Source: Chlorobiota bacterium
GTDB taxonomy: Bacteria > Bacteroidota > Ignavibacteria > Kapaibacteriales > UBA961
Direction: 5' to 3'
Assembly: GCA_014191195.1 (NCBI GenBank)
Contig: BJGZ01000006.1
Coordinates: 62,001 to 126,000 of the forward strand
Length of the DNA: 64,000 nucleotides
Below the pieces are notes generated by a model that did no database searches, was not told the DNA's origin, and saw nothing but the letters and a program-made list of their open reading frames with translations. Numbering within the stretch: the stretch's first letter is position 1; each line of letters opens with the position of its first letter. Shown here piece after piece: positions 1 through 64,000 of the stretch. Both the position numbers and the translations under genes were made by a program.

Positions 1-1
1 C

Positions 2-1390
2 TATAGTTCTCTTCGCCGAGAATTATGGTTAGCAACAGATGCGTGTTATAAACAATGTGCAGAGCTATACTCCAAAAAAGAAGCTTCATTAAAAAATAGA
101 TTAAGAACAGACACAACACCAGATTTTACATTAATGCCTCCTGCAATTATTGCAGATACTTCCTCATTTTCAAAAGTTAATTTTTCTGAATATCAAGATC
201 TAGTTAAAAAATTATCATCAATTTTTATCAATTATCCACAGATTTCATTGAGTTCTGTTAGTGCTGAGTTTTTGCCAGAAACCATCTTATATGTAAATAG
301 CGAAGGTAGAGAATATGTCAAAACTAAGCAGATGATTGGAATAGAAGTTGTTGCATCTACGCAATGTAAAGATGGTATGCCTATAGCGTCAGCATACCAT
401 TGTTATGCTAATTCAGTAAAGGAATTACCAAATAATGATTCATTATTTAGGGCTACAGAGCAAACAGCGCAATCTCTTGTTTCAGCATATGAAGCACAAT
501 CATTATCAGAGCCATATTCAGGCCCTATACTCTTTGAAGGACAAGCCGCTGCAGAAGTATTTGCTCAGATATTTGCTCCTCATCTTATTGCTCAAAGGCC
601 TCCTTTAACAGAGAGAGGAGTTCAAGATAATGAAAGAAATTCTGCTTTTCAGAATAAAATTGGTGGTAGAGTTTTACCAGAGTTTTTATCTGTTCAAGAT
701 AATCCATTAATGTCTTCTAATGGCTCTTCATCTTTAATAGGATCATATCGTATTGATGATGAAGGAATACCAGCACAAACAATTTCGATTATTGAAAAAG
801 GATATTTGAAAACATTGTTAAGTGGCAGAACACCTACAAAAAGAGTGAAAGCATCTAATGGGCATTCACGAGGTGGTGCGCCAATTTTTAGTGTCTTACA
901 CCTAATGAGTGTTGATAAAAAGAAAGAAGGTGAATCTGAAGCTTTAAAAAAACGAATGCTTAAGCTATGTAAAGACCGTGATTTACCATATGGAATAATC
1001 GTAAAAAAAGTATTGAATATAAATGTATTATATACTGTGCTCTATGAACAAACTTCTGGGGAATTCCCATATGCACAAGGTGATTCTAAATTGACAGTAT
1101 TAGAAGCATATCGAATATATCCCGATGGTAAAGAAGAAAGAATCAGAGGCTCTGAAATAGCTGGAATTTCACCTGCTACTTTTAAAGATATTTTGATGAT
1201 AGGAAAAAAACATCATCCTTATAATTATCTTGCACCAGCTGTTGTATCAGCATTTATGACAGGTGGATCTCAATTTGTATCCGCATCTCTGTTGGTTCCC
1301 GATATATTATTTGAAGACATTGAATTAACTCCATTAGAAGGTGATTTTCCTAAACCACCTTTCTTATCATTCCCTTCGGCACATCAATAG
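2..1390 (+). CDS. TldD/PmbA-family metallopeptidase-related protein, 5' end cut by window
   Basis: The frame is open from base 2, so the start lies outside the window; about 462 residues are visible. An internal methionine at 134 should not be taken as the start. The stretch SGPILFEGQAAAEVFA and the following NKIGGRVLPEFLSVQDNP and LSGRTPTKRVKASNGHSRGG regions match the C-terminal half of the TldD/PmbA (TldE) family, whose members form heterodimeric proteases that process modified peptides. No HExxxH zinc motif is visible in the part seen, so this could be a TldE-like, non-catalytic partner or a divergent member. No second tld gene is nearby in the window. The family call is firm; the function is inferred. 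Confidence 0.8.
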   Translation, partial: YSSLRRELWLATDACYKQCAELYSKKEASLKNRLRTDTTPDFTLMPPAIIADTSSFSKVNFSEYQDLVKKLSSIFINYPQISLSSVSAEFLPETILYVNSEGREYVKTKQMIGIEVVASTQCKDGMPIASAYHCYANSVKELPNNDSLFRATEQTAQSLVSAYEAQSLSEPYSGPILFEGQAAAEVFAQIFAPHLIAQRPPLTERGVQDNERNSAFQNKIGGRVLPEFLSVQDNPLMSSNGSSSLIGSYRIDDEGIPAQTISIIEKGYLKTLLSGRTPTKRVKASNGHSRGGAPIFSVLHLMSVDKKKEGESEALKKRMLKLCKDRDLPYGIIVKKVLNINVLYTVLYEQTSGEFPYAQGDSKLTVLEAYRIYPDGKEERIRGSEIAGISPATFKDILMIGKKHHPYNYLAPAVVSAFMTGGSQFVSASLLVPDILFEDIELTPLEGDFPKPPFLSFPSAHQ

Positions 1391-1461
1391 AACTTTTTCT
1401 GATAGTATTGAGTTTTATTATTATATTTTTCGAATGTACATTGTAGAACTTGGAAATAAAA

Positions 1462-3129
1462 ATGGCTTCAAGAATAATTAAATCTCCTCATGGCTCGCAA
1501 TTAACCTGCAAAAACTGGCAGATTGAAGCCGCATATAGAATGATTCAAAATAATTTAGACCCATCAGTAGCTGAACATCCTGAAAAGCTTATTGTTTATG
1601 GTGGCCTTGGCAAAGCTGCCAGAAATTGGGATTCTTTAGATGCAATCTTGGATTCTTTGCAACATATGAATCCCGATGAAACTCTGCTTGTACAGTCTGG
1701 CAAGCCTGTTGGTATTGTACCAACACATGAACAAGCCCCAAGGGTAATTATTGCTAATTCTAATTTAGTAGGCAAATGGGCTACTTGGGATGAATTCCGT
1801 CGATTAGATGAATTAGGCCTGATGATGTATGGTCAAATGACAGCTGGAAGTTGGATTTATATTGGAACCCAAGGCATTGTTCAAGGAACATATGAAACAT
1901 TTGCTGAATGTGCCCGACAACATTTTGGCGGAGATTTGTTTGGAACTTTTATACTTACCGCTGGATTAGGTGGTATGGGTGGTGCTCAACCACTAGCTGC
2001 TACTTTTAATGGAGCAGTTGCACTATGTATAGAGATCGATGAATCTAGAATCGATAAACGTATAAAAGACGGATATTGCGATATCAAACTTTCTTCTTTA
2101 ACAGAAGCCCTGACACTTGTAGAAAACTGTAAGAAAAATCGTACAGCTTTGTCAATAGGATTAATTGGAAATGCTGCAGAAATTTTACCTGAAATGCTAC
2201 ATCGTGGAATAATTCCCGACATCGTTACAGATCAAACTGCGGCCCACGATCCTTTACATGGTTATTATCCAGCAGGCCTATCAAAAGAAGAAGCAGATAT
2301 TCTGAGAGTTGAAGATCCTAATGAATATCTTAAAAAAAGTTATCACTCTATCGGCGAACATGTTAAAGCAATGATTGCATTCCAAAAAGCTGGATCTATT
2401 GTTTTTGATTATGGAAATAATATAAGGGGCATAGCAAAAGATAATGCGGGTGTTCACAATGCTTTCGATTTTCCAGGATTTGTTCCAGCTTATGTAAGAC
2501 AATTATTCTGTGATGGTAATGGCCCCTTTAGATGGGTGGCCCTTTCTGGAGATCCTGAAGATATTGCTGTAACCGATGATGCCATTATGGGTTTATTCCC
2601 CAATAATGATGGCCTTCATAGATGGATTAAAAATGCTCAAAGTAGAATTGGTTATCAAGGCCTACCAGCCCGAATATGCTGGCTTAGCTATGGAGAAAGA
2701 GCAAAAGCAGGGAAACTATTTAATGATTTAGTTGCTTCCGGTAAAGTATCTGCCCCAATAGTTATTGGAAGGGATCATCTAGATTGTGGCTCGGTTGCTT
2801 CTCCTTTTCGAGAAACAGAATCTATGCTTGATGGCTCTGATGCAATTGCAGATTGGGTGTACCTTAATTTTGCTCTAAATACTCTTGGAGGTGCAACTTG
2901 GGTTTCTCTTCATCATGGTGGAGGAGTTGGCATGGGCTTATCATTACACTCCGGAATGGTTATTGTTGCTGATGGAACCAAAGATGCAGAAAAAAGGCTT
3001 AACAGAGTATTAACATACGATCCACTCATGGGAATTCTAAGGCATACAGATGCAGGATATTCAAGAGCGATCTCTAATGCTAAAAACTTTGGCATAAAAA
3101 TTCCTTTGGTACCTCTCACAAGAGATTAA
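1462..3129 (+). CDS. hutU: Urocanate hydratase (urocanase)
   Basis: Converts urocanate to 4-imidazolone-5-propionate using tightly bound NAD+, the second step of histidine degradation; cytoplasmic. At 555 residues it has the usual family length. Visible motifs are the N-terminal [16 protein letters not shown], the NAD-binding [14 protein letters not shown], the segment [16 protein letters not shown] and the active-site region [12 protein letters not shown] with the conserved Cys near residue 442. ATG at 1462 ([11 protein letters not shown]) is preferred over an in-frame TTG at 1450. No hutH, hutI or hutG is next to it, so the rest of the pathway must be encoded elsewhere or the gene acts alone here. 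It follows the TldD-like gene by about 70 bases. Confidence 0.95.
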
Positions 3130-3343
3130 TGACAAAGTCTGTAAATATGACAGGCCTAATATGACAAAAAGTTATATCAATAGTTAAACCCAAGTCAAAT
3201 TGTCACACTCTGAATACATGACATACATGATTTCTTCACTTTTACAGGATTGAATGGTACAAATTAGTTACTGCTTTTATGTGGTTGGCATATAGCCACC
3301 AAATAGTTCACATCATTTTTTTACATTTTTTTAGTTCAACACT

Positions 3344-4066
3344 ATGATTGCTCTTACAGAAAAAACTCATGTCGAAGACGTGCTTAAAGGAGCCGTGACT
3401 GGTTTTGAAACTACAAAACCAGCTAATGTTTATTATGATGATGATCGTTTTGGACAACCTCAAGAAATTCAAACAGTTTCTACCATAGTCTTTAAAGGAA
3501 AGGAAAACATGGATTTAGCACTGCAAATCGAAAATCTGTTCAAAACAGATCGCAAAAAATTTCTGGGATTTATTCGTCAACGTGTCCGTAGCCAAGAAGA
3601 AGCTGAAGATATTTTACAAGATGTTTTTACTAATGTACTTGCAGCCTCTGCTCATGTACAAAAACCTATAGAAAACATAGCATCCTGGGTTTTTACTGCA
3701 GTAAGAAATCGTATTATTGATTCTTATCGCAAGAAAAGATCAGAAACTTTTTCTGATATGTATACTGCCGGCCAAATTGAAGATGGAATGGATTCTTTTG
3801 AGAATTTTATCAGTGATATATCTCATACTCCAGATAGTGACTTATTAAGAAAAACTATTTGGGAAGCAGTATTAGAAGGTTTAGCTGAACTTCCTAGTGA
3901 ACAAAGAGAAGTATTCGTCAAAAATGAATTTGAAGGTGTTTCTTTTCGTGAAATGAGCGAAGAAACTGGTGTTAATATCAATACTCTTCTTGCAAGAAAA
4001 AGATATGCAGTTCTTCATTTACGAAAGCATTTACAAGAGCTTTACGACTCATTAGATGGTAATTAA
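3344..4066 (+). CDS. ECF-type RNA polymerase sigma factor
   Basis: Region 2 (KKFLGFIRQRVRSQEEAED then ILQDVFTNVLAAS and the WVFTAVRNRIIDSYRKK stretch) and region 4 (LAELPSEQREVFVKNEFEG then VSFREMSEETGVNINTLLARK) are plain. Sigma-70 family factors of this type direct RNA polymerase to special promoters. From ATG 3344 the protein has 240 residues, about 55 more than usual; ATG 3509 (MDLALQIENLF) follows a strong AAAGGAAAGGA ribosome site and gives a standard 185-residue ECF factor. The 55 upstream codons look coding, so I keep the long form and flag the alternative. No anti-sigma gene adjoins it. A terminator hairpin follows at 4087-4118. Confidence 0.85.
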   Translation: MIALTEKTHVEDVLKGAVTGFETTKPANVYYDDDRFGQPQEIQTVSTIVFKGKENMDLALQIENLFKTDRKKFLGFIRQRVRSQEEAEDILQDVFTNVLAASAHVQKPIENIASWVFTAVRNRIIDSYRKKRSETFSDMYTAGQIEDGMDSFENFISDISHTPDSDLLRKTIWEAVLEGLAELPSEQREVFVKNEFEGVSFREMSEETGVNINTLLARKRYAVLHLRKHLQELYDSLDGN

Positions 4067-4086
4067 TAAAAGAACATAGTAAGAAT

Positions 4087-4118
4087 AGCCTGATTCCAAA
4101 AGAACTCAGGCTTTTTTT
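4087..4118 (+). terminator. Rho-independent terminator after the sigma factor gene
   Basis: Inverted repeat AGCCTGA (4087-4093) and TCAGGCT (4106-4112) followed by a run of seven T. It lies 21 bases after the sigma factor stop. Confidence 0.85.
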
Positions 4119-4170
4119 ATGTCTTTTTTGCAATTTGCATACTGATTCATGTACTAATTATTAAAGAACA

Positions 4171-5061
4171 ATGAAAACATCGATATATATTTTCTTATTT
4201 CTTATACTTACTGTGTATGCAAAGATATTTTCGCAAAATCCTAATGTATTAATAATTACTGCTCATCCTGATGATGAAACTGGATTTGCGGCTACTATTT
4301 ATAAAATAACCCATGATCTTAATGGCAAAGCAGATATTATCGTTATTACCAATGGCGAGGCAGGATACAAGTATTCTAGTATTGCCCAAGATATCTATAA
4401 TATTGAATTAACAAAAGAAGCTATCGGAAGAGAATATCTACCTTCTATAAGAAAAAAAGAATTGATGTCCGGAGGTGCTATTCTAGGTTTAAGAGAGTAT
4501 TATTTTCTAGATCAAAAAGACACCTATTATACTTTAGATGCTGATTCTGTGCTTCGGCATGTATGGGATACTACCTTTATAAAAAGACGTATTCAACAAG
4601 TATTAAAATCGAAACATTATGATTTTATCTTTACTCTACTTCCAACAAATTCAACACATGGACATCATAAAGCGGCTACAATATTGGCTTTATCTGCTGT
4701 ACAAGAGTTTCAATCAAAAAGCAAACCTGTTATTGTAGGATGTACACTTGCAGATTCAACTGCTATTAAACCAGAACCATTTTTAGGATTACAGACATAT
4801 CCAATAACTGCAGTTAAGAATGAATTTCCAAGTGCTCAATTCAATAGAAATCAAAGTTTTGGATATAATAATAAACTTAATTATTCAATTATTGCTAATC
4901 TTGTTATTGCTGAACATAAATCACAGGGAGCAATGCAATTAGCGGCAGGTAAGGGTGATATCGAATATTTCTGGAATTATTCATTAAATTCTCAAGATTC
5001 TGAACTCAATATCAAGCAATTGTTTGATAGAATGGCATTAACTCCTTTTAAACAAAAATAA
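4171..5061 (+). CDS. Exported PIG-L/LmbE-family deacetylase
   Basis: The N-terminal segment MKTSIYIFLFLILTVYA is a signal peptide, so the protein is exported. The zinc-binding AHPDDE motif at about residues 31-36 and the later THGHHKAA define the PIG-L/LmbE fold, whose members remove N-acetyl groups from sugar-linked amines such as GlcNAc derivatives. Export is unusual compared with the cytoplasmic BshB/MshB thiol-pathway enzymes, so a role on cell-envelope or extracellular sugars is more likely, but the substrate is unknown. The BNR-repeat gene starts only 11 bases after its stop, suggesting cotranscription. Confidence 0.85.
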   Translation: MKTSIYIFLFLILTVYAKIFSQNPNVLIITAHPDDETGFAATIYKITHDLNGKADIIVITNGEAGYKYSSIAQDIYNIELTKEAIGREYLPSIRKKELMSGGAILGLREYYFLDQKDTYYTLDADSVLRHVWDTTFIKRRIQQVLKSKHYDFIFTLLPTNSTHGHHKAATILALSAVQEFQSKSKPVIVGCTLADSTAIKPEPFLGLQTYPITAVKNEFPSAQFNRNQSFGYNNKLNYSIIANLVIAEHKSQGAMQLAAGKGDIEYFWNYSLNSQDSELNIKQLFDRMALTPFKQK

Positions 5062-5072
5062 TAACTACTTAT

Positions 5073-6449
5073 ATGATGTACTTTGTATGTGTTCTCCTTT
5101 TTGCTTCTTTTACTATCCTAGATGCACAAGTTTCTGGATCTTGGAAAAGACTTTTAGATTTTCCTGTATATGGAATTGGAATAAATCCTAAAAATCCTGA
5201 AACAATAATAGTTGGGGGATTAGGAAGAACATTATATAAAACCCACAATGGTGGTATAAGTTGGACAATAGATAGTATTGAATTTAGAAGTGGATCTTCT
5301 CAGTTAACTAATATTCTTATTTCTTCGGTAGATACTAATATTGTATTAGCTGGTGGAGTTTTTAATAGTATAAGAAGAAGTACGGATCAAGGGATAACTT
5401 GGGAGAATGTTTTCGAACCTGAAAAACCATTATTTATATCGCCTGGTGAAACAATCATAGAAAATCCCGATAATCCTTTGATGATTTATGCTGGAGATAA
5501 TACATCAAATAGAATTTTTAGGAGCTTGAATGGTGGCATTTCATGGGATACCATAACTACCTTAAATGTATCTGGATTATGTACATTAACATTAAAACCA
5601 GATAGTTCAAATGTACTTTTTGCCGGCTGTAAATTAGGCATTATAAAAAAATCTACTGATGCGGGTTCTTCATGGAGAACAGTAGCAAATATTAGAGAAA
5701 AAGGTGATTCAGAAATACCTAAGATTGTGTTTAGTAAAAAAAATCCTTCAATTGGATTTGCTATTATAGCCTATTTTCTTCCAAAAAATAAACCAAATGG
5801 GGGTATCTATAAAACAACAGATGGCGGTGAAACATGGAATGAATTCGGCAGTAAAGATACTAGCTTTTGGTCTTTATGCATTGCACCATATCAAAATGGC
5901 AATGAAGAATTATTTATTGGTGGATACTCTGATGCTTCGGAAAATATTCCTGGTCCTGGATTTATTATTCAATCTCAAATCAATGTATTCTCACCAACAT
6001 ATTATTCAAGTCAGATTCCATGGTTTTCTAATATGCAAGGAATTCCACCAAGAAAAAATGTATGGATGATAAAATCTGCAGTAAATAGAAATGGTGAAAC
6101 TTTGGTATATGCTGCCACAGAAGCTGGTTTTTATGTATGGAAACCCAATAGCACTGCAATACATAATGAACCACTTTTTGATCAATCAATTGAATTTAGT
6201 GTTGCTGAATCATTCGTTAATATTGAATCTGCACAGCATGAAATACAATCTATAGGCGTATTTTCTCTCTCAGGAAAACAAATATATGTTCCAACTATAT
6301 CTGCACAATCATATGCAACTATTCCTCTATCTTCAATACATGAATCAATTATTATCATTCGGGTATTCACACAAAAAGGTACATTCTCTGAAATATTGAT
6401 TGCTCCTCATCACAATGCTATGTTAACAAGAGAAGCAATCGTAGAGTAA
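5073..6449 (+). CDS. Exported BNR/sortilin-like beta-propeller protein
   Basis: Signal peptide at the N-terminus (MMYFVCVLLFASFTILDAQ). Repeats of the BNR type follow, such as TLYKTHNGGISWTID, IKKSTDAGSSWRTV and GIYKTTDGGETWNEF, which form beta-propeller blades. The C-terminal about 80 residues (SIGVFSLSGKQIYVP onward) resemble a degenerate type IX secretion C-terminal domain. Family members are secreted or surface proteins of mostly unknown function; annotation as a photosystem assembly factor would be a repeat-based mistake. It probably shares a transcript with the upstream deacetylase. Confidence 0.75.
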   Translation: MMYFVCVLLFASFTILDAQVSGSWKRLLDFPVYGIGINPKNPETIIVGGLGRTLYKTHNGGISWTIDSIEFRSGSSQLTNILISSVDTNIVLAGGVFNSIRRSTDQGITWENVFEPEKPLFISPGETIIENPDNPLMIYAGDNTSNRIFRSLNGGISWDTITTLNVSGLCTLTLKPDSSNVLFAGCKLGIIKKSTDAGSSWRTVANIREKGDSEIPKIVFSKKNPSIGFAIIAYFLPKNKPNGGIYKTTDGGETWNEFGSKDTSFWSLCIAPYQNGNEELFIGGYSDASENIPGPGFIIQSQINVFSPTYYSSQIPWFSNMQGIPPRKNVWMIKSAVNRNGETLVYAATEAGFYVWKPNSTAIHNEPLFDQSIEFSVAESFVNIESAQHEIQSIGVFSLSGKQIYVPTISAQSYATIPLSSIHESIIIIRVFTQKGTFSEILIAPHHNAMLTREAIVE

Positions 6450-6536
6450 ATCATTTATTAGCAAAACTAATTAGCTAATATTTATACCGTATCTTTGATA
6501 ATTATAGATGATTTTTTTAGAAAAATAATAATTGAT

Positions 6537-7313
6537 ATGTCTAGATATAAAATTACTTTAGAATACGAAGGAACCAGATTTTCTGGCTGGCAAGTTCAAA
6601 AAAATGCAAGAACAATTCAAGGGGAATTAATTGGTGCTTCAAAAACAGTATTCGCTACTGATTCCTTTGAGTTATATGGTTCTGGAAGAACCGATGCAGG
6701 TGTTCATGCATTAGAGCAAGTAATACATCTTGATGTAAAAACCATGTTGGCTCCTCATATTATTAGACAAAAATTAAATGATGAACTGCCAAGTGATATT
6801 TCAATTCTTCAAGTAGAAAAAGCCGATGATAGATTCCATGCCAGACATCATGCAGTATCAAGAACATATCTCTATCAAATCTCAAGAAGAAGAACCGCTT
6901 TTGGGAAAAAACTAGTATGGTGGATAAAAGATAATCTTGATATTTCCGCAATGCAAAAAGCAGCTTCACATTTTGAAGGTATGCATGATTTTAGATCTTT
7001 CACCGCTGATGATCCTGATGAAAAATCAACAAAAGTTGATATAATGTCAATTTCAGTGAGAGAACATGGAGATCTCATTTTGATTTCAATTACAGGTTCA
7101 CATTTTTTGTGGAGTATGGTCAGACGTATGGTGGGCGTAATTGCTGAAGTTGGTAGAGGGAAAATGAAAGCAGATGAAATTCCTATCCTTCTAAAAAAAC
7201 CATCTAATGTCCCGGCTTTACTTACATGCCCTCCCTCAGGATTATTCCTAGCTAAAGTATCATATATTAAGCACGATAAAATAGAAATTGTTCATCCAAT
7301 TTTACACATATAA
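6537..7313 (+). CDS. truA: tRNA pseudouridine(38-40) synthase TruA
   Basis: Isomerises uridine to pseudouridine at positions 38-40 in the tRNA anticodon stem-loop. The catalytic Asp is D53 in GSGRTDAGVHA; FSGWQVQKNARTIQGE near the N-terminus and SHFLWSMVRRMVGVIAEVG near the C-terminus are the other family signatures. ATG 6537 (MSRYKITLEYEG) is chosen; a TTG at 6495 would add 14 residues unlike the family. Length 258 residues is normal. Confidence 0.95.
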   Translation: MSRYKITLEYEGTRFSGWQVQKNARTIQGELIGASKTVFATDSFELYGSGRTDAGVHALEQVIHLDVKTMLAPHIIRQKLNDELPSDISILQVEKADDRFHARHHAVSRTYLYQISRRRTAFGKKLVWWIKDNLDISAMQKAASHFEGMHDFRSFTADDPDEKSTKVDIMSISVREHGDLILISITGSHFLWSMVRRMVGVIAEVGRGKMKADEIPILLKKPSNVPALLTCPPSGLFLAKVSYIKHDKIEIVHPILHI

Positions 7314-7357
7314 ATTATCAGAAAATGATTTCTGAATATAAGTGAACTTCTAAAGAA

Positions 7358-7768
7358 ATGAATTGTATCTTTATGAGAAATATGAAATGTGTAGGATTAT
7401 TACTATTCTTCTATAGTATGTTATTGTGCTCTGCATGTAATGATAATGTGATTACTTCGCCTGATCAAATTATTTTTCCCGACACAAATATTAGCTATCA
7501 ATTACATGTAAAACCTTTATTAGAACTTACCTGCGCTTTTTCTGGTTGCCATGATTATGAATCAAAATTGGGAAGTGTTGATGTTACTTCTTATTATGCT
7601 TTAACTGGTAGAGCCGGATTGATTATTCCAGGTAAACCAGATCTAAGCCTGTTAAATCAAATACTAGAAGGAAAACAACCTCATATGTTGTCTTTTCAAG
7701 ACAGAGTTAATTCAAGCCAAATCAAAGGGTTAAGACAATGGGTGATAGAAGGAGCAAAAAATAATTAA
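7358..7768 (+). CDS. Lipoprotein with a CxxxxCH haem-like motif
   Basis: A 136-residue protein with a lipoprotein signal ending in LLLCSAC, so it is probably anchored to a membrane facing the periplasm. The segment ELTCAFSGCHDYE has the spacing C-x4-C-H, seen in some cytochrome-like domains of planctomycetes and Bacteroidota, instead of CxxCH. The tail (NSSQIKGLRQWVIEGAKNN) also resembles cytochrome c-like domains in which low-lying haem segments end with an 'IxxWIxxGA' helix. Haem attachment is not proven. It stands alone, with an HmuY-like gene about 100 bases downstream. Confidence 0.65.
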   Translation: MNCIFMRNMKCVGLLLFFYSMLLCSACNDNVITSPDQIIFPDTNISYQLHVKPLLELTCAFSGCHDYESKLGSVDVTSYYALTGRAGLIIPGKPDLSLLNQILEGKQPHMLSFQDRVNSSQIKGLRQWVIEGAKNN

Positions 7769-7797
7769 TAAAATAATGTACATATAACAATATTTGT

Positions 7798-7829
7798 TTT
7801 GACAATATGTGTGATCACACGTATATTTG
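7798..7829 (+). promoter_or_regulatory. Bacteroidota-type promoter with palindromic operator, before the HmuY-like gene
   Basis: TTTG at 7798-7801 and TATATTTG at 7822-7829 are 20 bases apart, matching the known Bacteroidota -33/-7 consensus TTTG/TAnnTTTG. In the spacer lies a perfect 12-base palindrome, GTGTGATCACAC (7809-7820), well placed for a repressor or other regulator. The start would fall about 40 bases before ATG 7875. The promoter match is seen directly; the operator role is inferred. Confidence 0.65.
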
Positions 7830-7874
7830 TAAAAAATAAATCACCATATCACATTAATTTGTTTAGGTTTACTT

Positions 7875-8513
7875 ATGTACAAGATATTTTGTTTTCTGTC
7901 AGCATTCATTTTGCTTTTTACCCTAGATTCATGTTCCGATAGCTCATCCAATGTTCAAACTACAATTGATACAGTTTCAACCAGAATAATCAAGAATATT
8001 ATTCCAGACACTCTACAATCTAAATTTGTATATTATTCATTAGATGGTGACAGTGTAGTTCCACCTTCTAAATCAGCGACTACCGAGTGGGACATTAAAA
8101 TGGCGTATTTATATGGTGGTGGTAAAACTAAACAGATTGATATATTTTTGAATTCAGGAACAGTAAACCCAAGTGGATTAACGAAGGGTTTAATTGTAGA
8201 CACTACATTTGATTTATTAACGACCGCACCTGCAGATAGTAATTTTAAGATAGATGATCAATCAACCAGTGGAAGAATTTTGTCAATAGCACTTGCTCCT
8301 CCAGGTAATTTCTTTACATATGATGGATCATCAAGAACAATTAATCCAGTAGCACAAAAAACATTAGTAATAAAAACCCGTTTAGGGAACTATGTTAAGC
8401 TACAAATCCTTAGTATTTACAAGGATCAACCTGAAAAACCAACTATGTTCTCTGAAATCGGTTATTATTCTTTCCGATATGCAAAGAGCAGCACAAAAAA
8501 ACTGAAAAACTAA
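7875..8513 (+). CDS. HmuY-like lipoprotein
   Basis: A 212-residue protein with lipoprotein signal (FTLDSC) and an HmuY-type body: SKFVYYSLDGDSVVPP, EWDIKMAYLYGG and a C-terminal YYSFRYA strand. HmuY proteins bind haem at the cell surface and hand it to a TonB receptor. A TonB receptor follows after one intervening gene. Oddly, the protein has no histidine at all, so it cannot use the His-His ligands of the Porphyromonas protein; methionine ligands or a non-haem ligand are alternatives. It has its own promoter and is followed by a hairpin at 8512-8543. Confidence 0.65.
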   Translation: MYKIFCFLSAFILLFTLDSCSDSSSNVQTTIDTVSTRIIKNIIPDTLQSKFVYYSLDGDSVVPPSKSATTEWDIKMAYLYGGGKTKQIDIFLNSGTVNPSGLTKGLIVDTTFDLLTTAPADSNFKIDDQSTSGRILSIALAPPGNFFTYDGSSRTINPVAQKTLVIKTRLGNYVKLQILSIYKDQPEKPTMFSEIGYYSFRYAKSSTKKLKN

Positions 8514-8554
8514 GGAGTAGAGCTTTGTTAAACCATACTCCTTTGGTATTTTTG
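8512..8554 (+). terminator. Probable terminator after the HmuY-like gene
   Basis: AAGGAGTA (8512-8519) pairs with TACTCCTT (8536-8543) and is followed by a broken T tract. The 5' arm overlaps the stop codon. The stem is good but the tail is interrupted by GG and A, so termination may be partial. Confidence 0.55.
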
Positions 8555-8572
8555 TAAGAAATAACCAAGGAA

Positions 8573-9562
8573 TTGCATATGTATGGCAATGTTAGTGTAA
8601 TAGATGTATCAGAAACGGCTCAGATACTTAATGAAGATCCGGTTCGTTTAGAACAATTTGAAGCAAAAATAGCTCGTGGCGAAAAAATTGAACCTTATGA
8701 TTGGATGCCCAAAGAGTATCGCAGACAATTAATCAGAATGATTGAACAACATGCACATTCTGAGATAATTGGTGCATTACCAGAAGGTACGTGGATTACA
8801 AGGGCACCAGGTTTTAAGCGTAAAATGGCATTAATGGCTAAAGTACAAGATGAAAGTGGCCATGCCCAATTATTATATAATGGTGCAGAAACCCTTGGTA
8901 AAACTCGTGAAGAAATGATCAATGATTTGATTAATGGAAAATCTAAATATTCAAATGTATTTAATTATCCAGCAAAAACATGGGCAGATACAGCAGTTAT
9001 TGCATGGCTAGTTGACGCCTCTGCAATTATCAATCAAGTATTGAATTCAAAAGGATCATACGGTCCTTATTGCCGGGCATTAGAAAGAATTTGTATGGAA
9101 GAATCTTTCCACTTGCGTTATGGCTATGATAATGTTACCACATTAGCAACTGGAACACCAGTGCAAAGAGAAATGGTTCAAGACGCATTGAATAGGTGGT
9201 GGAAACCAATCATGCATTTTTTTGGCCCTCCAGATAATGCATCTGTTCATAGTGAAATTCTGATGCGATGGAAAGTTAAAATGGCAAGTAATGATGATAT
9301 GCGACAACAATTTCTAAATCAATATGTGCCAAAAATACTTGAATTAGGTTTATCAATCCCAGATCCAAATCTTGTTAAAAATAAAGAAATAGGAAAATGG
9401 TCATATTCTGACCCAGATTGGAATGAATTTTTTGAAGTTATCCGTGGCAATGGGCCATGCAACAAAGAACGCTTGGCTGTTCGCCGAATGGCTGAAGAAA
9501 ACGGCGCATGGGTTAGAAAAGCCCTTCATAAGAATGCAGCATATACAGTTCCTTTGTCATGA
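8573..9562 (+). CDS. paaA: Phenylacetyl-CoA epoxidase catalytic subunit PaaA-like
   Basis: Resembles the diiron catalytic subunit of 1,2-phenylacetyl-CoA epoxidase, which makes the ring epoxide of phenylacetyl-CoA. Carboxylate and histidine ligands are visible in two helices: QDESGHAQ (E94, H97) and [10 protein letters not shown] (E177, H180), and [10 protein letters not shown] supplies another ligand region. Length 329 residues fits PaaA. The partner genes paaB, paaC, paaD and paaE are absent from the window, although PaaA normally works only in complex with PaaC and an electron-transfer PaaE. It lies between an HmuY-like lipoprotein and a TonB receptor, and a strong terminator follows. Confidence 0.85.
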
Positions 9563-9582
9563 TATATTTTTAAAATGTTCAA

Positions 9583-9617
9583 CCCCTTCTTACGGAAAGA
9601 TAAGAAGGGGTTTTTTT
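9583..9617 (+). terminator. Strong terminator hairpin abutting the next start codon
   Basis: CCCCTTCTTA (9583-9592) pairs perfectly with TAAGAAGGGG (9601-9610), followed by seven T (9611-9617). The next base begins the first possible ATG of the TonB receptor, so the hairpin either ends paaA or sits in the receptor's leader. Confidence 0.85.
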
Positions 9618-11831
9618 ATGATTATACTTTTTTCCATGATAAATAGAATAGCATGTATTATCGTTTTTTTTTCATTGTCACTACAAGTACATGGGAATGA
9701 ATTAATTGCGATTGATACCAATAAACCAAGAATTCCAAAAATTCCGATTAAAAAATCTGATACTGTAACGGTAATAAAAAGTAAAAAAAATATTGTTGTT
9801 ACAGGAACCAGAAATGAAGTAGTTCAAAAAGACTCACCAGTTCGTGTAGAAGTAATTTCTAATGAGCAAGTTCATACCTCAGCAATGGTAAATATTGGTG
9901 ATTTATTAAAAGAACAAAATGGAATTGCTCTCTCATCAAATGTTAGAACCGGAGTACAGATAATGGGTTTGAGTGCAGATTATACTCAAATTTTAATCGA
10001 TGGACAACCAATGATAGGTAGAGTAGCTGGAGTATTAGATTTATCAAGAATATCAGTAGGGAATATCGAAAGAGTAGAAATTGTAAAAGGTCCAATGTCT
10101 TCTTTGTATGGTAGTGAGGCTCTAGCTGGGGTAATCAATATTATTACCAAAAAGCCAGAGATAGGTTTTAAGGGTTCTTTATTTGGACAAATCATTCAAA
10201 AAGGTGCACAAGAATATCGTGCAGAATTACAATATGGAAGTGAAAAGTTTGATTTCAGCACTTTTTTAAATTATAAGAATTCGCTGCCATTTACTTTGGA
10301 ACAATCTAATAAAGTTTATCCATATCAGGGTTTTACAGATTATACTGTACATACAAAGATGAAATGGTTTGCTCATAATAATCTAAAAATAGGAGCTGAT
10401 TTTCGCGGTTTTCTGTCAGATTCAAAAGGCAAATTTGTAGAATCATTTTTTGGACAGATTGCGTCTAATACTGGCAGTGTAGTTCAAAAAGATATTGGTT
10501 CAACGATTTCGGCCGAATGGACGCATGGTAAAGCTAGATTATCTGCTCAAGTATATGCAAGCTCTTATGGAGAACGGTATAATTTTGATTCAATACAAGG
10601 CAGTGGATCTTCAATTGATGATATGTCTAGAAATTTATTAAGATCATATCTACAATATGATGTTTTTTGGTCTGAAAAAAATCGTTTCACATTCGGAACT
10701 GAATATACAATTGATGATATTTCGGGTACACGTTATCCGGACAAACCATCATTTAGAACTTTTAGTGGTTTTATGCAATGGGAAGGAAATCCTACTTCTT
10801 GGATTTCATATGCTTTAAGTGCTAGATATGTACAAAATTCTGCTTATAAAAATCCTGAGTTTTCTGTTTCTGAATTTGCAAAAAGCCTTATTAATGTAAT
10901 TAATCCAAAATATTCTCTTAATATTAAAGTAACTGAACATATTCGCTTGAATAGTTCAATTGGCACAGGATTTAAAGTTCCAGATTTCAGACAATTATAC
11001 GTACAATTTTCTAATCGACTTGGTGGAGCCGGATATGATTTGATTGGTTCCAGAAGATTGGGTTTTGATTTGCAACCTGAAAGATCTATAGCTTATGATG
11101 CTGGCATAATCTATGATAATCAGTCATTGTTACTATCGGATTCAAAACCAGTTTCTGTTTTTTTTGAATGTCGTTATTTTATGAATCAACTGTCAAATCT
11201 TATTGAATTTTATTTTGTAAAATCAGATCCAGTTTCAAATCAATCAATTTATTCTTATAGAAATATTTCTAGAGCTTTAACTTCAGGAATTGATATCTCT
11301 ACTAGATGGATATTGCCTTTGTCCAAAACAGATAATCAATCTTTAGGTATAACATTGGGATATCAATATTTGGATACAAAAGATCTAGAGGTTGTTGATG
11401 CTATAAAAAAGGGAATAGCAGGAACTGTAAGCGCATCAAATGGAACATTTAAGCCATTAACAGAAAATGAATATGGTGGTTTGTGGTTTCGATCAAAGCA
11501 TACAGGTACAATACGATTAGAGTATACTAATCCTGAATATGATTTTTCATTCAATATCAGAGCCCAAATGATAGGAAGATTTGGTGATGAAGCCCTTGAT
11601 AATAATGGACCAGTCATTTCAAATCGTAAAGTTCCTGATCTTGACAAAGAATATATTCAAGGATATACAATCATCAATGCTGCTATGTCCAAAGAATTTG
11701 ATATTTCTGATAAACAATCTACCTTAATGATTTCTATTGGAATAAATAATGCCTTGAATTCTATGAATTTACAGTCTATTCCCAATATGATTGGCAGGCA
11801 ATTATTTGTAAATTCTAGCATAAGACTATAG
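9618..11831 (+). CDS. TonB-dependent outer-membrane receptor (FepA/HmuR-like)
   Basis: About 737 residues: signal peptide, a plug domain (NIVVTGTRNEVVQKDSPV, then LLKEQNGIALSS, IERVEIVKGPMSSLYGSEAL and AGVINIITKKP), and a 22-strand-type barrel ending in the aromatic-poor IRL. These plug motifs mark siderophore, haem or cobalamin receptors driven by TonB. With the HmuY-like lipoprotein two genes upstream, haem is a reasonable substrate guess. The frame continues upstream into paaA, but that part is a shadow; ATG 9618 or ATG 9636 (MINRIACIIVFFS, a better signal peptide) is the start. ATG 9618 directly follows a terminator T tract and has no Shine-Dalgarno sequence. Confidence 0.85.
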   Translation: MIILFSMINRIACIIVFFSLSLQVHGNELIAIDTNKPRIPKIPIKKSDTVTVIKSKKNIVVTGTRNEVVQKDSPVRVEVISNEQVHTSAMVNIGDLLKEQNGIALSSNVRTGVQIMGLSADYTQILIDGQPMIGRVAGVLDLSRISVGNIERVEIVKGPMSSLYGSEALAGVINIITKKPEIGFKGSLFGQIIQKGAQEYRAELQYGSEKFDFSTFLNYKNSLPFTLEQSNKVYPYQGFTDYTVHTKMKWFAHNNLKIGADFRGFLSDSKGKFVESFFGQIASNTGSVVQKDIGSTISAEWTHGKARLSAQVYASSYGERYNFDSIQGSGSSIDDMSRNLLRSYLQYDVFWSEKNRFTFGTEYTIDDISGTRYPDKPSFRTFSGFMQWEGNPTSWISYALSARYVQNSAYKNPEFSVSEFAKSLINVINPKYSLNIKVTEHIRLNSSIGTGFKVPDFRQLYVQFSNRLGGAGYDLIGSRRLGFDLQPERSIAYDAGIIYDNQSLLLSDSKPVSVFFECRYFMNQLSNLIEFYFVKSDPVSNQSIYSYRNISRALTSGIDISTRWILPLSKTDNQSLGITLGYQYLDTKDLEVVDAIKKGIAGTVSASNGTFKPLTENEYGGLWFRSKHTGTIRLEYTNPEYDFSFNIRAQMIGRFGDEALDNNGPVISNRKVPDLDKEYIQGYTIINAAMSKEFDISDKQSTLMISIGINNALNSMNLQSIPNMIGRQLFVNSSIRL

Positions 11832-11921
11832 CAAATACTGTTGATGTAAAGGAATTCCCTAAATTAGTTTTAATGTAAAACGTCAAATCATTGGTTTGTG
11901 TAATTATACAAGGAATATATC

Positions 11922-12617
11922 ATGAATTCATCAATGGCAGAAGCTCGTTCGGTTGCCGTCTCCGAGGCTCAAAAAGCATATTTAACAAAAGTGTATGGAT
12001 GGATGGTTGGGGGATTATTCACAACCGCTTTAGTTGGTGGAATCATAGTTTCAGATCAACAAATTATGATGGATGTTTTGTCCTATAGATGGATTTTAAT
12101 TATTGCTCAATTTGGTCTTGTTATTGCACTTTCTGGTTTTATTGAAAAAATGAATACAATAACAGCCATGGGCTCTTTCCTGTTATATTCAGCATTAAAT
12201 GGATTAACATTATCTGCTTTACTGTTGATTTATTCTGAAACTGCAATCGTTACATCTTTTTTATCTAGTGCTGGAATGTTTGGTGCAATGAGCTTATATG
12301 GAGCAATTACAAAAAAAGATTTATCAGGTATTGGGTCTTTTATGTTTATGGGGCTTATAGGAATAATCTTGGCAAGCATTGTCAATATGTTTTTAGGAAG
12401 TGATGCTTTAAGCTTTGCTATATCAATAATCGGTGTTTTAGTATTCACAGGATTAACAGCATATGATACGCAAAAAATCAAAGAATCTGCTGAATTAGAA
12501 TTTCATGGAAGTGAAATCGCTACAAAAGGTGCTATACTAGGTGCATTAACTTTATATCTAGATTTTATTAATTTATTTATCTTTACTCTACGCTTATTAG
12601 GCGGAAGAAGAGATTAA
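11922..12617 (+). CDS. Bax inhibitor-1 / YccA-family membrane protein
   Basis: A 231-residue protein with seven hydrophobic segments beginning MNSSMAEARSVAV and AQKAYLTKVYGWMVGG. The family signature is the last part, VFTGLTAYDTQKIKESAE followed by GALTLYLDFINLFIFTLRLLGGR, where the Asp residues form the proton/calcium-sensing pore site in characterised homologues such as BsYetJ. It sits in the inner membrane and probably acts as a pH-sensitive cation leak channel or an FtsH modulator. AAGGA lies about ten bases before ATG. Confidence 0.9.
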   Translation: MNSSMAEARSVAVSEAQKAYLTKVYGWMVGGLFTTALVGGIIVSDQQIMMDVLSYRWILIIAQFGLVIALSGFIEKMNTITAMGSFLLYSALNGLTLSALLLIYSETAIVTSFLSSAGMFGAMSLYGAITKKDLSGIGSFMFMGLIGIILASIVNMFLGSDALSFAISIIGVLVFTGLTAYDTQKIKESAELEFHGSEIATKGAILGALTLYLDFINLFIFTLRLLGGRRD

Positions 12618-12631
12618 TAAAAAAAAAAGTT

Positions 12632-12666
12632 AGGGTAGATAATAAAGATATCTGCCCTTTGTTTTT
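12632..12666 (+). terminator. Terminator overlapping the leader of the next gene
   Basis: AGGGTAGATA (12632-12641) pairs with TATCTGCCCT (12648-12657; one G-T pair), followed by TTTGTTTTT. Only four bases separate the T-rich tail from ATG 12671 of the next gene. Confidence 0.7.
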
Positions 12667-12670
12667 ATAT

Positions 12671-13495
12671 ATGAATATACCCTTACAATATCAATCGAAA
12701 CCATTAGAATATGCCAGATTATTACTTCAATCTGGTGATATTATTGGTGCAATTGATATATGCGAGTTCTTGATTCAGACTTCTGATATAGAAACAAATG
12801 GTCCAGAGTTATTTATTGTATTGGCACAAACCATTGATATATCTGGAGATGCTATTGCTGCTAAACAATTTATTTATAAAGCAATGCAACTTTTTCCAGG
12901 ACATCAGGAATTGATTACCTGTTATCATCACATACCTCATTTACATTCAAGCATAGTAGTAAATCCTCATTCTATTAAGATATCTGATGGTTCTCATACT
13001 GAATTATCAATGCAGGGTATACCTATAAACAGTAATAATGAGCATGAACGTATACAAAAAAGAATTTCACAATATGATTCATTCCTTCCTAAACTAGAAT
13101 ATACTTCGATTACTACGCAAACTGTAAGGGATGATAAACATCAACCTCCGATAGAAACAGAATTCCCTGATTTTCCAGATTTTTCCTATTTATCTGCAGC
13201 AATAATCGTTGAGCAAAAAAATCAAGCGATACAAAAGCCTTTAAATGCATTAGAAGAACTAGCAAAAAGATTAGAACATGCAAGAATCCCTGCTATACCA
13301 AATGATCCGGTACAGGGGTCACCTACATATACACCATCGATAGTAACCGAAACAATGGCTACAATTTATGAAAAGCAAGGTGCTTATACTCAAGCAATAA
13401 AAGCTTATCAAATCTTAGCTAGAAAAAACCCCGAAAAACTTATGTATTTTGAAGAAAAGATTGATGTTTTAAGAAAACGTATCAATAACCTTTAA
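12671..13495 (+). CDS. TPR-like protein of unknown function
   Basis: A 274-residue cytoplasmic-looking protein with no signal peptide. The N-terminal 90 residues look like two or three tetratricopeptide helices (YARLLLQSGDIIGAIDICEF, then FIVLAQTIDISGDAIAAKQF), and the C-terminus has another (TMATIYEKQGAYTQAIKAYQ). A Pro-rich, poorly conserved middle joins them. The arrangement suggests a protein-interaction scaffold. ATG 12671 is chosen because the longer frame starts inside the preceding terminator. It precedes pgi by 15 bases and may share its transcript. Confidence 0.6.
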   Translation: MNIPLQYQSKPLEYARLLLQSGDIIGAIDICEFLIQTSDIETNGPELFIVLAQTIDISGDAIAAKQFIYKAMQLFPGHQELITCYHHIPHLHSSIVVNPHSIKISDGSHTELSMQGIPINSNNEHERIQKRISQYDSFLPKLEYTSITTQTVRDDKHQPPIETEFPDFPDFSYLSAAIIVEQKNQAIQKPLNALEELAKRLEHARIPAIPNDPVQGSPTYTPSIVTETMATIYEKQGAYTQAIKAYQILARKNPEKLMYFEEKIDVLRKRINNL

Positions 13496-13510
13496 CATAT
13501 TATTTGAATT

Positions 13511-15157
13511 ATGCCACCTTCAGAACAATCACCTAGCTGGTTAAAAGTTAAAGATTCGTCACAAAAAACCTATAAAAAAGGATTAAAACAATTATTCCAG
13601 GAAGATCCACATCGAGCACATTCCTTTACATTTAAGGAGTCTTTTGCCCTGATTGATATTTCTAAACAATGGATAGATAGTGATTTATTGAATGCTGCCT
13701 TAGAGTTCGCACAAGAGCATCACATCGATTCTTTGTTTAAGCAAGTGTATATGGGATCTATATTCAATAAAACTGAATCTAAAGAAGTATTGCATACTGC
13801 TTTAAGAGCAGAAAAGAATGACACAATAGTTATACATGATGAGTCTGTTATTGAAAAAATCGACGAAGTAAAAAAGAGGATACAGTTATATAGCGATGGG
13901 ATAAGACAGGGTATCATACAAGGATATAGTGGTAAACCTTTTACAGACATAGTTAATATTGGTATTGGAGGTTCTGATTTAGGACCACATATGGTATGTG
14001 ATGCTTTAAGACATTTTGCACAAAAAAACCTAAACATACATTTTGTCTCGAATATAGATCCTACTCATATTTCGGATACATTATCTACATGTAATCCAGA
14101 AACAACCTTATTTATTATCGCATCAAAAACATTTACTACCGAAGAAACTCTTGCAAATGCTAATGCAGCTAAAGCATGGTTTTTACAAAGTGGTGGAAAA
14201 GATGTTTCCAAACATTTTGTAGCATTATCTACTAATTATGAAGCTACTGCAGAATTTGGAATTCATCCAGATAGAGTATTTGTATTCTGGGATTGGATAG
14301 GTGGACGATTCTCATTATGGAGTGCGATTGGATTATCTATAGCAATATCAATTGGTTATGATGAGTTTAGCAATCTATTACATGGTGCTTATTATATGGA
14401 TATGCATATGTATAATACACCATTAAAAGATAATATCCCTGTGATTTTAGCTTTGATTGATATCATTAATACAAATTGTTATTCGATTTCAACGCAAGCT
14501 ATATTGCCTTATGATGAATATTTGCGACTATTACCATCTTTTTTGCAGCAAATGTTAATGGAAAGCAATGGAAAATATATTACGAAAGATGGTAATCGGG
14601 TACAATGGCAAACTTCGCCTATAGTTTGGGGACAACCTGGTACAGACTCACAACATTCATTTTTTCAACTATTGCATCAAGGAACCCAAATAGTAAATGC
14701 AGAATTTATTATTTGTGCACAAACCCACAATCCAATTGCTGATATGCATGAACGATTGATTGCCAATTGTTTTGCTCAAAGTGCTGCTTTAATGTTGGGC
14801 AAATCTGAACAAGAAGTAGTAATTGAATTACAAGCCTCTGGTCTTTCTCATCAAAAAATACAAGAATTATTGCCTCATAAAATATTCCAAGGAAATCGTC
14901 CTTCAACAACTATCCTATTGAATGAATTAAACCCATTTACACTAGGATGGCTCATTGCATTATATGAACATAGAACTTTTGTTCAAGGAATACTGTGGGA
15001 TATCTGTTCTTATGATCAATGGGGCGTAGAATTAGGAAAACAGCTAGCCAAACAAATCTTACCTTCTATTAAAGATGAATATCATAGTGGACATCATGAT
15101 TCATCTACAACTAATTTGATTGAAGCCTATAAAGCAATGAACATAAGAGGTCATTAA
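13511..15157 (+). CDS. pgi: Glucose-6-phosphate isomerase
   Basis: Interconverts glucose 6-phosphate and fructose 6-phosphate. The 548-residue length fits the long bacterial/eukaryotic form. Signatures seen are VNIGIGGSDLGPHMVCDAL, the phosphate-binding IIASKTFTTEET, WDWIGGRFSLWSAIGLSIA, the GQPGTDSQHSFFQLLHQGT segment and DQWGVELGKQLAKQI. The stop is directly followed by the ATG of a methyltransferase (no gap), so the two are surely cotranscribed. Confidence 0.96.
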   Translation: MPPSEQSPSWLKVKDSSQKTYKKGLKQLFQEDPHRAHSFTFKESFALIDISKQWIDSDLLNAALEFAQEHHIDSLFKQVYMGSIFNKTESKEVLHTALRAEKNDTIVIHDESVIEKIDEVKKRIQLYSDGIRQGIIQGYSGKPFTDIVNIGIGGSDLGPHMVCDALRHFAQKNLNIHFVSNIDPTHISDTLSTCNPETTLFIIASKTFTTEETLANANAAKAWFLQSGGKDVSKHFVALSTNYEATAEFGIHPDRVFVFWDWIGGRFSLWSAIGLSIAISIGYDEFSNLLHGAYYMDMHMYNTPLKDNIPVILALIDIINTNCYSISTQAILPYDEYLRLLPSFLQQMLMESNGKYITKDGNRVQWQTSPIVWGQPGTDSQHSFFQLLHQGTQIVNAEFIICAQTHNPIADMHERLIANCFAQSAALMLGKSEQEVVIELQASGLSHQKIQELLPHKIFQGNRPSTTILLNELNPFTLGWLIALYEHRTFVQGILWDICSYDQWGVELGKQLAKQILPSIKDEYHSGHHDSSTTNLIEAYKAMNIRGH

Positions 15158-15820
15158 ATGTCTATTCAACATACTCTTTTAACCGAGCCAATCACTCAAT
15201 ATGTAGATTCGCTTTTTTCTCATCAAAACCCAGCATTAGATAATGTATTAATTCAAGCTGAACAAGCTGGAATACCCCCAATTTCAATAGGTGCTTTACA
15301 AGGTTCATTTTTGCAGACATTAATACGTGCTACAAATGCCAAGTATATTGTTGAAATAGGCTCTTTGGCAGGATATTCTGCTTTTACAATGGCAGAAGCT
15401 TTACCTTCAGATGGTATGGTTCACTGCTTTGAAGTGCAAAAGAACTATGCAGAATTTATCATCAGTCAGGCGGATGCTTTAAAACTTTCACATAATATAA
15501 CTGTTCATATAGGAGAAGCATTAAAGCAATTATCTGTGTTTTCACCAGAAAATACAATCGATCTTGTTTTTATAGATGCAGATAAACCTAATTACATCAA
15601 TTATGTAGATGCAATACTACCTTTTGTAAAATCTGGAGGAATAATCATAGGTGATAATGCTTTAGCTTGGGGATATGTGGCCGATAGCGAACCTGATTTT
15701 GAGCCTGAAAATGTAAAGGGAATTCAATCGTTTAATAAAGCACTTTCTGAACATCCATTATTGTTTCCGCCATGTTTAATTCCATTAGGCGACGGTATGG
15801 CTATGGCAGTGAAAAAATAA
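15158..15820 (+). CDS. Class I O-methyltransferase (caffeoyl-CoA OMT-like)
   Basis: A 220-residue S-adenosylmethionine-dependent methyltransferase. The AdoMet-binding motif I is IVEIGSLAGYSAFTMAEALP; the metal-binding Asp region is LVFIDADKPNYINYVD followed by GGIIIGDNALAWG, which is typical of cation-dependent catechol/caffeoyl-CoA O-methyltransferases. The natural substrate in bacteria is mostly unknown. It starts on the base after the pgi stop codon and is presumably translated by coupling. Confidence 0.88.
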   Translation: MSIQHTLLTEPITQYVDSLFSHQNPALDNVLIQAEQAGIPPISIGALQGSFLQTLIRATNAKYIVEIGSLAGYSAFTMAEALPSDGMVHCFEVQKNYAEFIISQADALKLSHNITVHIGEALKQLSVFSPENTIDLVFIDADKPNYINYVDAILPFVKSGGIIIGDNALAWGYVADSEPDFEPENVKGIQSFNKALSEHPLLFPPCLIPLGDGMAMAVKK

Positions 15821-15871
15821 AAAAATATAAACATGATTTCTATCAGTGTTTTGCATAGGTGAATATTCAAC

Positions 15872-15997
15872 ATGCATATAGACATTGAATTATATTATAA
15901 AGGTGTAGTTGTAGCAGCATCTTACATTTGGGAAGCATTCTATACATGTATCAGATATTCATTAAATCAAATTAGCTTGCGATTATCAAAAAAGTGA
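15872..15997 (+). CDS. Possible 41-residue small protein
   Basis: ATG 15872 opens a 41-residue frame beginning MHIDIELYYKGVVV and ending in LRLSKK. Its start resembles that of the next frame, MFIDLELNGG, which begins one base after its stop. No family is recognised. Both may be real small genes, degenerate remnants, or chance; the spacing and the shared start pattern are the only support. Confidence 0.25.
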   Translation: MHIDIELYYKGVVVAASYIWEAFYTCIRYSLNQISLRLSKK

Positions 15998-15998
15998 A

Positions 15999-16268
15999 AT
16001 GTTTATAGATTTAGAGCTTAATGGAGGTATTCAATTAAGCTTAAACCTTCACGATTATCTTCTTTTTATGAAAAATTCATTCAAAAAATTAAAGAAAAAA
16101 AATGTACGATGTGATATTCATTATCAAATAGACTTTTACAAGCCCTTAGTGATTTGTATGCTCTGGGGGCTTTTTTATGATCATATATTTAACATTGCGA
16201 CAGATCAATTGAAGATATGCATAAACAAATTCTATATTAAATATATGAATAGTGAAAAGTACCCATGA
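15999..16268 (+). CDS. Possible small protein or gene remnant
   Basis: An 89-codon frame starting MFIDLELNGGIQLS, one base after the end of a 41-codon frame with a similar start. A terminator-like hairpin (16140-16176) lies inside the second half, which argues that the true transcript, coding or not, ends there and that the last 30 to 40 codons are not meaningful. No family is recognised. Confidence 0.22.
   Translation: MFIDLELNGGIQLSLNLHDYLLFMKNSFKKLKKKNVRCDIHYQIDFYKPLVICMLWGLFYDHIFNIATDQLKICINKFYIKYMNSEKYP
16140..16176 (+). terminator. Terminator-like hairpin inside a gene-poor stretch
   Basis: AAGCCC (16140-16145) pairs with GGGCTT (16167-16172) across a 21-base loop, ending in six T. 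It suggests that a transcript from 15821-16139, not explained by a recognised gene, ends here, or that read-through from the methyltransferase gene is stopped. Confidence 0.5.
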
Positions 16269-16333
16269 TAGATTAAAAACTCTGTCTATGAAAACCGTAT
16301 ATTGCAAACGATATAAAATTCTATAGGATTGGA

Positions 16334-17797
16334 ATGAGAGCCAAATTACAATTACTGGCTTCGGATGCTGCGATATATGGTTTAACAACTCTATTAACGC
16401 GTTCGATGAGCTTTTTGCTTACTCCATTATATACTCATTATTTGTCTTCTAGAGCTGATTTTGGTATATATTCTTATTTGTATTCTTTACTCGCATTTAT
16501 AAATGTTGTATACTCTTTTGGTTTAGATACTGCATTCCTCCGTTTTTTTGACAAAGACAATAAGAATACAACTACAAAAGCATTTAGTTTTTCTTGGATT
16601 GGCATAGCATCCATAAGCATAATTTCTACATCCATATGTATTATATATGCTGATTATTTTACTTCATTAATTCCTGAGCTACAAGGTAATGCTGATATTA
16701 TTAGGGCTATAGCATTAATCCCACTATTTGATGCATTAACTGTCATTCCATATAGTATCTTAAGAATGCAAAGAAAAGCTAAAAGATTTGCAATCTTAAG
16801 AGTGATAAATGTAGCCATTAATCTTGTTCTTAATATCATTCTTGTTGGCTCATTTCATCTGGGAATATGGGGAATTGTTGTTTCAGGTGTTATCTCATCA
16901 ATATTAGCGGCATTATTGATTTTACCAGAAATTATTCAGTTTACAAGGCCAAAAATCGATATAGCCATGGGCGCAGAAATGCTATCATTCGGTTTGCCAA
17001 CTGTTCCATCTGCTTTTTCTGGAATGATGCTGCAAGTTGCAGATAGGCCAATTATGACAGCGATGGCAGGTGCTGATATGACAGGTTTATATCAAGCAAA
17101 TTATCGTTTGGGAATACCCATGATGATGCTAGTTTCTGTATTTGAATTTGCCTATAAGCCTTTTTATTTAACCCATTATAAAGATGAAGGCGCAGAAACA
17201 CTTTTTGCAAGAATCTTTACTTATTTTACTGTACTATGTGCTGGGCTTTTTTTATGTATTAGCTTTTTTATAGGCGATATAGTTCAATTAAAGATAGGTT
17301 CTACCACAATAATTAATGCATCATATTGGAGCGGTATTGGAATTATTCCTATAATATTAGCCGGATATTTTTTTAATGGTGCTGCTACAAATTTTGCTGC
17401 AGGACTTCATATCCACAAAAAAACAGGATGGCTTCCAATTGCTACAGGTATTGCTGCAATTGTAAATATTACATTAAATATTCTCTTAATACCAATGTGG
17501 GGAATGTATGGTGCAGCATGGGCTACATTTACAGCATATGCAATAAGTGCAAGTATTTTATTTGCCGTATCTACATCAATTATGCCGATTCCATATGAAT
17601 GGAGAAGAATATTGCTTACAATTCTCATTACTATAGTATTGTTCTTTACTGTTCACTATACACATACAACATTATTAATGAGAGTATGTGCATTAATATT
17701 ATATCCAATATTATTGATTCTTACAGGTGCATTGAATGCCGATGAGAAACGATTAATTGCCAGATTGTTTACAAAATCAAAAAAGATGAGTATATAA
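16334..17797 (+). CDS. Wzx-like polysaccharide flippase (MATE/MOP superfamily)
   Basis: A 487-residue integral membrane protein with about 12-14 hydrophobic helices. The start (LASDAAIYGLTTLLTRSMSF) and the middle (MLSFGLPTVPSAFSGMMLQV, ADRPIMTAMAGADMTGLYQA) are typical of the polysaccharide biosynthesis flippases that turn undecaprenyl-linked sugars across the inner membrane. No glycosyltransferases are adjacent, so its substrate cannot be read from context. Confidence 0.85.
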   Translation: MRAKLQLLASDAAIYGLTTLLTRSMSFLLTPLYTHYLSSRADFGIYSYLYSLLAFINVVYSFGLDTAFLRFFDKDNKNTTTKAFSFSWIGIASISIISTSICIIYADYFTSLIPELQGNADIIRAIALIPLFDALTVIPYSILRMQRKAKRFAILRVINVAINLVLNIILVGSFHLGIWGIVVSGVISSILAALLILPEIIQFTRPKIDIAMGAEMLSFGLPTVPSAFSGMMLQVADRPIMTAMAGADMTGLYQANYRLGIPMMMLVSVFEFAYKPFYLTHYKDEGAETLFARIFTYFTVLCAGLFLCISFFIGDIVQLKIGSTTIINASYWSGIGIIPIILAGYFFNGAATNFAAGLHIHKKTGWLPIATGIAAIVNITLNILLIPMWGMYGAAWATFTAYAISASILFAVSTSIMPIPYEWRRILLTILITIVLFFTVHYTHTTLLMRVCALILYPILLILTGALNADEKRLIARLFTKSKKMSI

Positions 17798-17865
17798 CAC
17801 AATAATACAGATTACGCTTTCGTTTCATGTTGTGCTTTTATTTTTAATGTTTTTTAGAGTTTCAA

Positions 17866-19125
17866 TTGAGAATTCTCCTTTACCTTTTTTTATTGATATG
17901 TATTCCACTATCTATGCTATCCCAAAAGGTATTAATACCTATGGACTTAGCACAAACAGACCATTTAAAAGCCTATGGACTTACATATTGGGCCTTAAAT
18001 AAGGGTGTTCAAACTGATTGGATGCTCAATTATCGGGGTGGCTCTTTTATATTAGATGCAAACACATCCATAATTGCAGAATGTAGAATAAGGGGTGTAT
18101 ATTTCGAGCAATTATCTGCTACAGAAGCCGGGGCAATTTATGCAGAAGTACAAGATGAAAAAAGTAATATGGATGCCATAAAATTAGAGAAACCACCCAA
18201 AATCGCAGTGTATACCACTCCAGGATCTAGGCCTTGGGATGATGCTGTTACTATGGTTCTTGATTATGCCGAAGTTTCATATGACAAAGTCTGGGATGAA
18301 GAAGTACTTGCTGGAAAACTATCAGAATATGATTGGCTGCATCTTCATCATGAAGATTTTACCGGACAATATGGAAAGTTTTTCGCTAGTTATGCAAATG
18401 CTCCATGGTATATTCAACAAGTTGCTTTATTAGAATCTACAGCAAAGAAAATGGGTTTCTCTAAAGTGTCTGTACTAAAAAGAGCTGTAGTAAATAAAAT
18501 CAAAGATTTTGTTATGGCTGGTGGATTCATGTTTGCTATGTGTAGCGCAACAGACTCCTATGATATTGCCATTGCTGCCTCTAATACCGATATATGTGAA
18601 CAAATGTTTGATGGCGATCCGCCGAGTAGCAATGTAAACAATGAATTGCATTTTGAAAGTACCTTCGCATTTGAAAATTTTCAAGTGTATTTAGACCCAT
18701 ATAAATATGAATATTCAACAATAGATGTAGATGCCAATATACGTGTGAATAATACAGAAATAGATTATTTCACTCTCTTTGAATTTTCAGCAAAATACGA
18801 TCCCGTTCCTACAATGCTAACACAATGTCATGCTAATATTGTACACAATTTTCTAGGCCAAACCACTGCTTTTCACAAAGAACAAATAAAAAAATCAGTA
18901 ACAGTTCTAGCAGAAAGAGAAGGTACAGATGAAGTGAAATATATTCATGGAAATGCAGGGCGAGGTACATTTACATGGTATGGAGGACATGACCCCGAAG
19001 ATTATCAACATGCGGTAGGGGATCCTCCAACAGATATTTCTCTTCATAAAAATTCGCCTGGATATCGGCTAATACTCAATAATATCCTTTTTCCAGCAGC
19101 AAAAAAGAAGAAACAAAAAACTTGA
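17866..19125 (+). CDS. Exported protein of the Bacteroidota family often mislabelled 'asparagine synthetase B'
   Basis: 419 residues with an N-terminal signal peptide (MRILLYLFLLICIPLSMLSQ) read from a TTG start; the nearest upstream ATG (17847) is in another frame. The mature start KVLIPMDLAQTDHLKAYGL and the NYRGGSFILD motif belong to a conserved exported family, which databases often call asparagine synthetase B although no synthetase motifs are visible. Later segments FVMAGGFMFAMCSATDSYDI and GRGTFTWYGGHDPEDYQHAV, with conserved His and Asp residues, suggest a glutamine-amidotransferase-like or hydrolase-like fold. Function unknown. Confidence 0.75.
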   Translation: MRILLYLFLLICIPLSMLSQKVLIPMDLAQTDHLKAYGLTYWALNKGVQTDWMLNYRGGSFILDANTSIIAECRIRGVYFEQLSATEAGAIYAEVQDEKSNMDAIKLEKPPKIAVYTTPGSRPWDDAVTMVLDYAEVSYDKVWDEEVLAGKLSEYDWLHLHHEDFTGQYGKFFASYANAPWYIQQVALLESTAKKMGFSKVSVLKRAVVNKIKDFVMAGGFMFAMCSATDSYDIAIAASNTDICEQMFDGDPPSSNVNNELHFESTFAFENFQVYLDPYKYEYSTIDVDANIRVNNTEIDYFTLFEFSAKYDPVPTMLTQCHANIVHNFLGQTTAFHKEQIKKSVTVLAEREGTDEVKYIHGNAGRGTFTWYGGHDPEDYQHAVGDPPTDISLHKNSPGYRLILNNILFPAAKKKKQKT

Positions 19126-19192
19126 TCAAATTCTACCCTTTCCATATTCATTATATTGCATATATAATCATTCATTATTCTACTGAAAACTT

Positions 19193-20362
19193 ATGACTTC
19201 ATATAATCCTTCCGAATTTGGTTTTGCTACAAGAGCTATTCATGCCGGACAAGATCCCGAAGAATTAACAGGTGCTGTTACCGTTCCATTATATCAAACT
19301 TCTACATATGCTCAAGAAGCAATTGGGCAACATAAAGGCTTTGAATATGCCAGAACTCAAAATCCTACCCGTTTTGCATGGGAAGCATCTATAGCAAATC
19401 TAGAACAAGGTAATGCAGGATTTGCATTTGGAAGCGGTATGGCAGCTGTAAATGCAGTAGTAACTCTATTGTCTGCTGGAGATCATATAGTATGTGCAGA
19501 AGATATGTATGGTGGCACATTCAGATTATTTGACAAAGTGATGAAGCGCTTTGGATTAGAGTTTTCGGTAGTTGATATGACCAGTAAAGAAGCCGTTGAA
19601 GCAGCGATTATTCCTGGCAAAACTAAGATGCTATATACCGAATCACCAACTAATCCAATGATGAAATTAACTGATCTAAAAATGCTTGCAGAATTAGCTC
19701 ATCATCATCATGCATTATTAGTGGTAGATAATACATTTGCTAGTCCTTATTTTCAAAAGCCAATTACTTTAGGTGCAGACATTGTATTGCATAGTGCAAC
19801 TAAATATTTAGGTGGACATTCAGATTTAGTTAGCGGAGTAGTTATTGCTGCACATGAAAATATTGCACAAGAACTTAGATTTATTCAGAATGCAGCAGGT
19901 GCCGTTCCTGGACCATTCGAATGTTGGTTATGTTTGCGATCTGTAAAAACCCTTGCTATAAGAATGAATCAACATGAAGCAAATGCTAAAATAATAGCAG
20001 ATTATTGTGAAAATCACCCAATGGTAATCGCTACCCATTATCCCGGACTTCAATCTCATCCACAACATGAATTAGCAAAAGAACAGATGTCTGGTTTTGG
20101 TGGCATGATTTCTATCGAATTAGGTACATTAGAAAAAGCAAAAGCATTCACAAATGCAGTGCGATTATTTACATTGGCAGAATCTTTGGGTGGTGTAGAA
20201 TCTCTTGTATGTCATCCAGTAAGCATGACGCATGGAAGTATTCCTAAGGAACAAAGAGAGAAATTAGGCATAACAGATAGTTTAGTTCGATTATCAGTTG
20301 GCATCGAAAATATTGATGATTTATTAAAAGATATTGCTCAAGCACTAGAATCTTTGCACTAG
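19193..20362 (+). CDS. Trans-sulfuration PLP enzyme (cystathionine gamma-synthase/lyase family)
   Basis: A 389-residue Cys/Met-metabolism enzyme. The PLP lysine is K204 in HSATKYLGGHSDLVSG; other family segments are YQTSTYAQEA, ARTQNPTRFAWEASIANLE, and GMAAVNAVVTLLSAGDHIV. It could make cystathionine from an activated homoserine (MetB), or cleave cystathionine or methionine; the sequence alone does not separate these. No riboswitch is evident upstream. The next gene begins 12 bases later. Confidence 0.9.
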   Translation: MTSYNPSEFGFATRAIHAGQDPEELTGAVTVPLYQTSTYAQEAIGQHKGFEYARTQNPTRFAWEASIANLEQGNAGFAFGSGMAAVNAVVTLLSAGDHIVCAEDMYGGTFRLFDKVMKRFGLEFSVVDMTSKEAVEAAIIPGKTKMLYTESPTNPMMKLTDLKMLAELAHHHHALLVVDNTFASPYFQKPITLGADIVLHSATKYLGGHSDLVSGVVIAAHENIAQELRFIQNAAGAVPGPFECWLCLRSVKTLAIRMNQHEANAKIIADYCENHPMVIATHYPGLQSHPQHELAKEQMSGFGGMISIELGTLEKAKAFTNAVRLFTLAESLGGVESLVCHPVSMTHGSIPKEQREKLGITDSLVRLSVGIENIDDLLKDIAQALESLH

Positions 20363-20374
20363 GAATATGAATTC

Positions 20375-21667
20375 ATGATAAGGAATAGAAAGACAATACA
20401 TAACTCAATGCAGGTACATGAATCTATTACTGCATACACTACTCACTTATCTAATGGAATTCGAGTTGTTAGTGAATATATTCCTACGGTTGCATCGTTT
20501 TCTCTAGGAGTTTGGATTAAAGCGGGTTCTAGAGATGAAACTAATGAAACAGCCGGTGCTGTCCATTTTTTAGAGCATCTTGCATTTCGGAGAACATTAA
20601 AAAGAAGTACCAAAGCATTGGCAGATGCATTTGAACAGATGGGAGCATATTCTAATGCTTTTACAACAAAAGAACATACTTGTTATTATGTCCGAGCTTT
20701 GTCTGTAGATTTCCCTAAAGTATTTTCTTTAATGGCCGAACTAACATTATCTCCAGCTTTAGCAGAAAAAGACATAGAAAAAGAAAGAAATATTATCATA
20801 GAAGAAATTCATTCATGTGATGATGAACCAGAAGAAGTAATCTTTGAACAGGGAGAAGCTTTGCTTTTTGGCAATCATCCTTTAGGACAACCCATCACGG
20901 GAACAATTGAATCTGTTCAACATATCAGTAGAGATGCTTTATTAGGTATCAGAGATTCATTGTATAATTCAGATTCTATAGTAATTGCTATTGCGGGCAA
21001 TATTAAACATGAGGACATTGTAAAATTAGCTGAAAGATATTTTGCTCAGATATCTACAAAACAAACAATTAGAAATAGAAATCTATATGTATCGCAAGCG
21101 GTTCAGCATAAAGTTCTAACAAAAAAGTTTCAACAAGCTCATGTTTTATTGGCAAAAACAACCGAGGGTTTTCTAAGTGATCAACGGTATGCATTAACAG
21201 TAATGAATATGCTTTTAGGAGAGGGGATGAGCTCCAGATTATATCAAACTATAAGAGAGCGTTATGGATTAGGATATACTGTCTATTCTGCTTTAGATTT
21301 ATATTCTGATTGTGGCGCATTATTTTTATATACGGCATGTGACAATAAAAAAGTAGAAAAAGCCAGAGATATGTTATTGATTGAATGTGAAAAAATAATT
21401 AATCAATATCCTGTCAAATCAAAAGAATTAGAAAGGGCAAAAGCCCAAGTAAAAGCATCCGTTTTAATGTCTTTAGAAAGTATGTCTGCCAGGATGCAAT
21501 CTCTTGGGCGCGGTGAATTAGAGGAAGGTGGGCATGAACCGTATCAAGAAACTATTCATAAGATAAATGCCATTACATTAGAAGATATAGCGAAGATGGC
21601 TTCTTTATATTTGCAAAAAGATGGCTGGTCTTCGGTATTAATGCTTTCAGATCAAAAGAGAACATAA
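20375..21667 (+). CDS. M16-family zinc peptidase
   Basis: A 430-residue processing-peptidase-like protein. The inverted zinc motif HFLEH (HxxEH) and the distal Glu in the ERNIIIEEIHSCDDEPEEV helix are present, so it should be catalytically active. The C-terminal domain carries the arginine/tyrosine pair region MSSRLYQTIRERYGLGYTVY. No signal peptide is visible; homologues (PepR/YmxG type) are cytoplasmic. The start may be ATG 20375 or, more in line with homologues, ATG 20408 (MQVHESIT). Confidence 0.9.
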   Translation: MIRNRKTIHNSMQVHESITAYTTHLSNGIRVVSEYIPTVASFSLGVWIKAGSRDETNETAGAVHFLEHLAFRRTLKRSTKALADAFEQMGAYSNAFTTKEHTCYYVRALSVDFPKVFSLMAELTLSPALAEKDIEKERNIIIEEIHSCDDEPEEVIFEQGEALLFGNHPLGQPITGTIESVQHISRDALLGIRDSLYNSDSIVIAIAGNIKHEDIVKLAERYFAQISTKQTIRNRNLYVSQAVQHKVLTKKFQQAHVLLAKTTEGFLSDQRYALTVMNMLLGEGMSSRLYQTIRERYGLGYTVYSALDLYSDCGALFLYTACDNKKVEKARDMLLIECEKIINQYPVKSKELERAKAQVKASVLMSLESMSARMQSLGRGELEEGGHEPYQETIHKINAITLEDIAKMASLYLQKDGWSSVLMLSDQKRT

Positions 21668-21731
21668 TCATTGTAACTTATCTAAATATAAGTTTTTACT
21701 TTAGTTGAATTTTATTCACTAATTTCACGAT

Positions 21732-22769
21732 ATGAAAACACTAAAACACATAGTTTATATAGTCATTATTAGTTCATTGATTGTATTTTCCTCCTGCACA
21801 CCAGAAGAGAAAATTATTAATCCTGCACAAGATACATGGACTCTTTTAACTATTTCTAAAGGGAATCCCAATGTACTTCAACAAAATCAAATAATTAATA
21901 ATGTCACTTCAAATCCTTCTACAGTGTATGCTCGAGGGGTAGAAATCACCGGTATTAAAGAGTATAGAAATATGCTGTTTCTTATGATGCCATCTATCTA
22001 TAAAATCATGATTCTAGATAGAGCAACATATAAACCAATTGATTCTATAGATTTTTCGATAAGCAAAAAAATCCCAAGTGATATTGCATTTGGGAATGCA
22101 ACATCTGCTTATATAGCCCATCAGAATGATTCTATTGTGAGTGTATACGACCTATTCAATTTTAAAATTGCCACTGAAATCAAAGTTGGAAATGGTGGCA
22201 TTGCTATTCAAGAAGGTTTAGGAAATAGACAAAACCAAATTTTTGTTGCCAATAGCAAAAGTAATTCAGTATCACAAATTGATACAAGAACAAATACAGT
22301 TGTTAAAACGTATTATGTACAAGTTGCTCCAAGCTTTTTACAGGCCGATCCCACTGGTGCAAAAATGATTGTAGCATGCCAGGGCAATAAGAATGCTGAT
22401 ACATTATCAAATACAGTATCATCAATAGCATTTATAGACATAGATAAAAAGCTTATACTTGAAGAAACACCATTGAATACCGGAAAAGTAGATGCAGTAC
22501 AAGCAAGTATCAAATCAATGTTGGTAACTAATAGTGAATGGGTATTTATTGCTATGACTAATGGACTATTTCGATTGGATACAAGAGAGCATAAAGCTCT
22601 TTCATTTATGTCGTCTGAATCATATGATGGTTTATCATACAATCTTAGAAAAAGAGAAATTTTAATGATTTCAGATACATATATCTATATAGCAGATGAT
22701 AATTCAGCAGAAATTAAATACTCTCCTTTGCAATTTGCAAACTCAATTATGTTTGCAATTGGGCAATAA
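21732..22769 (+). CDS. YVTN/NHL beta-propeller lipoprotein
   Basis: A 345-residue protein with lipobox (LIVFSSC). The body has propeller-type repeats such as IFVANSKSNSVSQIDTRTN, which match YVTN repeats of surface and periplasmic propellers. It lies 36 bases before a cytochrome c gene, so the two may be used together at the periplasmic face of a membrane. Substrate unknown. Confidence 0.7.
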   Translation: MKTLKHIVYIVIISSLIVFSSCTPEEKIINPAQDTWTLLTISKGNPNVLQQNQIINNVTSNPSTVYARGVEITGIKEYRNMLFLMMPSIYKIMILDRATYKPIDSIDFSISKKIPSDIAFGNATSAYIAHQNDSIVSVYDLFNFKIATEIKVGNGGIAIQEGLGNRQNQIFVANSKSNSVSQIDTRTNTVVKTYYVQVAPSFLQADPTGAKMIVACQGNKNADTLSNTVSSIAFIDIDKKLILEETPLNTGKVDAVQASIKSMLVTNSEWVFIAMTNGLFRLDTREHKALSFMSSESYDGLSYNLRKREILMISDTYIYIADDNSAEIKYSPLQFANSIMFAIGQ

Positions 22770-22805
22770 TTACACATAATAAGCTCCTATTTTACTGCGC
22801 TGAAT

Positions 22806-23273
22806 ATGAAAAGGTATTATCTTTTTTTTCTTCTATTTTCTACAGGAATTCTGTCTGTTTTTACCATAATTATACCTTCGTATACAGTGGTTATGCAACA
22901 GCATAGAAAATCAGATAGTAGTTATACAAATGGTTATAATCAATATAATAATAAGTGTGCTTTTTGTCATCAAAAGGATGGAAGTGGTATAAACGGTTAT
23001 TATCCTCCACTATACAATAGTGATTATTTATTAAAAGACAAAAAGCTTATAGCGGAAGTGTTAATTCTTGGCTTAATGGATACGATAATAGTAAATGGGA
23101 AAACATATTCAGGGATTATGCATCCTGCATTAGGGACAGATCAAGAGATTGCAGATATATTTAATTATATGTATCAAGAATTTGGAAATAATGCTCAATC
23201 TATATCATCTTTAGAAATATCAAAAATTCGTAAAAAGGGTAAAGAAACCAAACGATTAGAGATATATAAATAG
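22806..23273 (+). CDS. Membrane-anchored mono-haem cytochrome c
   Basis: A 155-residue protein with an N-terminal membrane anchor or signal (MKRYYLFFLLFSTGILSVFT) and one CxxCH site in YNNKCAFCHQKDGSG. The axial Met may be in the GIMHPAL segment. It follows a beta-propeller lipoprotein and is probably an electron carrier in the periplasm. It converges with the PafA-like gene, with only three bases between the two stops. Confidence 0.82.
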   Translation: MKRYYLFFLLFSTGILSVFTIIIPSYTVVMQQHRKSDSSYTNGYNQYNNKCAFCHQKDGSGINGYYPPLYNSDYLLKDKKLIAEVLILGLMDTIIVNGKTYSGIMHPALGTDQEIADIFNYMYQEFGNNAQSISSLEISKIRKKGKETKRLEIYK

Positions 23274-23276
23274 AAA

Positions 23277-24971
23277 CTATTTATTTTTTATTCTAGGATT
23301 TTTTAAAATTAGATCTTGATATTGTTGATCTTTTGATGTTTTTCCAGTCAAATCAAGAGGATTACCATGTATATAATCATAAGATATTCCCAATATCTTA
23401 CATAAGGTTGGGAAAATATCAGCGGGGTCTGTAGAGCCTTTTATGACAGTATTTTTGGGGATTCCGGCACCATAAAATATCAATGGAACATGCGTATCAT
23501 AATCATAAGGAGTGCCATGCGTTGCTGCTTTAGAACCCCAAATCCAATACGGTTTCACCATAAACATGATATCACCTGTTCTGCCAGGAAATATATCATT
23601 TCTAAATTTTTGTACTAAATCTTTATCCCATCCTGGTAAAATCATACCAGCATTTAAATTATCTGTACTTGTTGCATGAGAAATTCCTTGTTGTCTTATC
23701 ATAAAAGCAGCAATGGAGTCCGCAATTTCAGTTTTACTAATACCAGAAATATAAATTGCTGAATCATTAATAAAAAGACTTGGTGGCTCGAACACAGAAA
23801 TCCACGAAGATGGTACTATTAATTTTTTAAATGTATTGTTTAAATAAGTATTTATGGATTCAACAAATGAGTTTTCATCAATTCTACCTGCATCAAGGGG
23901 CATAGTTCCAACATTTTTAGCAAATTCTGGAATTGGGCTTACACCATGATCTGAAGTAATTACAATAGTATAAGAATCTGGTCCAATTGTAGTATCTAGA
24001 TATTTGATAAAATCTGCCAATATTCTATCGCAGTGCACATATAATTCTTGAACTTCTCGGCTATCTGGTCCAAAGAGATGTCCTACGAAATCTGTAGTCG
24101 ACACTCCAATAGCTAATAGATCAGGCTTATTATCTTTTCCAAGTTTATCTTGTTCAATAATAAATTTCGATGCATTGAATAGATATTCTATGCCATAAGG
24201 AGAGCTAAGGAATGCTTCTGCATAATTTTTATCTTCAATATTTGGTATACTATGCGGAAATGTGATATCTCCCCCTGGGAAAGGTTGTTCATAGATACTA
24301 TTATCTTCTACAGCAAATGGAGATGGAATTTCAGCTTCCCAGTTTTGATTAACATAGGCATTAAAAGGAACAGACTGATTAATGGATTGGATCCATGTGG
24401 GTTTTTTATAATATGTTGAAGTAGTAAACCCTTTTGATTTCCAGTCGAACCACACAACATTATCTGGCTTTTGTCCTGCCATTAAAATTGCAGCTCTATC
24501 TTTCAAAGCAATTGCATCTATCTTGCTTCCTTTAAATTTTTTCTTAATATAATCACCAAGAGCAGGTGTTTTCATTAATAAGGGTGATCTACCTTGTTTT
24601 TCATTACCTATAACAGGAGATTTTTTATCTTCTACACAGTAGCAAAAGCAAGAACTTGGAGTATCAAAGAAATCATTTGTTATAATGCCAGTTTTTGAGG
24701 GGTAACAACCTGTTAAAATGATTGCATGTCCGGGACATGTCATATTAGAAACATGATTATAAAAACATAAAGGGGAAGAAGAGCCTTGAGATTCTAATTT
24801 TCTGAATCCATCTTGACTAAAAATAGGAGAAAACCTTTCTAAATAATCAGCTCTCATTTGGTCATAGGAAATTACTACAATAAGCTTAGTTCTTTTTGAA
24901 GTAGTAGTAAAACCAAAGGATTGCAAAGAAAATAGTACAATAGAAATGATAAGCGATATGGTGAATTTCAT
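23277..24971 (-). CDS. PafA-like alkaline phosphatase/phosphodiesterase
   Basis: A 564-residue exported enzyme; signal peptide MKFTISLIISIVLFSLQS. The frame runs on upstream through tRNA-Ser to 25214, but the signal peptide fixes ATG at 24971. The nucleophile Thr is in NMTCPGHA; metal sites are VVISYDQMRADYLERF, SDHGVSPIPE and HGTPYDYDTHVPLIF, all typical of the PafA branch of the alkaline-phosphatase superfamily, which releases phosphate from monoesters in the periplasm. It may complement the phosphonate operon in phosphorus supply. Confidence 0.88.
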   Translation of the reverse strand: MKFTISLIISIVLFSLQSFGFTTTSKRTKLIVVISYDQMRADYLERFSPIFSQDGFRKLESQGSSSPLCFYNHVSNMTCPGHAIILTGCYPSKTGIITNDFFDTPSSCFCYCVEDKKSPVIGNEKQGRSPLLMKTPALGDYIKKKFKGSKIDAIALKDRAAILMAGQKPDNVVWFDWKSKGFTTSTYYKKPTWIQSINQSVPFNAYVNQNWEAEIPSPFAVEDNSIYEQPFPGGDITFPHSIPNIEDKNYAEAFLSSPYGIEYLFNASKFIIEQDKLGKDNKPDLLAIGVSTTDFVGHLFGPDSREVQELYVHCDRILADFIKYLDTTIGPDSYTIVITSDHGVSPIPEFAKNVGTMPLDAGRIDENSFVESINTYLNNTFKKLIVPSSWISVFEPPSLFINDSAIYISGISKTEIADSIAAFMIRQQGISHATSTDNLNAGMILPGWDKDLVQKFRNDIFPGRTGDIMFMVKPYWIWGSKAATHGTPYDYDTHVPLIFYGAGIPKNTVIKGSTDPADIFPTLCKILGISYDYIHGNPLDLTGKTSKDQQYQDLILKNPRIKNK

Positions 24972-25103
24972 AAATCTCAATTGAGAATAAAAGAAGATCG
25001 GATAAGACTTGAAGTTTTTGTTTTGCAAAATGCGAAAAATATGACAATTTTGTGCTTCTATAATTCTGAAATACATCATATTGTGATATGATGATCTCAA
25101 ATC

Positions 25104-25185
25104 GGAGGAATCGCATAATGGTATTGCAGCAGTCTTGAAAACTGCCGGGCTTTCGCCTGTGGGGGTTCGAGTCCCTCTTCCTCCG
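25104..25185 (+). tRNA. tRNA-Ser (anticodon UGA)
   Basis: Acceptor arms GGAGGAA (25104-25110) and TTCCTCC (25178-25184), D arm GCA/TGC, anticodon stem GCAGT/ACTGC with loop CTTGAAA (anticodon TGA), a long variable arm with GGC/GCC, and T arm GGGGG/CCCTC around TTCGAGT. The long variable arm fits class II tRNA-Ser. CCA is not encoded. Its last 12 bases are the start of the element's left direct repeat. Confidence 0.93.
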
Positions 25186-25247
25186 CAACCTTGGTAAAAC
25201 TGGGGTTTATTCAACCGATAATTACATATGTAGTTATCGGTTTTTTT
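25174..25247 (+). repeat. Left direct repeat (attL-like), 74 bp
   Basis: Identical to 30881-30954 except T at 25192 versus A at 30899. It contains the tRNA-Ser 3' end (25174-25185) and the terminator hairpin. This is the normal pattern of a target duplicated by site-specific insertion at a tRNA 3' end. Confidence 0.9.
25215..25247 (+). terminator. Terminator of tRNA-Ser
   Basis: CCGATAATTA (25215-25224) pairs with TAGTTATCGG (25231-25240), then seven T. A second copy is in the right direct repeat. Confidence 0.85.
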
Positions 25248-25249
25248 AT

Positions 25250-25862
25250 GGGGTTAATTCTGTAATGGAATGTAGTGGTAATATTGGTAACAGTATGTTT
25301 TATATAGTAGTTAGGGGTTTTCTTTATTGTCTATTTATGTTCTGTAACTAATTAATATCAGTATGTAACTACTCTTTCTTCTCTCTTTTCACTCTTACTT
25401 GACTATTGGGAATACTATATAAAATGTGTTCACATTAATAGAAAAAGTGTCCACCTATTTTGAAGAGTGTATCAAATGGAATATTTCACACCAAATCAAT
25501 GCATTAAGAGGTAAAATGGAATCTAATTAGAATTGTAGCTAATCCTCCAATGTTTACGGTTAATTATACCCATCCCTGCCTCATGTATGGGGGATATGAT
25601 TAGCAATGAGAAATGAATATTCAATTGGTTGTATATACAGGATATAAATGTGTTATTATAGTAGTGGTAGAATAGGTGTAAATGACCTATACATCGATTG
25701 TAAGGGGTGGTAGTAGAGTGGGTGGTGAATTGTATGGGTGTGGGTATGAGTGAGTAGATAATGTGTATATAACATGAGTATTTTGAGTAATATTAATTAG
25801 TTAAAGAACTTATAATTTGCGTGGTAATAAATTAAAATTTTAATTGTTAAGGATTTTATACA
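25250..25862. other. Non-coding left end of the element
   Basis: About 600 bases without a recognised gene. It contains the left inverted repeat (25553-25767) with a G-rich, T/G-biased strand around 25700-25760, and is otherwise AT-rich. I see no open frame with a plausible start and no tRNA or riboswitch. Confidence 0.7.
25553..25767 (+). repeat. Left arm of long imperfect inverted repeat
   Basis: Matches the reverse complement of 29705-29931. Strongest blocks: 25553-25570 pairs with 29914-29931 (18 bp), 25675-25687 with 29785-29797 (13 bp), and 25724-25767 with 29705-29748 (44 bp, perfect). The blocks are colinear, so these are true diverged arms of roughly 215-227 bp. Confidence 0.88.
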
Positions 25863-26162
25863 ATGTCTGTGCAAAGGTTTAACGATTACATCTCAAAGAA
25901 AACGTTTGAGGGTTATAGCATAGTTGATAAAAATGAGGCATCATTAACAGCAGTTCTTGAAAAGAAAAGTTTAAATGAAGTAAAAAATGAAGAAAAAAAA
26001 TTTACAACGATGGATATTGTACTAACCATTGTTACTTGTGGGGGTTGGTTAATAATATGGTTTATAAAAAAACCTACAACTACTTCTTCATCAACACCTA
26101 ATCTAGTTCGCATCAGAGTGTCTTTCGATTCTTCTGGTAATCTAGTCGAAGAAAAGGGATAA
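25863..26162 (+). CDS. Small membrane protein of unknown function
   Basis: A 99-residue protein. An N-terminal basic/polar part (MSVQRFNDYISKKTFEGYSI) is followed by one hydrophobic segment (VLTIVTCGGWLIIWFIKK) and a polar tail ending in FDSSGNLVEEKG. Proteins of this layout occur in phages and islands, but I cannot name a family. First gene of the element. Confidence 0.6.
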   Translation: MSVQRFNDYISKKTFEGYSIVDKNEASLTAVLEKKSLNEVKNEEKKFTTMDIVLTIVTCGGWLIIWFIKKPTTTSSSTPNLVRIRVSFDSSGNLVEEKG

Positions 26163-26344
26163 CTCTTATTTGTTATCATTAGAATTGACTACATATATGT
26201 TCTAAATCATCGTCTTTTAATTATTTTATTTAATATCAAACAGGTCATAATTAAGACTTATAATATTATTTAACATATTCAAACACGCAAGATAATATCG
26301 AGAAATACTATTAACCCATTTTTTACTAAAATTTAGGACTAGTT

Positions 26345-26719
26345 ATGAAACAACTATTGTTTTTGTTTATTTTATCAATTTCAATATTAGGGTTAAATTC
26401 TTGCTCAAAGAAAGACGCTAAAAATAACGTTGCCGAAGAAATTGCTAAAACGGAGGTAAATGTAGCTGCTCCTGTTAAATTACCAGACCCAAGTGGTACT
26501 TATTCTGATTCTGATGGAGGTTTGAGTTTTACTTTTTACTCATCCGGTAAATTTTCTTCAGAATTGTTAGGAGAAACAACGTTTGGAACCTGGACTAGGA
26601 TAGGTAATAACATAGAATTAACGTACGATGAAGGCGGATTTGCAAATGCACCATCTACTGCAACAGTTAAGAATGGTGATGGATATATAATATTTAATGG
26701 CACAAGATTAAGTAAGTAA
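26345..26719 (+). CDS. Small lipoprotein of the element
   Basis: A 124-residue protein with a clear lipobox (ILGLNSC) after MKQLLFLFILSIS. The rest, PDPSGTYSDSDGGLSFTFYS followed by GTWTRIGNNIELTYDEGG, resembles the small lipocalin-like or META-like domains that many Bacteroidota lipoproteins carry. Its 3' end is made of TAAG repeats that include the stop codon. Function unknown. Confidence 0.65.
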   Translation: MKQLLFLFILSISILGLNSCSKKDAKNNVAEEIAKTEVNVAAPVKLPDPSGTYSDSDGGLSFTFYSSGKFSSELLGETTFGTWTRIGNNIELTYDEGGFANAPSTATVKNGDGYIIFNGTRLSK

Positions 26720-27195
26720 GTAAGTAGTTTAATAATGAATATGTCCTCTTTAATAATTAATTATTGAGGACTTTTTTTTACTTTTTTTACGATATTATTT
26801 TTTTCACTTTATTTCACAAACACACTGTTTTCAGAATTATCAACCATATTTATATATGTATCAAACAATACGTTAACCATGATACTACACTTCCATTCAT
26901 AAGGTGGTTGGTTCTGGTAAGATAAATCTGTGAGAATACTTCTACAATGACCATGTAAACCCTTCTATTCAGTTCGTGTAAACATTTTCATACTTACCCT
27001 AGTAGAGACATTGTAATAAAGGTCTCCCAGTCAATAACTGAATGATTTACTTTTAATTTAATCTATACTAAAATAGGGGGGGGGGAGAAAACCATTCAAT
27101 GAACACTAAGAGAAAGAAAAATGAAAAGAGAAAGAATGTTCCGTAATTAAAAGATTAATAGAATTAAACAATAGTTATTGAAAGATTAGAAGTTA
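26720..27195. other. Gene-free stretch with terminator and G10 tract
   Basis: Contains the terminator at 26743-26779 and, near its end, a run of ten G at 27076-27085 in otherwise AT-rich DNA, about 110 bases before the HTH gene. No other feature is visible. Confidence 0.6.
26743..26779 (+). terminator. Terminator after the element lipoprotein
   Basis: GTCCTC (26743-26748) pairs with GAGGAC (26766-26771), with an inner TAATAA/TTATTG stem, followed by eight T. Confidence 0.8.
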
Positions 27196-27408
27196 ATGTT
27201 AACAATTGAGGATTATAGAATGAAAGATAGAATATCAAAACAAGAACTTATGGAACTTTATCAGGTAGATCGTTCAACAATCGAAAACTGGAAAAGGAAT
27301 TATAATCTACCACTTATTGAAATTAATAGTCATTCTAAGTTTGTGAGAAGAGATGAATTAATTGAGTGGGAGAATAATCAGACTATGAAAAGAGATACTC
27401 AGAAATAG
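27196..27408 (+). CDS. Small helix-turn-helix DNA-binding protein (excisionase-like)
   Basis: A 70-residue protein: ISKQELMELYQVDRSTIENW is a MerR/excisionase-type helix-turn-helix, followed by a wing region ending SKFVRRDELIEWEN, as in small phage and island Xis/AlpA-like proteins. It may control excision or the element's own genes. ATG 27196 and ATG 27220 are both possible. A run of ten G lies 110 bases upstream. Confidence 0.7.
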   Translation: MLTIEDYRMKDRISKQELMELYQVDRSTIENWKRNYNLPLIEINSHSKFVRRDELIEWENNQTMKRDTQK

Positions 27409-27553
27409 AAAACAATTATAAAGAATAACTTCATAAAAGAATAAAACTAAATAAATCTGAAATATTGAACATAATATTTGGAATTAAATGAATTTTCTCA
27501 CTTAAACATACTTATTAACAGTAAATATAAGTACAATTTAATAGGAACACACA

Positions 27554-27715
27554 ATGATAGACCTAACAGAAAATGAGTTAATGGAGTATATTAACATTAT
27601 AACAGATAAGAACCGTAGAATTGATATTTCAAAAAATAACAAAGAAATGAAAGAACGTTTACAAGAAATCTATGATATGTTGGTGATGATTACTCATCAA
27701 CTTAAGGAGAAGTAA
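27554..27715 (+). CDS. Small charged protein ahead of coiled-coil gene
   Basis: 53 residues (MIDLTENELMEYINIITDKN onward), Lys/Glu-rich and probably helical. Its stop codon is directly followed by the ATG of the coiled-coil gene, so the two form an operon. Too short for most gene lists, but spacing and codon pattern support it. Confidence 0.5.
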   Translation: MIDLTENELMEYINIITDKNRRIDISKNNKEMKERLQEIYDMLVMITHQLKEK

Positions 27716-28267
27716 ATGTTATTAAAGGAAGTTACTGAAATAATTAAAGAAGAGATTATCAAGGAGTTTCAATTGAATAAATCTATCTTAGAAAAGGTGG
27801 ATGAGTTTGGTGAACTATCCGATGAGATTGATAAGGTTAAGACACAATTAGAAGAAATGAAAAAGAAATATGAAGGTTTAGAAGAAGAACTTAGACCTTT
27901 ACTTGAAGAATTATCAAAGTATAACCAAAAGTCAATTCAAACAGAGAAGTATTTACTTTCAATAAAACGGTTTGGGTATGAAAAAGAAAACTTGAAGTAT
28001 AAAGAAGTATTTGAACAATCACTTACCAAAGTAAATAAGAATACAAAAAAGTTACTTGAAGACTTACTTCAAACCACCAAAACAATTTCTAAAGTAGTAA
28101 CATCCATCGGTGTTCAAAAGTTAGGTGAAGGTTTCTTTACAGTATTTATAAACAATGTAAAAAAACTCATTAATAGATTGGTTGGTAATGTAAAGAATAT
28201 ATCTGATGACATGGATGACCTTATACTCATAATAAAAAAACTGTTTCCAAAAGAAACCATAGAGTAA
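27716..28267 (+). CDS. Coiled-coil protein of the element
   Basis: 183 residues. A long coiled coil (about residues 20-70, e.g. VDEFGELSDEIDKVKTQLEE) is followed by a more globular helical part. No known family; no signal peptide. Its coupling to the 53-residue gene suggests a two-protein complex. A good terminator follows. Confidence 0.65.
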   Translation: MLLKEVTEIIKEEIIKEFQLNKSILEKVDEFGELSDEIDKVKTQLEEMKKKYEGLEEELRPLLEELSKYNQKSIQTEKYLLSIKRFGYEKENLKYKEVFEQSLTKVNKNTKKLLEDLLQTTKTISKVVTSIGVQKLGEGFFTVFINNVKKLINRLVGNVKNISDDMDDLILIIKKLFPKETIE

Positions 28268-28287
28268 TTATTTCATGTGTAAAAAAG

Positions 28288-28320
28288 AAACCCAATGGAA
28301 GAGAAACCATTGGGTTTTTT
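28288..28320 (+). terminator. Terminator after the coiled-coil gene
   Basis: AAACCCAATGG (28288-28298) pairs with CCATTGGGTTT (28307-28317), followed by a T run to 28320. Confidence 0.85.
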
Positions 28321-28547
28321 GATTCATCGTAGTGAGATTGAATACTATTAATAGTTGTCTGACTATGTGTATGATAAATTCATTTTGACAATTTTCAAGA
28401 ATCTGAATATTACAAAAAAAGTGAATAGAACACCTTAAAATGAAGTTTTTTAATCTACAGATAAAAAAGTGTGTTTATTGAGTGTATTCAGGAATTTCAT
28501 AAACATTAAAATGTATAAGGTCCATCATTTTACTGAGTTAAAAACTA

Positions 28548-28997
28548 TTAATCACAAGAACCTGAATTACATTTGAATTGTAATATTAGTTTATCGTTTG
28601 AAAATACTCTAACAGAAACTCCAGACTCTCCATAATCACACATTCTTACCCAAGGGAATACAGCAAAACTAACTTTTTTTAATCCATAATTTGAGGGAAT
28701 ACTTCCATTTAGTATAATCTCTTTTGTTTCGTTGTCTTCAATTTCAATTTCAATTTCTGACTCATTAATTGAACTTATTTCAATCCTTCCTAACTCATCT
28801 AGAAATCCACTAAAACAACAAAAATATATTCCTTCTTCATAATTTAATTGATTACTTGGAATTTCTTTTTTATCATTTAGTTTAAAAACTTTAATCTTAA
28901 CATCACTTTTATTTGTATTACCAAGTATGTAAGTTGATGGTAATATTAGACTTGTTATTATTATCAAATATAATTTAACAACGTTTTTCTTAATCAT
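28548..28997 (-). CDS. Exported protein of the element, paralogue of 29111-29641
   Basis: 149 residues with a signal peptide (MIKKNVVKLYLIIITSLILP). After it come VKIKVFKLNDKKEI, a conserved FPW near residue 118 and four Cys at the end of the protein and in the middle (FCCFSG, FKCNSGSCD). It shares the IKV-x2-FK-x3-KK start and a later P-W motif with the upstream gene, so the two look like diverged duplicates. No family is recognised. Confidence 0.6.
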   Translation of the reverse strand: MIKKNVVKLYLIIITSLILPSTYILGNTNKSDVKIKVFKLNDKKEIPSNQLNYEEGIYFCCFSGFLDELGRIEISSINESEIEIEIEDNETKEIILNGSIPSNYGLKKVSFAVFPWVRMCDYGESGVSVRVFSNDKLILQFKCNSGSCD

Positions 28998-29110
28998 GAG
29001 GTTTTCCTACAAATTGAAAATTTAAAAATCAGAATTATTAAAATGAATAAAAGAGATATATAAACTACCTCACCACACACACAAGAACCACTTCATTATC
29101 TAAAGACTTG

Positions 29111-29641
29111 TTATTCTAACTCATAATGAATACTCATGATACGATTCTCACTCATGATACGATTCTCAACTTCCCGTAAAAAATTATTCCTTTCAATAAG
29201 AATTAGATATTTACCCTTACTCATAATCCATGGAGATAATGGAAGTATATAAGTAGTTCCTTCTTCTTTTCCACGATAATTTGAAAGAAAACTTTTACTA
29301 ACTGTGAATGTAACTGTATCTTTGAATAAAACTATACTTTTCGTTTCTACATTGAAGACTGTTAGTTTATATGATAAATCCTCAAGGTTATCATCAAAGT
29401 ATCCATTCAGAAGTATCTTCTCGATTGGTTCACTTACTGTTATACTATATTCCTTGAAACCATATTCATTTTCAGATAATAAATTGTAAGAATTCAAAGA
29501 GATAGGTTTCTTACTTTTACTTTTGAACATTTGGACTTTGATACCGTCTTCTGTAATGAAGTCACAAAGTGTAGTTAGGGGTGTTGTTAATAGAACACCA
29601 ATAACTAAGAAATAGAGTAGACTCATTTTCATTTCATACAC
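29111..29641 (-). CDS. Exported protein of the element with a repeat duplication at its end
   Basis: 176 residues, signal peptide MKMSLLYFLVIGVLLTTP (preferred start at 29632 or 29641). Motif IKVQMFKSKSKKPIS and LPLSPW align with its neighbour 28548-28997. The last residues contain ENRIMS twice in a row, from an 18-bp tandem duplication at 29133-29168. Likely an envelope protein; function unknown. Confidence 0.6.
   Translation of the reverse strand: MYEMKMSLLYFLVIGVLLTTPLTTLCDFITEDGIKVQMFKSKSKKPISLNSYNLLSENEYGFKEYSITVSEPIEKILLNGYFDDNLEDLSYKLTVFNVETKSIVLFKDTVTFTVSKSFLSNYRGKEEGTTYILPLSPWIMSKGKYLILIERNNFLREVENRIMSENRIMSIHYELE
29133..29168 (+). repeat. Tandem 18-bp duplication inside a CDS
   Basis: The unit CTCATGATACGATTCTCA occurs at 29133-29150 and again at 29151-29168 with no difference. 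It is in frame and doubles six residues near the C-terminus, which points to a recent slippage event. Confidence 0.9.
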
Positions 29642-30139
29642 CCATGAATTTATAATAATACTAACCCAATACTCAAACTTACTTAATATTCAAACCAAGT
29701 TAACTACACATTATCTACTCACTCATACCCACACCCATACAATTCACCCCATCCTCATTAAACACCCCTCATATTTAATTTCTGGGTCATTTACACCCAT
29801 TCTAACCACACTACAATCCACTATCAATAATGACCTTTTCCATACTCCTCAATATCACAACTGATATCAACGGTACCTATAATATTAATACCTACCACTA
29901 TACTAGAGGGGGTGGTATAATTAACCGTAAATGGTAGAGGGGGGTGGGTATCCACAATCATAACTCAAATCCTTTTTCATATCGGAAACAAAAATTCACT
30001 AGAGGAAAACCATTCACAATCGTTATGATTTTGATTAAGAATAATCCAATAACATTTATTTCCCGGAATGTCTTTGGTCCCATCACACTGGAACCCTAGA
30101 TTACATCAAAATAATTCTGAATTAAGATTGATAACACTT
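29642..30139. other. Non-coding stretch holding the right inverted repeat
   Basis: About 500 bases before the recombinase. Contains the right arm 29705-29931, a C/A-rich strand bias opposite to that of the left arm, and a G-rich block near 29935-29950. No gene is seen. Confidence 0.7.
29705..29931 (-). repeat. Right arm of long imperfect inverted repeat
   Basis: Reverse complement of the left arm at 25553-25767; the innermost 44 bp (29705-29748) are identical to 25724-25767. The arms enclose 3.9 kb and leave the recombinase outside. Confidence 0.88.
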
Positions 30140-30775
30140 ATGAAAGTAAAGTATCAAAGAACTTCCACGATGGAACAACACGGTGAGAGATTTGGAATGG
30201 ATGTGGATGGATATGACCTCATTCTCTTTGACCGTGGTATTAGTGGAACAAAACCATTCCGTGAAAGAACAAACGGTATGAAGATTATCACATTGGTTGA
30301 TGAAGGTAGACTGAAAGAACTAATAGTTCCTGAACTAAGAGATATTGGTAGAAATACATTTGATACAATCTCTGTATTAGATTATATGGAAAAACACAAT
30401 GTGATAGTCACCATACAATCACTCGGTAACCTTCAAAGTATCGTAGAAGGAAAGAAAAACCCACTATGGACATTAGTTTCAAGTATCATGAGTTCACTCT
30501 ACCAAATGGAATTAGAGAACTTGAAATTGAGAACTCACATGGGAAGACAATCCTATCTGATGAGAGGTGGTAAATTGGGAAGGAAAATGGGTTCCAATGA
30601 GAATGTGACAACCTTCATGAATAAACCCAAGTCACAAGAGATTGTGTCTCTACTGAACCGTGGTAAATCTGTTCGTGATGTATGTGGTAGATTAGGTGTC
30701 TCACCGAACTTGGTGACGAAGGTGAGAAGGATACTGAGAGAATGGAATGATGGTGATGTGACTATGGTGGGATGA
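30140..30775 (+). CDS. Small serine recombinase (resolvase/invertase family)
   Basis: 211 residues from ATG 30140 (MKVKYQRTSTMEQ); the longer frame from 30068 has unrelated residues ahead. The nucleophile Ser is in YQRTST, followed by DRGISGTKPFRERTNGMKII, GRNTFDTI and a C-terminal HTH (SVRDVCGRLGVSPNLVTKV). The second catalytic block reads ELRDIGRN where relatives have D-R-x-x-R, so one conserved Arg is replaced by Asp. It ends 105 bases before the right direct repeat and is the only recombinase in the element, so it is the candidate integrase or inverter. Confidence 0.85.
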   Translation: MKVKYQRTSTMEQHGERFGMDVDGYDLILFDRGISGTKPFRERTNGMKIITLVDEGRLKELIVPELRDIGRNTFDTISVLDYMEKHNVIVTIQSLGNLQSIVEGKKNPLWTLVSSIMSSLYQMELENLKLRTHMGRQSYLMRGGKLGRKMGSNENVTTFMNKPKSQEIVSLLNRGKSVRDVCGRLGVSPNLVTKVRRILREWNDGDVTMVG

Positions 30776-30880
30776 TAGTATGAAATCCACTTACTATCGG
30801 ATTGATTGAAGGTAGAGGAAATCCCTGAGATGATGATTGGATGTGATGATGATGGATGTGTGTAAGTCTAATAATATCAA

Positions 30881-30954
30881 CCTCTTCCTCCGCAACCTAG
30901 GTAAAACTGGGGTTTATTCAACCGATAATTACATATGTAGTTATCGGTTTTTTT
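30881..30954 (+). repeat. Right direct repeat (attR-like), 74 bp
   Basis: Copy of the tRNA-Ser 3' end and terminator, one mismatch from 25174-25247. Only the last 12 bases of the tRNA are present here, so it is not a second functional tRNA. Confidence 0.9.
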
Positions 30955-30955
30955 T
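30922..30955 (+). terminator. Terminator copy in the right direct repeat
   Basis: Same CCGATAATTA / TAGTTATCGG hairpin as after the tRNA, followed by eight T. It would stop transcription coming out of the recombinase gene. Confidence 0.8.
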
Positions 30956-31165
30956 GGTGGAACTTTTGTATTAAAGCATTATATTTAAGTAAGTTTATTG
31001 GCATAATCGAAATCAAAAAATACAAGATTCTGTGCAATATTTTGAAAGTATCGATACCATTTTATACGACAATATCTGAACTATTGCTTCATCTAATATT
31101 GCTATTAGAATTATTCTTAACATATTACAATATCTCTAACTTGTATCATCAAAAGATATCAATGT

Positions 31166-31777
31166 ATGAAATATGTTTTATTCTTATTTTTATTTGTTAT
31201 ATGTAACATTGCTTGTAATCAACAAGTAGTAAAGAATGTATCAAATATATCAAAAGATGAAAAGAACATTGTAATATTTAGTCTTGATTCTGTAGACTAT
31301 AAAGATACATCTAATCATGAGCATTCAGAAATTGTATCAAAACAGAAAAATCCACATAGCATCATCAATAATGATGGAGAATCATCACAAGAAATGTTTA
31401 CATTACTTAGTGCTTCTTCAAAAAGTTGGATTTCTGGATTGCCAAATGGCGATAATGGAATTGAATATTACTTTAAACTTAAAATACATACATCTCAACA
31501 ATTAAGTTTTGATAGTGCATGGATTAACAATGATGTATTTATAATATCTGTATCAAAAGAAACCTCAACAATATCAAATCGACCAGTGACTATTAATAAT
31601 GGCGATATTATAACATTGAGAATTACCGATTTGCAAAATAGAACAATCAGAAAGGCAAATGTAAAAGCACCAATTGATTTCAATGGAGCAGCCTTGATTT
31701 CTTATAAACTTGATGATAAACAGAAGTATTTTATTATCAAAGAAATACAAACACAATCGCCGATATATAGAAAATAA
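31166..31777 (+). CDS. Lipoprotein of unknown function
   Basis: 203 residues; lipobox FVICNIAC near residue 17. No family recognised. The following BNR gene starts 29 bases later and may be cotranscribed. First host gene after the element. Confidence 0.6.
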   Translation: MKYVLFLFLFVICNIACNQQVVKNVSNISKDEKNIVIFSLDSVDYKDTSNHEHSEIVSKQKNPHSIINNDGESSQEMFTLLSASSKSWISGLPNGDNGIEYYFKLKIHTSQQLSFDSAWINNDVFIISVSKETSTISNRPVTINNGDIITLRITDLQNRTIRKANVKAPIDFNGAALISYKLDDKQKYFIIKEIQTQSPIYRK

Positions 31778-31806
31778 TATTTATTAATAATTAATTAACA
31801 ATTGAA

Positions 31807-34422
31807 ATGCTTATGAAAACCATTGTAATACTACTAGTGCTCATCTTACTAAGTTCATCTACGCATGAAGTACATGCACAATCATGGATAAACACTATAC
31901 AGGATGAAAACCCAACATTTCAGAGCATGAAAACATCTTTTTATGATTTCTGGAAAGATAAAAAGATTACAAAAGGCCAAGGTTATAAACAATTCAAGCG
32001 TTGGGAATGGTTTTGGGAATCAAGACTTTTACCTAATGGAGAGTTTCCTAGTCCTACGATTAATATTGATGAATATCAAAAGTATTATGCATCACTGAGC
32101 AAAAATAAATACAATAAGACTTTATCTTCTGATAATTGGGAATTTAAAGGACCCGCTACTTCTCCAGGAAAATATTATGGATTGGGCAGATTAAACTGTA
32201 TCGCTTTTCATCCTACAAATAAGCAGATCTTCTGGGTTGGATCACCTGCCGGTGGATTGTGGAAAACAACAGATGGTGGAAGCACTTGGGCAACAAATAC
32301 TGATGGCTTACCTGTTCTGGGTGTAAGTGATATAGCCATTGATCCCACCAATACAAATATTATGTATATCGCAACCGGCGATGGAGATGTTGTATTACGT
32401 GGAGGTGATACAAAAAGTATTGGTGTTTTAAAATCAAGAGATGGTGGTTCTACGTGGAGTGGAACAGGGCTAAGTCATACCGTCGCTGAAAAGAAATTAA
32501 TTAGAAGACTCTTGATACATCCTAAGAATCCTCAAATACTTCTTGCAGCATCATCAGATGGAATATGGATGACATCCAATGGAGGAAAAACCTGGACAAA
32601 TCAACAGCCTGGTTATTTTATTGATGTGGAATTCCATCCAACTGATCCTTCAATTGTGTATGCATCTACTGTATATGTTCCTTATTTAACATCCGACACT
32701 GTAGCTCATATTTATCGCTCAACAAATACTGGTAGTTCTTGGACATCAGTTGCTTCTTTAGAAGATGTAGGGAGAATTGAATTAGCGGTTACTAAAAGTT
32801 CTCCGAACTTAGTACAGGCTCTTTGTTCTGATTTATCATGGGGTTTGGCTGGAATTTGGTCTTCATCAAATAGTGGTGCATCATTCATTGAAACCTTTAA
32901 AGGAACCACCACAACTAACTTATTGGCTACAGAGTATGATGCCACTGGAACAGGAGGCCAAGGATGGTACGATTTAGCCTTAGCAATCAATCCATATAAT
33001 GCTAATGATGTGTGGCTTGGAGGTGTGAATACATGGAAATCAACTGACGGTGCACAGAATTGGGGTCTAAATTCATGTTGGTCTCCATCTATAAATCAAA
33101 ATCCTAATCAAATACAAACAATTCATGCTGACAAACATTTCTTTGCATATCACCCATTGGATAGTGGAGTTTTGTTCGAATGTAATGATGGAGGTTTATA
33201 CAAAACTACAAACTCAGGAAAAGACTGGATTGATCTGAGTAATGGTTTGGGTATAAGCCAAATTTATAGAATTGGTGTTTCGCAGACAGTTGAAGATAAT
33301 GTTGTCTGTGGTTTGCAAGATAATGGTTCAAAGCTAATTGACAGTAATGTATGGGCAGAAGCAACAGGCGGTGATGGAATGGAATGTATCATTGATTATA
33401 CAAATGAAAATATCATATACACAAGTGTACAAAATGGAGTAATTATCAAGGCAGATTTTGAACAAGGTACACAGGAAGAGATATCAAATAATATTCCTGC
33501 TGGTCAAAAAGATTCTACTTCTCCAAGTGGAGCTTGGATTACTCCATATGTTATACATCCTACAAACCCAAATATTTTATTAGCTGGTTATAAAAAAGTT
33601 TATAAAACAACAGATCAAGGGGATTCTTGGTCAGCTATCTCTCCAGAATTAACAAGTGATAATCTTAATTTAATAACAATAGCTCCTTCAGACCCAAATA
33701 CCATTTATGCCTCAACATTTGATTCGCTTTATTCCACTTCAGATGGTGGAATAAATTGGCAATATATTCCTATTGGTATTCCTCAAGCGCAAATTTCACG
33801 TATTGCAGTAGACCCCGCGAATCCCAAAAAGATATTTATAACAATTTCTGGCTATATAGTAGGAAGCAAAGTATTTGTTTCACCAGATGGTGGCCAAAAT
33901 TGGTATAATTATTCAGGTTCATTACCAAATGTTCCTGTAAATTGTATCACATATCTAAAAGGTAGCAATGAAGGACTGTATATAGGAACTGATATTGGAG
34001 TGTTTTATACCGATGCCTCAATGACAGATTGGGTTCCTTATCAAAATGGATTACCTAATGTTATAGTGAGTGACCTTGAAATATCTTATAATGACAATAA
34101 ATTGTGGGCCGGAACACATGGTCGTGGACTGTGGAAAACCGATCTATATACAGGAGCCGTAGGAATTGAAACGCAAAATATTAATAAAGAAATATACATT
34201 TTTCCAAATCCGAATATTGGAAAATTTAGCGTTCAAGTTCCGGACAATAAACAATATGATGTAGCTGTCTACAATATTCATGGTGAAGTAGTTTTTGAAC
34301 AACGACAAATACATTCATCACAAAATGCAATTGAACTTAATCATGTTAAGTCAGGTGTTTATTTTGTTCGCTTAACTATTGACAATACAACAATTTCAAG
34401 AAAAATAATCATTAACAAGTAA
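31807..34422 (+). CDS. Secreted BNR/sortilin-like beta-propeller protein with T9SS C-terminal domain
   Basis: 871 residues: signal peptide, an N-terminal helical part (about 25-110), then many BNR blades such as GLWKTTDGGSTWATN, GIWMTSNGGKTWTNQ, and VYKTTDQGDSWSAI. The last 80 residues (IYIFPNPNIGKFSVQVPDNK then VYFVRLTIDNTTISRKIIIN) are a canonical Por-type sorting domain, so the protein is exported by the type IX system. Function is unknown; related proteins are sialidase-fold surface proteins without proven glycosidase activity. It is terminated by a bidirectional hairpin at 34514-34551. Confidence 0.85.
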   Translation: MLMKTIVILLVLILLSSSTHEVHAQSWINTIQDENPTFQSMKTSFYDFWKDKKITKGQGYKQFKRWEWFWESRLLPNGEFPSPTINIDEYQKYYASLSKNKYNKTLSSDNWEFKGPATSPGKYYGLGRLNCIAFHPTNKQIFWVGSPAGGLWKTTDGGSTWATNTDGLPVLGVSDIAIDPTNTNIMYIATGDGDVVLRGGDTKSIGVLKSRDGGSTWSGTGLSHTVAEKKLIRRLLIHPKNPQILLAASSDGIWMTSNGGKTWTNQQPGYFIDVEFHPTDPSIVYASTVYVPYLTSDTVAHIYRSTNTGSSWTSVASLEDVGRIELAVTKSSPNLVQALCSDLSWGLAGIWSSSNSGASFIETFKGTTTTNLLATEYDATGTGGQGWYDLALAINPYNANDVWLGGVNTWKSTDGAQNWGLNSCWSPSINQNPNQIQTIHADKHFFAYHPLDSGVLFECNDGGLYKTTNSGKDWIDLSNGLGISQIYRIGVSQTVEDNVVCGLQDNGSKLIDSNVWAEATGGDGMECIIDYTNENIIYTSVQNGVIIKADFEQGTQEEISNNIPAGQKDSTSPSGAWITPYVIHPTNPNILLAGYKKVYKTTDQGDSWSAISPELTSDNLNLITIAPSDPNTIYASTFDSLYSTSDGGINWQYIPIGIPQAQISRIAVDPANPKKIFITISGYIVGSKVFVSPDGGQNWYNYSGSLPNVPVNCITYLKGSNEGLYIGTDIGVFYTDASMTDWVPYQNGLPNVIVSDLEISYNDNKLWAGTHGRGLWKTDLYTGAVGIETQNINKEIYIFPNPNIGKFSVQVPDNKQYDVAVYNIHGEVVFEQRQIHSSQNAIELNHVKSGVYFVRLTIDNTTISRKIIINK

Positions 34423-34513
34423 AATCTTATACCATGATATAATGCATATCTCTTAATGTATGAATAAGTTAAAATATCATATATATAAGTTTGTAATAAA
34501 GAAATAAACAATA

Positions 34514-34551
34514 AAAAACCGATAATTAATTAATATAATTATCGGTTTTTT
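34514..34551. terminator. Bidirectional terminator
   Basis: CCGATAATTA (34519-34528) and TAATTATCGG (34536-34545) flanked by A and T runs. It lies between two convergent genes. Its stem matches that of the tRNA-Ser terminators at 25215 and 30922. Confidence 0.85.
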
Positions 34552-34588
34552 AAAATAGAAGACTTAGTACATATCGAATCTTGAACTG

Positions 34589-34861
34589 TTATATATTCAT
34601 ATCTTGAATGATAGGAATAATAAGAATTGATTTTTTTAATTCATAAAATGGAAGTTCTCTAACCATTTTATTTGCTGTTTCTTCATCAAGATTTTTAAGT
34701 ATCAAAACCGCACCATCTTTTGTTGGCCTTAAAAAAAGTTGATCAAGAAAACCATCTTTTTTCCATTGTGATACCATTGCTCGTTCTTCTTGTAAAATCT
34801 GTGGAAAATTAGCTGGAAGATTGTCTGTATCAATAGTAAGTACTACAAGTATTTTGTTCAT
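34589..34861 (-). CDS. YCII/muconolactone-isomerase-like small protein
   Basis: 90 residues, beginning MNKILVVLTIDTDNLPANF, with a ferredoxin-like dimer fold typical of YCII-related proteins (KDGAVLILKNLDEETANKMV, ELPFYELKKSILIIPI). Last gene of a three-gene operon; its start overlaps the DoxX gene by four bases. Role unknown, perhaps linked to electrophile detoxification by its neighbours. Confidence 0.65.
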   Translation of the reverse strand: MNKILVVLTIDTDNLPANFPQILQEERAMVSQWKKDGFLDQLFLRPTKDGAVLILKNLDEETANKMVRELPFYELKKSILIIPIIQDMNI

Positions 34862-35232
34862 GATTTTGAATCCAGTAATGTAGATCTTAACTCAGGAAAT
34901 CGATAAAAAGCTATTAAAAATAATATCGATTGAACTATGCATGGTGCCAAAATTGACTCTCCATGTTCTACATGTGTTGCTATGGCCCCACCCATATAAG
35001 CAGCTAATAACATTGTACCGATGATGCCTGTTCTAGGAATAATAAATAGAAAAAGACATGCTAATTCTAGTATGCCTAGCATTGTGAATGTAGCTGAATC
35101 AATCCCAAAATTGCTTGCCATTTTAAGACTTTCTTCATTTACAGTTAATTTTCCTAATGCGCTGCCTATAAAAACCAAAGATATTAAGCCTGTTAATACC
35201 CAGTAGACGATTTTATTCGATTTCATAATCAT
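34858..35232 (-). CDS. DoxX-like membrane protein
   Basis: 124 residues with four hydrophobic helices (YWVLTGLISLVFIGSALGKL, MLGILELACLFLFIIP). Belongs to the DoxX-like family of small inner-membrane proteins seen next to redox enzymes. Overlaps the YCII gene by four bases and follows the OYE gene by six, so the operon is tight. Start may be at 35226 (MKSNKIVYW). Confidence 0.8.
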   Translation of the reverse strand: MIMKSNKIVYWVLTGLISLVFIGSALGKLTVNEESLKMASNFGIDSATFTMLGILELACLFLFIIPRTGIIGTMLLAAYMGGAIATHVEHGESILAPCIVQSILFLIAFYRFPELRSTLLDSKS

Positions 35233-35238
35233 AGTGAT

Positions 35239-36324
35239 TTAAGTGTGTAAAAATGGATAATCTATATATCCTTTATCTTGGCCTGAATACATTGTTGTTT
35301 TGTCTACTTCATTTAACTCAGCATTAAGCTCAAATCTTTTCGGAAGGTCTGGATTTGCGATAAATAATTTCCCATAAGAAATCATTGCAGCATGTCCTTT
35401 TACTAATTCCTCTTCTCCAGTTTCTCTTGTATAACCACAATTTGCCATTATTGGATGCTCTGATATAGTGTCAATAAACTCTATGATATGTTGAGGATAT
35501 TGAGGAAATTGATCTGTATCAAAAGGAACATTCATTATGTGTAGATACGATAATGATAATGCATTTAAAGAGTTTATCAAAGCAGTAAACTGTTCAATTG
35601 GCTGATGATGAATAATAGAATTATTTGTATTCGTTGGGGAAAGACGAATACCTGCTTTTTTTTCGCCAATTGCAGAAACTATTTCTTCCATAATTTCTAC
35701 TACAAATCGATTCCTATTCTCGATACTACCTCCATATTCATCAGATCTTTGATTTGAACTTTCTGCTAAAAATTGATTTGGTAAATAACCATTAGCAGCA
35801 TGAAGTTCTATCCCATCAAAACCAGCTTCAATAGAATGTATTGCCGCTTGCTTATACTCTTGAATGATGGCCTTAATCTGAAGAACTGTTAATTCTAACG
35901 GAGTTTCATAGTCTTTTGGACCATCAAATGTAAAGTGCTTTTGTCCTTGAATGCCAATTGATGAAGGAGCAACTGGTATATCTCCATGTTTTACTAATGA
36001 ATGCCCTACACGGCCAGTATGCCAAAGTTGTGCATATATTTTGCCGCCATTATCATGAACTGATTGAGTTATTTTTTTCCAAGCTTGAATCTGAGACTGA
36101 GTGTAAATCCCTGGTGTTAGTGGACTTCCAATTGCTTGCTTGCTAATATTAATTGCCTCTGAGATAATTAATCCAGCGCTAGCCCTTTGTGTGTAATATA
36201 ATACTGTAGAAGCTCCTACTTCACCATCAATATTTGCACGAGAACGTGTCATTGGTGCCATAACAATACGATTATTAATCATATCGTTACCAAGGTGAAA
36301 TGGTGATAATAATTTCATATACAT
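35239..36324 (-). CDS. Old yellow enzyme (NADH:flavin oxidoreductase/alkene reductase)
   Basis: 361 residues, FMN TIM barrel. Seen: NRIVMAPMTRSRA at the N-terminus, AGFDGIELHAANGYLPNQFL, and the substrate-binding GRVGHS region. Reduces activated C=C bonds or quinone-like and nitro electrophiles using NAD(P)H. It is divergent from an HxlR-type regulator, a common arrangement in which the regulator senses electrophiles and induces the enzyme. Confidence 0.92.
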   Translation of the reverse strand: MYMKLLSPFHLGNDMINNRIVMAPMTRSRANIDGEVGASTVLYYTQRASAGLIISEAINISKQAIGSPLTPGIYTQSQIQAWKKITQSVHDNGGKIYAQLWHTGRVGHSLVKHGDIPVAPSSIGIQGQKHFTFDGPKDYETPLELTVLQIKAIIQEYKQAAIHSIEAGFDGIELHAANGYLPNQFLAESSNQRSDEYGGSIENRNRFVVEIMEEIVSAIGEKKAGIRLSPTNTNNSIIHHQPIEQFTALINSLNALSLSYLHIMNVPFDTDQFPQYPQHIIEFIDTISEHPIMANCGYTRETGEEELVKGHAAMISYGKLFIANPDLPKRFELNAELNEVDKTTMYSGQDKGYIDYPFLHT

Positions 36325-36369
36325 AACCTAAATTCTAAAAAATTATTTGTAAAAATATGAATTATACTT

Positions 36370-36420
36370 TACTTTAGAAAGTAGTTACACTAATGTATAG
36401 TAGTAACCAAATGTATAGTA
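36370..36420. promoter_or_regulatory. Likely operator region between OYE and HxlR genes
   Basis: TACTTT-AG-AAAGTA palindrome at 36370-36383, GTTAC (36384-36388) and GTAAC (36403-36407) as a spaced inverted repeat, and AATGTATAGTA twice (36392-36402 and 36410-36420, 18 bases apart). Short palindromes rich in TAC/GTA are typical HxlR-family sites. Confidence 0.55.
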
Positions 36421-36440
36421 ATGAGTATTAAAGTGTGATT

Positions 36441-36794
36441 ATGAGTAATAAAAAAGTATTAGTTGATTCTAAAGTATGTTCTTTGAAAGATGTTTTAGAT
36501 GTCATTGGTGGAAAATGGGCAATGCCGATAATCTATACTTTATCGAAAGGAACATTACGATTTAAAGAGATTGAAAGGGCAATCGAAGGGATAAATACTC
36601 GAATGTTAGTAAAAGAGTTAAAAAATCTGGGAGCAAATGGCATCATCACTCGAAAAGTATTTGCAACTGTTCCCCCAACTGTTGAATATACTTTAACCTT
36701 AAAAGGAGAAAAATTATTACCAAGTATTCGATCTCTTCATCAATGGGGTCAAGAATATGCAGTAGATCCACATAAGGATGAAAAAAACATATAA
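36441..36794 (+). CDS. HxlR-family transcriptional regulator
   Basis: 117 residues from ATG 36441; winged-helix core VIGGKWAMPIIYTLSKGTLR and INTRMLVKELKNLGANGIIT. An N-terminal Cys in KVCSLKDVLD matches the conserved Cys by which YodB/QorR-type members sense quinones and aldehydes. Divergent from the OYE operon, which it probably represses. Confidence 0.9.
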   Translation: MSNKKVLVDSKVCSLKDVLDVIGGKWAMPIIYTLSKGTLRFKEIERAIEGINTRMLVKELKNLGANGIITRKVFATVPPTVEYTLTLKGEKLLPSIRSLHQWGQEYAVDPHKDEKNI

Positions 36795-37028
36795 TATCCT
36801 GAATTAATTATGATAGGCGAGTTTATAAACTAAGTGATAAACAATTCTTGAATTGTAATATGTGTAAAGGAAAAAGGCTAAGCAACAATACTTATTTTGA
36901 TCTGTCAAATGGTGTTTATTTCTTAAAAATAGACAATAGGAAAATGACATTATGTATAAAAATGAAGGTTCGAAAAATATTATATGTGGAGATATTCTGA
37001 AATGTAAAGTCATTAATTTTACAATATT

Positions 37029-37244
37029 ATGAACAAAACAATATTTCATATATCCAAAATGGACTGTCCAGCCGAAGAACATATTATTAGGATGAAGCTT
37101 GCAGAATTAAAGAATATTGTCTCTTTAGATTTTGATATTCTCAATAGAAAACTCACAGTGTTTCACACCAATCATCATGACATGATTTTTACATATCTGT
37201 TTAACAGATACTTATATGATAATTACTTCCAATTTAAATATTAA
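37029..37244 (+). CDS. Small HMA-like metal-binding protein
   Basis: 71 residues; IFHISKMDCPAEEHIIRMKL resembles heavy-metal-associated domains (M-x-C-P), with one Cys where two are usual (CxxC). The frame then runs out in NHHDMIFTYLF, short of a full transporter partner. It may be a stand-alone domain or a truncated one; it lies six bases before the pseudouridine synthase. Confidence 0.55.
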   Translation: MNKTIFHISKMDCPAEEHIIRMKLAELKNIVSLDFDILNRKLTVFHTNHHDMIFTYLFNRYLYDNYFQFKY

Positions 37245-37250
37245 TATTTT

Positions 37251-38114
37251 ATGAAACCGAATGCAATACGATTAAATAAATTCATTAGCGAAAGTGGAAT
37301 GTGCTCACGGCGTGAAGCCGATGAGCATATTGAAAAAGGTCGGGTTCTCATCAATAAGAAAAAAGCAATGATTGGCGATCAGGTGCATGTGGGTGATAGA
37401 GTCATTGTAAGTGGAGTAGCTCTTGAGCCTAGAAAAGGTGATGACATCATCTTCATTGCATTAAATAAACCGGTTGGAATTGAATCTACAACAGAAGAGA
37501 GTGTACATAATAATATTGTTCGGTTTGTGAATCATAGCAAAAGAATATTTCCAATTGGTAGATTAGACAAAGACTCACAAGGATTGATATTTTTAACAAA
37601 TAATGGGGATTTGGTTAATAAAATATTGCGTGCCGGTAATCATCATGAAAAAGAATATATCGTAACAGTGAATAAACCATTGTCTCAAACTGTGATAAGT
37701 TCTATGGCTAATGGTGTACCAATGTTAGGTATAATGACAAAAAAATGTAAGGTTGAACTTATCACTCCAAATACCTTTAGAATTATTCTTATCCAAGGTT
37801 TGAATAGGCAAATACGAAGAATGTGCGAGCACTTTGGTTATGAAGTAAACAAATTAGAAAGAATACGTATCATGAATATTGGTTTGAAGGGCTTGCCAAT
37901 TGGGGATTGGAGAGATCTGACAAAAAGTGAAATGGACATAATCGATAAACTGCTAAGTACTTCATCGGGTGATAGCAAGAAAAAAATAATGCCTGCATCT
38001 TCACAAAAAACATCATATCCACCAAAGCATAAAAGTACTGCAAAATCTCATAAATCATCAAATGCTTCAAAATTTAGTCAGGGAAAAAAAACAGTAAGAA
38101 GAGGAAAGAAGTAG
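37251..38114 (+). CDS. RluF-type 23S rRNA pseudouridine synthase
   Basis: 287 residues. S4 RNA-binding domain ([20 protein letters not shown]), then the RsuA/RluF catalytic core with the Asp in [19 protein letters not shown]. RluF modifies U2604 (and weakly U2605) of 23S rRNA. A Lys/Ser-rich tail of about 50 residues ([18 protein letters not shown] region) is added at the C-terminus, common in Bacteroidota homologues. Confidence 0.88.
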
Positions 38115-38663
38115 TCAAGAAAATATATTCAAAAAACTTGAATAGTACTTTGACTTGATATTTTCATAAAATGGTCTAGTACATGTTATTGAAAATGTAT
38201 AGTTATATGTTGATTTAAAGATTCCCTTATTTATATAATCTTTCCAAACAATCACCTCAAAATCTTGGTATCAATTTCATTGTAATTGTATGTGGTAATC
38301 GTGCAATAATATTAATTAATTAGGGGCTAATAATAGGGTTGAACAATATTATTAAAGAATTACTATAATATATTCCTATAGAATCATTTGTTAAGAATGG
38401 CGCATTTAGGATATAAATTAAATATGGGAAAATTAATTATCTAAGGATTTAAAATCTAAAAAAATCAATAAAATGAATGCCAATTAAATATGAATAAAAG
38501 GCCAGATATTCACACTTTAAACTAATAGTAACATTAAATATTTTTGTTAACATATTGATTACAATAAGATAATGATTGTAAAATAGTACATATGATAAAT
38601 TTGAAAAGTTAAATAAAAAAACAAATCAACATCTTGTATTTTTAACCAAATTTATGGTATGGT
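38115..38663. other. Gene-free stretch upstream of the phosphonate operon
   Basis: About 550 AT-rich bases. TAAATTTG at 38596-38603 fits a -7 box, but the only TTTG-like upstream element, ATTG at 38575-38578, is 17 bases off, so the promoter call is weak. No ORF, RNA gene or repeat is seen. Confidence 0.4.
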
Positions 38664-41600
38664 ATGTACATTTTCATGTCCCGATTATCGAAATATGTGA
38701 CTATGTTTATAGTTTGCATATTAGTAAGTGTTTCATTAAAAGCACAAAGTGCACAAGTTTCTGGTACGATTCGAGATAAAGATGGCCTCTCATTAAGAGG
38801 AGCATCTATTCGTGTAAAAGGTACAAAATATGGTGCATTTAGCTCTACTGATGGAAGTTTCAAAATAGGTACAGAAGGCAAAACAGATTCTTTAATAGTA
38901 TCTTTACTAGGATATACTTCTGTAACTATTCCTATTGACAAATCTGGTAATGTTATTGTTGTTTTACAAACACAATCAATAAAATCAGGTGATGTTGTTG
39001 TAACAGCATTGGGTATCGAGAAAGAGAAAAGAAGTGTTGGTTATGCAACTCAAAGCTTAGATAATAATTCTATCTCAGTTGCAAGAGAATCTAATGTAGT
39101 GAATCAATTGGCGGGTAAAATTGCAGGAGTTACAGTGATTGGCTCACCTTCTGGAATAGGCGGAAGCTCTAGGGTATCTATAAGAGGGGAAAGATCTTTA
39201 AATATTAGTAATAATCAACCACTATATGTGATCGATGGTGTACCAATTTCAAATCAACAAGTTGGATCTGCTGGTAGATCTTTTCTGGAAGTTGATTATG
39301 GTAATGGAGCTGGAAATATTAATCCAGATGATATTGAAACGATAAATGTTCTAAAAGGACCAAATGCTACAGCATTATATGGTTCAAGAGCAAATAATGG
39401 CGTTATTCTTATTACAACAAAAAGTGGTAAAGGTACTCAAGGTTTAGGGGTCAGCGTAAACTCAAATCTTACTTTTGAATCTGCATTAGTAATGCCAGAA
39501 TATCAAAATGTATATGGACAAGGTTTGAACGGTAAGTTTGAGTATAAAAATGGAGGTGGAGGCGGATTGAATGATGGTGTTGATGAAAGTTGGGGCCCAA
39601 AGTTTGACCCATCTTTAAACTTACCTCAATTTGACTCGCCTAGAACATTAAATGGACAATTAATTAATTATCGTGGTGGAGACTTGAGTGCTCCCGCTGG
39701 CTCTGTAATTGTGCCTACACCATGGATTGCTCAACCTGATAATGTTAATAATTTTTTTGAATTAGGAAGAACATCAACAAATAATGTTTCTATTACTGGA
39801 AATAACATTAATGGCGATTTTAGATTGTCACTAACTAATTTAGATCAAACAGGAATAGTTCCAAATACAGATTTAAAAAGAAATACAGTAGCATTTTCTG
39901 GCGGATATCAATTATCAAAACAATTATCTGCTAAAGCTGTTGTCAATTATGTTAAAACAACAAGTAGCAATAGGCCAGTTCTTAGTTATGGAACAGAAAA
40001 TTTAATGTATTTATTTTCTTGCTGGCTAGGAAGACAAGTTAACTTAGATAATAGCAGAGATTATTGGCAAAATAATAGAGAAGGACTATCACAATTTGGT
40101 TTCAATTACAATTATCATGATAATCCATATTTCAATTTATATGAAAATACAAATGCGATGGATCAAAACAGAGTATTTGGCAATACATCTATCAAATATG
40201 AATTTAATGATTTTGTAAATGTTCAACTACGAACTGGTATAGATGCAAGTGATGAAATTAGAGACCGTAAACGTGCATTTAGTACACAGCGATTCAAATT
40301 TGGTACATATAGAACAGAAAATATTAACTTTTTAGAATGGAATAATGATGTACTAGTGAATGCATTGTTTCCAGTTAATGATGATTTAAAAGTTGGCATT
40401 ACAGCAGGTGCCAATCACATGAATCAAAAAAATAACATTCTAGAAATAACAGCTCCTCAATTATTAATCCCTGAAGTATATAATTTAAGTAATACAAAAG
40501 TAGAATTGCAACAGTCTCAATTTGTGTCTAATAAAGTAATTAATTCTATTTATGGTAATGCAAGTTTAGCTTATAAAAACATGCTATTTGCAGAATTTAC
40601 AGCTCGTAATGATTGGTCATCAACACTTCCATCTGAAAACAACTCATATTTTTACCCTTCTGCAAATTTTAGTGCAGTAATTAGTGATATGGTATCAATG
40701 CCATCATTTATCAATTTTGCTAAAGTAAGATTAGGTGCTGCTCAAGTAGGTAATGATACAGATCCATATCAATTGCAAGCTACATATGCTGCTCAAAATC
40801 CATTTGGAGATTTTAGAACATTTTCACAATCAAGTAGACTTGCAAATGCAAACTTGAAACCAGAGATATCAACATCTATCGAAACTGGATTCAATATTCA
40901 ATTTTTTGATAATAAACTCGGATTAGATATCACCTATTACGATGTTAATTCAAAAAATCAAATACTTCCAATTCCATTGTCAGCTTCAACAGGATATAGC
41001 GAAAAGGTTATTAATGCAGGTGAAATTCGCAATTATGGCTTTGAAATTATGGCAAATGTAACGCCAATCGATATGCCAGAATTACGTTGGGATATTAATC
41101 TAAATGCATCTAGAAATATATCTGAAGTTATTTCATTAGCTGATGGAATTAATAGCTATGTATTAGCTTCAAAAAACAATGTATTTATAGAAGCCAGAGT
41201 TGGAGAAAGAATGGGTTCTATGTATGGTATTGGATATCAAAGAGTAAAAGATGTGAATAGTCCTTATTATGGACAAGTAATAAATAATGTTAGAACTGAA
41301 ACAGTAAAAGATGCAAATGGCAATGTAGTTAGTACAAATTATGTTGCAAGACCTCGTGAAACAACTTCTAGAGTTTTACTTGGAAATTATAATCCTGACT
41401 GGTTGCTAGGTGTTAATAATTCATTTACGATATCAAACTTTACAGTTGGTTTCTTATTAGATATACGAGTTGGTGGACAAGTATATTCTCATACTCAAAC
41501 TGTAGGAAGAGAAGGTGGTCAAATTATTGAAACTCTAGAAGGTAGAGCCGATGGTTATGATATTACAAAAGAAGGTAATGGGGTATATTCACCAGGTGTT

Positions 41601-42029
41601 GTTGAAGTATATAAAGATAAAACAACAGGTGCTGAAACATTGATAAAAGGAACAAATACTGAATTTGTTGGGTATAAGTCAAATACATCAGAATCTGGTA
41701 TGACAAAAATTACTGCTAGAGAATGGCATACTGCTATCACAAATGGAAGACGTATTGTAGAACCAAGTACATATGATGCAAGTTTTATAAAGCTTCGTGA
41801 AGTAAGAATTGGATATGCAGTGCCAAATACATTTTGGACAGGATTAGGTTTATCGCTACGTAATGTTAATCTAAACTTCGTTGGCCGCAATTTATGGCTA
41901 TCTTCAGAAGTTCCACATATAGATCCTGAAACAATGGGATTTAATGGTGGTACTGCAATCCCTGGTATTGAAGCGATGCAAATTCCAACTACCCGCAGTT
42001 ATGGTTTTAATGTAAATTTCTCACTGTAA
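38664..42029 (+). CDS. SusC/RagA-type TonB-linked outer-membrane transporter
   Basis: 1121 residues: signal peptide, a carboxypeptidase-regulatory-like domain (AQVSGTIRDKDGLSLRGASI), a SusC plug (YVIDGVPISNQQ and IETINVLKGPNATALYGSRA) and a long beta barrel ending NVNFSL. SusC proteins import substrates handed over by SusD lipoproteins, powered by TonB. Here the SusD gene follows, and the genes after it handle organophosphorus compounds, so the cargo is probably a phosphonate or phosphonolipid-derived molecule. ATG 38664 or 38676. Confidence 0.93.
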   Translation: MYIFMSRLSKYVTMFIVCILVSVSLKAQSAQVSGTIRDKDGLSLRGASIRVKGTKYGAFSSTDGSFKIGTEGKTDSLIVSLLGYTSVTIPIDKSGNVIVVLQTQSIKSGDVVVTALGIEKEKRSVGYATQSLDNNSISVARESNVVNQLAGKIAGVTVIGSPSGIGGSSRVSIRGERSLNISNNQPLYVIDGVPISNQQVGSAGRSFLEVDYGNGAGNINPDDIETINVLKGPNATALYGSRANNGVILITTKSGKGTQGLGVSVNSNLTFESALVMPEYQNVYGQGLNGKFEYKNGGGGGLNDGVDESWGPKFDPSLNLPQFDSPRTLNGQLINYRGGDLSAPAGSVIVPTPWIAQPDNVNNFFELGRTSTNNVSITGNNINGDFRLSLTNLDQTGIVPNTDLKRNTVAFSGGYQLSKQLSAKAVVNYVKTTSSNRPVLSYGTENLMYLFSCWLGRQVNLDNSRDYWQNNREGLSQFGFNYNYHDNPYFNLYENTNAMDQNRVFGNTSIKYEFNDFVNVQLRTGIDASDEIRDRKRAFSTQRFKFGTYRTENINFLEWNNDVLVNALFPVNDDLKVGITAGANHMNQKNNILEITAPQLLIPEVYNLSNTKVELQQSQFVSNKVINSIYGNASLAYKNMLFAEFTARNDWSSTLPSENNSYFYPSANFSAVISDMVSMPSFINFAKVRLGAAQVGNDTDPYQLQATYAAQNPFGDFRTFSQSSRLANANLKPEISTSIETGFNIQFFDNKLGLDITYYDVNSKNQILPIPLSASTGYSEKVINAGEIRNYGFEIMANVTPIDMPELRWDINLNASRNISEVISLADGINSYVLASKNNVFIEARVGERMGSMYGIGYQRVKDVNSPYYGQVINNVRTETVKDANGNVVSTNYVARPRETTSRVLLGNYNPDWLLGVNNSFTISNFTVGFLLDIRVGGQVYSHTQTVGREGGQIIETLEGRADGYDITKEGNGVYSPGVVEVYKDKTTGAETLIKGTNTEFVGYKSNTSESGMTKITAREWHTAITNGRRIVEPSTYDASFIKLREVRIGYAVPNTFWTGLGLSLRNVNLNFVGRNLWLSSEVPHIDPETMGFNGGTAIPGIEAMQIPTTRSYGFNVNFSL

Positions 42030-42056
42030 TAATTATTGGATTAAGGATATATACAA

Positions 42057-43508
42057 ATGAAAAAAATAGTATTGATAATAGCTTGTATAGCTCTGACAGT
42101 TTCTGGATGTACGTCAGAGTTTAAAGATATGAATGTAAATCCAAATGCTCCTGTAGATGTAACACCAGGTCTTTTACTTCCTAATATTATTAGAACACCG
42201 ATTAATAATATGATGGATAATGCTTGGTCTTATGGCAATATCGTTATTCAACATACCGCAAAACGTCAATTCGTAAATGAAGATCGTTATTTATGGGGTG
42301 ATGTGAGTGGTCCATGGAATAGTGGTTATTCTACTCTAAGAGATGTTAAAAATATGATAAATGCCGCAGAGGCAGCTGGACAATCTAATTATGTTGGTAT
42401 TGGCTTAATTATGCGCTCATATATCTTTTCTCAGTTAACAGACTTATATGGTGATATTCCGTATACTCAAGCTGTTAAAGCTAGCGAAGGAATAGTACTT
42501 CCAAGTTATGATACGCAAGAGTCTATTTATACTGCAATGCTTGCAGATCTAAAAAAAGCCAATACTTTACTTGGTTCTACAAATGAAACAATTGATGGTG
42601 ATATTCTGTATTCTGGAAATATTATAAAATGGAAGAAATTTGCAAATTCATTATCTCTTAGATTATTAATGAGAATTTCTGCTAAAAAGAATGTGCAATC
42701 TCAATTTTCAGAAATAGTTAACAATCCTTCTCAATTCCCAATTTTTGAAAATAATTCCGATAATGCAGCAATAACATATTTAGCAGCATTCCCAAATCAA
42801 TTTCCACAAGCTACAAATCGTGTAGGTTCATTTAAAGAATTTACTCTCTCAAAAACTCTTGCAGATTCTCTTAATGCTTATCAAGATCCAAGAATTAATG
42901 TATTTGGAAGACCAACAGAAGAAAGTGCATCTACTACTCCAATATATGCAGGGCTTCCAAATGGTTTGAGTGATGTTGATGCCTTAAATTATGGGAATAA
43001 TGGCAGAGCTATTAGCTATGTAGGCACACTTTGGTTTGAAGAATGTATCACAGCAAGAGGAATTAAAATTGCAAAAGGCGTTATGATGACATATCCAGAA
43101 TTGCAATTTATTCTTGCTGAGGCTTCACAAAAAGGCTTGATAAGTGGAACAGCTCTTACTTTTTATGAAAATGGTGTAAAAGCTTCATTTGATTATTTCG
43201 ATACCAAAATGCCAGATACATACTTAACTCAATCTGGTGTCTCTTTAAGTAGTGGTAATCCCTTAGTTAAAATTGCTACACAAAAATGGATATCATTGTT
43301 TTATCATGGCATGGAGTCTTGGGCCGATTGGAGAAGATCAGGATTACCAGAACTTAAGCCTGGACAATCCAATTTAAATGGTGATAGAATACCTTCAAGA
43401 TTCTTATATCCACTCTCTGAGCAAGCACTTAATTCTGCAAATTTAAGTGCAGCTGTATCTCGCCAAGGTGCTGATGATATTAATACTAAAGTATGGTGGG
43501 ATAAATAA
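42057..43508 (+). CDS. SusD/RagB-type nutrient-binding outer-membrane lipoprotein
   Basis: 483 residues with lipobox (LTVSGC) and the SusD-like_2 pattern (FKDMNVNPNAPVDVTPGLLL, IFSQLTDLYGDIPYTQAVKA, MESWADWRRSGLPEL). Lids the SusC pore and captures the substrate. Its last base is the first base of the phosphatase ATG, which indicates translational coupling. Confidence 0.93.
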   Translation: MKKIVLIIACIALTVSGCTSEFKDMNVNPNAPVDVTPGLLLPNIIRTPINNMMDNAWSYGNIVIQHTAKRQFVNEDRYLWGDVSGPWNSGYSTLRDVKNMINAAEAAGQSNYVGIGLIMRSYIFSQLTDLYGDIPYTQAVKASEGIVLPSYDTQESIYTAMLADLKKANTLLGSTNETIDGDILYSGNIIKWKKFANSLSLRLLMRISAKKNVQSQFSEIVNNPSQFPIFENNSDNAAITYLAAFPNQFPQATNRVGSFKEFTLSKTLADSLNAYQDPRINVFGRPTEESASTTPIYAGLPNGLSDVDALNYGNNGRAISYVGTLWFEECITARGIKIAKGVMMTYPELQFILAEASQKGLISGTALTFYENGVKASFDYFDTKMPDTYLTQSGVSLSSGNPLVKIATQKWISLFYHGMESWADWRRSGLPELKPGQSNLNGDRIPSRFLYPLSEQALNSANLSAAVSRQGADDINTKVWWDK

Positions 43509-44587
43509 TGAAAATATTCATTGTTCTTGTATTATGTAATGTTTCCTTCTTATTTGCTCAATTGACAGAAAGTCAAAAAAATGGAAAAGAATTAATTAAT
43601 ACTGCGATACAGTATCCTGATTCAAATAAATTAATCAGTAAAATAGCTCTTGGTTCATGTGGATACCAAGATTTATCACAACCGATACTTAGTATTGCTG
43701 CAGATTGGAATCCAGATGTATTCTTGTATCTAGGTGATAATATCTATGGAGATACAGAAAATATGGATACCCTTAGAGCCAAGTATAATAGGCTTGGCTC
43801 AAAACCAGAATTCAAAAAGCTTGTTAAGAAAACTGGAATTCTGTCTGTTTGGGATGATCATGATTATGGTATTAATGATGGTGGTTTAGAATATCCTAAG
43901 AAAGAGGAATCAAAAGAGATTTTTCTTCAATTTTGGAATGAACCCCTTAAGTCTGAAAGAAGAAAACATACTGGAATTTATCATAGCTTTTTTGCTGGCC
44001 CTATCGGTAAACAAATTCAGTTTATTATGCTAGATAATCGAACTTTCAGAACTAAAGTAATTACTGGAGTTCCGGGAATAGATATCAATGATTATATAGT
44101 TGATACCAATAAAAATGCTAAGATGTTAGGTGAAGAACAATGGAAATGGTTGGAAAATGAGCTTCTAAAACCTGCTGATCTAAGAATTATCTTGACATCT
44201 ACCCAATTTGTTTCAGAGTTTAATGGCTATGAATTATGGGCACTTAAGCCATATGAAAAACAAAGAATGATAGATCTGATAAAAAAAACAAAAGCTGAAG
44301 GCGTCCTCTTTGTTTCTGGAGATGTCCACTTTGGTGAAGTATCAAAACAAACTCCATCTGATTGTTATCCTTTATATGATTTTACATCAAGTGGTATCAC
44401 GTCAACTGATTTTACACAACCAAATAAATATCGTATTGGAAAAGAAATACATGAAAATCATTTTGGAGGAATTACAATTGATTGGAAGAAAGCTGATCCA
44501 AGTATTACATTTGAACTATATAATACTGTGAAAGATATTGTATACACTCATTCTATAAATAAATCAGATTTATCTTTTTCAAGATAA
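43508..44587 (+). CDS. PhoD-like exported phosphatase
   Basis: 359 residues: a signal peptide (MKIFIVLVLCNVSFLFAQ), then the PhoD-like metallophosphatase motifs GSCGYQD, FLYLGDNIYGD, SVWDDHDYGIND and LFVSGDVHFGEV. PhoD-like enzymes hydrolyse phosphate mono- and diesters with a calcium/iron centre. It is the first enzyme after SusD and may release a phosphonate from an ester or from a phosphonolipid in the periplasm. Confidence 0.88.
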   Translation: MKIFIVLVLCNVSFLFAQLTESQKNGKELINTAIQYPDSNKLISKIALGSCGYQDLSQPILSIAADWNPDVFLYLGDNIYGDTENMDTLRAKYNRLGSKPEFKKLVKKTGILSVWDDHDYGINDGGLEYPKKEESKEIFLQFWNEPLKSERRKHTGIYHSFFAGPIGKQIQFIMLDNRTFRTKVITGVPGIDINDYIVDTNKNAKMLGEEQWKWLENELLKPADLRIILTSTQFVSEFNGYELWALKPYEKQRMIDLIKKTKAEGVLFVSGDVHFGEVSKQTPSDCYPLYDFTSSGITSTDFTQPNKYRIGKEIHENHFGGITIDWKKADPSITFELYNTVKDIVYTHSINKSDLSFSR

Positions 44588-44595
44588 ATATACTT

Positions 44596-45294
44596 ATGAT
44601 AAAATTAGCCCTTTTTGACTTAGCCGGAACTTCAATTACTGATAATAATGATGTTGCAAAAGTTTTTATACAAACATTACATGATTACTCTATACACTGT
44701 TCAATTGAAGAAATAAATACAGTAATGGGAATTCCTAAAAGAATTGCTATCTCTACTCTCATTGATAATCAATCCATTGTTCATAATATTAATAAGAATG
44801 AATTGATTGATAATATTTATCGTTCTTTTATCAAAAATATGAAAGAACACTATACATCAATTCAACCAGTTACTTCTATAGATAATATTGAAGCTGTATT
44901 TACAGAACTATACAATCAAGGTATTATGATATATTTTGATACAGGATTTCCACGAGAAATTGCTGATATCATTATTGATTTAGTTGGATGGAAAAATTAT
45001 GATTGGTATACAGGAGTAATTACAGCTGATGATGTAGAAAATGGCCGTCCTGCACCAGATATGGTTTATGAGGCAATGAGAATATGTTCAATTGAATCAT
45101 CAGATGCAATTGTAAAAATTGGTGATACACCCTCAGACATGAAAGAAGGCGTTTCTGCTGGTTGTGCGGCCATAATTGGAGTAACTTATGGGTCTCATTC
45201 AGCTGAAGATTTAATGAATTCAGGAAGTACTCATATAGCGCACAACACCGCTGAACTTTCTACAATAATATTAACGCTTCATCATGATAATTAA
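44596..45294 (+). CDS. Phosphonatase-like HAD hydrolase (PhnX-like, TIGR03351 type)
   Basis: 232 residues. The nucleophile motif is DLAGT (D8), with Ala at the second position as in phosphonoacetaldehyde hydrolase, and not Asp as in ordinary HAD phosphatases. Lys48 in VMGIPKRIA sits 40 residues after D8, close to the spacing of the Schiff-base Lys53 of PhnX (41 residues after Asp12). That supports cleavage of phosphonoacetaldehyde or a related aldehyde to phosphate and an aldehyde. Its 3' end overlaps the oxidoreductase by 11 bases. Confidence 0.85.
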   Translation: MIKLALFDLAGTSITDNNDVAKVFIQTLHDYSIHCSIEEINTVMGIPKRIAISTLIDNQSIVHNINKNELIDNIYRSFIKNMKEHYTSIQPVTSIDNIEAVFTELYNQGIMIYFDTGFPREIADIIIDLVGWKNYDWYTGVITADDVENGRPAPDMVYEAMRICSIESSDAIVKIGDTPSDMKEGVSAGCAAIIGVTYGSHSAEDLMNSGSTHIAHNTAELSTIILTLHHDN

Positions 45295-46417
45295 TCATAC
45301 AGAAATACTAATTGTAGGTTCTGGAATTGTTGGTTTAGCTCATGCTTTAGCTTGCGCTAAAAGAGGTAAAAAAGTTTTAGTTATCGAAAAGTCCTTATTT
45401 CCAATTGGTGCTAGTATTAGGAATTTCGGATTAATTTGGCCAATAGGACAACCGATTGGTGATCGATTTGAAAGGGCAATGAAATCTAGGTCTATTTGGT
45501 TAGATATTATTGATAAAACTGGTATATATGCTGATAAAAGCGGAAGCCTTCATGTAGTTCATTCTGCAGATGAATCCGAGATGATTGAAGAATATGTTCA
45601 AACATTAAGAGAAGCTAGGCTGGATGCAATGTTTCTTACTCCAGAAAAAACTAAAATTGTATCTCCAAAAGTTAATGGAAATGCATTATTAGGAAGTATG
45701 TGGAGTCCATATGAAATCACTGTAAATCCAAGAGAAGCAATAACTTCCATAGCTGATTATCTTAAGAATACATTTCAGGTGCAATTTGAATATGGTGTCC
45801 AAGGTATCTATGTTAACGATCATTCCTTGATATGTTCCGATAGGATTATTCAATTTGAACAAGCTTACATATGTTCTGGTGAAAATCTTGAGTTATATAC
45901 ACCTGATAAGGATCTTTTACGCGTAAAATTACAGATGATGCGTACTGCACCGCAGCAATATCAATGGAAACTTGGCCCTGCAATTTGTGGAGGCCTTACT
46001 TTATTACACTATGATTCTTTTAAGCATATATCTTCATTACAGCAATTAAAAATTAGAATTGAAAAGGAAAAACCTCTATATATAAAATATGGTATTCATG
46101 TTCTGATTAGCCAACATGGAAATGGTGAATTAATATTAGGTGATTCGCATGAATATGGCAATACCTTAGACCCATTTATAAGTGAAGAAATAAATACACT
46201 TATCATAAAAGAAATAAATAGAATATATCTAATTCCAGAGCTAACTATCGATCAAAAATGGATTGGTATTTATGCTAAATACCCTGGTTTTTCTGAGTAT
46301 GTAAAAAAAATACATGATGATATTACTATTGTAAATGGACTGGGTGGTGCAGGAATGACTCTATCTTTTGGACTTGCAGAAGAAGTTGTATCAGGAACTT
46401 ATAGAGAAGATAATTAG
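45284..46417 (+). CDS. FAD-dependent amine oxidoreductase of phosphonate operons (TIGR03364 type)
   Basis: 377 residues of the DAO fold: FAD site EILIVGSGIVGLAHALACAK and the C-terminal NGLGGAGMTLSFGLAEEV. This family recurs beside PhnX-like and HD-oxygenase genes in phosphonate gene clusters and, in characterised members, oxidises aminoethylphosphonate derivatives to phosphonoacetaldehyde. It overlaps the HAD gene and its stop directly precedes the HD gene. Confidence 0.88.
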   Translation: MIINHTEILIVGSGIVGLAHALACAKRGKKVLVIEKSLFPIGASIRNFGLIWPIGQPIGDRFERAMKSRSIWLDIIDKTGIYADKSGSLHVVHSADESEMIEEYVQTLREARLDAMFLTPEKTKIVSPKVNGNALLGSMWSPYEITVNPREAITSIADYLKNTFQVQFEYGVQGIYVNDHSLICSDRIIQFEQAYICSGENLELYTPDKDLLRVKLQMMRTAPQQYQWKLGPAICGGLTLLHYDSFKHISSLQQLKIRIEKEKPLYIKYGIHVLISQHGNGELILGDSHEYGNTLDPFISEEINTLIIKEINRIYLIPELTIDQKWIGIYAKYPGFSEYVKKIHDDITIVNGLGGAGMTLSFGLAEEVVSGTYREDN

Positions 46418-46984
46418 ATGAAAAATGTAGAATTATCTATTAATTTCATTTTTTCCTTATTAGAACAGTGTGGCTTTAATAGTTATGATGGTGAACCGAT
46501 TACTCAATTAGATCATGCATTACAATGTGCCTTTTTGGCATTACATAATAATGCAACATCGTATCAAGTAATTGCAGCTTTATTACATGATATTGGCCAT
46601 TTATTGCCAAGTAGAGAATTAGATATGCAAAGTGCATGGGGGATAGTTAATCACGGTGAAAGGGGCGCCATCGTTCTAAGAGAATTAGGATTTCCTGAAT
46701 CAGTAACTGAACCAATTAGACTACATGTAGCTGCAAAACAATACTTATGTTCAGTTGAGTCAGATTATTTCGAATCATTGTCCGATGCAAGCAAACAAAC
46801 CCTTCAACTTCAAGGTGGGATCTTTACCCTAGAAGAATGTATGACTTTTAAGAAAGAATCATTCTGGGAGCAAGCAGTTCAATTAAGAAGATGGGATGAA
46901 TTAGCTAAAGATGCCAGTATCTCTGCTAGCATTCATCCACTTGAATACTATCGCTCTTTGATGTTATATATATGCCGAAAATAA
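46418..46984 (+). CDS. HD-domain diiron phosphonate oxygenase (PhnZ-like)
   Basis: 188 residues. HD motif in LLHDIGH (H57, D58, H61), with QLDHALQCA, the NHGERGAIVLRELGFPESV stretch, LHVAAKQYL and the terminal LRRWDELAKD; all match the Phn-HD family (TIGR03276). PhnZ cleaves the C-P bond of (R)-1-hydroxy-2-aminoethylphosphonate using oxygen and a mixed-valent diiron centre. It begins right after the FAD gene stop. No PhnY is present in the cluster, so the hydroxylated substrate may come from outside. Confidence 0.88.
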   Translation: MKNVELSINFIFSLLEQCGFNSYDGEPITQLDHALQCAFLALHNNATSYQVIAALLHDIGHLLPSRELDMQSAWGIVNHGERGAIVLRELGFPESVTEPIRLHVAAKQYLCSVESDYFESLSDASKQTLQLQGGIFTLEECMTFKKESFWEQAVQLRRWDELAKDASISASIHPLEYYRSLMLYICRK

Positions 46985-48240
46985 TAGATTATGTATATAA
47001 AAAAAGATGGGTAGCTAATTTTCTATTAGCAATTGCTAGTTTTATGACATATTCTGCTATGTATCTTATTAGAAAACCAATAAGTGCAATGCAATTTTCA
47101 GATATATCATTATTAGGTATTTCTTTAAAAGTATTATTGATTATTTCTCAGATACTTGGATACACTACTGCAAAATTTATTGGTGTTACATGGGTAAGTT
47201 CGATTGTTAAATCTAAAAGAATATTTTCTTTATTAACTCTTTTGACAGTAGGAATTTTCTCATTACTGGCTTTTGCACTGCTTCCTATTCAGTTTTCTCC
47301 GCTTGTTTTATTTGTTAATGGGCTTTCTTTAGGTTTAATATGGGGAATAGTATTTTCTTTTATTGAGGGACGTCATGCAACAGATTCAATTGGTCTTTTC
47401 TTAAGTATGAGCTTTATCTTTACAAGTGGTTTAGCTAAAAGTTTAGGGGTTTATTCTCATACTATATTACATGTTTCTGAATTATGGACGCCATTTGTAG
47501 TAGGATTAGTAGGAATTCCAGTAATTTTAATTGGCTCATATATCCTGTCTATCATTCCTCATCCTTCTAAAGAAGAAATTCTTGCTAGAAATGATAGAAC
47601 TCCAATGTCTTCGGAAGAAAGGGTTAAAATGTTTAAAGGGTTAAAAGTATCTATTATTCCTTTAACCTTACTTTATGTTATTTTAACAATTTATAGAGAC
47701 TTAAGAGACTCTTTTATGGTTGATATTTTTCATGAATTGTTAATTGATGTTCAACCATCTGTATTTACCTCAATTGAACTTGCAATTACTTTCTGTGTGG
47801 GTCTTATTCTTTTGGTCATTGCTAAAATACAATCTCATCGTAAAGCATTAATAACTCATCATATATTATTCCTTATTTCAGCTCTTATTATTGGAATCAC
47901 AACATTCCTATTAATGAATAAACAAATATCAGCAATTACTTGTATGTTCTTAACTGGATTTGCAACATATCTAGCATATGTTCCATTTAATAGTATGCTA
48001 TTTGAAAGACTTATTTCTTTGTATAAATATCAAGGTACTGTCGGCTTTCTAATATACTTCGCTGATTCTTTTGGATATTTAGGTAGTTGCATCCTTTATA
48101 TCATGTCTTCATTACTTATGGCTAAGTCAATATGGTTGCAAACATTTCTACAAACAGGGATGATATATGCTTGTATATCGCCAATTTTAATAGCTATTAG
48201 TCTATATCTAATCATTTACATAAAACCAAAATATTCTTAA
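46972..48240 (+). CDS. DUF5690 membrane transporter (MFS-like)
   Basis: 422 residues with about 12 hydrophobic helices. The start YSAMYLIRKPISAMQFSDIS, followed by SQILGYTTAKFIGVTW, resembles DUF5690, an MFS relative close to the sugar-phosphate/glycerol-phosphate antiporters (RKP motif). It overlaps the HD gene by 13 bases. It is probably the inner-membrane importer for the phosphonate, in place of an ABC system. Confidence 0.8.
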   Translation: MPKIIDYVYKKRWVANFLLAIASFMTYSAMYLIRKPISAMQFSDISLLGISLKVLLIISQILGYTTAKFIGVTWVSSIVKSKRIFSLLTLLTVGIFSLLAFALLPIQFSPLVLFVNGLSLGLIWGIVFSFIEGRHATDSIGLFLSMSFIFTSGLAKSLGVYSHTILHVSELWTPFVVGLVGIPVILIGSYILSIIPHPSKEEILARNDRTPMSSEERVKMFKGLKVSIIPLTLLYVILTIYRDLRDSFMVDIFHELLIDVQPSVFTSIELAITFCVGLILLVIAKIQSHRKALITHHILFLISALIIGITTFLLMNKQISAITCMFLTGFATYLAYVPFNSMLFERLISLYKYQGTVGFLIYFADSFGYLGSCILYIMSSLLMAKSIWLQTFLQTGMIYACISPILIAISLYLIIYIKPKYS

Positions 48241-48247
48241 AAGTACT

Positions 48248-48922
48248 ATGCATCTTCTCATATTTGATATTGATGGAACATTATGTGATACAAATTATAT
48301 AGATGAATTATGTTTAGTTCATTCAGCACAACAAGTTCTAAATATCCAGAATATTTCCTCCGATTGGAGTACTTATAAACAAAGTACAGATAGTGGAATA
48401 ATATTGGAATTAATTGAGACATTAAATCTTGATTCTGAAATTGATATGTATTCTACAGTAAAAAGATCATTTATAGAATTACTTGAAAAATATTTTTACT
48501 CAAATCCAGAGTATTTTCTTCCAATACCAGGTGCTAAAAACATTATTCCTTTATTATTAAAAGAAGGATTTGCAATTGGAATTGCTACAGGTTGTTGGCT
48601 GGATTCTGCTGTTTTAAAACTAGAAAAAGTTGGAATACAAATAAATAATATTCCTATTTGTAGTGCTGATAATGATATTGAAAGAGTTAATATTATCAAA
48701 CAATGTATTACAGATTGTAGTCTGTTCTATAATAAAGATACTTTCTCTGCTATAACGTATATTGGCGATGGTCCATGGGATTTACTGGCAGCAAAAAAAC
48801 TTGATATCAATTTCTTGGGAATTGCAAAGGGTAATCGTGCAATACTATTAAAGGAATTAGGGGCGCACAATGTATTTGAAGAATATTCCCTTATTTATGA
48901 ATATCTAATACAAAGTATCTAA
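48248..48922 (+). CDS. HAD-family phosphatase (phosphoglycolate-phosphatase-like)
   Basis: 224 residues. Nucleophile motif DIDGTLCDT (D7, D9), and IATGCWLDSAVLKLEKVGIQ and IGDGPWDLLAAKKL. Second HAD enzyme of the operon, unlike the first in having the acid/base Asp of true phosphomonoesterases. May hydrolyse a phosphorylated product of the pathway. Last gene of the operon; no terminator is seen behind it. Confidence 0.85.
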   Translation: MHLLIFDIDGTLCDTNYIDELCLVHSAQQVLNIQNISSDWSTYKQSTDSGIILELIETLNLDSEIDMYSTVKRSFIELLEKYFYSNPEYFLPIPGAKNIIPLLLKEGFAIGIATGCWLDSAVLKLEKVGIQINNIPICSADNDIERVNIIKQCITDCSLFYNKDTFSAITYIGDGPWDLLAAKKLDINFLGIAKGNRAILLKELGAHNVFEEYSLIYEYLIQSI

Positions 48923-49246
48923 CAAAGTCAAGTAAGCTATTTATATAATGTAATCGTATTAGCACAAGATATAGTAGATAAAAAAAAGGATATTTCTATG
49001 TGAATGACAGATGAAATATTTAATCGGGATATGTACAAAGTATTTCTAGTTTAGTACATTATTACATGACAATAGCAGTAATATGTTTACATATATAATG
49101 AGGAGTAAAGATATTATTATTTATTTTGTAGCGTAGAACAAAATGAAGTCTCTTTGATTCTTATATGTACGCTTATACAAGTATGATTTTTTCGTCTTCA
49201 TAATGTAAAGTTCTTTTTATTATTAACTAAAATTATTAGGTGTTAT
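48923..49246. other. Gene-free stretch after the phosphonate operon
   Basis: About 320 AT-rich bases. I see no hairpin with a T tail, no ORF and no RNA gene. Confidence 0.5.
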
Positions 49247-49750
49247 ATGAAAATTTATGTGACTAGATTTCTATGTATTGTTTTTTTTGCTTTTGTTTTC
49301 ACTGGATGTTCAGACACTAATACCCCAAATACAGATCAGCAAGCCATAGAGCAAGCTATGCAAGTATTTGTGCAAACATTAGAAGCTGGAGATATCGATA
49401 GTTCAACTATTTCTATGAAAGTGAGAACATATATTGAATCTAAGGATATTCGTTTTTTTGGTTCTACAGTTTGTTTATTGAATACAAATAAGCAGGCTAT
49501 ATTTAGTCCGTACTGGTATAAAAGTTCATTAGGTATCAAGTACAAAGATCTTGCAAGCGATACATCTTATGATATCAACAAACAAGAATGGTTACTAAAG
49601 CCAATTCAAACAAATTTAGGTGTTTGGAGCGCGCCATATTTTGATGCAGGCGGAGGAGACATATGGATGAAAACATATTCAGTCCCTGTAAAAAAAGTAG
49701 GTGTAATTGTAGCCATTGCAACAACAGATTTACAAGTTGAAAAGCCATAA
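49247..49750 (+). CDS. Cache-like sensory lipoprotein
   Basis: 167 residues with lipobox (VFTGCSD). The second half (FSPYWYKSSLGIKYKDL then WLLKPIQTNLGVWSAPYFDA and GVIVAIATTDLQ) follows the fold of a dCache ligand-binding half-domain, found usually in receptors. Here it is a free lipoprotein. The next gene encodes an adenylate cyclase without a membrane sensor, so the two may be linked, which is an inference. Confidence 0.65.
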   Translation: MKIYVTRFLCIVFFAFVFTGCSDTNTPNTDQQAIEQAMQVFVQTLEAGDIDSSTISMKVRTYIESKDIRFFGSTVCLLNTNKQAIFSPYWYKSSLGIKYKDLASDTSYDINKQEWLLKPIQTNLGVWSAPYFDAGGGDIWMKTYSVPVKKVGVIVAIATTDLQVEKP

Positions 49751-50138
49751 TTTGAAAAATAGTGCACTTAATTTAAGGTGAATGAAATCCTATATAAATA
49801 TCTGAAAACCTCCAATAAGTAGTATTGAATTTAATTTTGAAGCTTTGTCTACTGTAAAAATCTCGTATCATAATTCAGGATTTAATCTTAACAAGCGCAT
49901 ACACAATGAGTAGAAGTATCACAATGAACATTCTTAAACTGAAAGAATGGATTGGAACTATACAACTGTTTGATTGGATATTTAAGACTTTATAAAGCAC
50001 ATTATGTATTGGAATTTAATGCTGAAATGATAATTATCATTAACAAAAAACATAAAGCTATTATTTATGTGAATTAATAAAGTAAAGGGTCTAACTTTGT
50101 ATAAGAAAGAGATTTATTAATGTACAAATGCAACAATT
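49751..50138. other. Gene-free stretch before the adenylate cyclase
   Basis: About 390 bases with only a promoter candidate near 50068-50099. Nothing else recognised. Confidence 0.5.
50068..50099 (+). promoter_or_regulatory. Candidate Bacteroidota promoter of the cyclase gene
   Basis: TGTG at 50068-50071 (one base off TTTG), 20 bases, TAACTTTG at 50092-50099. ATG follows 40 bases downstream. Confidence 0.45.
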
Positions 50139-52088
50139 ATGTCCGTGATTACAATTAAAGAACAATGTGATAATGCCTGGAAAATGATTAATTCGGGTGA
50201 TTTCATTGGAGCAGAACATGTTGCTAATGCTATGCTTGCAGATCTTGGAAAGAATCCAGAAAAAAATGATGATGTATTCAGGATTTATGATGTTTTAGCA
50301 TTCTCTTATATCTATCGAGGTATGCCAAAAGATGCATTAGCATACACATTTATTATGTCTGACATAGCAGACTTTCTACAAAATCCATCGTATCAGTTTA
50401 AGTCAAATAATATACTATGCCTATTGCATCAAGAGATGTCTTTAATAGATAAAGCCTTGGAATATGGAAATAGAGCATATCAGCTTGCAACAGAATCAAA
50501 TAACAAAAAAAATCTGTCTACAATCACAGGTAATTTAGGGCTCATCTATTCCAGTGCCAGTAATGATCAATTAGCATTAACATATCTATTCGAGGCAGAA
50601 CAAACTGCCAAAACACTGGATTGGAAAGATCATCTCGCCACCATTTATGGAAATATTGCTAATGTTTTTTCTAAACATTCAGATTATGTACGTTCCTTAG
50701 AATATTTTCAATATTCTTTGGAGATCCATGAAGCAAATAATAATATAAAAGAAAAGGGAAGAGTTCTCGGAAATCTTGCTGTTGTATACCTAGCCCTATC
50801 AGATTTCCCTCGAGCAATTAGTTATTTTGAACAAGCACTTGAAATCCACGAAGCTGTAGATTATAAAAGAGGTGTGTTGAGCTGGGCGGCTGGTTTAGGT
50901 GATACATATAAAGATGTGGGTGACTTCTCTGCAAGCATGAAATATTATAATAAAGTTATTGAGGTAAACAAAGATGTAGATGATAAAGCAATGGAAGCCA
51001 AAATACATAATAGTTTGGGTGACTTAGCTTTATTGGGCGGTACTTATGAAGACGCATTTTTGAAATATTCATGTTCATTAGAACTGTTCAATACAATACA
51101 TAGTAAACAAGGAATGTTAGAAACTACAATCAGCTTGGCATCTTTATATTCCAATCCACTTGCATCCTATTTTCATCCCGAAAAAGCTATAGATACTCTA
51201 AACGAAAGTATTACAATTTGTAAGACATTGCAATTAAAAGCAAGTGAAATGAATTGTTATAAAATATTAGCAGAATTATATGAATATCTAAAAGACTGGG
51301 AAAATACTACGATATTCTATAAACAATATTTTATACTAAAAGACGAGATTTATAGTAGAGATGCAGAAGAAAGAGCCAATAATTTTGATTTTCAAAGAAT
51401 TACTGACAAAGCTGAAAAGGAAAAACAAATTGAATTAGTAAAGCTTCGAGAAAAAGAAAATTTATTACATGATATATTACCATCCGGAATTGCTGATCGT
51501 ATAGTGCTTGGAGAAAAAACAATTGCTGATTTTAAAGATAATGTGTCTGTAATCTTTATGGATATTGTTGGGTTTACTCCAATTAGCCAAGCACTGTCCG
51601 CAGAAATTATTGTTGAAACATTAAATTCTTTGTATTCAAAATTTGACGATATAGCACAAACATTTGGAATTGAAAAGATAAAAACAATCGGAGATGCATA
51701 TATGGCAGCTTGTGGCATCTTAGATGAAGATCTTGAACATAAAGAAAAAATGGTTGCCTTTGCTTTTTCTGCCCTCGATATCGCACAAACAATTTCTTTT
51801 GCTGATACATATCCAATTTCATTAAGAATAGGAATACATTCAGGGAAAGTTATGGCTGGAATTATTGGTAATAAAAGATTTACCTTTGATATTTGGGGTG
51901 ATGCTGTGAATGTTGCCGCTAGACTTGAACAAAGTAGCGAGGCAAATAAGATTCATGTATCTCATGATTTTCTAAGTAATTTTAATGAACATAATTCATA
52001 TCTACAATGTAAAGCCTTAAGCAGAGGCGAAGTAAATATCAAGGGTAAAGGACAATTGAAAACATATTTTCTACAGAAAATGGAGTAA
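50139..52088 (+). CDS. TPR-containing class III adenylate cyclase
   Basis: 649 residues. About six to seven TPR repeats (residues 30-400, e.g. TITGNLGLIYSSASNDQLAL) and a helical linker (KEKQIELVKLREKENLLHDI) feed into a class III cyclase domain (about 468-645): metal Asp in VIFMDIVGFTPIS, EKIKTIGDAYMAACG with the substrate Lys, and FDIWGDAVNVAARLEQSS with the adenine-specifying Asp. Makes cAMP. No transmembrane segment, so the signal probably comes through protein partners bound by the TPRs. Confidence 0.92.
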   Translation: MSVITIKEQCDNAWKMINSGDFIGAEHVANAMLADLGKNPEKNDDVFRIYDVLAFSYIYRGMPKDALAYTFIMSDIADFLQNPSYQFKSNNILCLLHQEMSLIDKALEYGNRAYQLATESNNKKNLSTITGNLGLIYSSASNDQLALTYLFEAEQTAKTLDWKDHLATIYGNIANVFSKHSDYVRSLEYFQYSLEIHEANNNIKEKGRVLGNLAVVYLALSDFPRAISYFEQALEIHEAVDYKRGVLSWAAGLGDTYKDVGDFSASMKYYNKVIEVNKDVDDKAMEAKIHNSLGDLALLGGTYEDAFLKYSCSLELFNTIHSKQGMLETTISLASLYSNPLASYFHPEKAIDTLNESITICKTLQLKASEMNCYKILAELYEYLKDWENTTIFYKQYFILKDEIYSRDAEERANNFDFQRITDKAEKEKQIELVKLREKENLLHDILPSGIADRIVLGEKTIADFKDNVSVIFMDIVGFTPISQALSAEIIVETLNSLYSKFDDIAQTFGIEKIKTIGDAYMAACGILDEDLEHKEKMVAFAFSALDIAQTISFADTYPISLRIGIHSGKVMAGIIGNKRFTFDIWGDAVNVAARLEQSSEANKIHVSHDFLSNFNEHNSYLQCKALSRGEVNIKGKGQLKTYFLQKME

Positions 52089-52166
52089 ATATTTCTGTAT
52101 TTTTGATAGGTATGTTTGTTACCAAGTTTGATACATAATCATTTTAATATAATTCTGGAATTTATT

Positions 52167-53144
52167 ATGAAATCTTTTTTATCCTTATTGCTATGCAGTA
52201 TGTTCTTTTTAGTAGGTTGTTCTGAAGAAACAATTAATACAAGCATAACTCAAAATGATGAAGATGTATTGTCTAAAAGAGTATGTTTTACCTATGAGGT
52301 ATTACAACAACAATTACAACAAGATCCATCTTTGGCAATTCGAATGCAGCAAATCGAAGATTTTACAGAGAGATTTACAAAAGACAAATCTCCTGCATCA
52401 TTGCGATTATTGGGTGATACTTTAGAAATACCAATAATAGTTAATGTATTATATAAAACTACTGTCCAAAATATTTCTTCTGCTCAAATTCAATCACAGA
52501 TTACTGCACTAAATAATGATTTTGAAGCCTTAAATACAGATTATAATCTAACTCCATCTGTATTTCAATCATTAAGAGCTGGTAATACTAAAATTAGATT
52601 TGTTTTAGATGGAATTATTAGAAAGTCAACTACTAAAACAGGTTGGTCTGCAGATAATTCAATGAAATCAACTGCTAAAGGTGGCATTAGTCCAAGCTCT
52701 CCAACTACAAAATTAAATATTTGGATATGCAATCTTAGTGGTGGTATACTGGGATATGCTCAGTTTCCAGGAGGAAGCTCTACAACAGATGGTGTAGTGA
52801 TAGATGATAATGCATTTGGAACAACAGGTACAGTTCAAGCCCCCTTTAATAAAGGGAGGACGGCTACTCATGAAGTTGGCCATTGGATGAATTTAAGACA
52901 TATCTGGGGAGATGCAAACTGTGGAAGTGATTTAGTTTCAGATACGCCAAATCATAATTCTGAAAATTATGGATGTCCAATATATCCACATTATAGTACA
53001 TGCTCTGGTAAACCTGTAGAAATGACTATGAATTATATGGATTATTCTGATGATGCTTGTATGTATATGTTTACTTCAGGACAAAAAACCAGAATGAGGG
53101 CTATATTTGCTTCGGGTGGTCCAAGATATAGTTTCGGACAATAA
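52167..53144 (+). CDS. M43 (pappalysin-type) zinc metalloprotease lipoprotein
   Basis: 325 residues from ATG 52167 (MKSFLSLLLCSMFFLVGC, lipobox). Zinc motif HEVGHWMNLRHIWGD (H235, E236, H239, H245) and Met-turn MTMNYMDYSDD define the M43 cytophagalysin group. Secreted or cell-surface protease; no T9SS domain is attached, the lipid anchor replaces it. A strong bidirectional terminator follows. Confidence 0.9.
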   Translation: MKSFLSLLLCSMFFLVGCSEETINTSITQNDEDVLSKRVCFTYEVLQQQLQQDPSLAIRMQQIEDFTERFTKDKSPASLRLLGDTLEIPIIVNVLYKTTVQNISSAQIQSQITALNNDFEALNTDYNLTPSVFQSLRAGNTKIRFVLDGIIRKSTTKTGWSADNSMKSTAKGGISPSSPTTKLNIWICNLSGGILGYAQFPGGSSTTDGVVIDDNAFGTTGTVQAPFNKGRTATHEVGHWMNLRHIWGDANCGSDLVSDTPNHNSENYGCPIYPHYSTCSGKPVEMTMNYMDYSDDACMYMFTSGQKTRMRAIFASGGPRYSFGQ

Positions 53145-53161
53145 AAACAATTAAAAAAAAT

Positions 53162-53195
53162 AAAGGGATGCAAATCGATTTTTGCATCCCTTTTA
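53162..53195. terminator. Bidirectional terminator between convergent genes
   Basis: AAAGGGATGCAAA (53162-53174) pairs perfectly with TTTGCATCCCTTT (53181-53193). It serves the protease gene and the convergent Bor-like gene. Confidence 0.88.
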
Positions 53196-53211
53196 TAATA
53201 TATGTCAAGTC

Positions 53212-53505
53212 TTACCTAACTATAGTCACAGTATTTGGTGAGTAAATACCACCTGTAAATGAGTTTATCAGACCATCTAAAAATGAATGTTCAATTGTTA
53301 CTGAATAATCAGTTGCACCTCTAGACATTTCTTTTACATTGGCAGTACTTAGTGGAACTAATCCTAGAATTAAATAATGATTCTTCTTTGATTCAGAAAC
53401 ACCAAGTTTTGCACCTTGACCTACATCAAAACTCATTACATAACAAGATGATAATGTAATTGTTAATAGGATTGCGATAACAGCAGATTGCAACAATGTT
53501 TTCAT
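53212..53505 (-). CDS. Bor/Iss-like small lipoprotein
   Basis: 97 residues from ATG 53505 (MKTLLQSAVIAILLTITLSS, lipobox LSSC); the frame extends to 53604 but the signal peptide fixes the start. NHYLILGLVPLSTANVKEMS and a C-terminal FLDGLINSFTGGIYSPNTVT match the lambda Bor / Iss family of surface lipoproteins. Convergent with the protease gene. Confidence 0.8.
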   Translation of the reverse strand: MKTLLQSAVIAILLTITLSSCYVMSFDVGQGAKLGVSESKKNHYLILGLVPLSTANVKEMSRGATDYSVTIEHSFLDGLINSFTGGIYSPNTVTIVR

Positions 53506-53696
53506 AACACACCTAATTAGATAAATAAAAAAATAAATTTTTACAAAATTAAAAAAAAAAAGGGAATTCCTTTGCAAAATATTATTATACATTTCTTCGG
53601 TCACTTATACGTATGTGCTATGTGCTAAAATGTATAGTCAATGCACTATAGACCAATTAAAAACGTCGAAGGCGTTCATTATAATAATTGGATTAT

Positions 53697-54410
53697 ATGA
53701 TACATTTAGCCGTAAACATAGATCATATTGCTACAGTAAGAAATGCACGTGGTTTTACAGAGCCCGACCCCGTTCAAGCAGCTTTAATTGCTGAAAAGGC
53801 GGGAGCATCAGGAATTGTATGCCATTTAAGGGAAGATAGAAGGCACATCAAAGACAAAGATGTATTTGCATTAAAAGATGCTATTTCTACAAAGCTAGAC
53901 TTTGAGATGGCTGCTACTGATGAGATTATAGATATCGCATTACAGTTAAAACCTTATTTAGTGACAATTGTTCCTGAAAAAAGGATGGAATTAACTACCG
54001 AGGGAGGCTTAGATATTTATCATCAAAAAGCCAGATATAAAGATCTTACTAAAAGGTTTCAAGACAATGGAATTAAAGTAAGTTACTTTATAGAAGCAAG
54101 TGAAGAACAAATATATACAGCAGCAGAAATTCAAGCAGATATTATAGAATTACATACTGGCCATTATGCTGAATCATCTAATGCAATTATCAGACAACAA
54201 TCACTAGAATTGCTCATCACAGGTGGAACATTAGCCCATTCTTTAGGACTTCAAGTAACAGCAGGCCATGGACTCAATTATCATAATATCATTCCAATTA
54301 AAGAAATACCTGGTTTGATTGAAGTAAGTATTGGTCATGCATTAATATCAAAAGCATTGTTCTCAGGAATGGAAAATGCTGTTAAGGATATGTTAAAACT
54401 ATTGTCATAA
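53697..54410 (+). CDS. pdxJ: Pyridoxine 5'-phosphate synthase
   Basis: 237 residues from ATG 53697 (MIHLAVNIDHIATVRNARGF). Condenses 1-deoxyxylulose 5-phosphate with 3-amino-2-oxopropyl phosphate in vitamin B6 synthesis. Motifs HLREDRRHI, VTIVPEKRMELTTEGGLDI, ELHTGHYAE and AGHGLNYHNI are standard. Stands alone. Confidence 0.96.
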   Translation: MIHLAVNIDHIATVRNARGFTEPDPVQAALIAEKAGASGIVCHLREDRRHIKDKDVFALKDAISTKLDFEMAATDEIIDIALQLKPYLVTIVPEKRMELTTEGGLDIYHQKARYKDLTKRFQDNGIKVSYFIEASEEQIYTAAEIQADIIELHTGHYAESSNAIIRQQSLELLITGGTLAHSLGLQVTAGHGLNYHNIIPIKEIPGLIEVSIGHALISKALFSGMENAVKDMLKLLS

Positions 54411-54482
54411 TGAACTCTTATCAAGTGTAATTAGTTTTAAATATCTTGATAGATTTTAATATTTTTCACTATCACAAATTAA

Positions 54483-56786
54483 ATGACTCATTTACATTCT
54501 CATCGATTTTTTACAACATATATATTTTTTTCACTCTTACTGTTTCACTGTACTTCTTTCGCAAAAATTGAGCCTGCAAATACTACTGGTTCAATTACAG
54601 GATATGTGATTGATAGTGAGAGTAAAGAGCCATTAATTAGGGTTGCTGTTTCTGTAAAAGGAACAAAACTTGGAACATATACCAATAAAAACGGTTTCTA
54701 TACTATCAAGAATATTGTTTCAGGTAAAGCAAAAATTCAATTATCAAGTGTTGGTTATGCAAAACAAATAAAAGAAATAGAAATTAAAGAAGGGGAGGGA
54801 ATCAAAGTAAACATTTCCTTGCAGAAAGCAGCAATGGAAACCGAACAAGTTAGAGTAGAAGCAGAAAGAGAAGTAGAAAAAAGAGAAATTTCAATAAGTA
54901 GAATCAATATACCGATGGAACAACTTACACAGCTAAGAATTGGTGGCGAAGCTGATGTATTTAGAGCATTGCAATTCTTACCTGGAGTTCTTACTTCATC
55001 TCAAATATCAAGCGGTTTATATGTAAGGGGTGGATCTCCAGATCAAAATCTAGTTTTATTAGATGGATCAACAGTGTATAATCCATCGCATTTATTTGGT
55101 TTTATATCTGCTTTTAACCCAGATGCCATAAAAGACGTTGAGTTAATTAAAGGTGGATATCCAGCAGAATATGGATCTAGGCTTTCTGCGGTCCTAAATC
55201 TTACCCAAAAAGATGGTAATAAAGAACATTATGAAGGTCTTCTCTCTGCCGGAATCATATCTTCTAGGGGTTCTTTGCAAGGGCCATTAGGAGATGGTGC
55301 CTTTTTTATTGGCGCTAGAAGAACCTATCTGGATTTGATTTTAAATGCATTACCTGAAGACCCAACAAGCCCATTACCTAATTTTAATTTTTATGATTTA
55401 AATGCAAAAGTATCGCAAGTACTTGGTGAAAACGATCGAGTTTTTGCAAGTGGATTTATTAGTGCAGATAAATTGATTTTAAATGGCCCAGGTATAGATT
55501 TTGAAATTGGTATTGGAAATGTATCAGGATCTGCTCGTTGGACCCATGTATTTGGTGATGACTTATTTTCTGAAGTAAATATTAGTGGAAGTAAATATGC
55601 AAGCTCTTTTAATGGTAATAATGGTGGATTTAGTTTTGGTATAGAAAATTCTATTAAGGACTATACATTTAGAACACAATTAGAATGGTTTGCATCAGAA
55701 GATGTAACGATAAAATCTGGATATGAAGGAACCAAATTTGAATTCGGATATAAGCAAAACTTTACTGGAAATGCCGATACAACTGCACAAAGCGGTACTG
55801 TAAGTGAAGGTGGTTTAACAAATCTTACAGTTGTTGATTATACACATGCCTTTTTTTCTCAAGCGAATTATAGAATTTCAGATTTATTATCTGTTCAAGC
55901 TGGCTTTCGATTTAATTATTGGGATTCTAGTAAAATATCAACCTTAGACCCCCGATTAGCTATTCGCTGGCAAGCCCAAGAGAACTTTGTTGTCAAAGCA
56001 TCTTGGGGAATATTCCATCAATATCTGCGTTTAGCTACGCAGCCTGATTTTACGTTTTTTGATACATGGTTACCTACAGATCAATCCGTGCCCGCAAGTA
56101 AAGCTACTCACTATATCCTAAGTTTTGAAACTCAACCATTTGATGGATATGATTTAAATGTTGATTTTTATTATAAAGACTTAAAAAATATTAGTGAATT
56201 AAATGCCACAAATACTCGTGGAGTAAAAGTAAGTGATGTGTTTTATAATGGAAATGGCCAAGCTTATGGGGCAGAGTTCTTCCTGCAAAAAAAGATGGGG
56301 AAATTTACAGGATGGCTAGGTTATGGTCTAGGTTATGTATTTGGTCAATTTGATAGTGTTAATCAAGGACGTGAATTCAGACCAAAATACGATAGAAGAC
56401 ATGATATCAAAGTTGTTGGGATGTATCGTCTTAATGAAACATGGGAATTCGGGGCCACTTTTACCTATCAAACTGGTCAGTCTTATACAGGAGCAACCTC
56501 TAGATTTGCTACCCGTAAACCAGATGAAACGGTAAATTCTCCACATATTATCCCCGGTGATCGTTATGGATTAAGATTGCCAAATACTCATCAGCTCAAT
56601 TTTAATGTAAATTATATTACCACATTATGGGGCTTGCCAGCAAGAGTGATGCTAGATATCTATAATGTATATTCAAGAAGAGATATTTGGTTTAGATTTT
56701 ATGATACATCTAAAGATATCACAACAGTAACTGATATCCGATTATTACCCATATTGCCAACAGTAGCTTTAGAGGTTAAATTTTAA
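54483..56786 (+). CDS. TonB-dependent receptor with carboxypeptidase-regulatory-like domain
   Basis: 767 residues: signal peptide, CarboxypepD_reg-like domain (GSITGYVIDSESKEPLIRV), plug (LVLLDGSTVYNPSHLFGFIS, PAEYGSRLSAVLN) and barrel. Paired with a DUF4249 lipoprotein whose ATG overlaps its stop codon, a recurrent Bacteroidota pair presumed to import an unknown substrate. Confidence 0.92.
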   Translation: MTHLHSHRFFTTYIFFSLLLFHCTSFAKIEPANTTGSITGYVIDSESKEPLIRVAVSVKGTKLGTYTNKNGFYTIKNIVSGKAKIQLSSVGYAKQIKEIEIKEGEGIKVNISLQKAAMETEQVRVEAEREVEKREISISRINIPMEQLTQLRIGGEADVFRALQFLPGVLTSSQISSGLYVRGGSPDQNLVLLDGSTVYNPSHLFGFISAFNPDAIKDVELIKGGYPAEYGSRLSAVLNLTQKDGNKEHYEGLLSAGIISSRGSLQGPLGDGAFFIGARRTYLDLILNALPEDPTSPLPNFNFYDLNAKVSQVLGENDRVFASGFISADKLILNGPGIDFEIGIGNVSGSARWTHVFGDDLFSEVNISGSKYASSFNGNNGGFSFGIENSIKDYTFRTQLEWFASEDVTIKSGYEGTKFEFGYKQNFTGNADTTAQSGTVSEGGLTNLTVVDYTHAFFSQANYRISDLLSVQAGFRFNYWDSSKISTLDPRLAIRWQAQENFVVKASWGIFHQYLRLATQPDFTFFDTWLPTDQSVPASKATHYILSFETQPFDGYDLNVDFYYKDLKNISELNATNTRGVKVSDVFYNGNGQAYGAEFFLQKKMGKFTGWLGYGLGYVFGQFDSVNQGREFRPKYDRRHDIKVVGMYRLNETWEFGATFTYQTGQSYTGATSRFATRKPDETVNSPHIIPGDRYGLRLPNTHQLNFNVNYITTLWGLPARVMLDIYNVYSRRDIWFRFYDTSKDITTVTDIRLLPILPTVALEVKF

Positions 56787-57682
56787 TGAATAAAACAATG
56801 CTTATACCACACAAAAATATACTTCTCATAATATTCATCAGTGCGATATCAATGTTGATATCTGGTTGTGAAGATCCAGTAGCTTTTGACTATATACCTC
56901 AATATGCAGTAGAAGCATATCTATTGGTGGGCAAACCAATCGATAATATTATGCTTACCAAAACACAACCAGTTGCTGATTCATTTTCTTATGATAATGC
57001 AATTATAAAAAATGCAAAAGTATATATCATTCAAAATAGTAAAGACACAATAACACTCCAATATAGAGACTCCGAAAGAGGAGGAGAGTATTATTGTGCT
57101 GATACTACCTTACTTGTTCAGCCAAAAACAAGATATGATTTATTGATTACTACAAATGATGGTGCTGTAATTACAGCCACAACTTTTACGCCTAATACTG
57201 TTTCTTGGATTGTTCCGCCTCAAAGTGTATTGCAATATCCAAAAGATACTATCAATCTTACATTCAATGACTCTTTATCAATATCTTGGACGCAATTATC
57301 GGATATAAAAGAATATCTTATATCAATTTCTCATTTAGATACATTAGAATATGGTAAATATTTAGATCCTATATCTGAAGAAAAGAATAGAAAAATCACT
57401 CGATTTTTTTCAAGATCAAATAATCCAAGATTAAGAGATATGACTGTATATGGATTTCTTCAAGCGACGAAAGCTCCAGTTGTATGGACAGCTTTTAGAT
57501 GGTATGGTAAATGTAGGCTTACTATCTTTGCTCCAGACCAAAATTTTCTAAAATGGTTCAAAACATTGTGGTCTGGAAATCAATATGATTATAGATTAGC
57601 AAGCATTTCTGGAGGAGTTGGTGTTTTTGCAAGTGCCTCTTTTACAGATAAAGAAATCTTCCTTCTTAAAAATCAACCTTAA
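56786..57682 (+). CDS. DUF4249 lipoprotein
   Basis: 298 residues with lipobox (LISGCED); DUF4249 pattern EAYLLVGKPIDNIMLTKTQP, and a beta-rich body ending in the FLLKNQP tail. Works as the lipoprotein partner of the receptor whose last base it overlaps. Substrate unknown. Confidence 0.85.
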   Translation: MNKTMLIPHKNILLIIFISAISMLISGCEDPVAFDYIPQYAVEAYLLVGKPIDNIMLTKTQPVADSFSYDNAIIKNAKVYIIQNSKDTITLQYRDSERGGEYYCADTTLLVQPKTRYDLLITTNDGAVITATTFTPNTVSWIVPPQSVLQYPKDTINLTFNDSLSISWTQLSDIKEYLISISHLDTLEYGKYLDPISEEKNRKITRFFSRSNNPRLRDMTVYGFLQATKAPVVWTAFRWYGKCRLTIFAPDQNFLKWFKTLWSGNQYDYRLASISGGVGVFASASFTDKEIFLLKNQP

Positions 57683-57689
57683 CACTATA

Positions 57690-57718
57690 AAGCTCTGATC
57701 TGTTCAGAGCTTTATTTA
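57690..57718 (+). terminator. Terminator close ahead of the next start codon
   Basis: AAGCTCTGA (57690-57698) pairs with TCAGAGCTT (57704-57712), then TTATTTA. Its stem ends 12 bases before ATG 57725. Confidence 0.8.
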
Positions 57719-57724
57719 TGAATT

Positions 57725-58063
57725 ATGTTTCCAATAAAAGTATACAAAGAACTTGAAGGCTTAGATAATGCACTTGCAAATCAAAATATTGGACTTGCAA
57801 GAGTTCATGCAAGAAGAGCAATTGGAGAGTTTTTTAAAGAATATTCATATGCTGACATCCAGCCCAATATGAATGCCATGCAAGTACTTGCAATGCTTTC
57901 TATAGATGCATCGTTGCCTATAGAAATACATCTATCAATCAAAAGATTGCAAGGAGGGCTAAGAGCTAAACTGAATAATGAAGTTTATTCTGAAAAACCT
58001 CGCGAAGATGCCCTTACAGTTCTTCAATATTTTGTACTTTTGCTGGGCCATAAAAAATCTTAA
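57725..58063 (+). CDS. Conserved hypothetical helical protein
   Basis: 112 residues, all-helical look (NIGLARVHARRAIGEFFKEY), no signal peptide. HEPN-like packing is possible but unsupported. It lies 13 bases before the DsbD-domain gene. Confidence 0.5.
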   Translation: MFPIKVYKELEGLDNALANQNIGLARVHARRAIGEFFKEYSYADIQPNMNAMQVLAMLSIDASLPIEIHLSIKRLQGGLRAKLNNEVYSEKPREDALTVLQYFVLLLGHKKS

Positions 58064-58076
58064 GAGTAAACATCTC

Positions 58077-58580
58077 ATGAATAAGAACTATTTGCTTGTA
58101 TATCTCATCATCATTTCGTTCTTTTTTACAAAGAAATCACTTTTTTCTGCAGAAAAAGAAGCAAATCATTGTAAGATTACTGCTCCTTCTAAAATTTCAA
58201 TTAAGCCAGGCAAAACTGTAAATGTTCCTATAAAGTTTAAGCTTGATAAGTCATGGCATATCTACGGTTTTATTTCCGCAATTAATAAAGAAGGTATTGG
58301 GCCTCAACAGACAGATATTTATTATAATGATACAACCGGAACGATTACTCCAGGAAAGCCATCTTATCCTAAACCTAAAACTAAATATGATGAAGCATTC
58401 GAAATGGATGTAGATTCTTATTCTGGATCTTTTACCTGTATATTACCTCTAACAGCAAAAAATGATGCTGCTAAGTCTTGTATTACTATACCATTAGAAA
58501 TAACATATCAATTGTGTGATGGAAATATGTGCTTGGCTCCAACAACAGTTCCAATCCCTTTTAATATAATCATACAATAA
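58077..58580 (+). CDS. Stand-alone DsbD N-terminal-like periplasmic protein
   Basis: 167 residues; signal peptide (MNKNYLLVYLIIISFFFTKK). The fold and the Cys pair in ITYQLCDGNMCLAPTTVPI match the alpha domain of DsbD, which passes electrons to periplasmic partners. The upstream part of the longer frame is a shadow of the previous gene. Full DsbD, with its own N-domain, follows 30 bases later, so this may be a second exit for its electrons. Confidence 0.8.
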   Translation: MNKNYLLVYLIIISFFFTKKSLFSAEKEANHCKITAPSKISIKPGKTVNVPIKFKLDKSWHIYGFISAINKEGIGPQQTDIYYNDTTGTITPGKPSYPKPKTKYDEAFEMDVDSYSGSFTCILPLTAKNDAAKSCITIPLEITYQLCDGNMCLAPTTVPIPFNIIIQ

Positions 58581-58610
58581 GTCCGTCATCTTTAAAGAAA
58601 GCTTTTCACT

Positions 58611-60674
58611 ATGAATACAAATCCTACTTTATCTATACATTCACTAAAAAGATATGGTATTATCTTTTTAATAAGTGCTTTCATGTATAGTTTTACAATG
58701 CCTTTAAAAGCTTTTCAAACTGGCCTAAAAGAACATGCTATAATAACTTTGGATAAACAGCAGTTTTCGGTAAAAGCTGGTGATACTACTTTAATTCGTA
58801 TTTCCATAGATATAGAAAAGGGATGGCATGCTTATGATTTGCAACAGAATATAAGAAATAAAAAATCAGGTTCAGGGATCGGGCCTTCACCAACTTTGAT
58901 TAAATTTTCAAGTAAAAATATAGCTGTAATTGGCAGGATTGTCGCGCCTAAATCTGATATTTCATATGATTCAACATTTGAGGTGCAGATTGGAACTTGG
59001 CATGGTAAAGTATCTATGATTGTTCCTTTAATCGTTAAGAATACACTCAAAAAAGGAATATATAAAGATTCTCTCTTGGTTGAATCTCAAGTTTGTACCG
59101 ATGAAGGTATTTGTACATATCCTAGTAAGAAGTATCCAATTACATTCATGATTACGCAAGAAGCAATAAATGTATCATCAGATACTTCAGTGCAAGATGG
59201 TACTTTGATATCTATGTATTCAGATAATGCTTCTGATAGTTCTGAAACCAATATTCAAAAGAGTACAATAACTTCTATAAAAAAAGATACTAAGAAGTCC
59301 GGTGTCACAGAATCACAAGCAGAATATAATCAAGCCAAAGATGATGGTGTTTTTTCATTTTTATGGGCCGCAATTTTAGCAGGATTTGCAGCATTAACAA
59401 CTCCATGCGTCTATCCAATGATTCCGATTACGGTATCATTTTTTACAAAAAGGGCAGAAAAAGCAAGTGCGAAAAGTGTAGCAGATTCATTGGTTTTTGC
59501 AACCGGTATTATTGTTACATTTACAATTTTAGGACTATTATTTGCCTTGCTCTCTAATGCTGCAGGAATAAGAAATTTTGCAAATAATCCATGGATGAAT
59601 ATCTTCTTAGCTTCAATCTTTATCCTTTTTGCATTCAATTTGTTCGGGGCATTCGAGATTATGTTGCCTACTAGTTTATTAAATAAACTTAATTCGGCAT
59701 CTTCTAAAGGCAATAGCTTCGGTAGTGTATTGTTAATGGGTATTACATTTTCAATTACTTCTTTTACATGTACACTTGGATTTGTAGCAGCCGCATTTGG
59801 TGAAGCAGCAAGTGCAGTAAAAGGCGGTGAAGGAGATTTATTCTATCCTATGCTTGGTATGTTAGGATTTTCAGGAGCATTTGCTTTACCATTCTTTTTA
59901 TTAGCATTATTCCCCTCACAATTATCCAAAATGCCAAAAGCCGGCACGTGGATGAATAATGTTAAAGTAGTGCTTGGATTTTTAGAATTAGCATTAGCAA
60001 TTAGTTATTTAAGTAGAATGGATGCTACTTGGGAATTAGGATTACTTTCTAGAGAAACAATACTTGCCTTTTGGGTAGGTTGTGGACTCTTAATAACAAT
60101 GTATATACTTGGATTATATAAATTAAAACTAGATTCACCAATTCAAAATATTAGTGCGCCACGATTAGTATTTGCACTGATCTTTGCATCAATGACTTTC
60201 TATTTATTACAAGGAATGAATGGTAGAAGCGTTGGAGAATTCGAATCATTTATCTATTCAGATTCCGCTACTCCAATAGCTGCAGCTTCTATGGGTGGCT
60301 CTGCTGATACTAAAGGAGAAGAGTGGACAGAAGACTTCCAAGCTGCCTTAAAATTAGCAAAAGAAAAAAATCAACCTATATTCCTAGATTTTACTGGCGT
60401 TACATGTACTAATTGTCGTAAAATGGAAAAAAATGTCTTTCCACGACCAGTAATCGCTGCCTTAATGCAAAAAATGATTAAAGTAAGAATGTATACAGAC
60501 CGCGATAAACCTGAAGATAAAGCAAATGAAAAAATGATGCAAGATGAATATAAATCAGCTGAATTGCCTTTATATGTAATGCTTACACCTCAAGGACAAT
60601 TAATCGATCAAACTGGATATACTCCTGACACAGAAAAATTTCAGAAATTCCTAAAAAAAGCATTAAATGAGTAG
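58611..60674 (+). CDS. dsbD: Thiol:disulfide interchange protein DsbD
   Basis: 687 residues: N-domain with the QVCTDEGICTYP Cys pair (about 160-170), eight-helix membrane domain with LTTPCVYPMIPITVSFF and SFTCTLGFVAAAFG cysteines, and C-terminal thioredoxin domain with VTCTNCRKMEKNVF (active site CTNC). Carries electrons from cytoplasmic thioredoxin to the periplasm for cytochrome c maturation and disulfide repair. The next gene overlaps it by eight bases. Confidence 0.95.
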   Translation: MNTNPTLSIHSLKRYGIIFLISAFMYSFTMPLKAFQTGLKEHAIITLDKQQFSVKAGDTTLIRISIDIEKGWHAYDLQQNIRNKKSGSGIGPSPTLIKFSSKNIAVIGRIVAPKSDISYDSTFEVQIGTWHGKVSMIVPLIVKNTLKKGIYKDSLLVESQVCTDEGICTYPSKKYPITFMITQEAINVSSDTSVQDGTLISMYSDNASDSSETNIQKSTITSIKKDTKKSGVTESQAEYNQAKDDGVFSFLWAAILAGFAALTTPCVYPMIPITVSFFTKRAEKASAKSVADSLVFATGIIVTFTILGLLFALLSNAAGIRNFANNPWMNIFLASIFILFAFNLFGAFEIMLPTSLLNKLNSASSKGNSFGSVLLMGITFSITSFTCTLGFVAAAFGEAASAVKGGEGDLFYPMLGMLGFSGAFALPFFLLALFPSQLSKMPKAGTWMNNVKVVLGFLELALAISYLSRMDATWELGLLSRETILAFWVGCGLLITMYILGLYKLKLDSPIQNISAPRLVFALIFASMTFYLLQGMNGRSVGEFESFIYSDSATPIAAASMGGSADTKGEEWTEDFQAALKLAKEKNQPIFLDFTGVTCTNCRKMEKNVFPRPVIAALMQKMIKVRMYTDRDKPEDKANEKMMQDEYKSAELPLYVMLTPQGQLIDQTGYTPDTEKFQKFLKKALNE

Positions 60675-60945
60675 AAATCCATTGGCTGACCCAATGCCTG
60701 GTGATATCTTTATTACCATCCAAAATCACCGTGTAGAGATCATAGATCGTTATGTGTCTATTGATGAGCATGGCAAAGAAACGCCATGTCTTATTGCTAA
60801 AAGAATAAAATTAGATAAAGAACCTCACGATATCCTCAATACATCTGTAAGTGTAATTAGTGTTAAAATTAGGGGTAGCAAGATTGAATATCAATCCACT
60901 GAAAATGATATTTCTTGGAAATCTGTCAAGAGAATTATTGTCTAG
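60667..60945 (+). CDS. Small conserved hypothetical protein
   Basis: 92 residues, overlaps the dsbD stop. MSRNPLADPMPGDIFITIQN is followed by alternating beta-type residues; no family recognised. Converges with a porin gene 16 bases downstream. Confidence 0.55.
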   Translation: MSRNPLADPMPGDIFITIQNHRVEIIDRYVSIDEHGKETPCLIAKRIKLDKEPHDILNTSVSVISVKIRGSKIEYQSTENDISWKSVKRIIV

Positions 60946-60961
60946 GAAAATGATACATACT

Positions 60962-62059
60962 TTAAAAAGTATAAGAAATGCTTGATGTAATCGAGAGATT
61001 AGATTGTGTATTTGTCCCTATCATTTCTGTATCGGAATGATACAATTTTGCTTCTATCCTAAAGAGGCAATTTTTTTGGATTTGATAATCCACATTTGTT
61101 GAAAATCCTTTCACATTGAAACCATGTATATCGTTAGTGGGGATGATAAGTCCTTTAGAATCATTGAAATACTCTATTCTACAAGAGGCATTTATATTGG
61201 GGTTGATTGCATATCTTGCTATGAGTATAGGTGAAAACCAATAACCATATTGATTATTCTTATTGTCAGTTCCTATATCTAATCCAGTAATAAAAGAGAG
61301 TCTATTTTCTTGTCCATATATAAGATAAAAATTATGATATGTTCTTATCTTTTTATTATCCTCTGATTTTGAACAACCGATATAATTACTGTAATTAACA
61401 ATAGTATTCTTATTCAATTTACTTTGAATCTGAATCCCAATTGCTGGCAATGAATACAGATTATGTGCTGAGATATTTTGCCATCCATTTAAGAATAATA
61501 AAGATGACTGAAAATCTGTGTCATCCGAGGTATAAGAAATTTTTGCCCCCGTTTCATAATAAGGTGAATTTTCTGCTAATATGCTTCTGGTTACATTCCA
61601 ACAATCTTTGCCAATTACACTTTCAAAACCGATATGAGAAGGCATAACCCCAATATCTAACCATATGTTTTTATTGGAAGAAAGTAATAATCCAGCCTGA
61701 GCTTCATATATATTTTTTGCCCAATCTTTTTCATTGATGAGATTAAATGTAGAATAATCTCCAATCATTAAGCCTAATGTACTTCTAAAAGATTTATTAG
61801 TATATGCAGCCTTACCAATCAGAATATTAGTAGAAATGGTATTATTTCTTTTATGATTAACAATGAAATTCCCTTTTTCAATATTTTTTGGATTCGTAAA
61901 ATCAAAAGTATAATACAGTTCTGAATATCCACTGAATTCAATAGAATTATCGGATATAAGTTCACCACTTCTAACAGTCGTAATGTGTAAAATCAGAAGC
62001 AAGCTTATAGACAGTAGTCTATGAATAAAAGTATCTTTGTTCGCAATCATAGTTAGCAT
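60962..62059 (-). CDS. Outer-membrane beta-barrel (OmpL-like porin)
   Basis: 365 residues. Signal peptide (LLSISLLLILHITTV), then barrel strands including FSGYSELYYTFDFTNPK, IWLDIGVMPSHIGFESVIGK and a terminal aromatic IAYTF-like ending (SISYTF). Resembles the putative beta-barrel porin-2 family. Start 62059 or 62050. Confidence 0.8.
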   Translation of the reverse strand: MLTMIANKDTFIHRLLSISLLLILHITTVRSGELISDNSIEFSGYSELYYTFDFTNPKNIEKGNFIVNHKRNNTISTNILIGKAAYTNKSFRSTLGLMIGDYSTFNLINEKDWAKNIYEAQAGLLLSSNKNIWLDIGVMPSHIGFESVIGKDCWNVTRSILAENSPYYETGAKISYTSDDTDFQSSLLFLNGWQNISAHNLYSLPAIGIQIQSKLNKNTIVNYSNYIGCSKSEDNKKIRTYHNFYLIYGQENRLSFITGLDIGTDNKNNQYGYWFSPILIARYAINPNINASCRIEYFNDSKGLIIPTNDIHGFNVKGFSTNVDYQIQKNCLFRIEAKLYHSDTEMIGTNTQSNLSITSSISYTF

Positions 62060-62107
62060 AATAAATCGTGTATCTAGCCATAAAATAGCAGTTTGACAAA
62101 ATATAAA

Positions 62108-62140
62108 AAGCCATATTCAATAAAGAATACGGCTTTGTTC
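62108..62140. terminator. Terminator hairpin between the porin and the next gene
   Basis: AAGCCATATTC (62108-62118) pairs with GAATACGGCTT (62125-62135; one G-T or A-C mismatch), followed by T-rich TTGTTCTTTT. Confidence 0.6.
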
Positions 62141-62286
62141 TTTTGCGCATTTAGGAAGCCTGTGTGAACTTCCCTCCGATATTAGATGTGTGTGGTTCTA
62201 AAAATCGGTGCTATCAATTAAGATAACTTAAAAATAGGATATTGAATATTATCTAAATATTATTGTTTTATTACTTTTTTGATAGT

Positions 62287-64000
62287 CTATTTTATAACAG
62301 TAAACTTCTTTAAGACAGGTGCTTTTTCCATATTAGTGGACATGTCTTGAACTGAAAATAAATATACTCCTGAAGTTAATTCCTCGCCATTATTAAGCTT
62401 GCCATTCCATTTTATGCCTCCATTCCCGTCGTTTTCTGATAATGTAGCCAAAACATCACCTGTGATAGAATATATCTTTATATATGCCTCTGGTGGAAGG
62501 CCAGCAAAATGTATATAAGGATTCTTAGCACTATACCATGGTTGTGGATAAGCAAAAGAATTATCAGCATTACCAGTTAAGGTAAATCCTATCATTCTGC
62601 CAGAACCTTTCGTTAATTTCTTTCCATTATTTGACAGTAAAGAATTACATGTAATAAGATATTCTTTTCCATTTGGGATTAAAGGTTTTGAAGGATCTAA
62701 CGATAATGTGGCAATATTCCCAAGTACAGATATGGAATTAATTGTTCCAAAAGGTTCGATAGTATAATAATTATTAGTAGATGCTGAAGAACTATCAAGA
62801 ATATCTGAAAATGTTATATTAATTGTAGATGTATTTACTATGGTTGCTTTTGTGATATATAGCTCTTGATCCGGAATACTTAAAGAATCCGTTATAAAAG
62901 TAATTGTATCTAATAATGTAGGTGAACCAAAAAAATCTGTAAATGAATGACAAATCAGTGAATATCTAGTACTTTGACTTAAAGGTTTAGATAAAGTAAG
63001 TACAACAGACTTTTCTCCACTGGGAATAGCAGTATTGATAATAATATCATTTTGTGAATACATCGAAAAGGTATTCGAAGGAATAAAATTTGAAGAAATA
63101 TATCCTGAGAATTCAATCTGTAAAGTCTGTAATTCTGTCTCGGAATGTGCTAAAACAGCAATAGGTCCAATAGGAGAATGGATATAACAGTCCGCGCCAC
63201 TAGAAAGATTGCTGGCATTGCCATTATTAAATAGAGATTTTACAAAAAATCTATATAAAGTATTGTTTTTTAGTCCAGATACAGTAAAAGTTTGCATAGA
63301 TGTAGAATCTACAAGTGCAATGTCTAATTGATTCGGACCAGGATTTTCTTGAATATATATTTCATAAAAATCAGCATTTCCTTTCCAATTGATAATCGCA
63401 GTAGAATCATTCAAGGATATAGCTTGTAATCCAAGGGGAATATCTTGAATTGACTCATTATCAAATTCAGCAAAAATAGTTTTGAGTCCATCGCCAAAAC
63501 CAAAATCTACTTTCCCATTTTTGTCAAAATCACCGGTGACAGTAGTATTGCTATAGCACATGGGATAATACCATTTTGGGATAATCTTCGAGTTTTTTTG
63601 TCCAAAGATATAAAGATTTGGAAATGCATTTATGATAATTTCATCACCAGGAATATCATCTATGTTTGCACAAGAAGTACCATTTTTATAGTCTAAACCA
63701 GCTCTTACTCCATATATTTTTTCTTCATGAATGCTAGTAAAAGAATTATCTGCAAATGATTTTAGTATTGTAAATGTCCATAATGGGGATGAATATTCTC
63801 TAAAGTCATTGATCGATGGCGATGCATATCTTCCAAACAGTAATTCTGGTGTTCCATCTGCGTCGATATCCGGTGCCCCAGTAAATTCTGTTGCACCACT
63901 TTGAACTGTTTGAAGAGAAAATGTTTGAGTAAAAGCGCCATTTTCATATTCAAATACCATAAAATCTCCATCTGTATCTCCATAAGCTATTTCAACTTTA
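62287..64000 (-). CDS. Secreted FG-GAP/fibronectin protein with T9SS C-terminal domain, 5' end cut by window
   Basis: Open frame to the right edge (the visible upstream codons read GDTDGDF, a VCBS/FG-GAP repeat; ATG 63960 is internal). Order in the visible part: FG-GAP repeats (DIDADGTPELLFGRYA), an FN3 domain (GLQAISLNDSTAIINWKGNA), Ig-like Big_5 domains (INITFSDILDSSSASTNNYY), and a Por-type sorting domain (YIKIYSITGDVLATLSENDG, then LTSGVYLFSVQD). Exported by the type IX system; adhesion or enzyme role unknown. Confidence 0.82.
   Translation of the reverse strand, partial: KVEIAYGDTDGDFMVFEYENGAFTQTFSLQTVQSGATEFTGAPDIDADGTPELLFGRYASPSINDFREYSSPLWTFTILKSFADNSFTSIHEEKIYGVRAGLDYKNGTSCANIDDIPGDEIIINAFPNLYIFGQKNSKIIPKWYYPMCYSNTTVTGDFDKNGKVDFGFGDGLKTIFAEFDNESIQDIPLGLQAISLNDSTAIINWKGNADFYEIYIQENPGPNQLDIALVDSTSMQTFTVSGLKNNTLYRFFVKSLFNNGNASNLSSGADCYIHSPIGPIAVLAHSETELQTLQIEFSGYISSNFIPSNTFSMYSQNDIIINTAIPSGEKSVVLTLSKPLSQSTRYSLICHSFTDFFGSPTLLDTITFITDSLSIPDQELYITKATIVNTSTINITFSDILDSSSASTNNYYTIEPFGTINSISVLGNIATLSLDPSKPLIPNGKEYLITCNSLLSNNGKKLTKGSGRMIGFTLTGNADNSFAYPQPWYSAKNPYIHFAGLPPEAYIKIYSITGDVLATLSENDGNGGIKWNGKLNNGEELTSGVYLFSVQDMSTNMEKAPVLKKFTVIK

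Follow-up and report, generated by a model that had tools for sequence, protein, structure and literature searches.

A Compact Island Behind tRNA-Ser(UGA) of a Chlorobiota Bacterium, with a Small Serine Recombinase as Its Sole Recombinase

A foreign segment of 5.7 kb lies behind the gene for tRNA-Ser(UGA) in a Chlorobiota bacterium, within a 64,000-nucleotide stretch of its genome (the window). The segment, at positions 25174–30954, is read here with moderate confidence as a non-autonomous tDNA island, whose tyrosine integrase would have been lost or supplied in trans and whose own small serine recombinase would work on inverted repeats. What appears chiefly unusual is the family of this sole recombinase, for which tRNA genes are not known as targets. 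The features are listed in Table 1.

Table 1. Features of the island and its flanks (positions in the window).
Feature	Position	Strand	Remark
tRNA-Ser(UGA), intact integration target	25104..25186	+	ARAGORN
attL-side copy of 74-bp direct repeat, made up of tRNA 3′ end, hairpin spacer and terminator	25174..25247	+	
Terminator stem, 30-bp palindrome AACCGATAATTACATATGTAGTTATCGGTT, then T7	25213..25242		
Left-end arm of element	25248..25468		
Left inverted repeat, IR-L	25544..25776	+	Block 25724–25767 identical to IR-R
ORF, 99 aa, single hydrophobic stretch (by eye)	25863..26162	+	
ORF, 124 aa, probable lipoprotein with a beta/lipocalin-like domain at low confidence	26345..26719	+	
ORF, 70 aa, HTH protein	27196..27408	+	Similar to phage excisionase/regulator phrog_66, E 1e-7
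ORF, 53 aa, directly abuts following gene	27554..27715	+	
ORF, 183 aa, coiled-coil protein	27716..28267	+	
ORF, 149 aa, probable exported protein	28548..28997	-	
ORF, 176 aa (172 from 29629), probable exported protein	29111..29641	-	
Right inverted repeat, IR-R, upstream of recombinase	29696..29940	-	Block 29705–29748 identical to IR-L
Small serine recombinase, 211 aa, PF00239	30140..30775	+	Best curated relative: Mpi-type invertase
attR-side copy of 74-bp direct repeat, with a single base changed (CCTTGG to CCTAGG)	30881..30954	+	
Chromosomal right-flank gene	31166..31777	+	Homologue directly behind tRNA-Ser(UGA) in G006

Insertion Site and Boundaries

The two 74-nt copies of the direct repeat, 5707 bp apart and 99% identical (1 mismatch), are by far the strongest repeat of the region, and chance is ruled out on their length and identity. 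Each begins with the final 13 nt of the tRNA; a hairpin-forming spacer of 26 nt follows, then a 30-nt palindrome and T7. The sequence-only reading had described the repeat as the 3′ end of the tRNA plus its terminator; both are present, but most of the repeat is spacer and terminator, and the displaced fragment holds 61 nt of downstream sequence next to its 13 nt of tRNA. When folded, the attL-side copy yields two hairpins, of which the spacer hairpin is weakened by the attR substitution.

The palindrome has a 2-bp AT center, and the same type terminates tRNA-Ser(UGA), tRNA-Ser(CGA) and tmRNA across the genus. A role as an uptake sequence or a repeat spread over the whole genome was rejected, as searches of the genomes, from which the copy counts derive, found only a handful of copies per genome, located at tRNA-Ser, tmRNA and a few gene ends. 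Base composition changes slightly at the boundaries, from a GC fraction of 0.32–0.35 outside to ~0.27 inside, while GC skew in the region swings from +0.29 to −0.29.

An empty site exists in a sister species of the same genus, G006 (locus L025), where tRNA-Ser(UGA) and its terminator are single copy and the homologue of the right-flank gene starts ~100 bp further on. Because this species has one copy with the right-flank gene directly behind it, 25174–30954 is an insertion. The tRNA and terminator are also single copy in G003 (L026), but the right flank there differs from that of the window. Among 60 relatives, the island proteins tested (the recombinase, the coiled-coil protein and one exported protein) are absent or nearly absent, and these missing proteins and the empty sites rule out a locus fixed in the genus. 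The small integrated element that the sequence-only reading had proposed at tRNA-Ser(UGA) is borne out by the repeat, the tRNA call and the G006 site. That reading had named two ways in which it could fail, namely a duplicated 74 bp in relatives free of the element and cargo fixed in the genus; such relatives lack the duplication, and the tested cargo is not fixed.

Integration would have involved recombination between the chromosomal tRNA-Ser and an attP mimicking the tDNA (tRNA tail, spacer and terminator). The left copy of the repeat would then restore the tRNA and its terminator, with the right copy as the displaced tail.

Related Loci in the Genus

A single further copy of the island's left end (25263–25468), 92% identical, stands behind tRNA-Ser(CGA) of this genome. 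This copy lies at the junction of contigs C7 and C17, the ends of which overlap at 100% before the 92% match begins, and it retains only ~200 bp of the left end, followed by non-coding sequence. In the sister species, the tRNA-Ser(CGA) locus holds a tyrosine-integrase island or its remnants. For example, G006 has an intact tyrosine integrase of 403–422 aa (PF00589, PF13102, PF17293), while in G002 and G003 the first 39 codons of such an integrase remain, at 79–82% identity. A related integrase start occurs behind tmRNA in G002. In addition, a broken, 59-codon copy of the serine recombinase in G006 (contig C31) was placed at the tRNA-Ser(CGA) locus by flank synteny; an end overlap between contigs C21 and C31 was looked for, and no join was found. 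Finally, the genome that carries the island has a second insertion, a fic gene behind tmRNA, bounded by copies of the terminator palindrome.

Because the left end, the tyrosine-integrase island or its remnants, and the recombinase module all occur at tRNA-Ser(CGA), the tRNA-Ser genes are recurrent island sites in the genus, and such islands recur at tRNA-Ser(UGA), tRNA-Ser(CGA) and tmRNA. The element, described from sequence as of no recognizable family, is therefore partly recognizable from the tyrosine-integrase islands of its own genus. Given these islands and remnants, 25174–30954 is most economically explained as a non-autonomous tDNA island.

Decay is the rule at such loci, as seen in the integrase stubs of G002 and G003, the shortened recombinase of G006 and the eroded left end at tRNA-Ser(CGA). 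The island itself may then be an immobile relic, produced by deletions at a hot spot and homologous recombination between near-identical terminator and tRNA-tail sequences. This is judged quite improbable: the repeats are mismatched at only 1 of 74 positions, no ORF >50 aa is interrupted, the recombinase retains its whole length, and a pair of almost matching 74-bp ends is the mark that a recent site-specific integration leaves.

Gene Content of the Island

The tiny genes, HTH protein, serine recombinase and inverted repeats reported from the sequence are all real. Also upheld is the observation that replication and transfer genes are not visible: the island lacks a tyrosine integrase and a replication gene, and no relaxase family was recognized among its eight ORFs. 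The only candidates for integration or excision functions are the small serine recombinase and the excisionase-like HTH protein, and comparison with PHROGs returned similarities to only these two and the coiled-coil protein.

The cargo does consist of unknown proteins, as had been supposed. Among the 60 relatives, the coiled-coil protein has no convincing homologue (one match, E 9e-4) and the 176-aa exported protein has none; an apparent 12-aa fragment of its 172-aa form in C17 (E 0.018) was discarded as too weak. Structure comparison of the 124-aa lipoprotein gave weak lipocalin-like matches only. The satellite-type island or minimal mobilizable element suggested from the sequence is putative at most: no relaxase and no gene for packaging, capsid remodeling or helper-tied replication was recognized. 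A phage-satellite or plasmid origin was rejected, as the recombinase is encoded by none of the viral contigs, its plasmid matches are 30%-identical recombinases and its one phage match is at 29%. An integron cassette array was dismissed because there is no integron integrase, the XerA-like enzyme of contig C9 falls below the integron cut-off and the repeats are unlike attC.

The enzyme that inserted the non-autonomous tDNA island was most likely a tyrosine integrase, since lost from the island or supplied to it in trans, whereas the excisionase-like HTH protein has been kept. The match of that protein to an excisionase/regulator family supports this proposal. Several findings count against it. 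Neither a PF00589 search nor tblastn with the G006 integrase found a tyrosine integrase or a recognizable piece of one on the island, so that a hidden remnant was rejected with that query. Elsewhere in the host's genome, the recombinases are limited to XerC-like and XerD enzymes and a single XerA-like one, and the arm type is not among them. The left arm is not clearly homologous to that of the tyrosine-integrase islands: the two have in common just a 27-bp motif at an equal offset, and about 6 of 300 shuffled sequences did as well.

The Serine Recombinase and Inverted Repeats

The recombinase combines PF00239 (E 2e-10) with C-terminal HTH matches at the ~200 aa typical of small serine recombinases. 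Its structural model resembles the Sin, Tn3 and gamma-delta resolvases, and its nearest curated families are DNA invertases. In place of the canonical D-R-x-x-R motif (LDRLGR), it has LRDIGR, and the R-D order is found in all six members of its small clade, one of them partial. It looks like an invertase or resolvase and need not be the integrase of the island.

In favor of an integrase role, however, the gene is that of the sole recombinase on the island and abuts attR, and the 74-bp repeat holds a 30-bp palindrome with a 2-bp AT center, a dyad that is like a small serine recombinase crossover site. The recombinase occurs at a tRNA-Ser locus in both of its occurrences in the genus, which fits this role and counts against a tyrosine integrase, and the fic insertion is bounded by similar palindromes. 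On this alternative, the recombinase would act on the ~30-bp palindromic terminator to insert the island behind tRNA-Ser. It is considered unlikely. Serine integrases are not known to choose tRNA genes as targets (PMC4383910). Known ones are large, whereas this enzyme lacks large C-terminal domains, has a canonical catalytic arginine replaced and belongs with invertases and resolvases. Further, the repeat continues beyond the palindrome on a single side, for 40 bp into the tRNA, which is the arrangement of common tDNA islands, and homologues in other Bacteroidota (L015–L022) have no tRNA nearby, several adjoining large serine integrases. That a ~210-aa serine recombinase with a reversed D-R pair integrates cassettes at tRNA-Ser and tmRNA terminators, as the first tRNA-targeting one and in a new minimal element, is more doubtful still.

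The inverted repeats, each ~240 bp, bracket the cargo and adjoin the recombinase gene. Although ~80% alike overall, they share an identical 44-bp block, which differs in G006; sequence homologous to IR-R also stands next to the G006 recombinase remnant. In the non-autonomous tDNA island, the recombinase would most likely act on these repeats, causing inversion or local rearrangement, and not on the tRNA site. Its invertase-type relatives and its position beside repeats with identical 44-bp blocks favor this, whereas the modest overall likeness of the repeats counts against it.

It is also possible, if somewhat unlikely, that the recombinase and inverted repeats form a phase-variation device flipping the 4-kb cargo, to which the mobility of the island is incidental. 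The recombinase is like Mpi and other DNA invertases, on either side an inverted repeat stands immediately before genes that read inward, and the block shared by the two repeats looks as if homogenized. Known invertases use short, exact sites, however, while the repeats here are long and imperfect, and the cargo is not recognizable as a surface-variation set. This reading is compatible with that of a non-autonomous tDNA island, and the confidences placed in the two overlap.

Comparison with Known Systems

The Islander catalogue comprises tyrosine-integrase islands in tRNA and tmRNA genes, with an on-board integrase as a required filter (PMC4383910). The present island is like these in its length (over 2 kb, in the usual range), in having foreign DNA bounded by an intact tRNA and, at the far end, by a displaced 3′ fragment in direct orientation, and in the uninterrupted site of a close relative. 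It differs in lacking the integrase and in a repeat that is mostly terminator.

NBU2-type integrative mobilizable elements of Bacteroidota also use the 3′ end of tRNA-Ser (PMC5704250). They are small, non-conjugative and from broadly the same host group; unlike them, the island has no recognized tyrosine integrase or relaxase. CIMEs and trans-mobilized islands have no integrase of their own (PMC5704250), and the island resembles CIMEs in its att-like ends and cargo, while islands related to it occupy comparable sites within the genus. In contrast to CIMEs, the assembly has no resident helper, and mobilization here is putative.

The recombinase recalls the Mpi-type invertases of Bacteroides (NF009949) as a small serine recombinase with invertase-type relatives, encoded beside inverted repeats. 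It is unlike them in its score for that NCBIfam family (32.9 bits against a cut-off of 272), its R-D order and its long, imperfect repeats. Recombinases of Mucilaginibacter islands (L020–L022) are 44–47% identical, with the same short N-terminus and HTH, but have SRxGR, and L020 and L022 lie near a large serine recombinase.

Significance

If the small serine recombinase were the integrase, tRNA genes would no longer be the choice of tyrosine recombinases alone, as the rule now has it, and a small enzyme open to direct testing would be added. If the more ordinary reading is true, the case documents tRNA-Ser and tmRNA as sites where islands recur in a freshwater lineage that has been little studied, and 25174–30954 is a compact, precisely bounded non-autonomous island. 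Under either reading, the R-D swap conserved in the catalytic motif can be tested.

Insertion at the 3′ end of tRNA-Ser(UGA)

The island is a site-specific insertion at tRNA-Ser(UGA), located with ARAGORN, and is bounded by the 74-nt direct repeat with a single mismatch that the sequence-only reading had described. Only 13 nt of the repeat, the very end of the gene, is tRNA; a 26-nt spacer and a palindromic terminator with its T-run follow. Two hairpins form when the left copy is folded as RNA (z −5.5), and the spacer hairpin becomes shorter with the right copy's single substitution, CCTTGG to CCTAGG. This suggests, as a hint and no proof, that the right copy has been released from constraint.

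The proposed comparison with empty sites bears out the insertion. In G006 and G003, which are other species of the genus and not strains of this one, tRNA and terminator are single-copy, with no duplication. A homologue of the window gene starting at 31166 begins ~100 bp beyond the G006 site (L025), while the G003 site (L026) is likewise single-copy but has a right flank other than the window's. The spacer sequence in both is unlike that of the window. A near-identical palindromic terminator (ACCGATAATTA...TAGTTATCGGT) is common to tRNA-Ser(UGA), tRNA-Ser(CGA), and tmRNA in the genus, and a handful of its protein genes have it too.

Coordinates of features in the window and in related loci
Feature	Position	Remark
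tRNA-Ser(UGA)	25104-25186	
Direct repeat	25174-25247; 30881-30954	left; right
IR-L	25544-25776	inverted repeat
IR-R	29696-29940	inverted repeat
Identical 44-bp block	25724-25767; 29705-29748	
Tandem 18-bp unit	29132-29167	
Serine recombinase	30140..30775 (+)	
R-D motif	30320-30360	
Terminator palindromes, window	25213-25242; 30920-30949; 34518-34546	
Terminator palindromes, outside window	tRNA-Ser(CGA), tmRNA	G000, G002, G003, G006
fic insertion	L004 1106-2810; own genome C2, about 165394-167100	terminator-flanked
Copy of island left end	C17:1-206 vs 25263-25468	92% identity
C31 flank match	L023 7005-9057 vs L076 1075-3124	72.5%
Inverted att-arm copies, G006 C21	L077 1-120; 1548-1667	
XerA-like recombinase	L084 474-1319	own genome C9
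Terminal inverted repeat, L018	2995-3093 / 4489-4587	

Gene content

Eight ORFs of 53–211 aa are present: the left genes read rightward, two exported-protein genes leftward, and the serine recombinase, at the right end, rightward. The 172-aa exported protein has no match in 60 relatives, and the 183-aa coiled-coil protein has no convincing one (a single hit, E 9e-4), so this cargo is not fixed in the genus, a check the sequence-only reading had named. At the 3′ end of the 172-aa protein gene, an 18-bp unit stands twice in perfect tandem. A 70-aa HTH protein resembles PHROG family 66, "excisionase and transcriptional regulator" (E 1e-7). On the island, no gene scored convincingly for a relaxase or for replication, packaging, or defence, in keeping with the earlier view that no replication or transfer genes are visible.

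The serine recombinase and its inverted repeats

The recombinase (211 aa) possesses a PF00239 domain followed by a C-terminal HTH. PHROG "DNA invertase" is among its nearest named families (E 7e-17), the Mpi invertase model is matched at E 5e-8 (33 bits; cut-off 272), and its AlphaFold model matches the resolvases Sin, Tn3, and gamma-delta. Elsewhere in the genus it occurs in one genome, G006, as a 59-codon stub. Homologues are 52–65% identical in freshwater Bacteroidota MAGs (L015–L019) and 44–47% identical in Mucilaginibacter and other Bacteroidota. In the closer clade (six genomes, including L015–L019), all six members carry R-D at the place in the catalytic motif usually occupied by [D/S]-R (LRDIGR; consensus [LI]-R-D-[IV]-G-R); the sister group has SRxGR. 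Ser9, Arg7, the motif's last arginine, and the other invariant residues are retained. The L018 contig encodes a large serine integrase and an R-D recombinase together with a 576-aa protein that matches no Pfam family. It ends in a 99-bp perfect inverted repeat and may represent either a small element or a fold-back from assembly.

IR-L and IR-R are homologous in opposite orientation, with gaps between matching blocks, two of which (44 and 18 bp) are identical. IR-R separates the recombinase from the leftward genes, and IR-L ends ~50–90 bp ahead of the first rightward gene. IR sequence also adjoins the G006 recombinase stub (L010/L023), before a different exported-protein gene. The two window copies of the 44-bp block are alike and both unlike G006, as if the block had been exchanged or homogenised between them.

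Other tRNA-Ser and tmRNA sites

The left end of the island occurs a second time at another tRNA-Ser gene: in the own genome, the 220 bp that follow attL have a single further copy behind tRNA-Ser(CGA), across contigs C7 and C17 (overlap 127 bp, 100%), before the match gives way to non-coding DNA unlike the island. In G006, the gene next to tRNA-Ser(CGA) encodes an intact tyrosine integrase, whose domains are arm-binding, SAM-like, and catalytic; 39-codon stubs of it stand at the same tRNA gene in G003 and G002, and the start of a related integrase lies behind the G002 tmRNA. The G006 serine-recombinase stub belongs to the tRNA-Ser(CGA) island, since its contig (C31) goes on to carry the gene set found behind tRNA-Ser(CGA) in G003 and G002. 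No join was obtained between the integrase and stub contigs. The G006 integrase sits on C21 between 120-bp perfect inverted att-arm copies, in opposite orientation to the G002 and G003 stubs, reflecting either a real inversion or a contig-end assembly effect.

Behind the own genome's tmRNA is a 1.28-kb insertion of a Fic-domain gene (fic) between two terminator-palindrome copies, the genome's second terminator-flanked insertion and one without any recombinase. The site is empty in G003.

Which enzyme integrated the island

Whereas the insertion is observed, we infer the recombinase that made it. By a modest preference, the island would have been integrated by a tyrosine integrase, since lost or acting in trans. 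This choice is made because tDNA targeting is known for tyrosine recombinases only, according to the Islander authors (PMC4383910), because tyrosine integrases occur in the genus at tmRNA and at the paralogous tRNA-Ser, and because an excisionase-like protein is retained. Against it, the own genome's tyrosine recombinases are XerD, XerC-like, and XerA-like only, and the likeness of the left arm to the arm of the tyrosine islands is limited to a 27-bp motif with matching offset. The XerA/integron-integrase-like enzyme, a 281-aa orphan adjoining a ychF-like gene, scores under the cut-offs of the XerC, XerD, and integron models; it could act in trans.

That the serine recombinase is itself the integrase seems rather unlikely, though no other recombinase is on board, it stands at tRNA-Ser loci in both of its genus occurrences, and the repeat includes a palindrome of fitting size. 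Confidence in a candidate invertase role for this enzyme, acting on the IRs, overlaps with that in the favoured tyrosine integrase, because the two are compatible.

Class assignment

The sequence-only reading had suggested a satellite-type island or minimal mobilisable element of unrecognised family. None of the defining features of phage satellites is present, and no relaxase, expected of an IME, was found. The family can be partly placed. By target, the nearest named element is NBU2, a Bacteroides IME directed to the tRNA-Ser 3′ end (PMC5704250). The island works like a tDNA island but, unlike those of the Islander catalogue, lacks an on-board integrase, one of their defining features, and is therefore filed as a non-autonomous variant rather than a full member.
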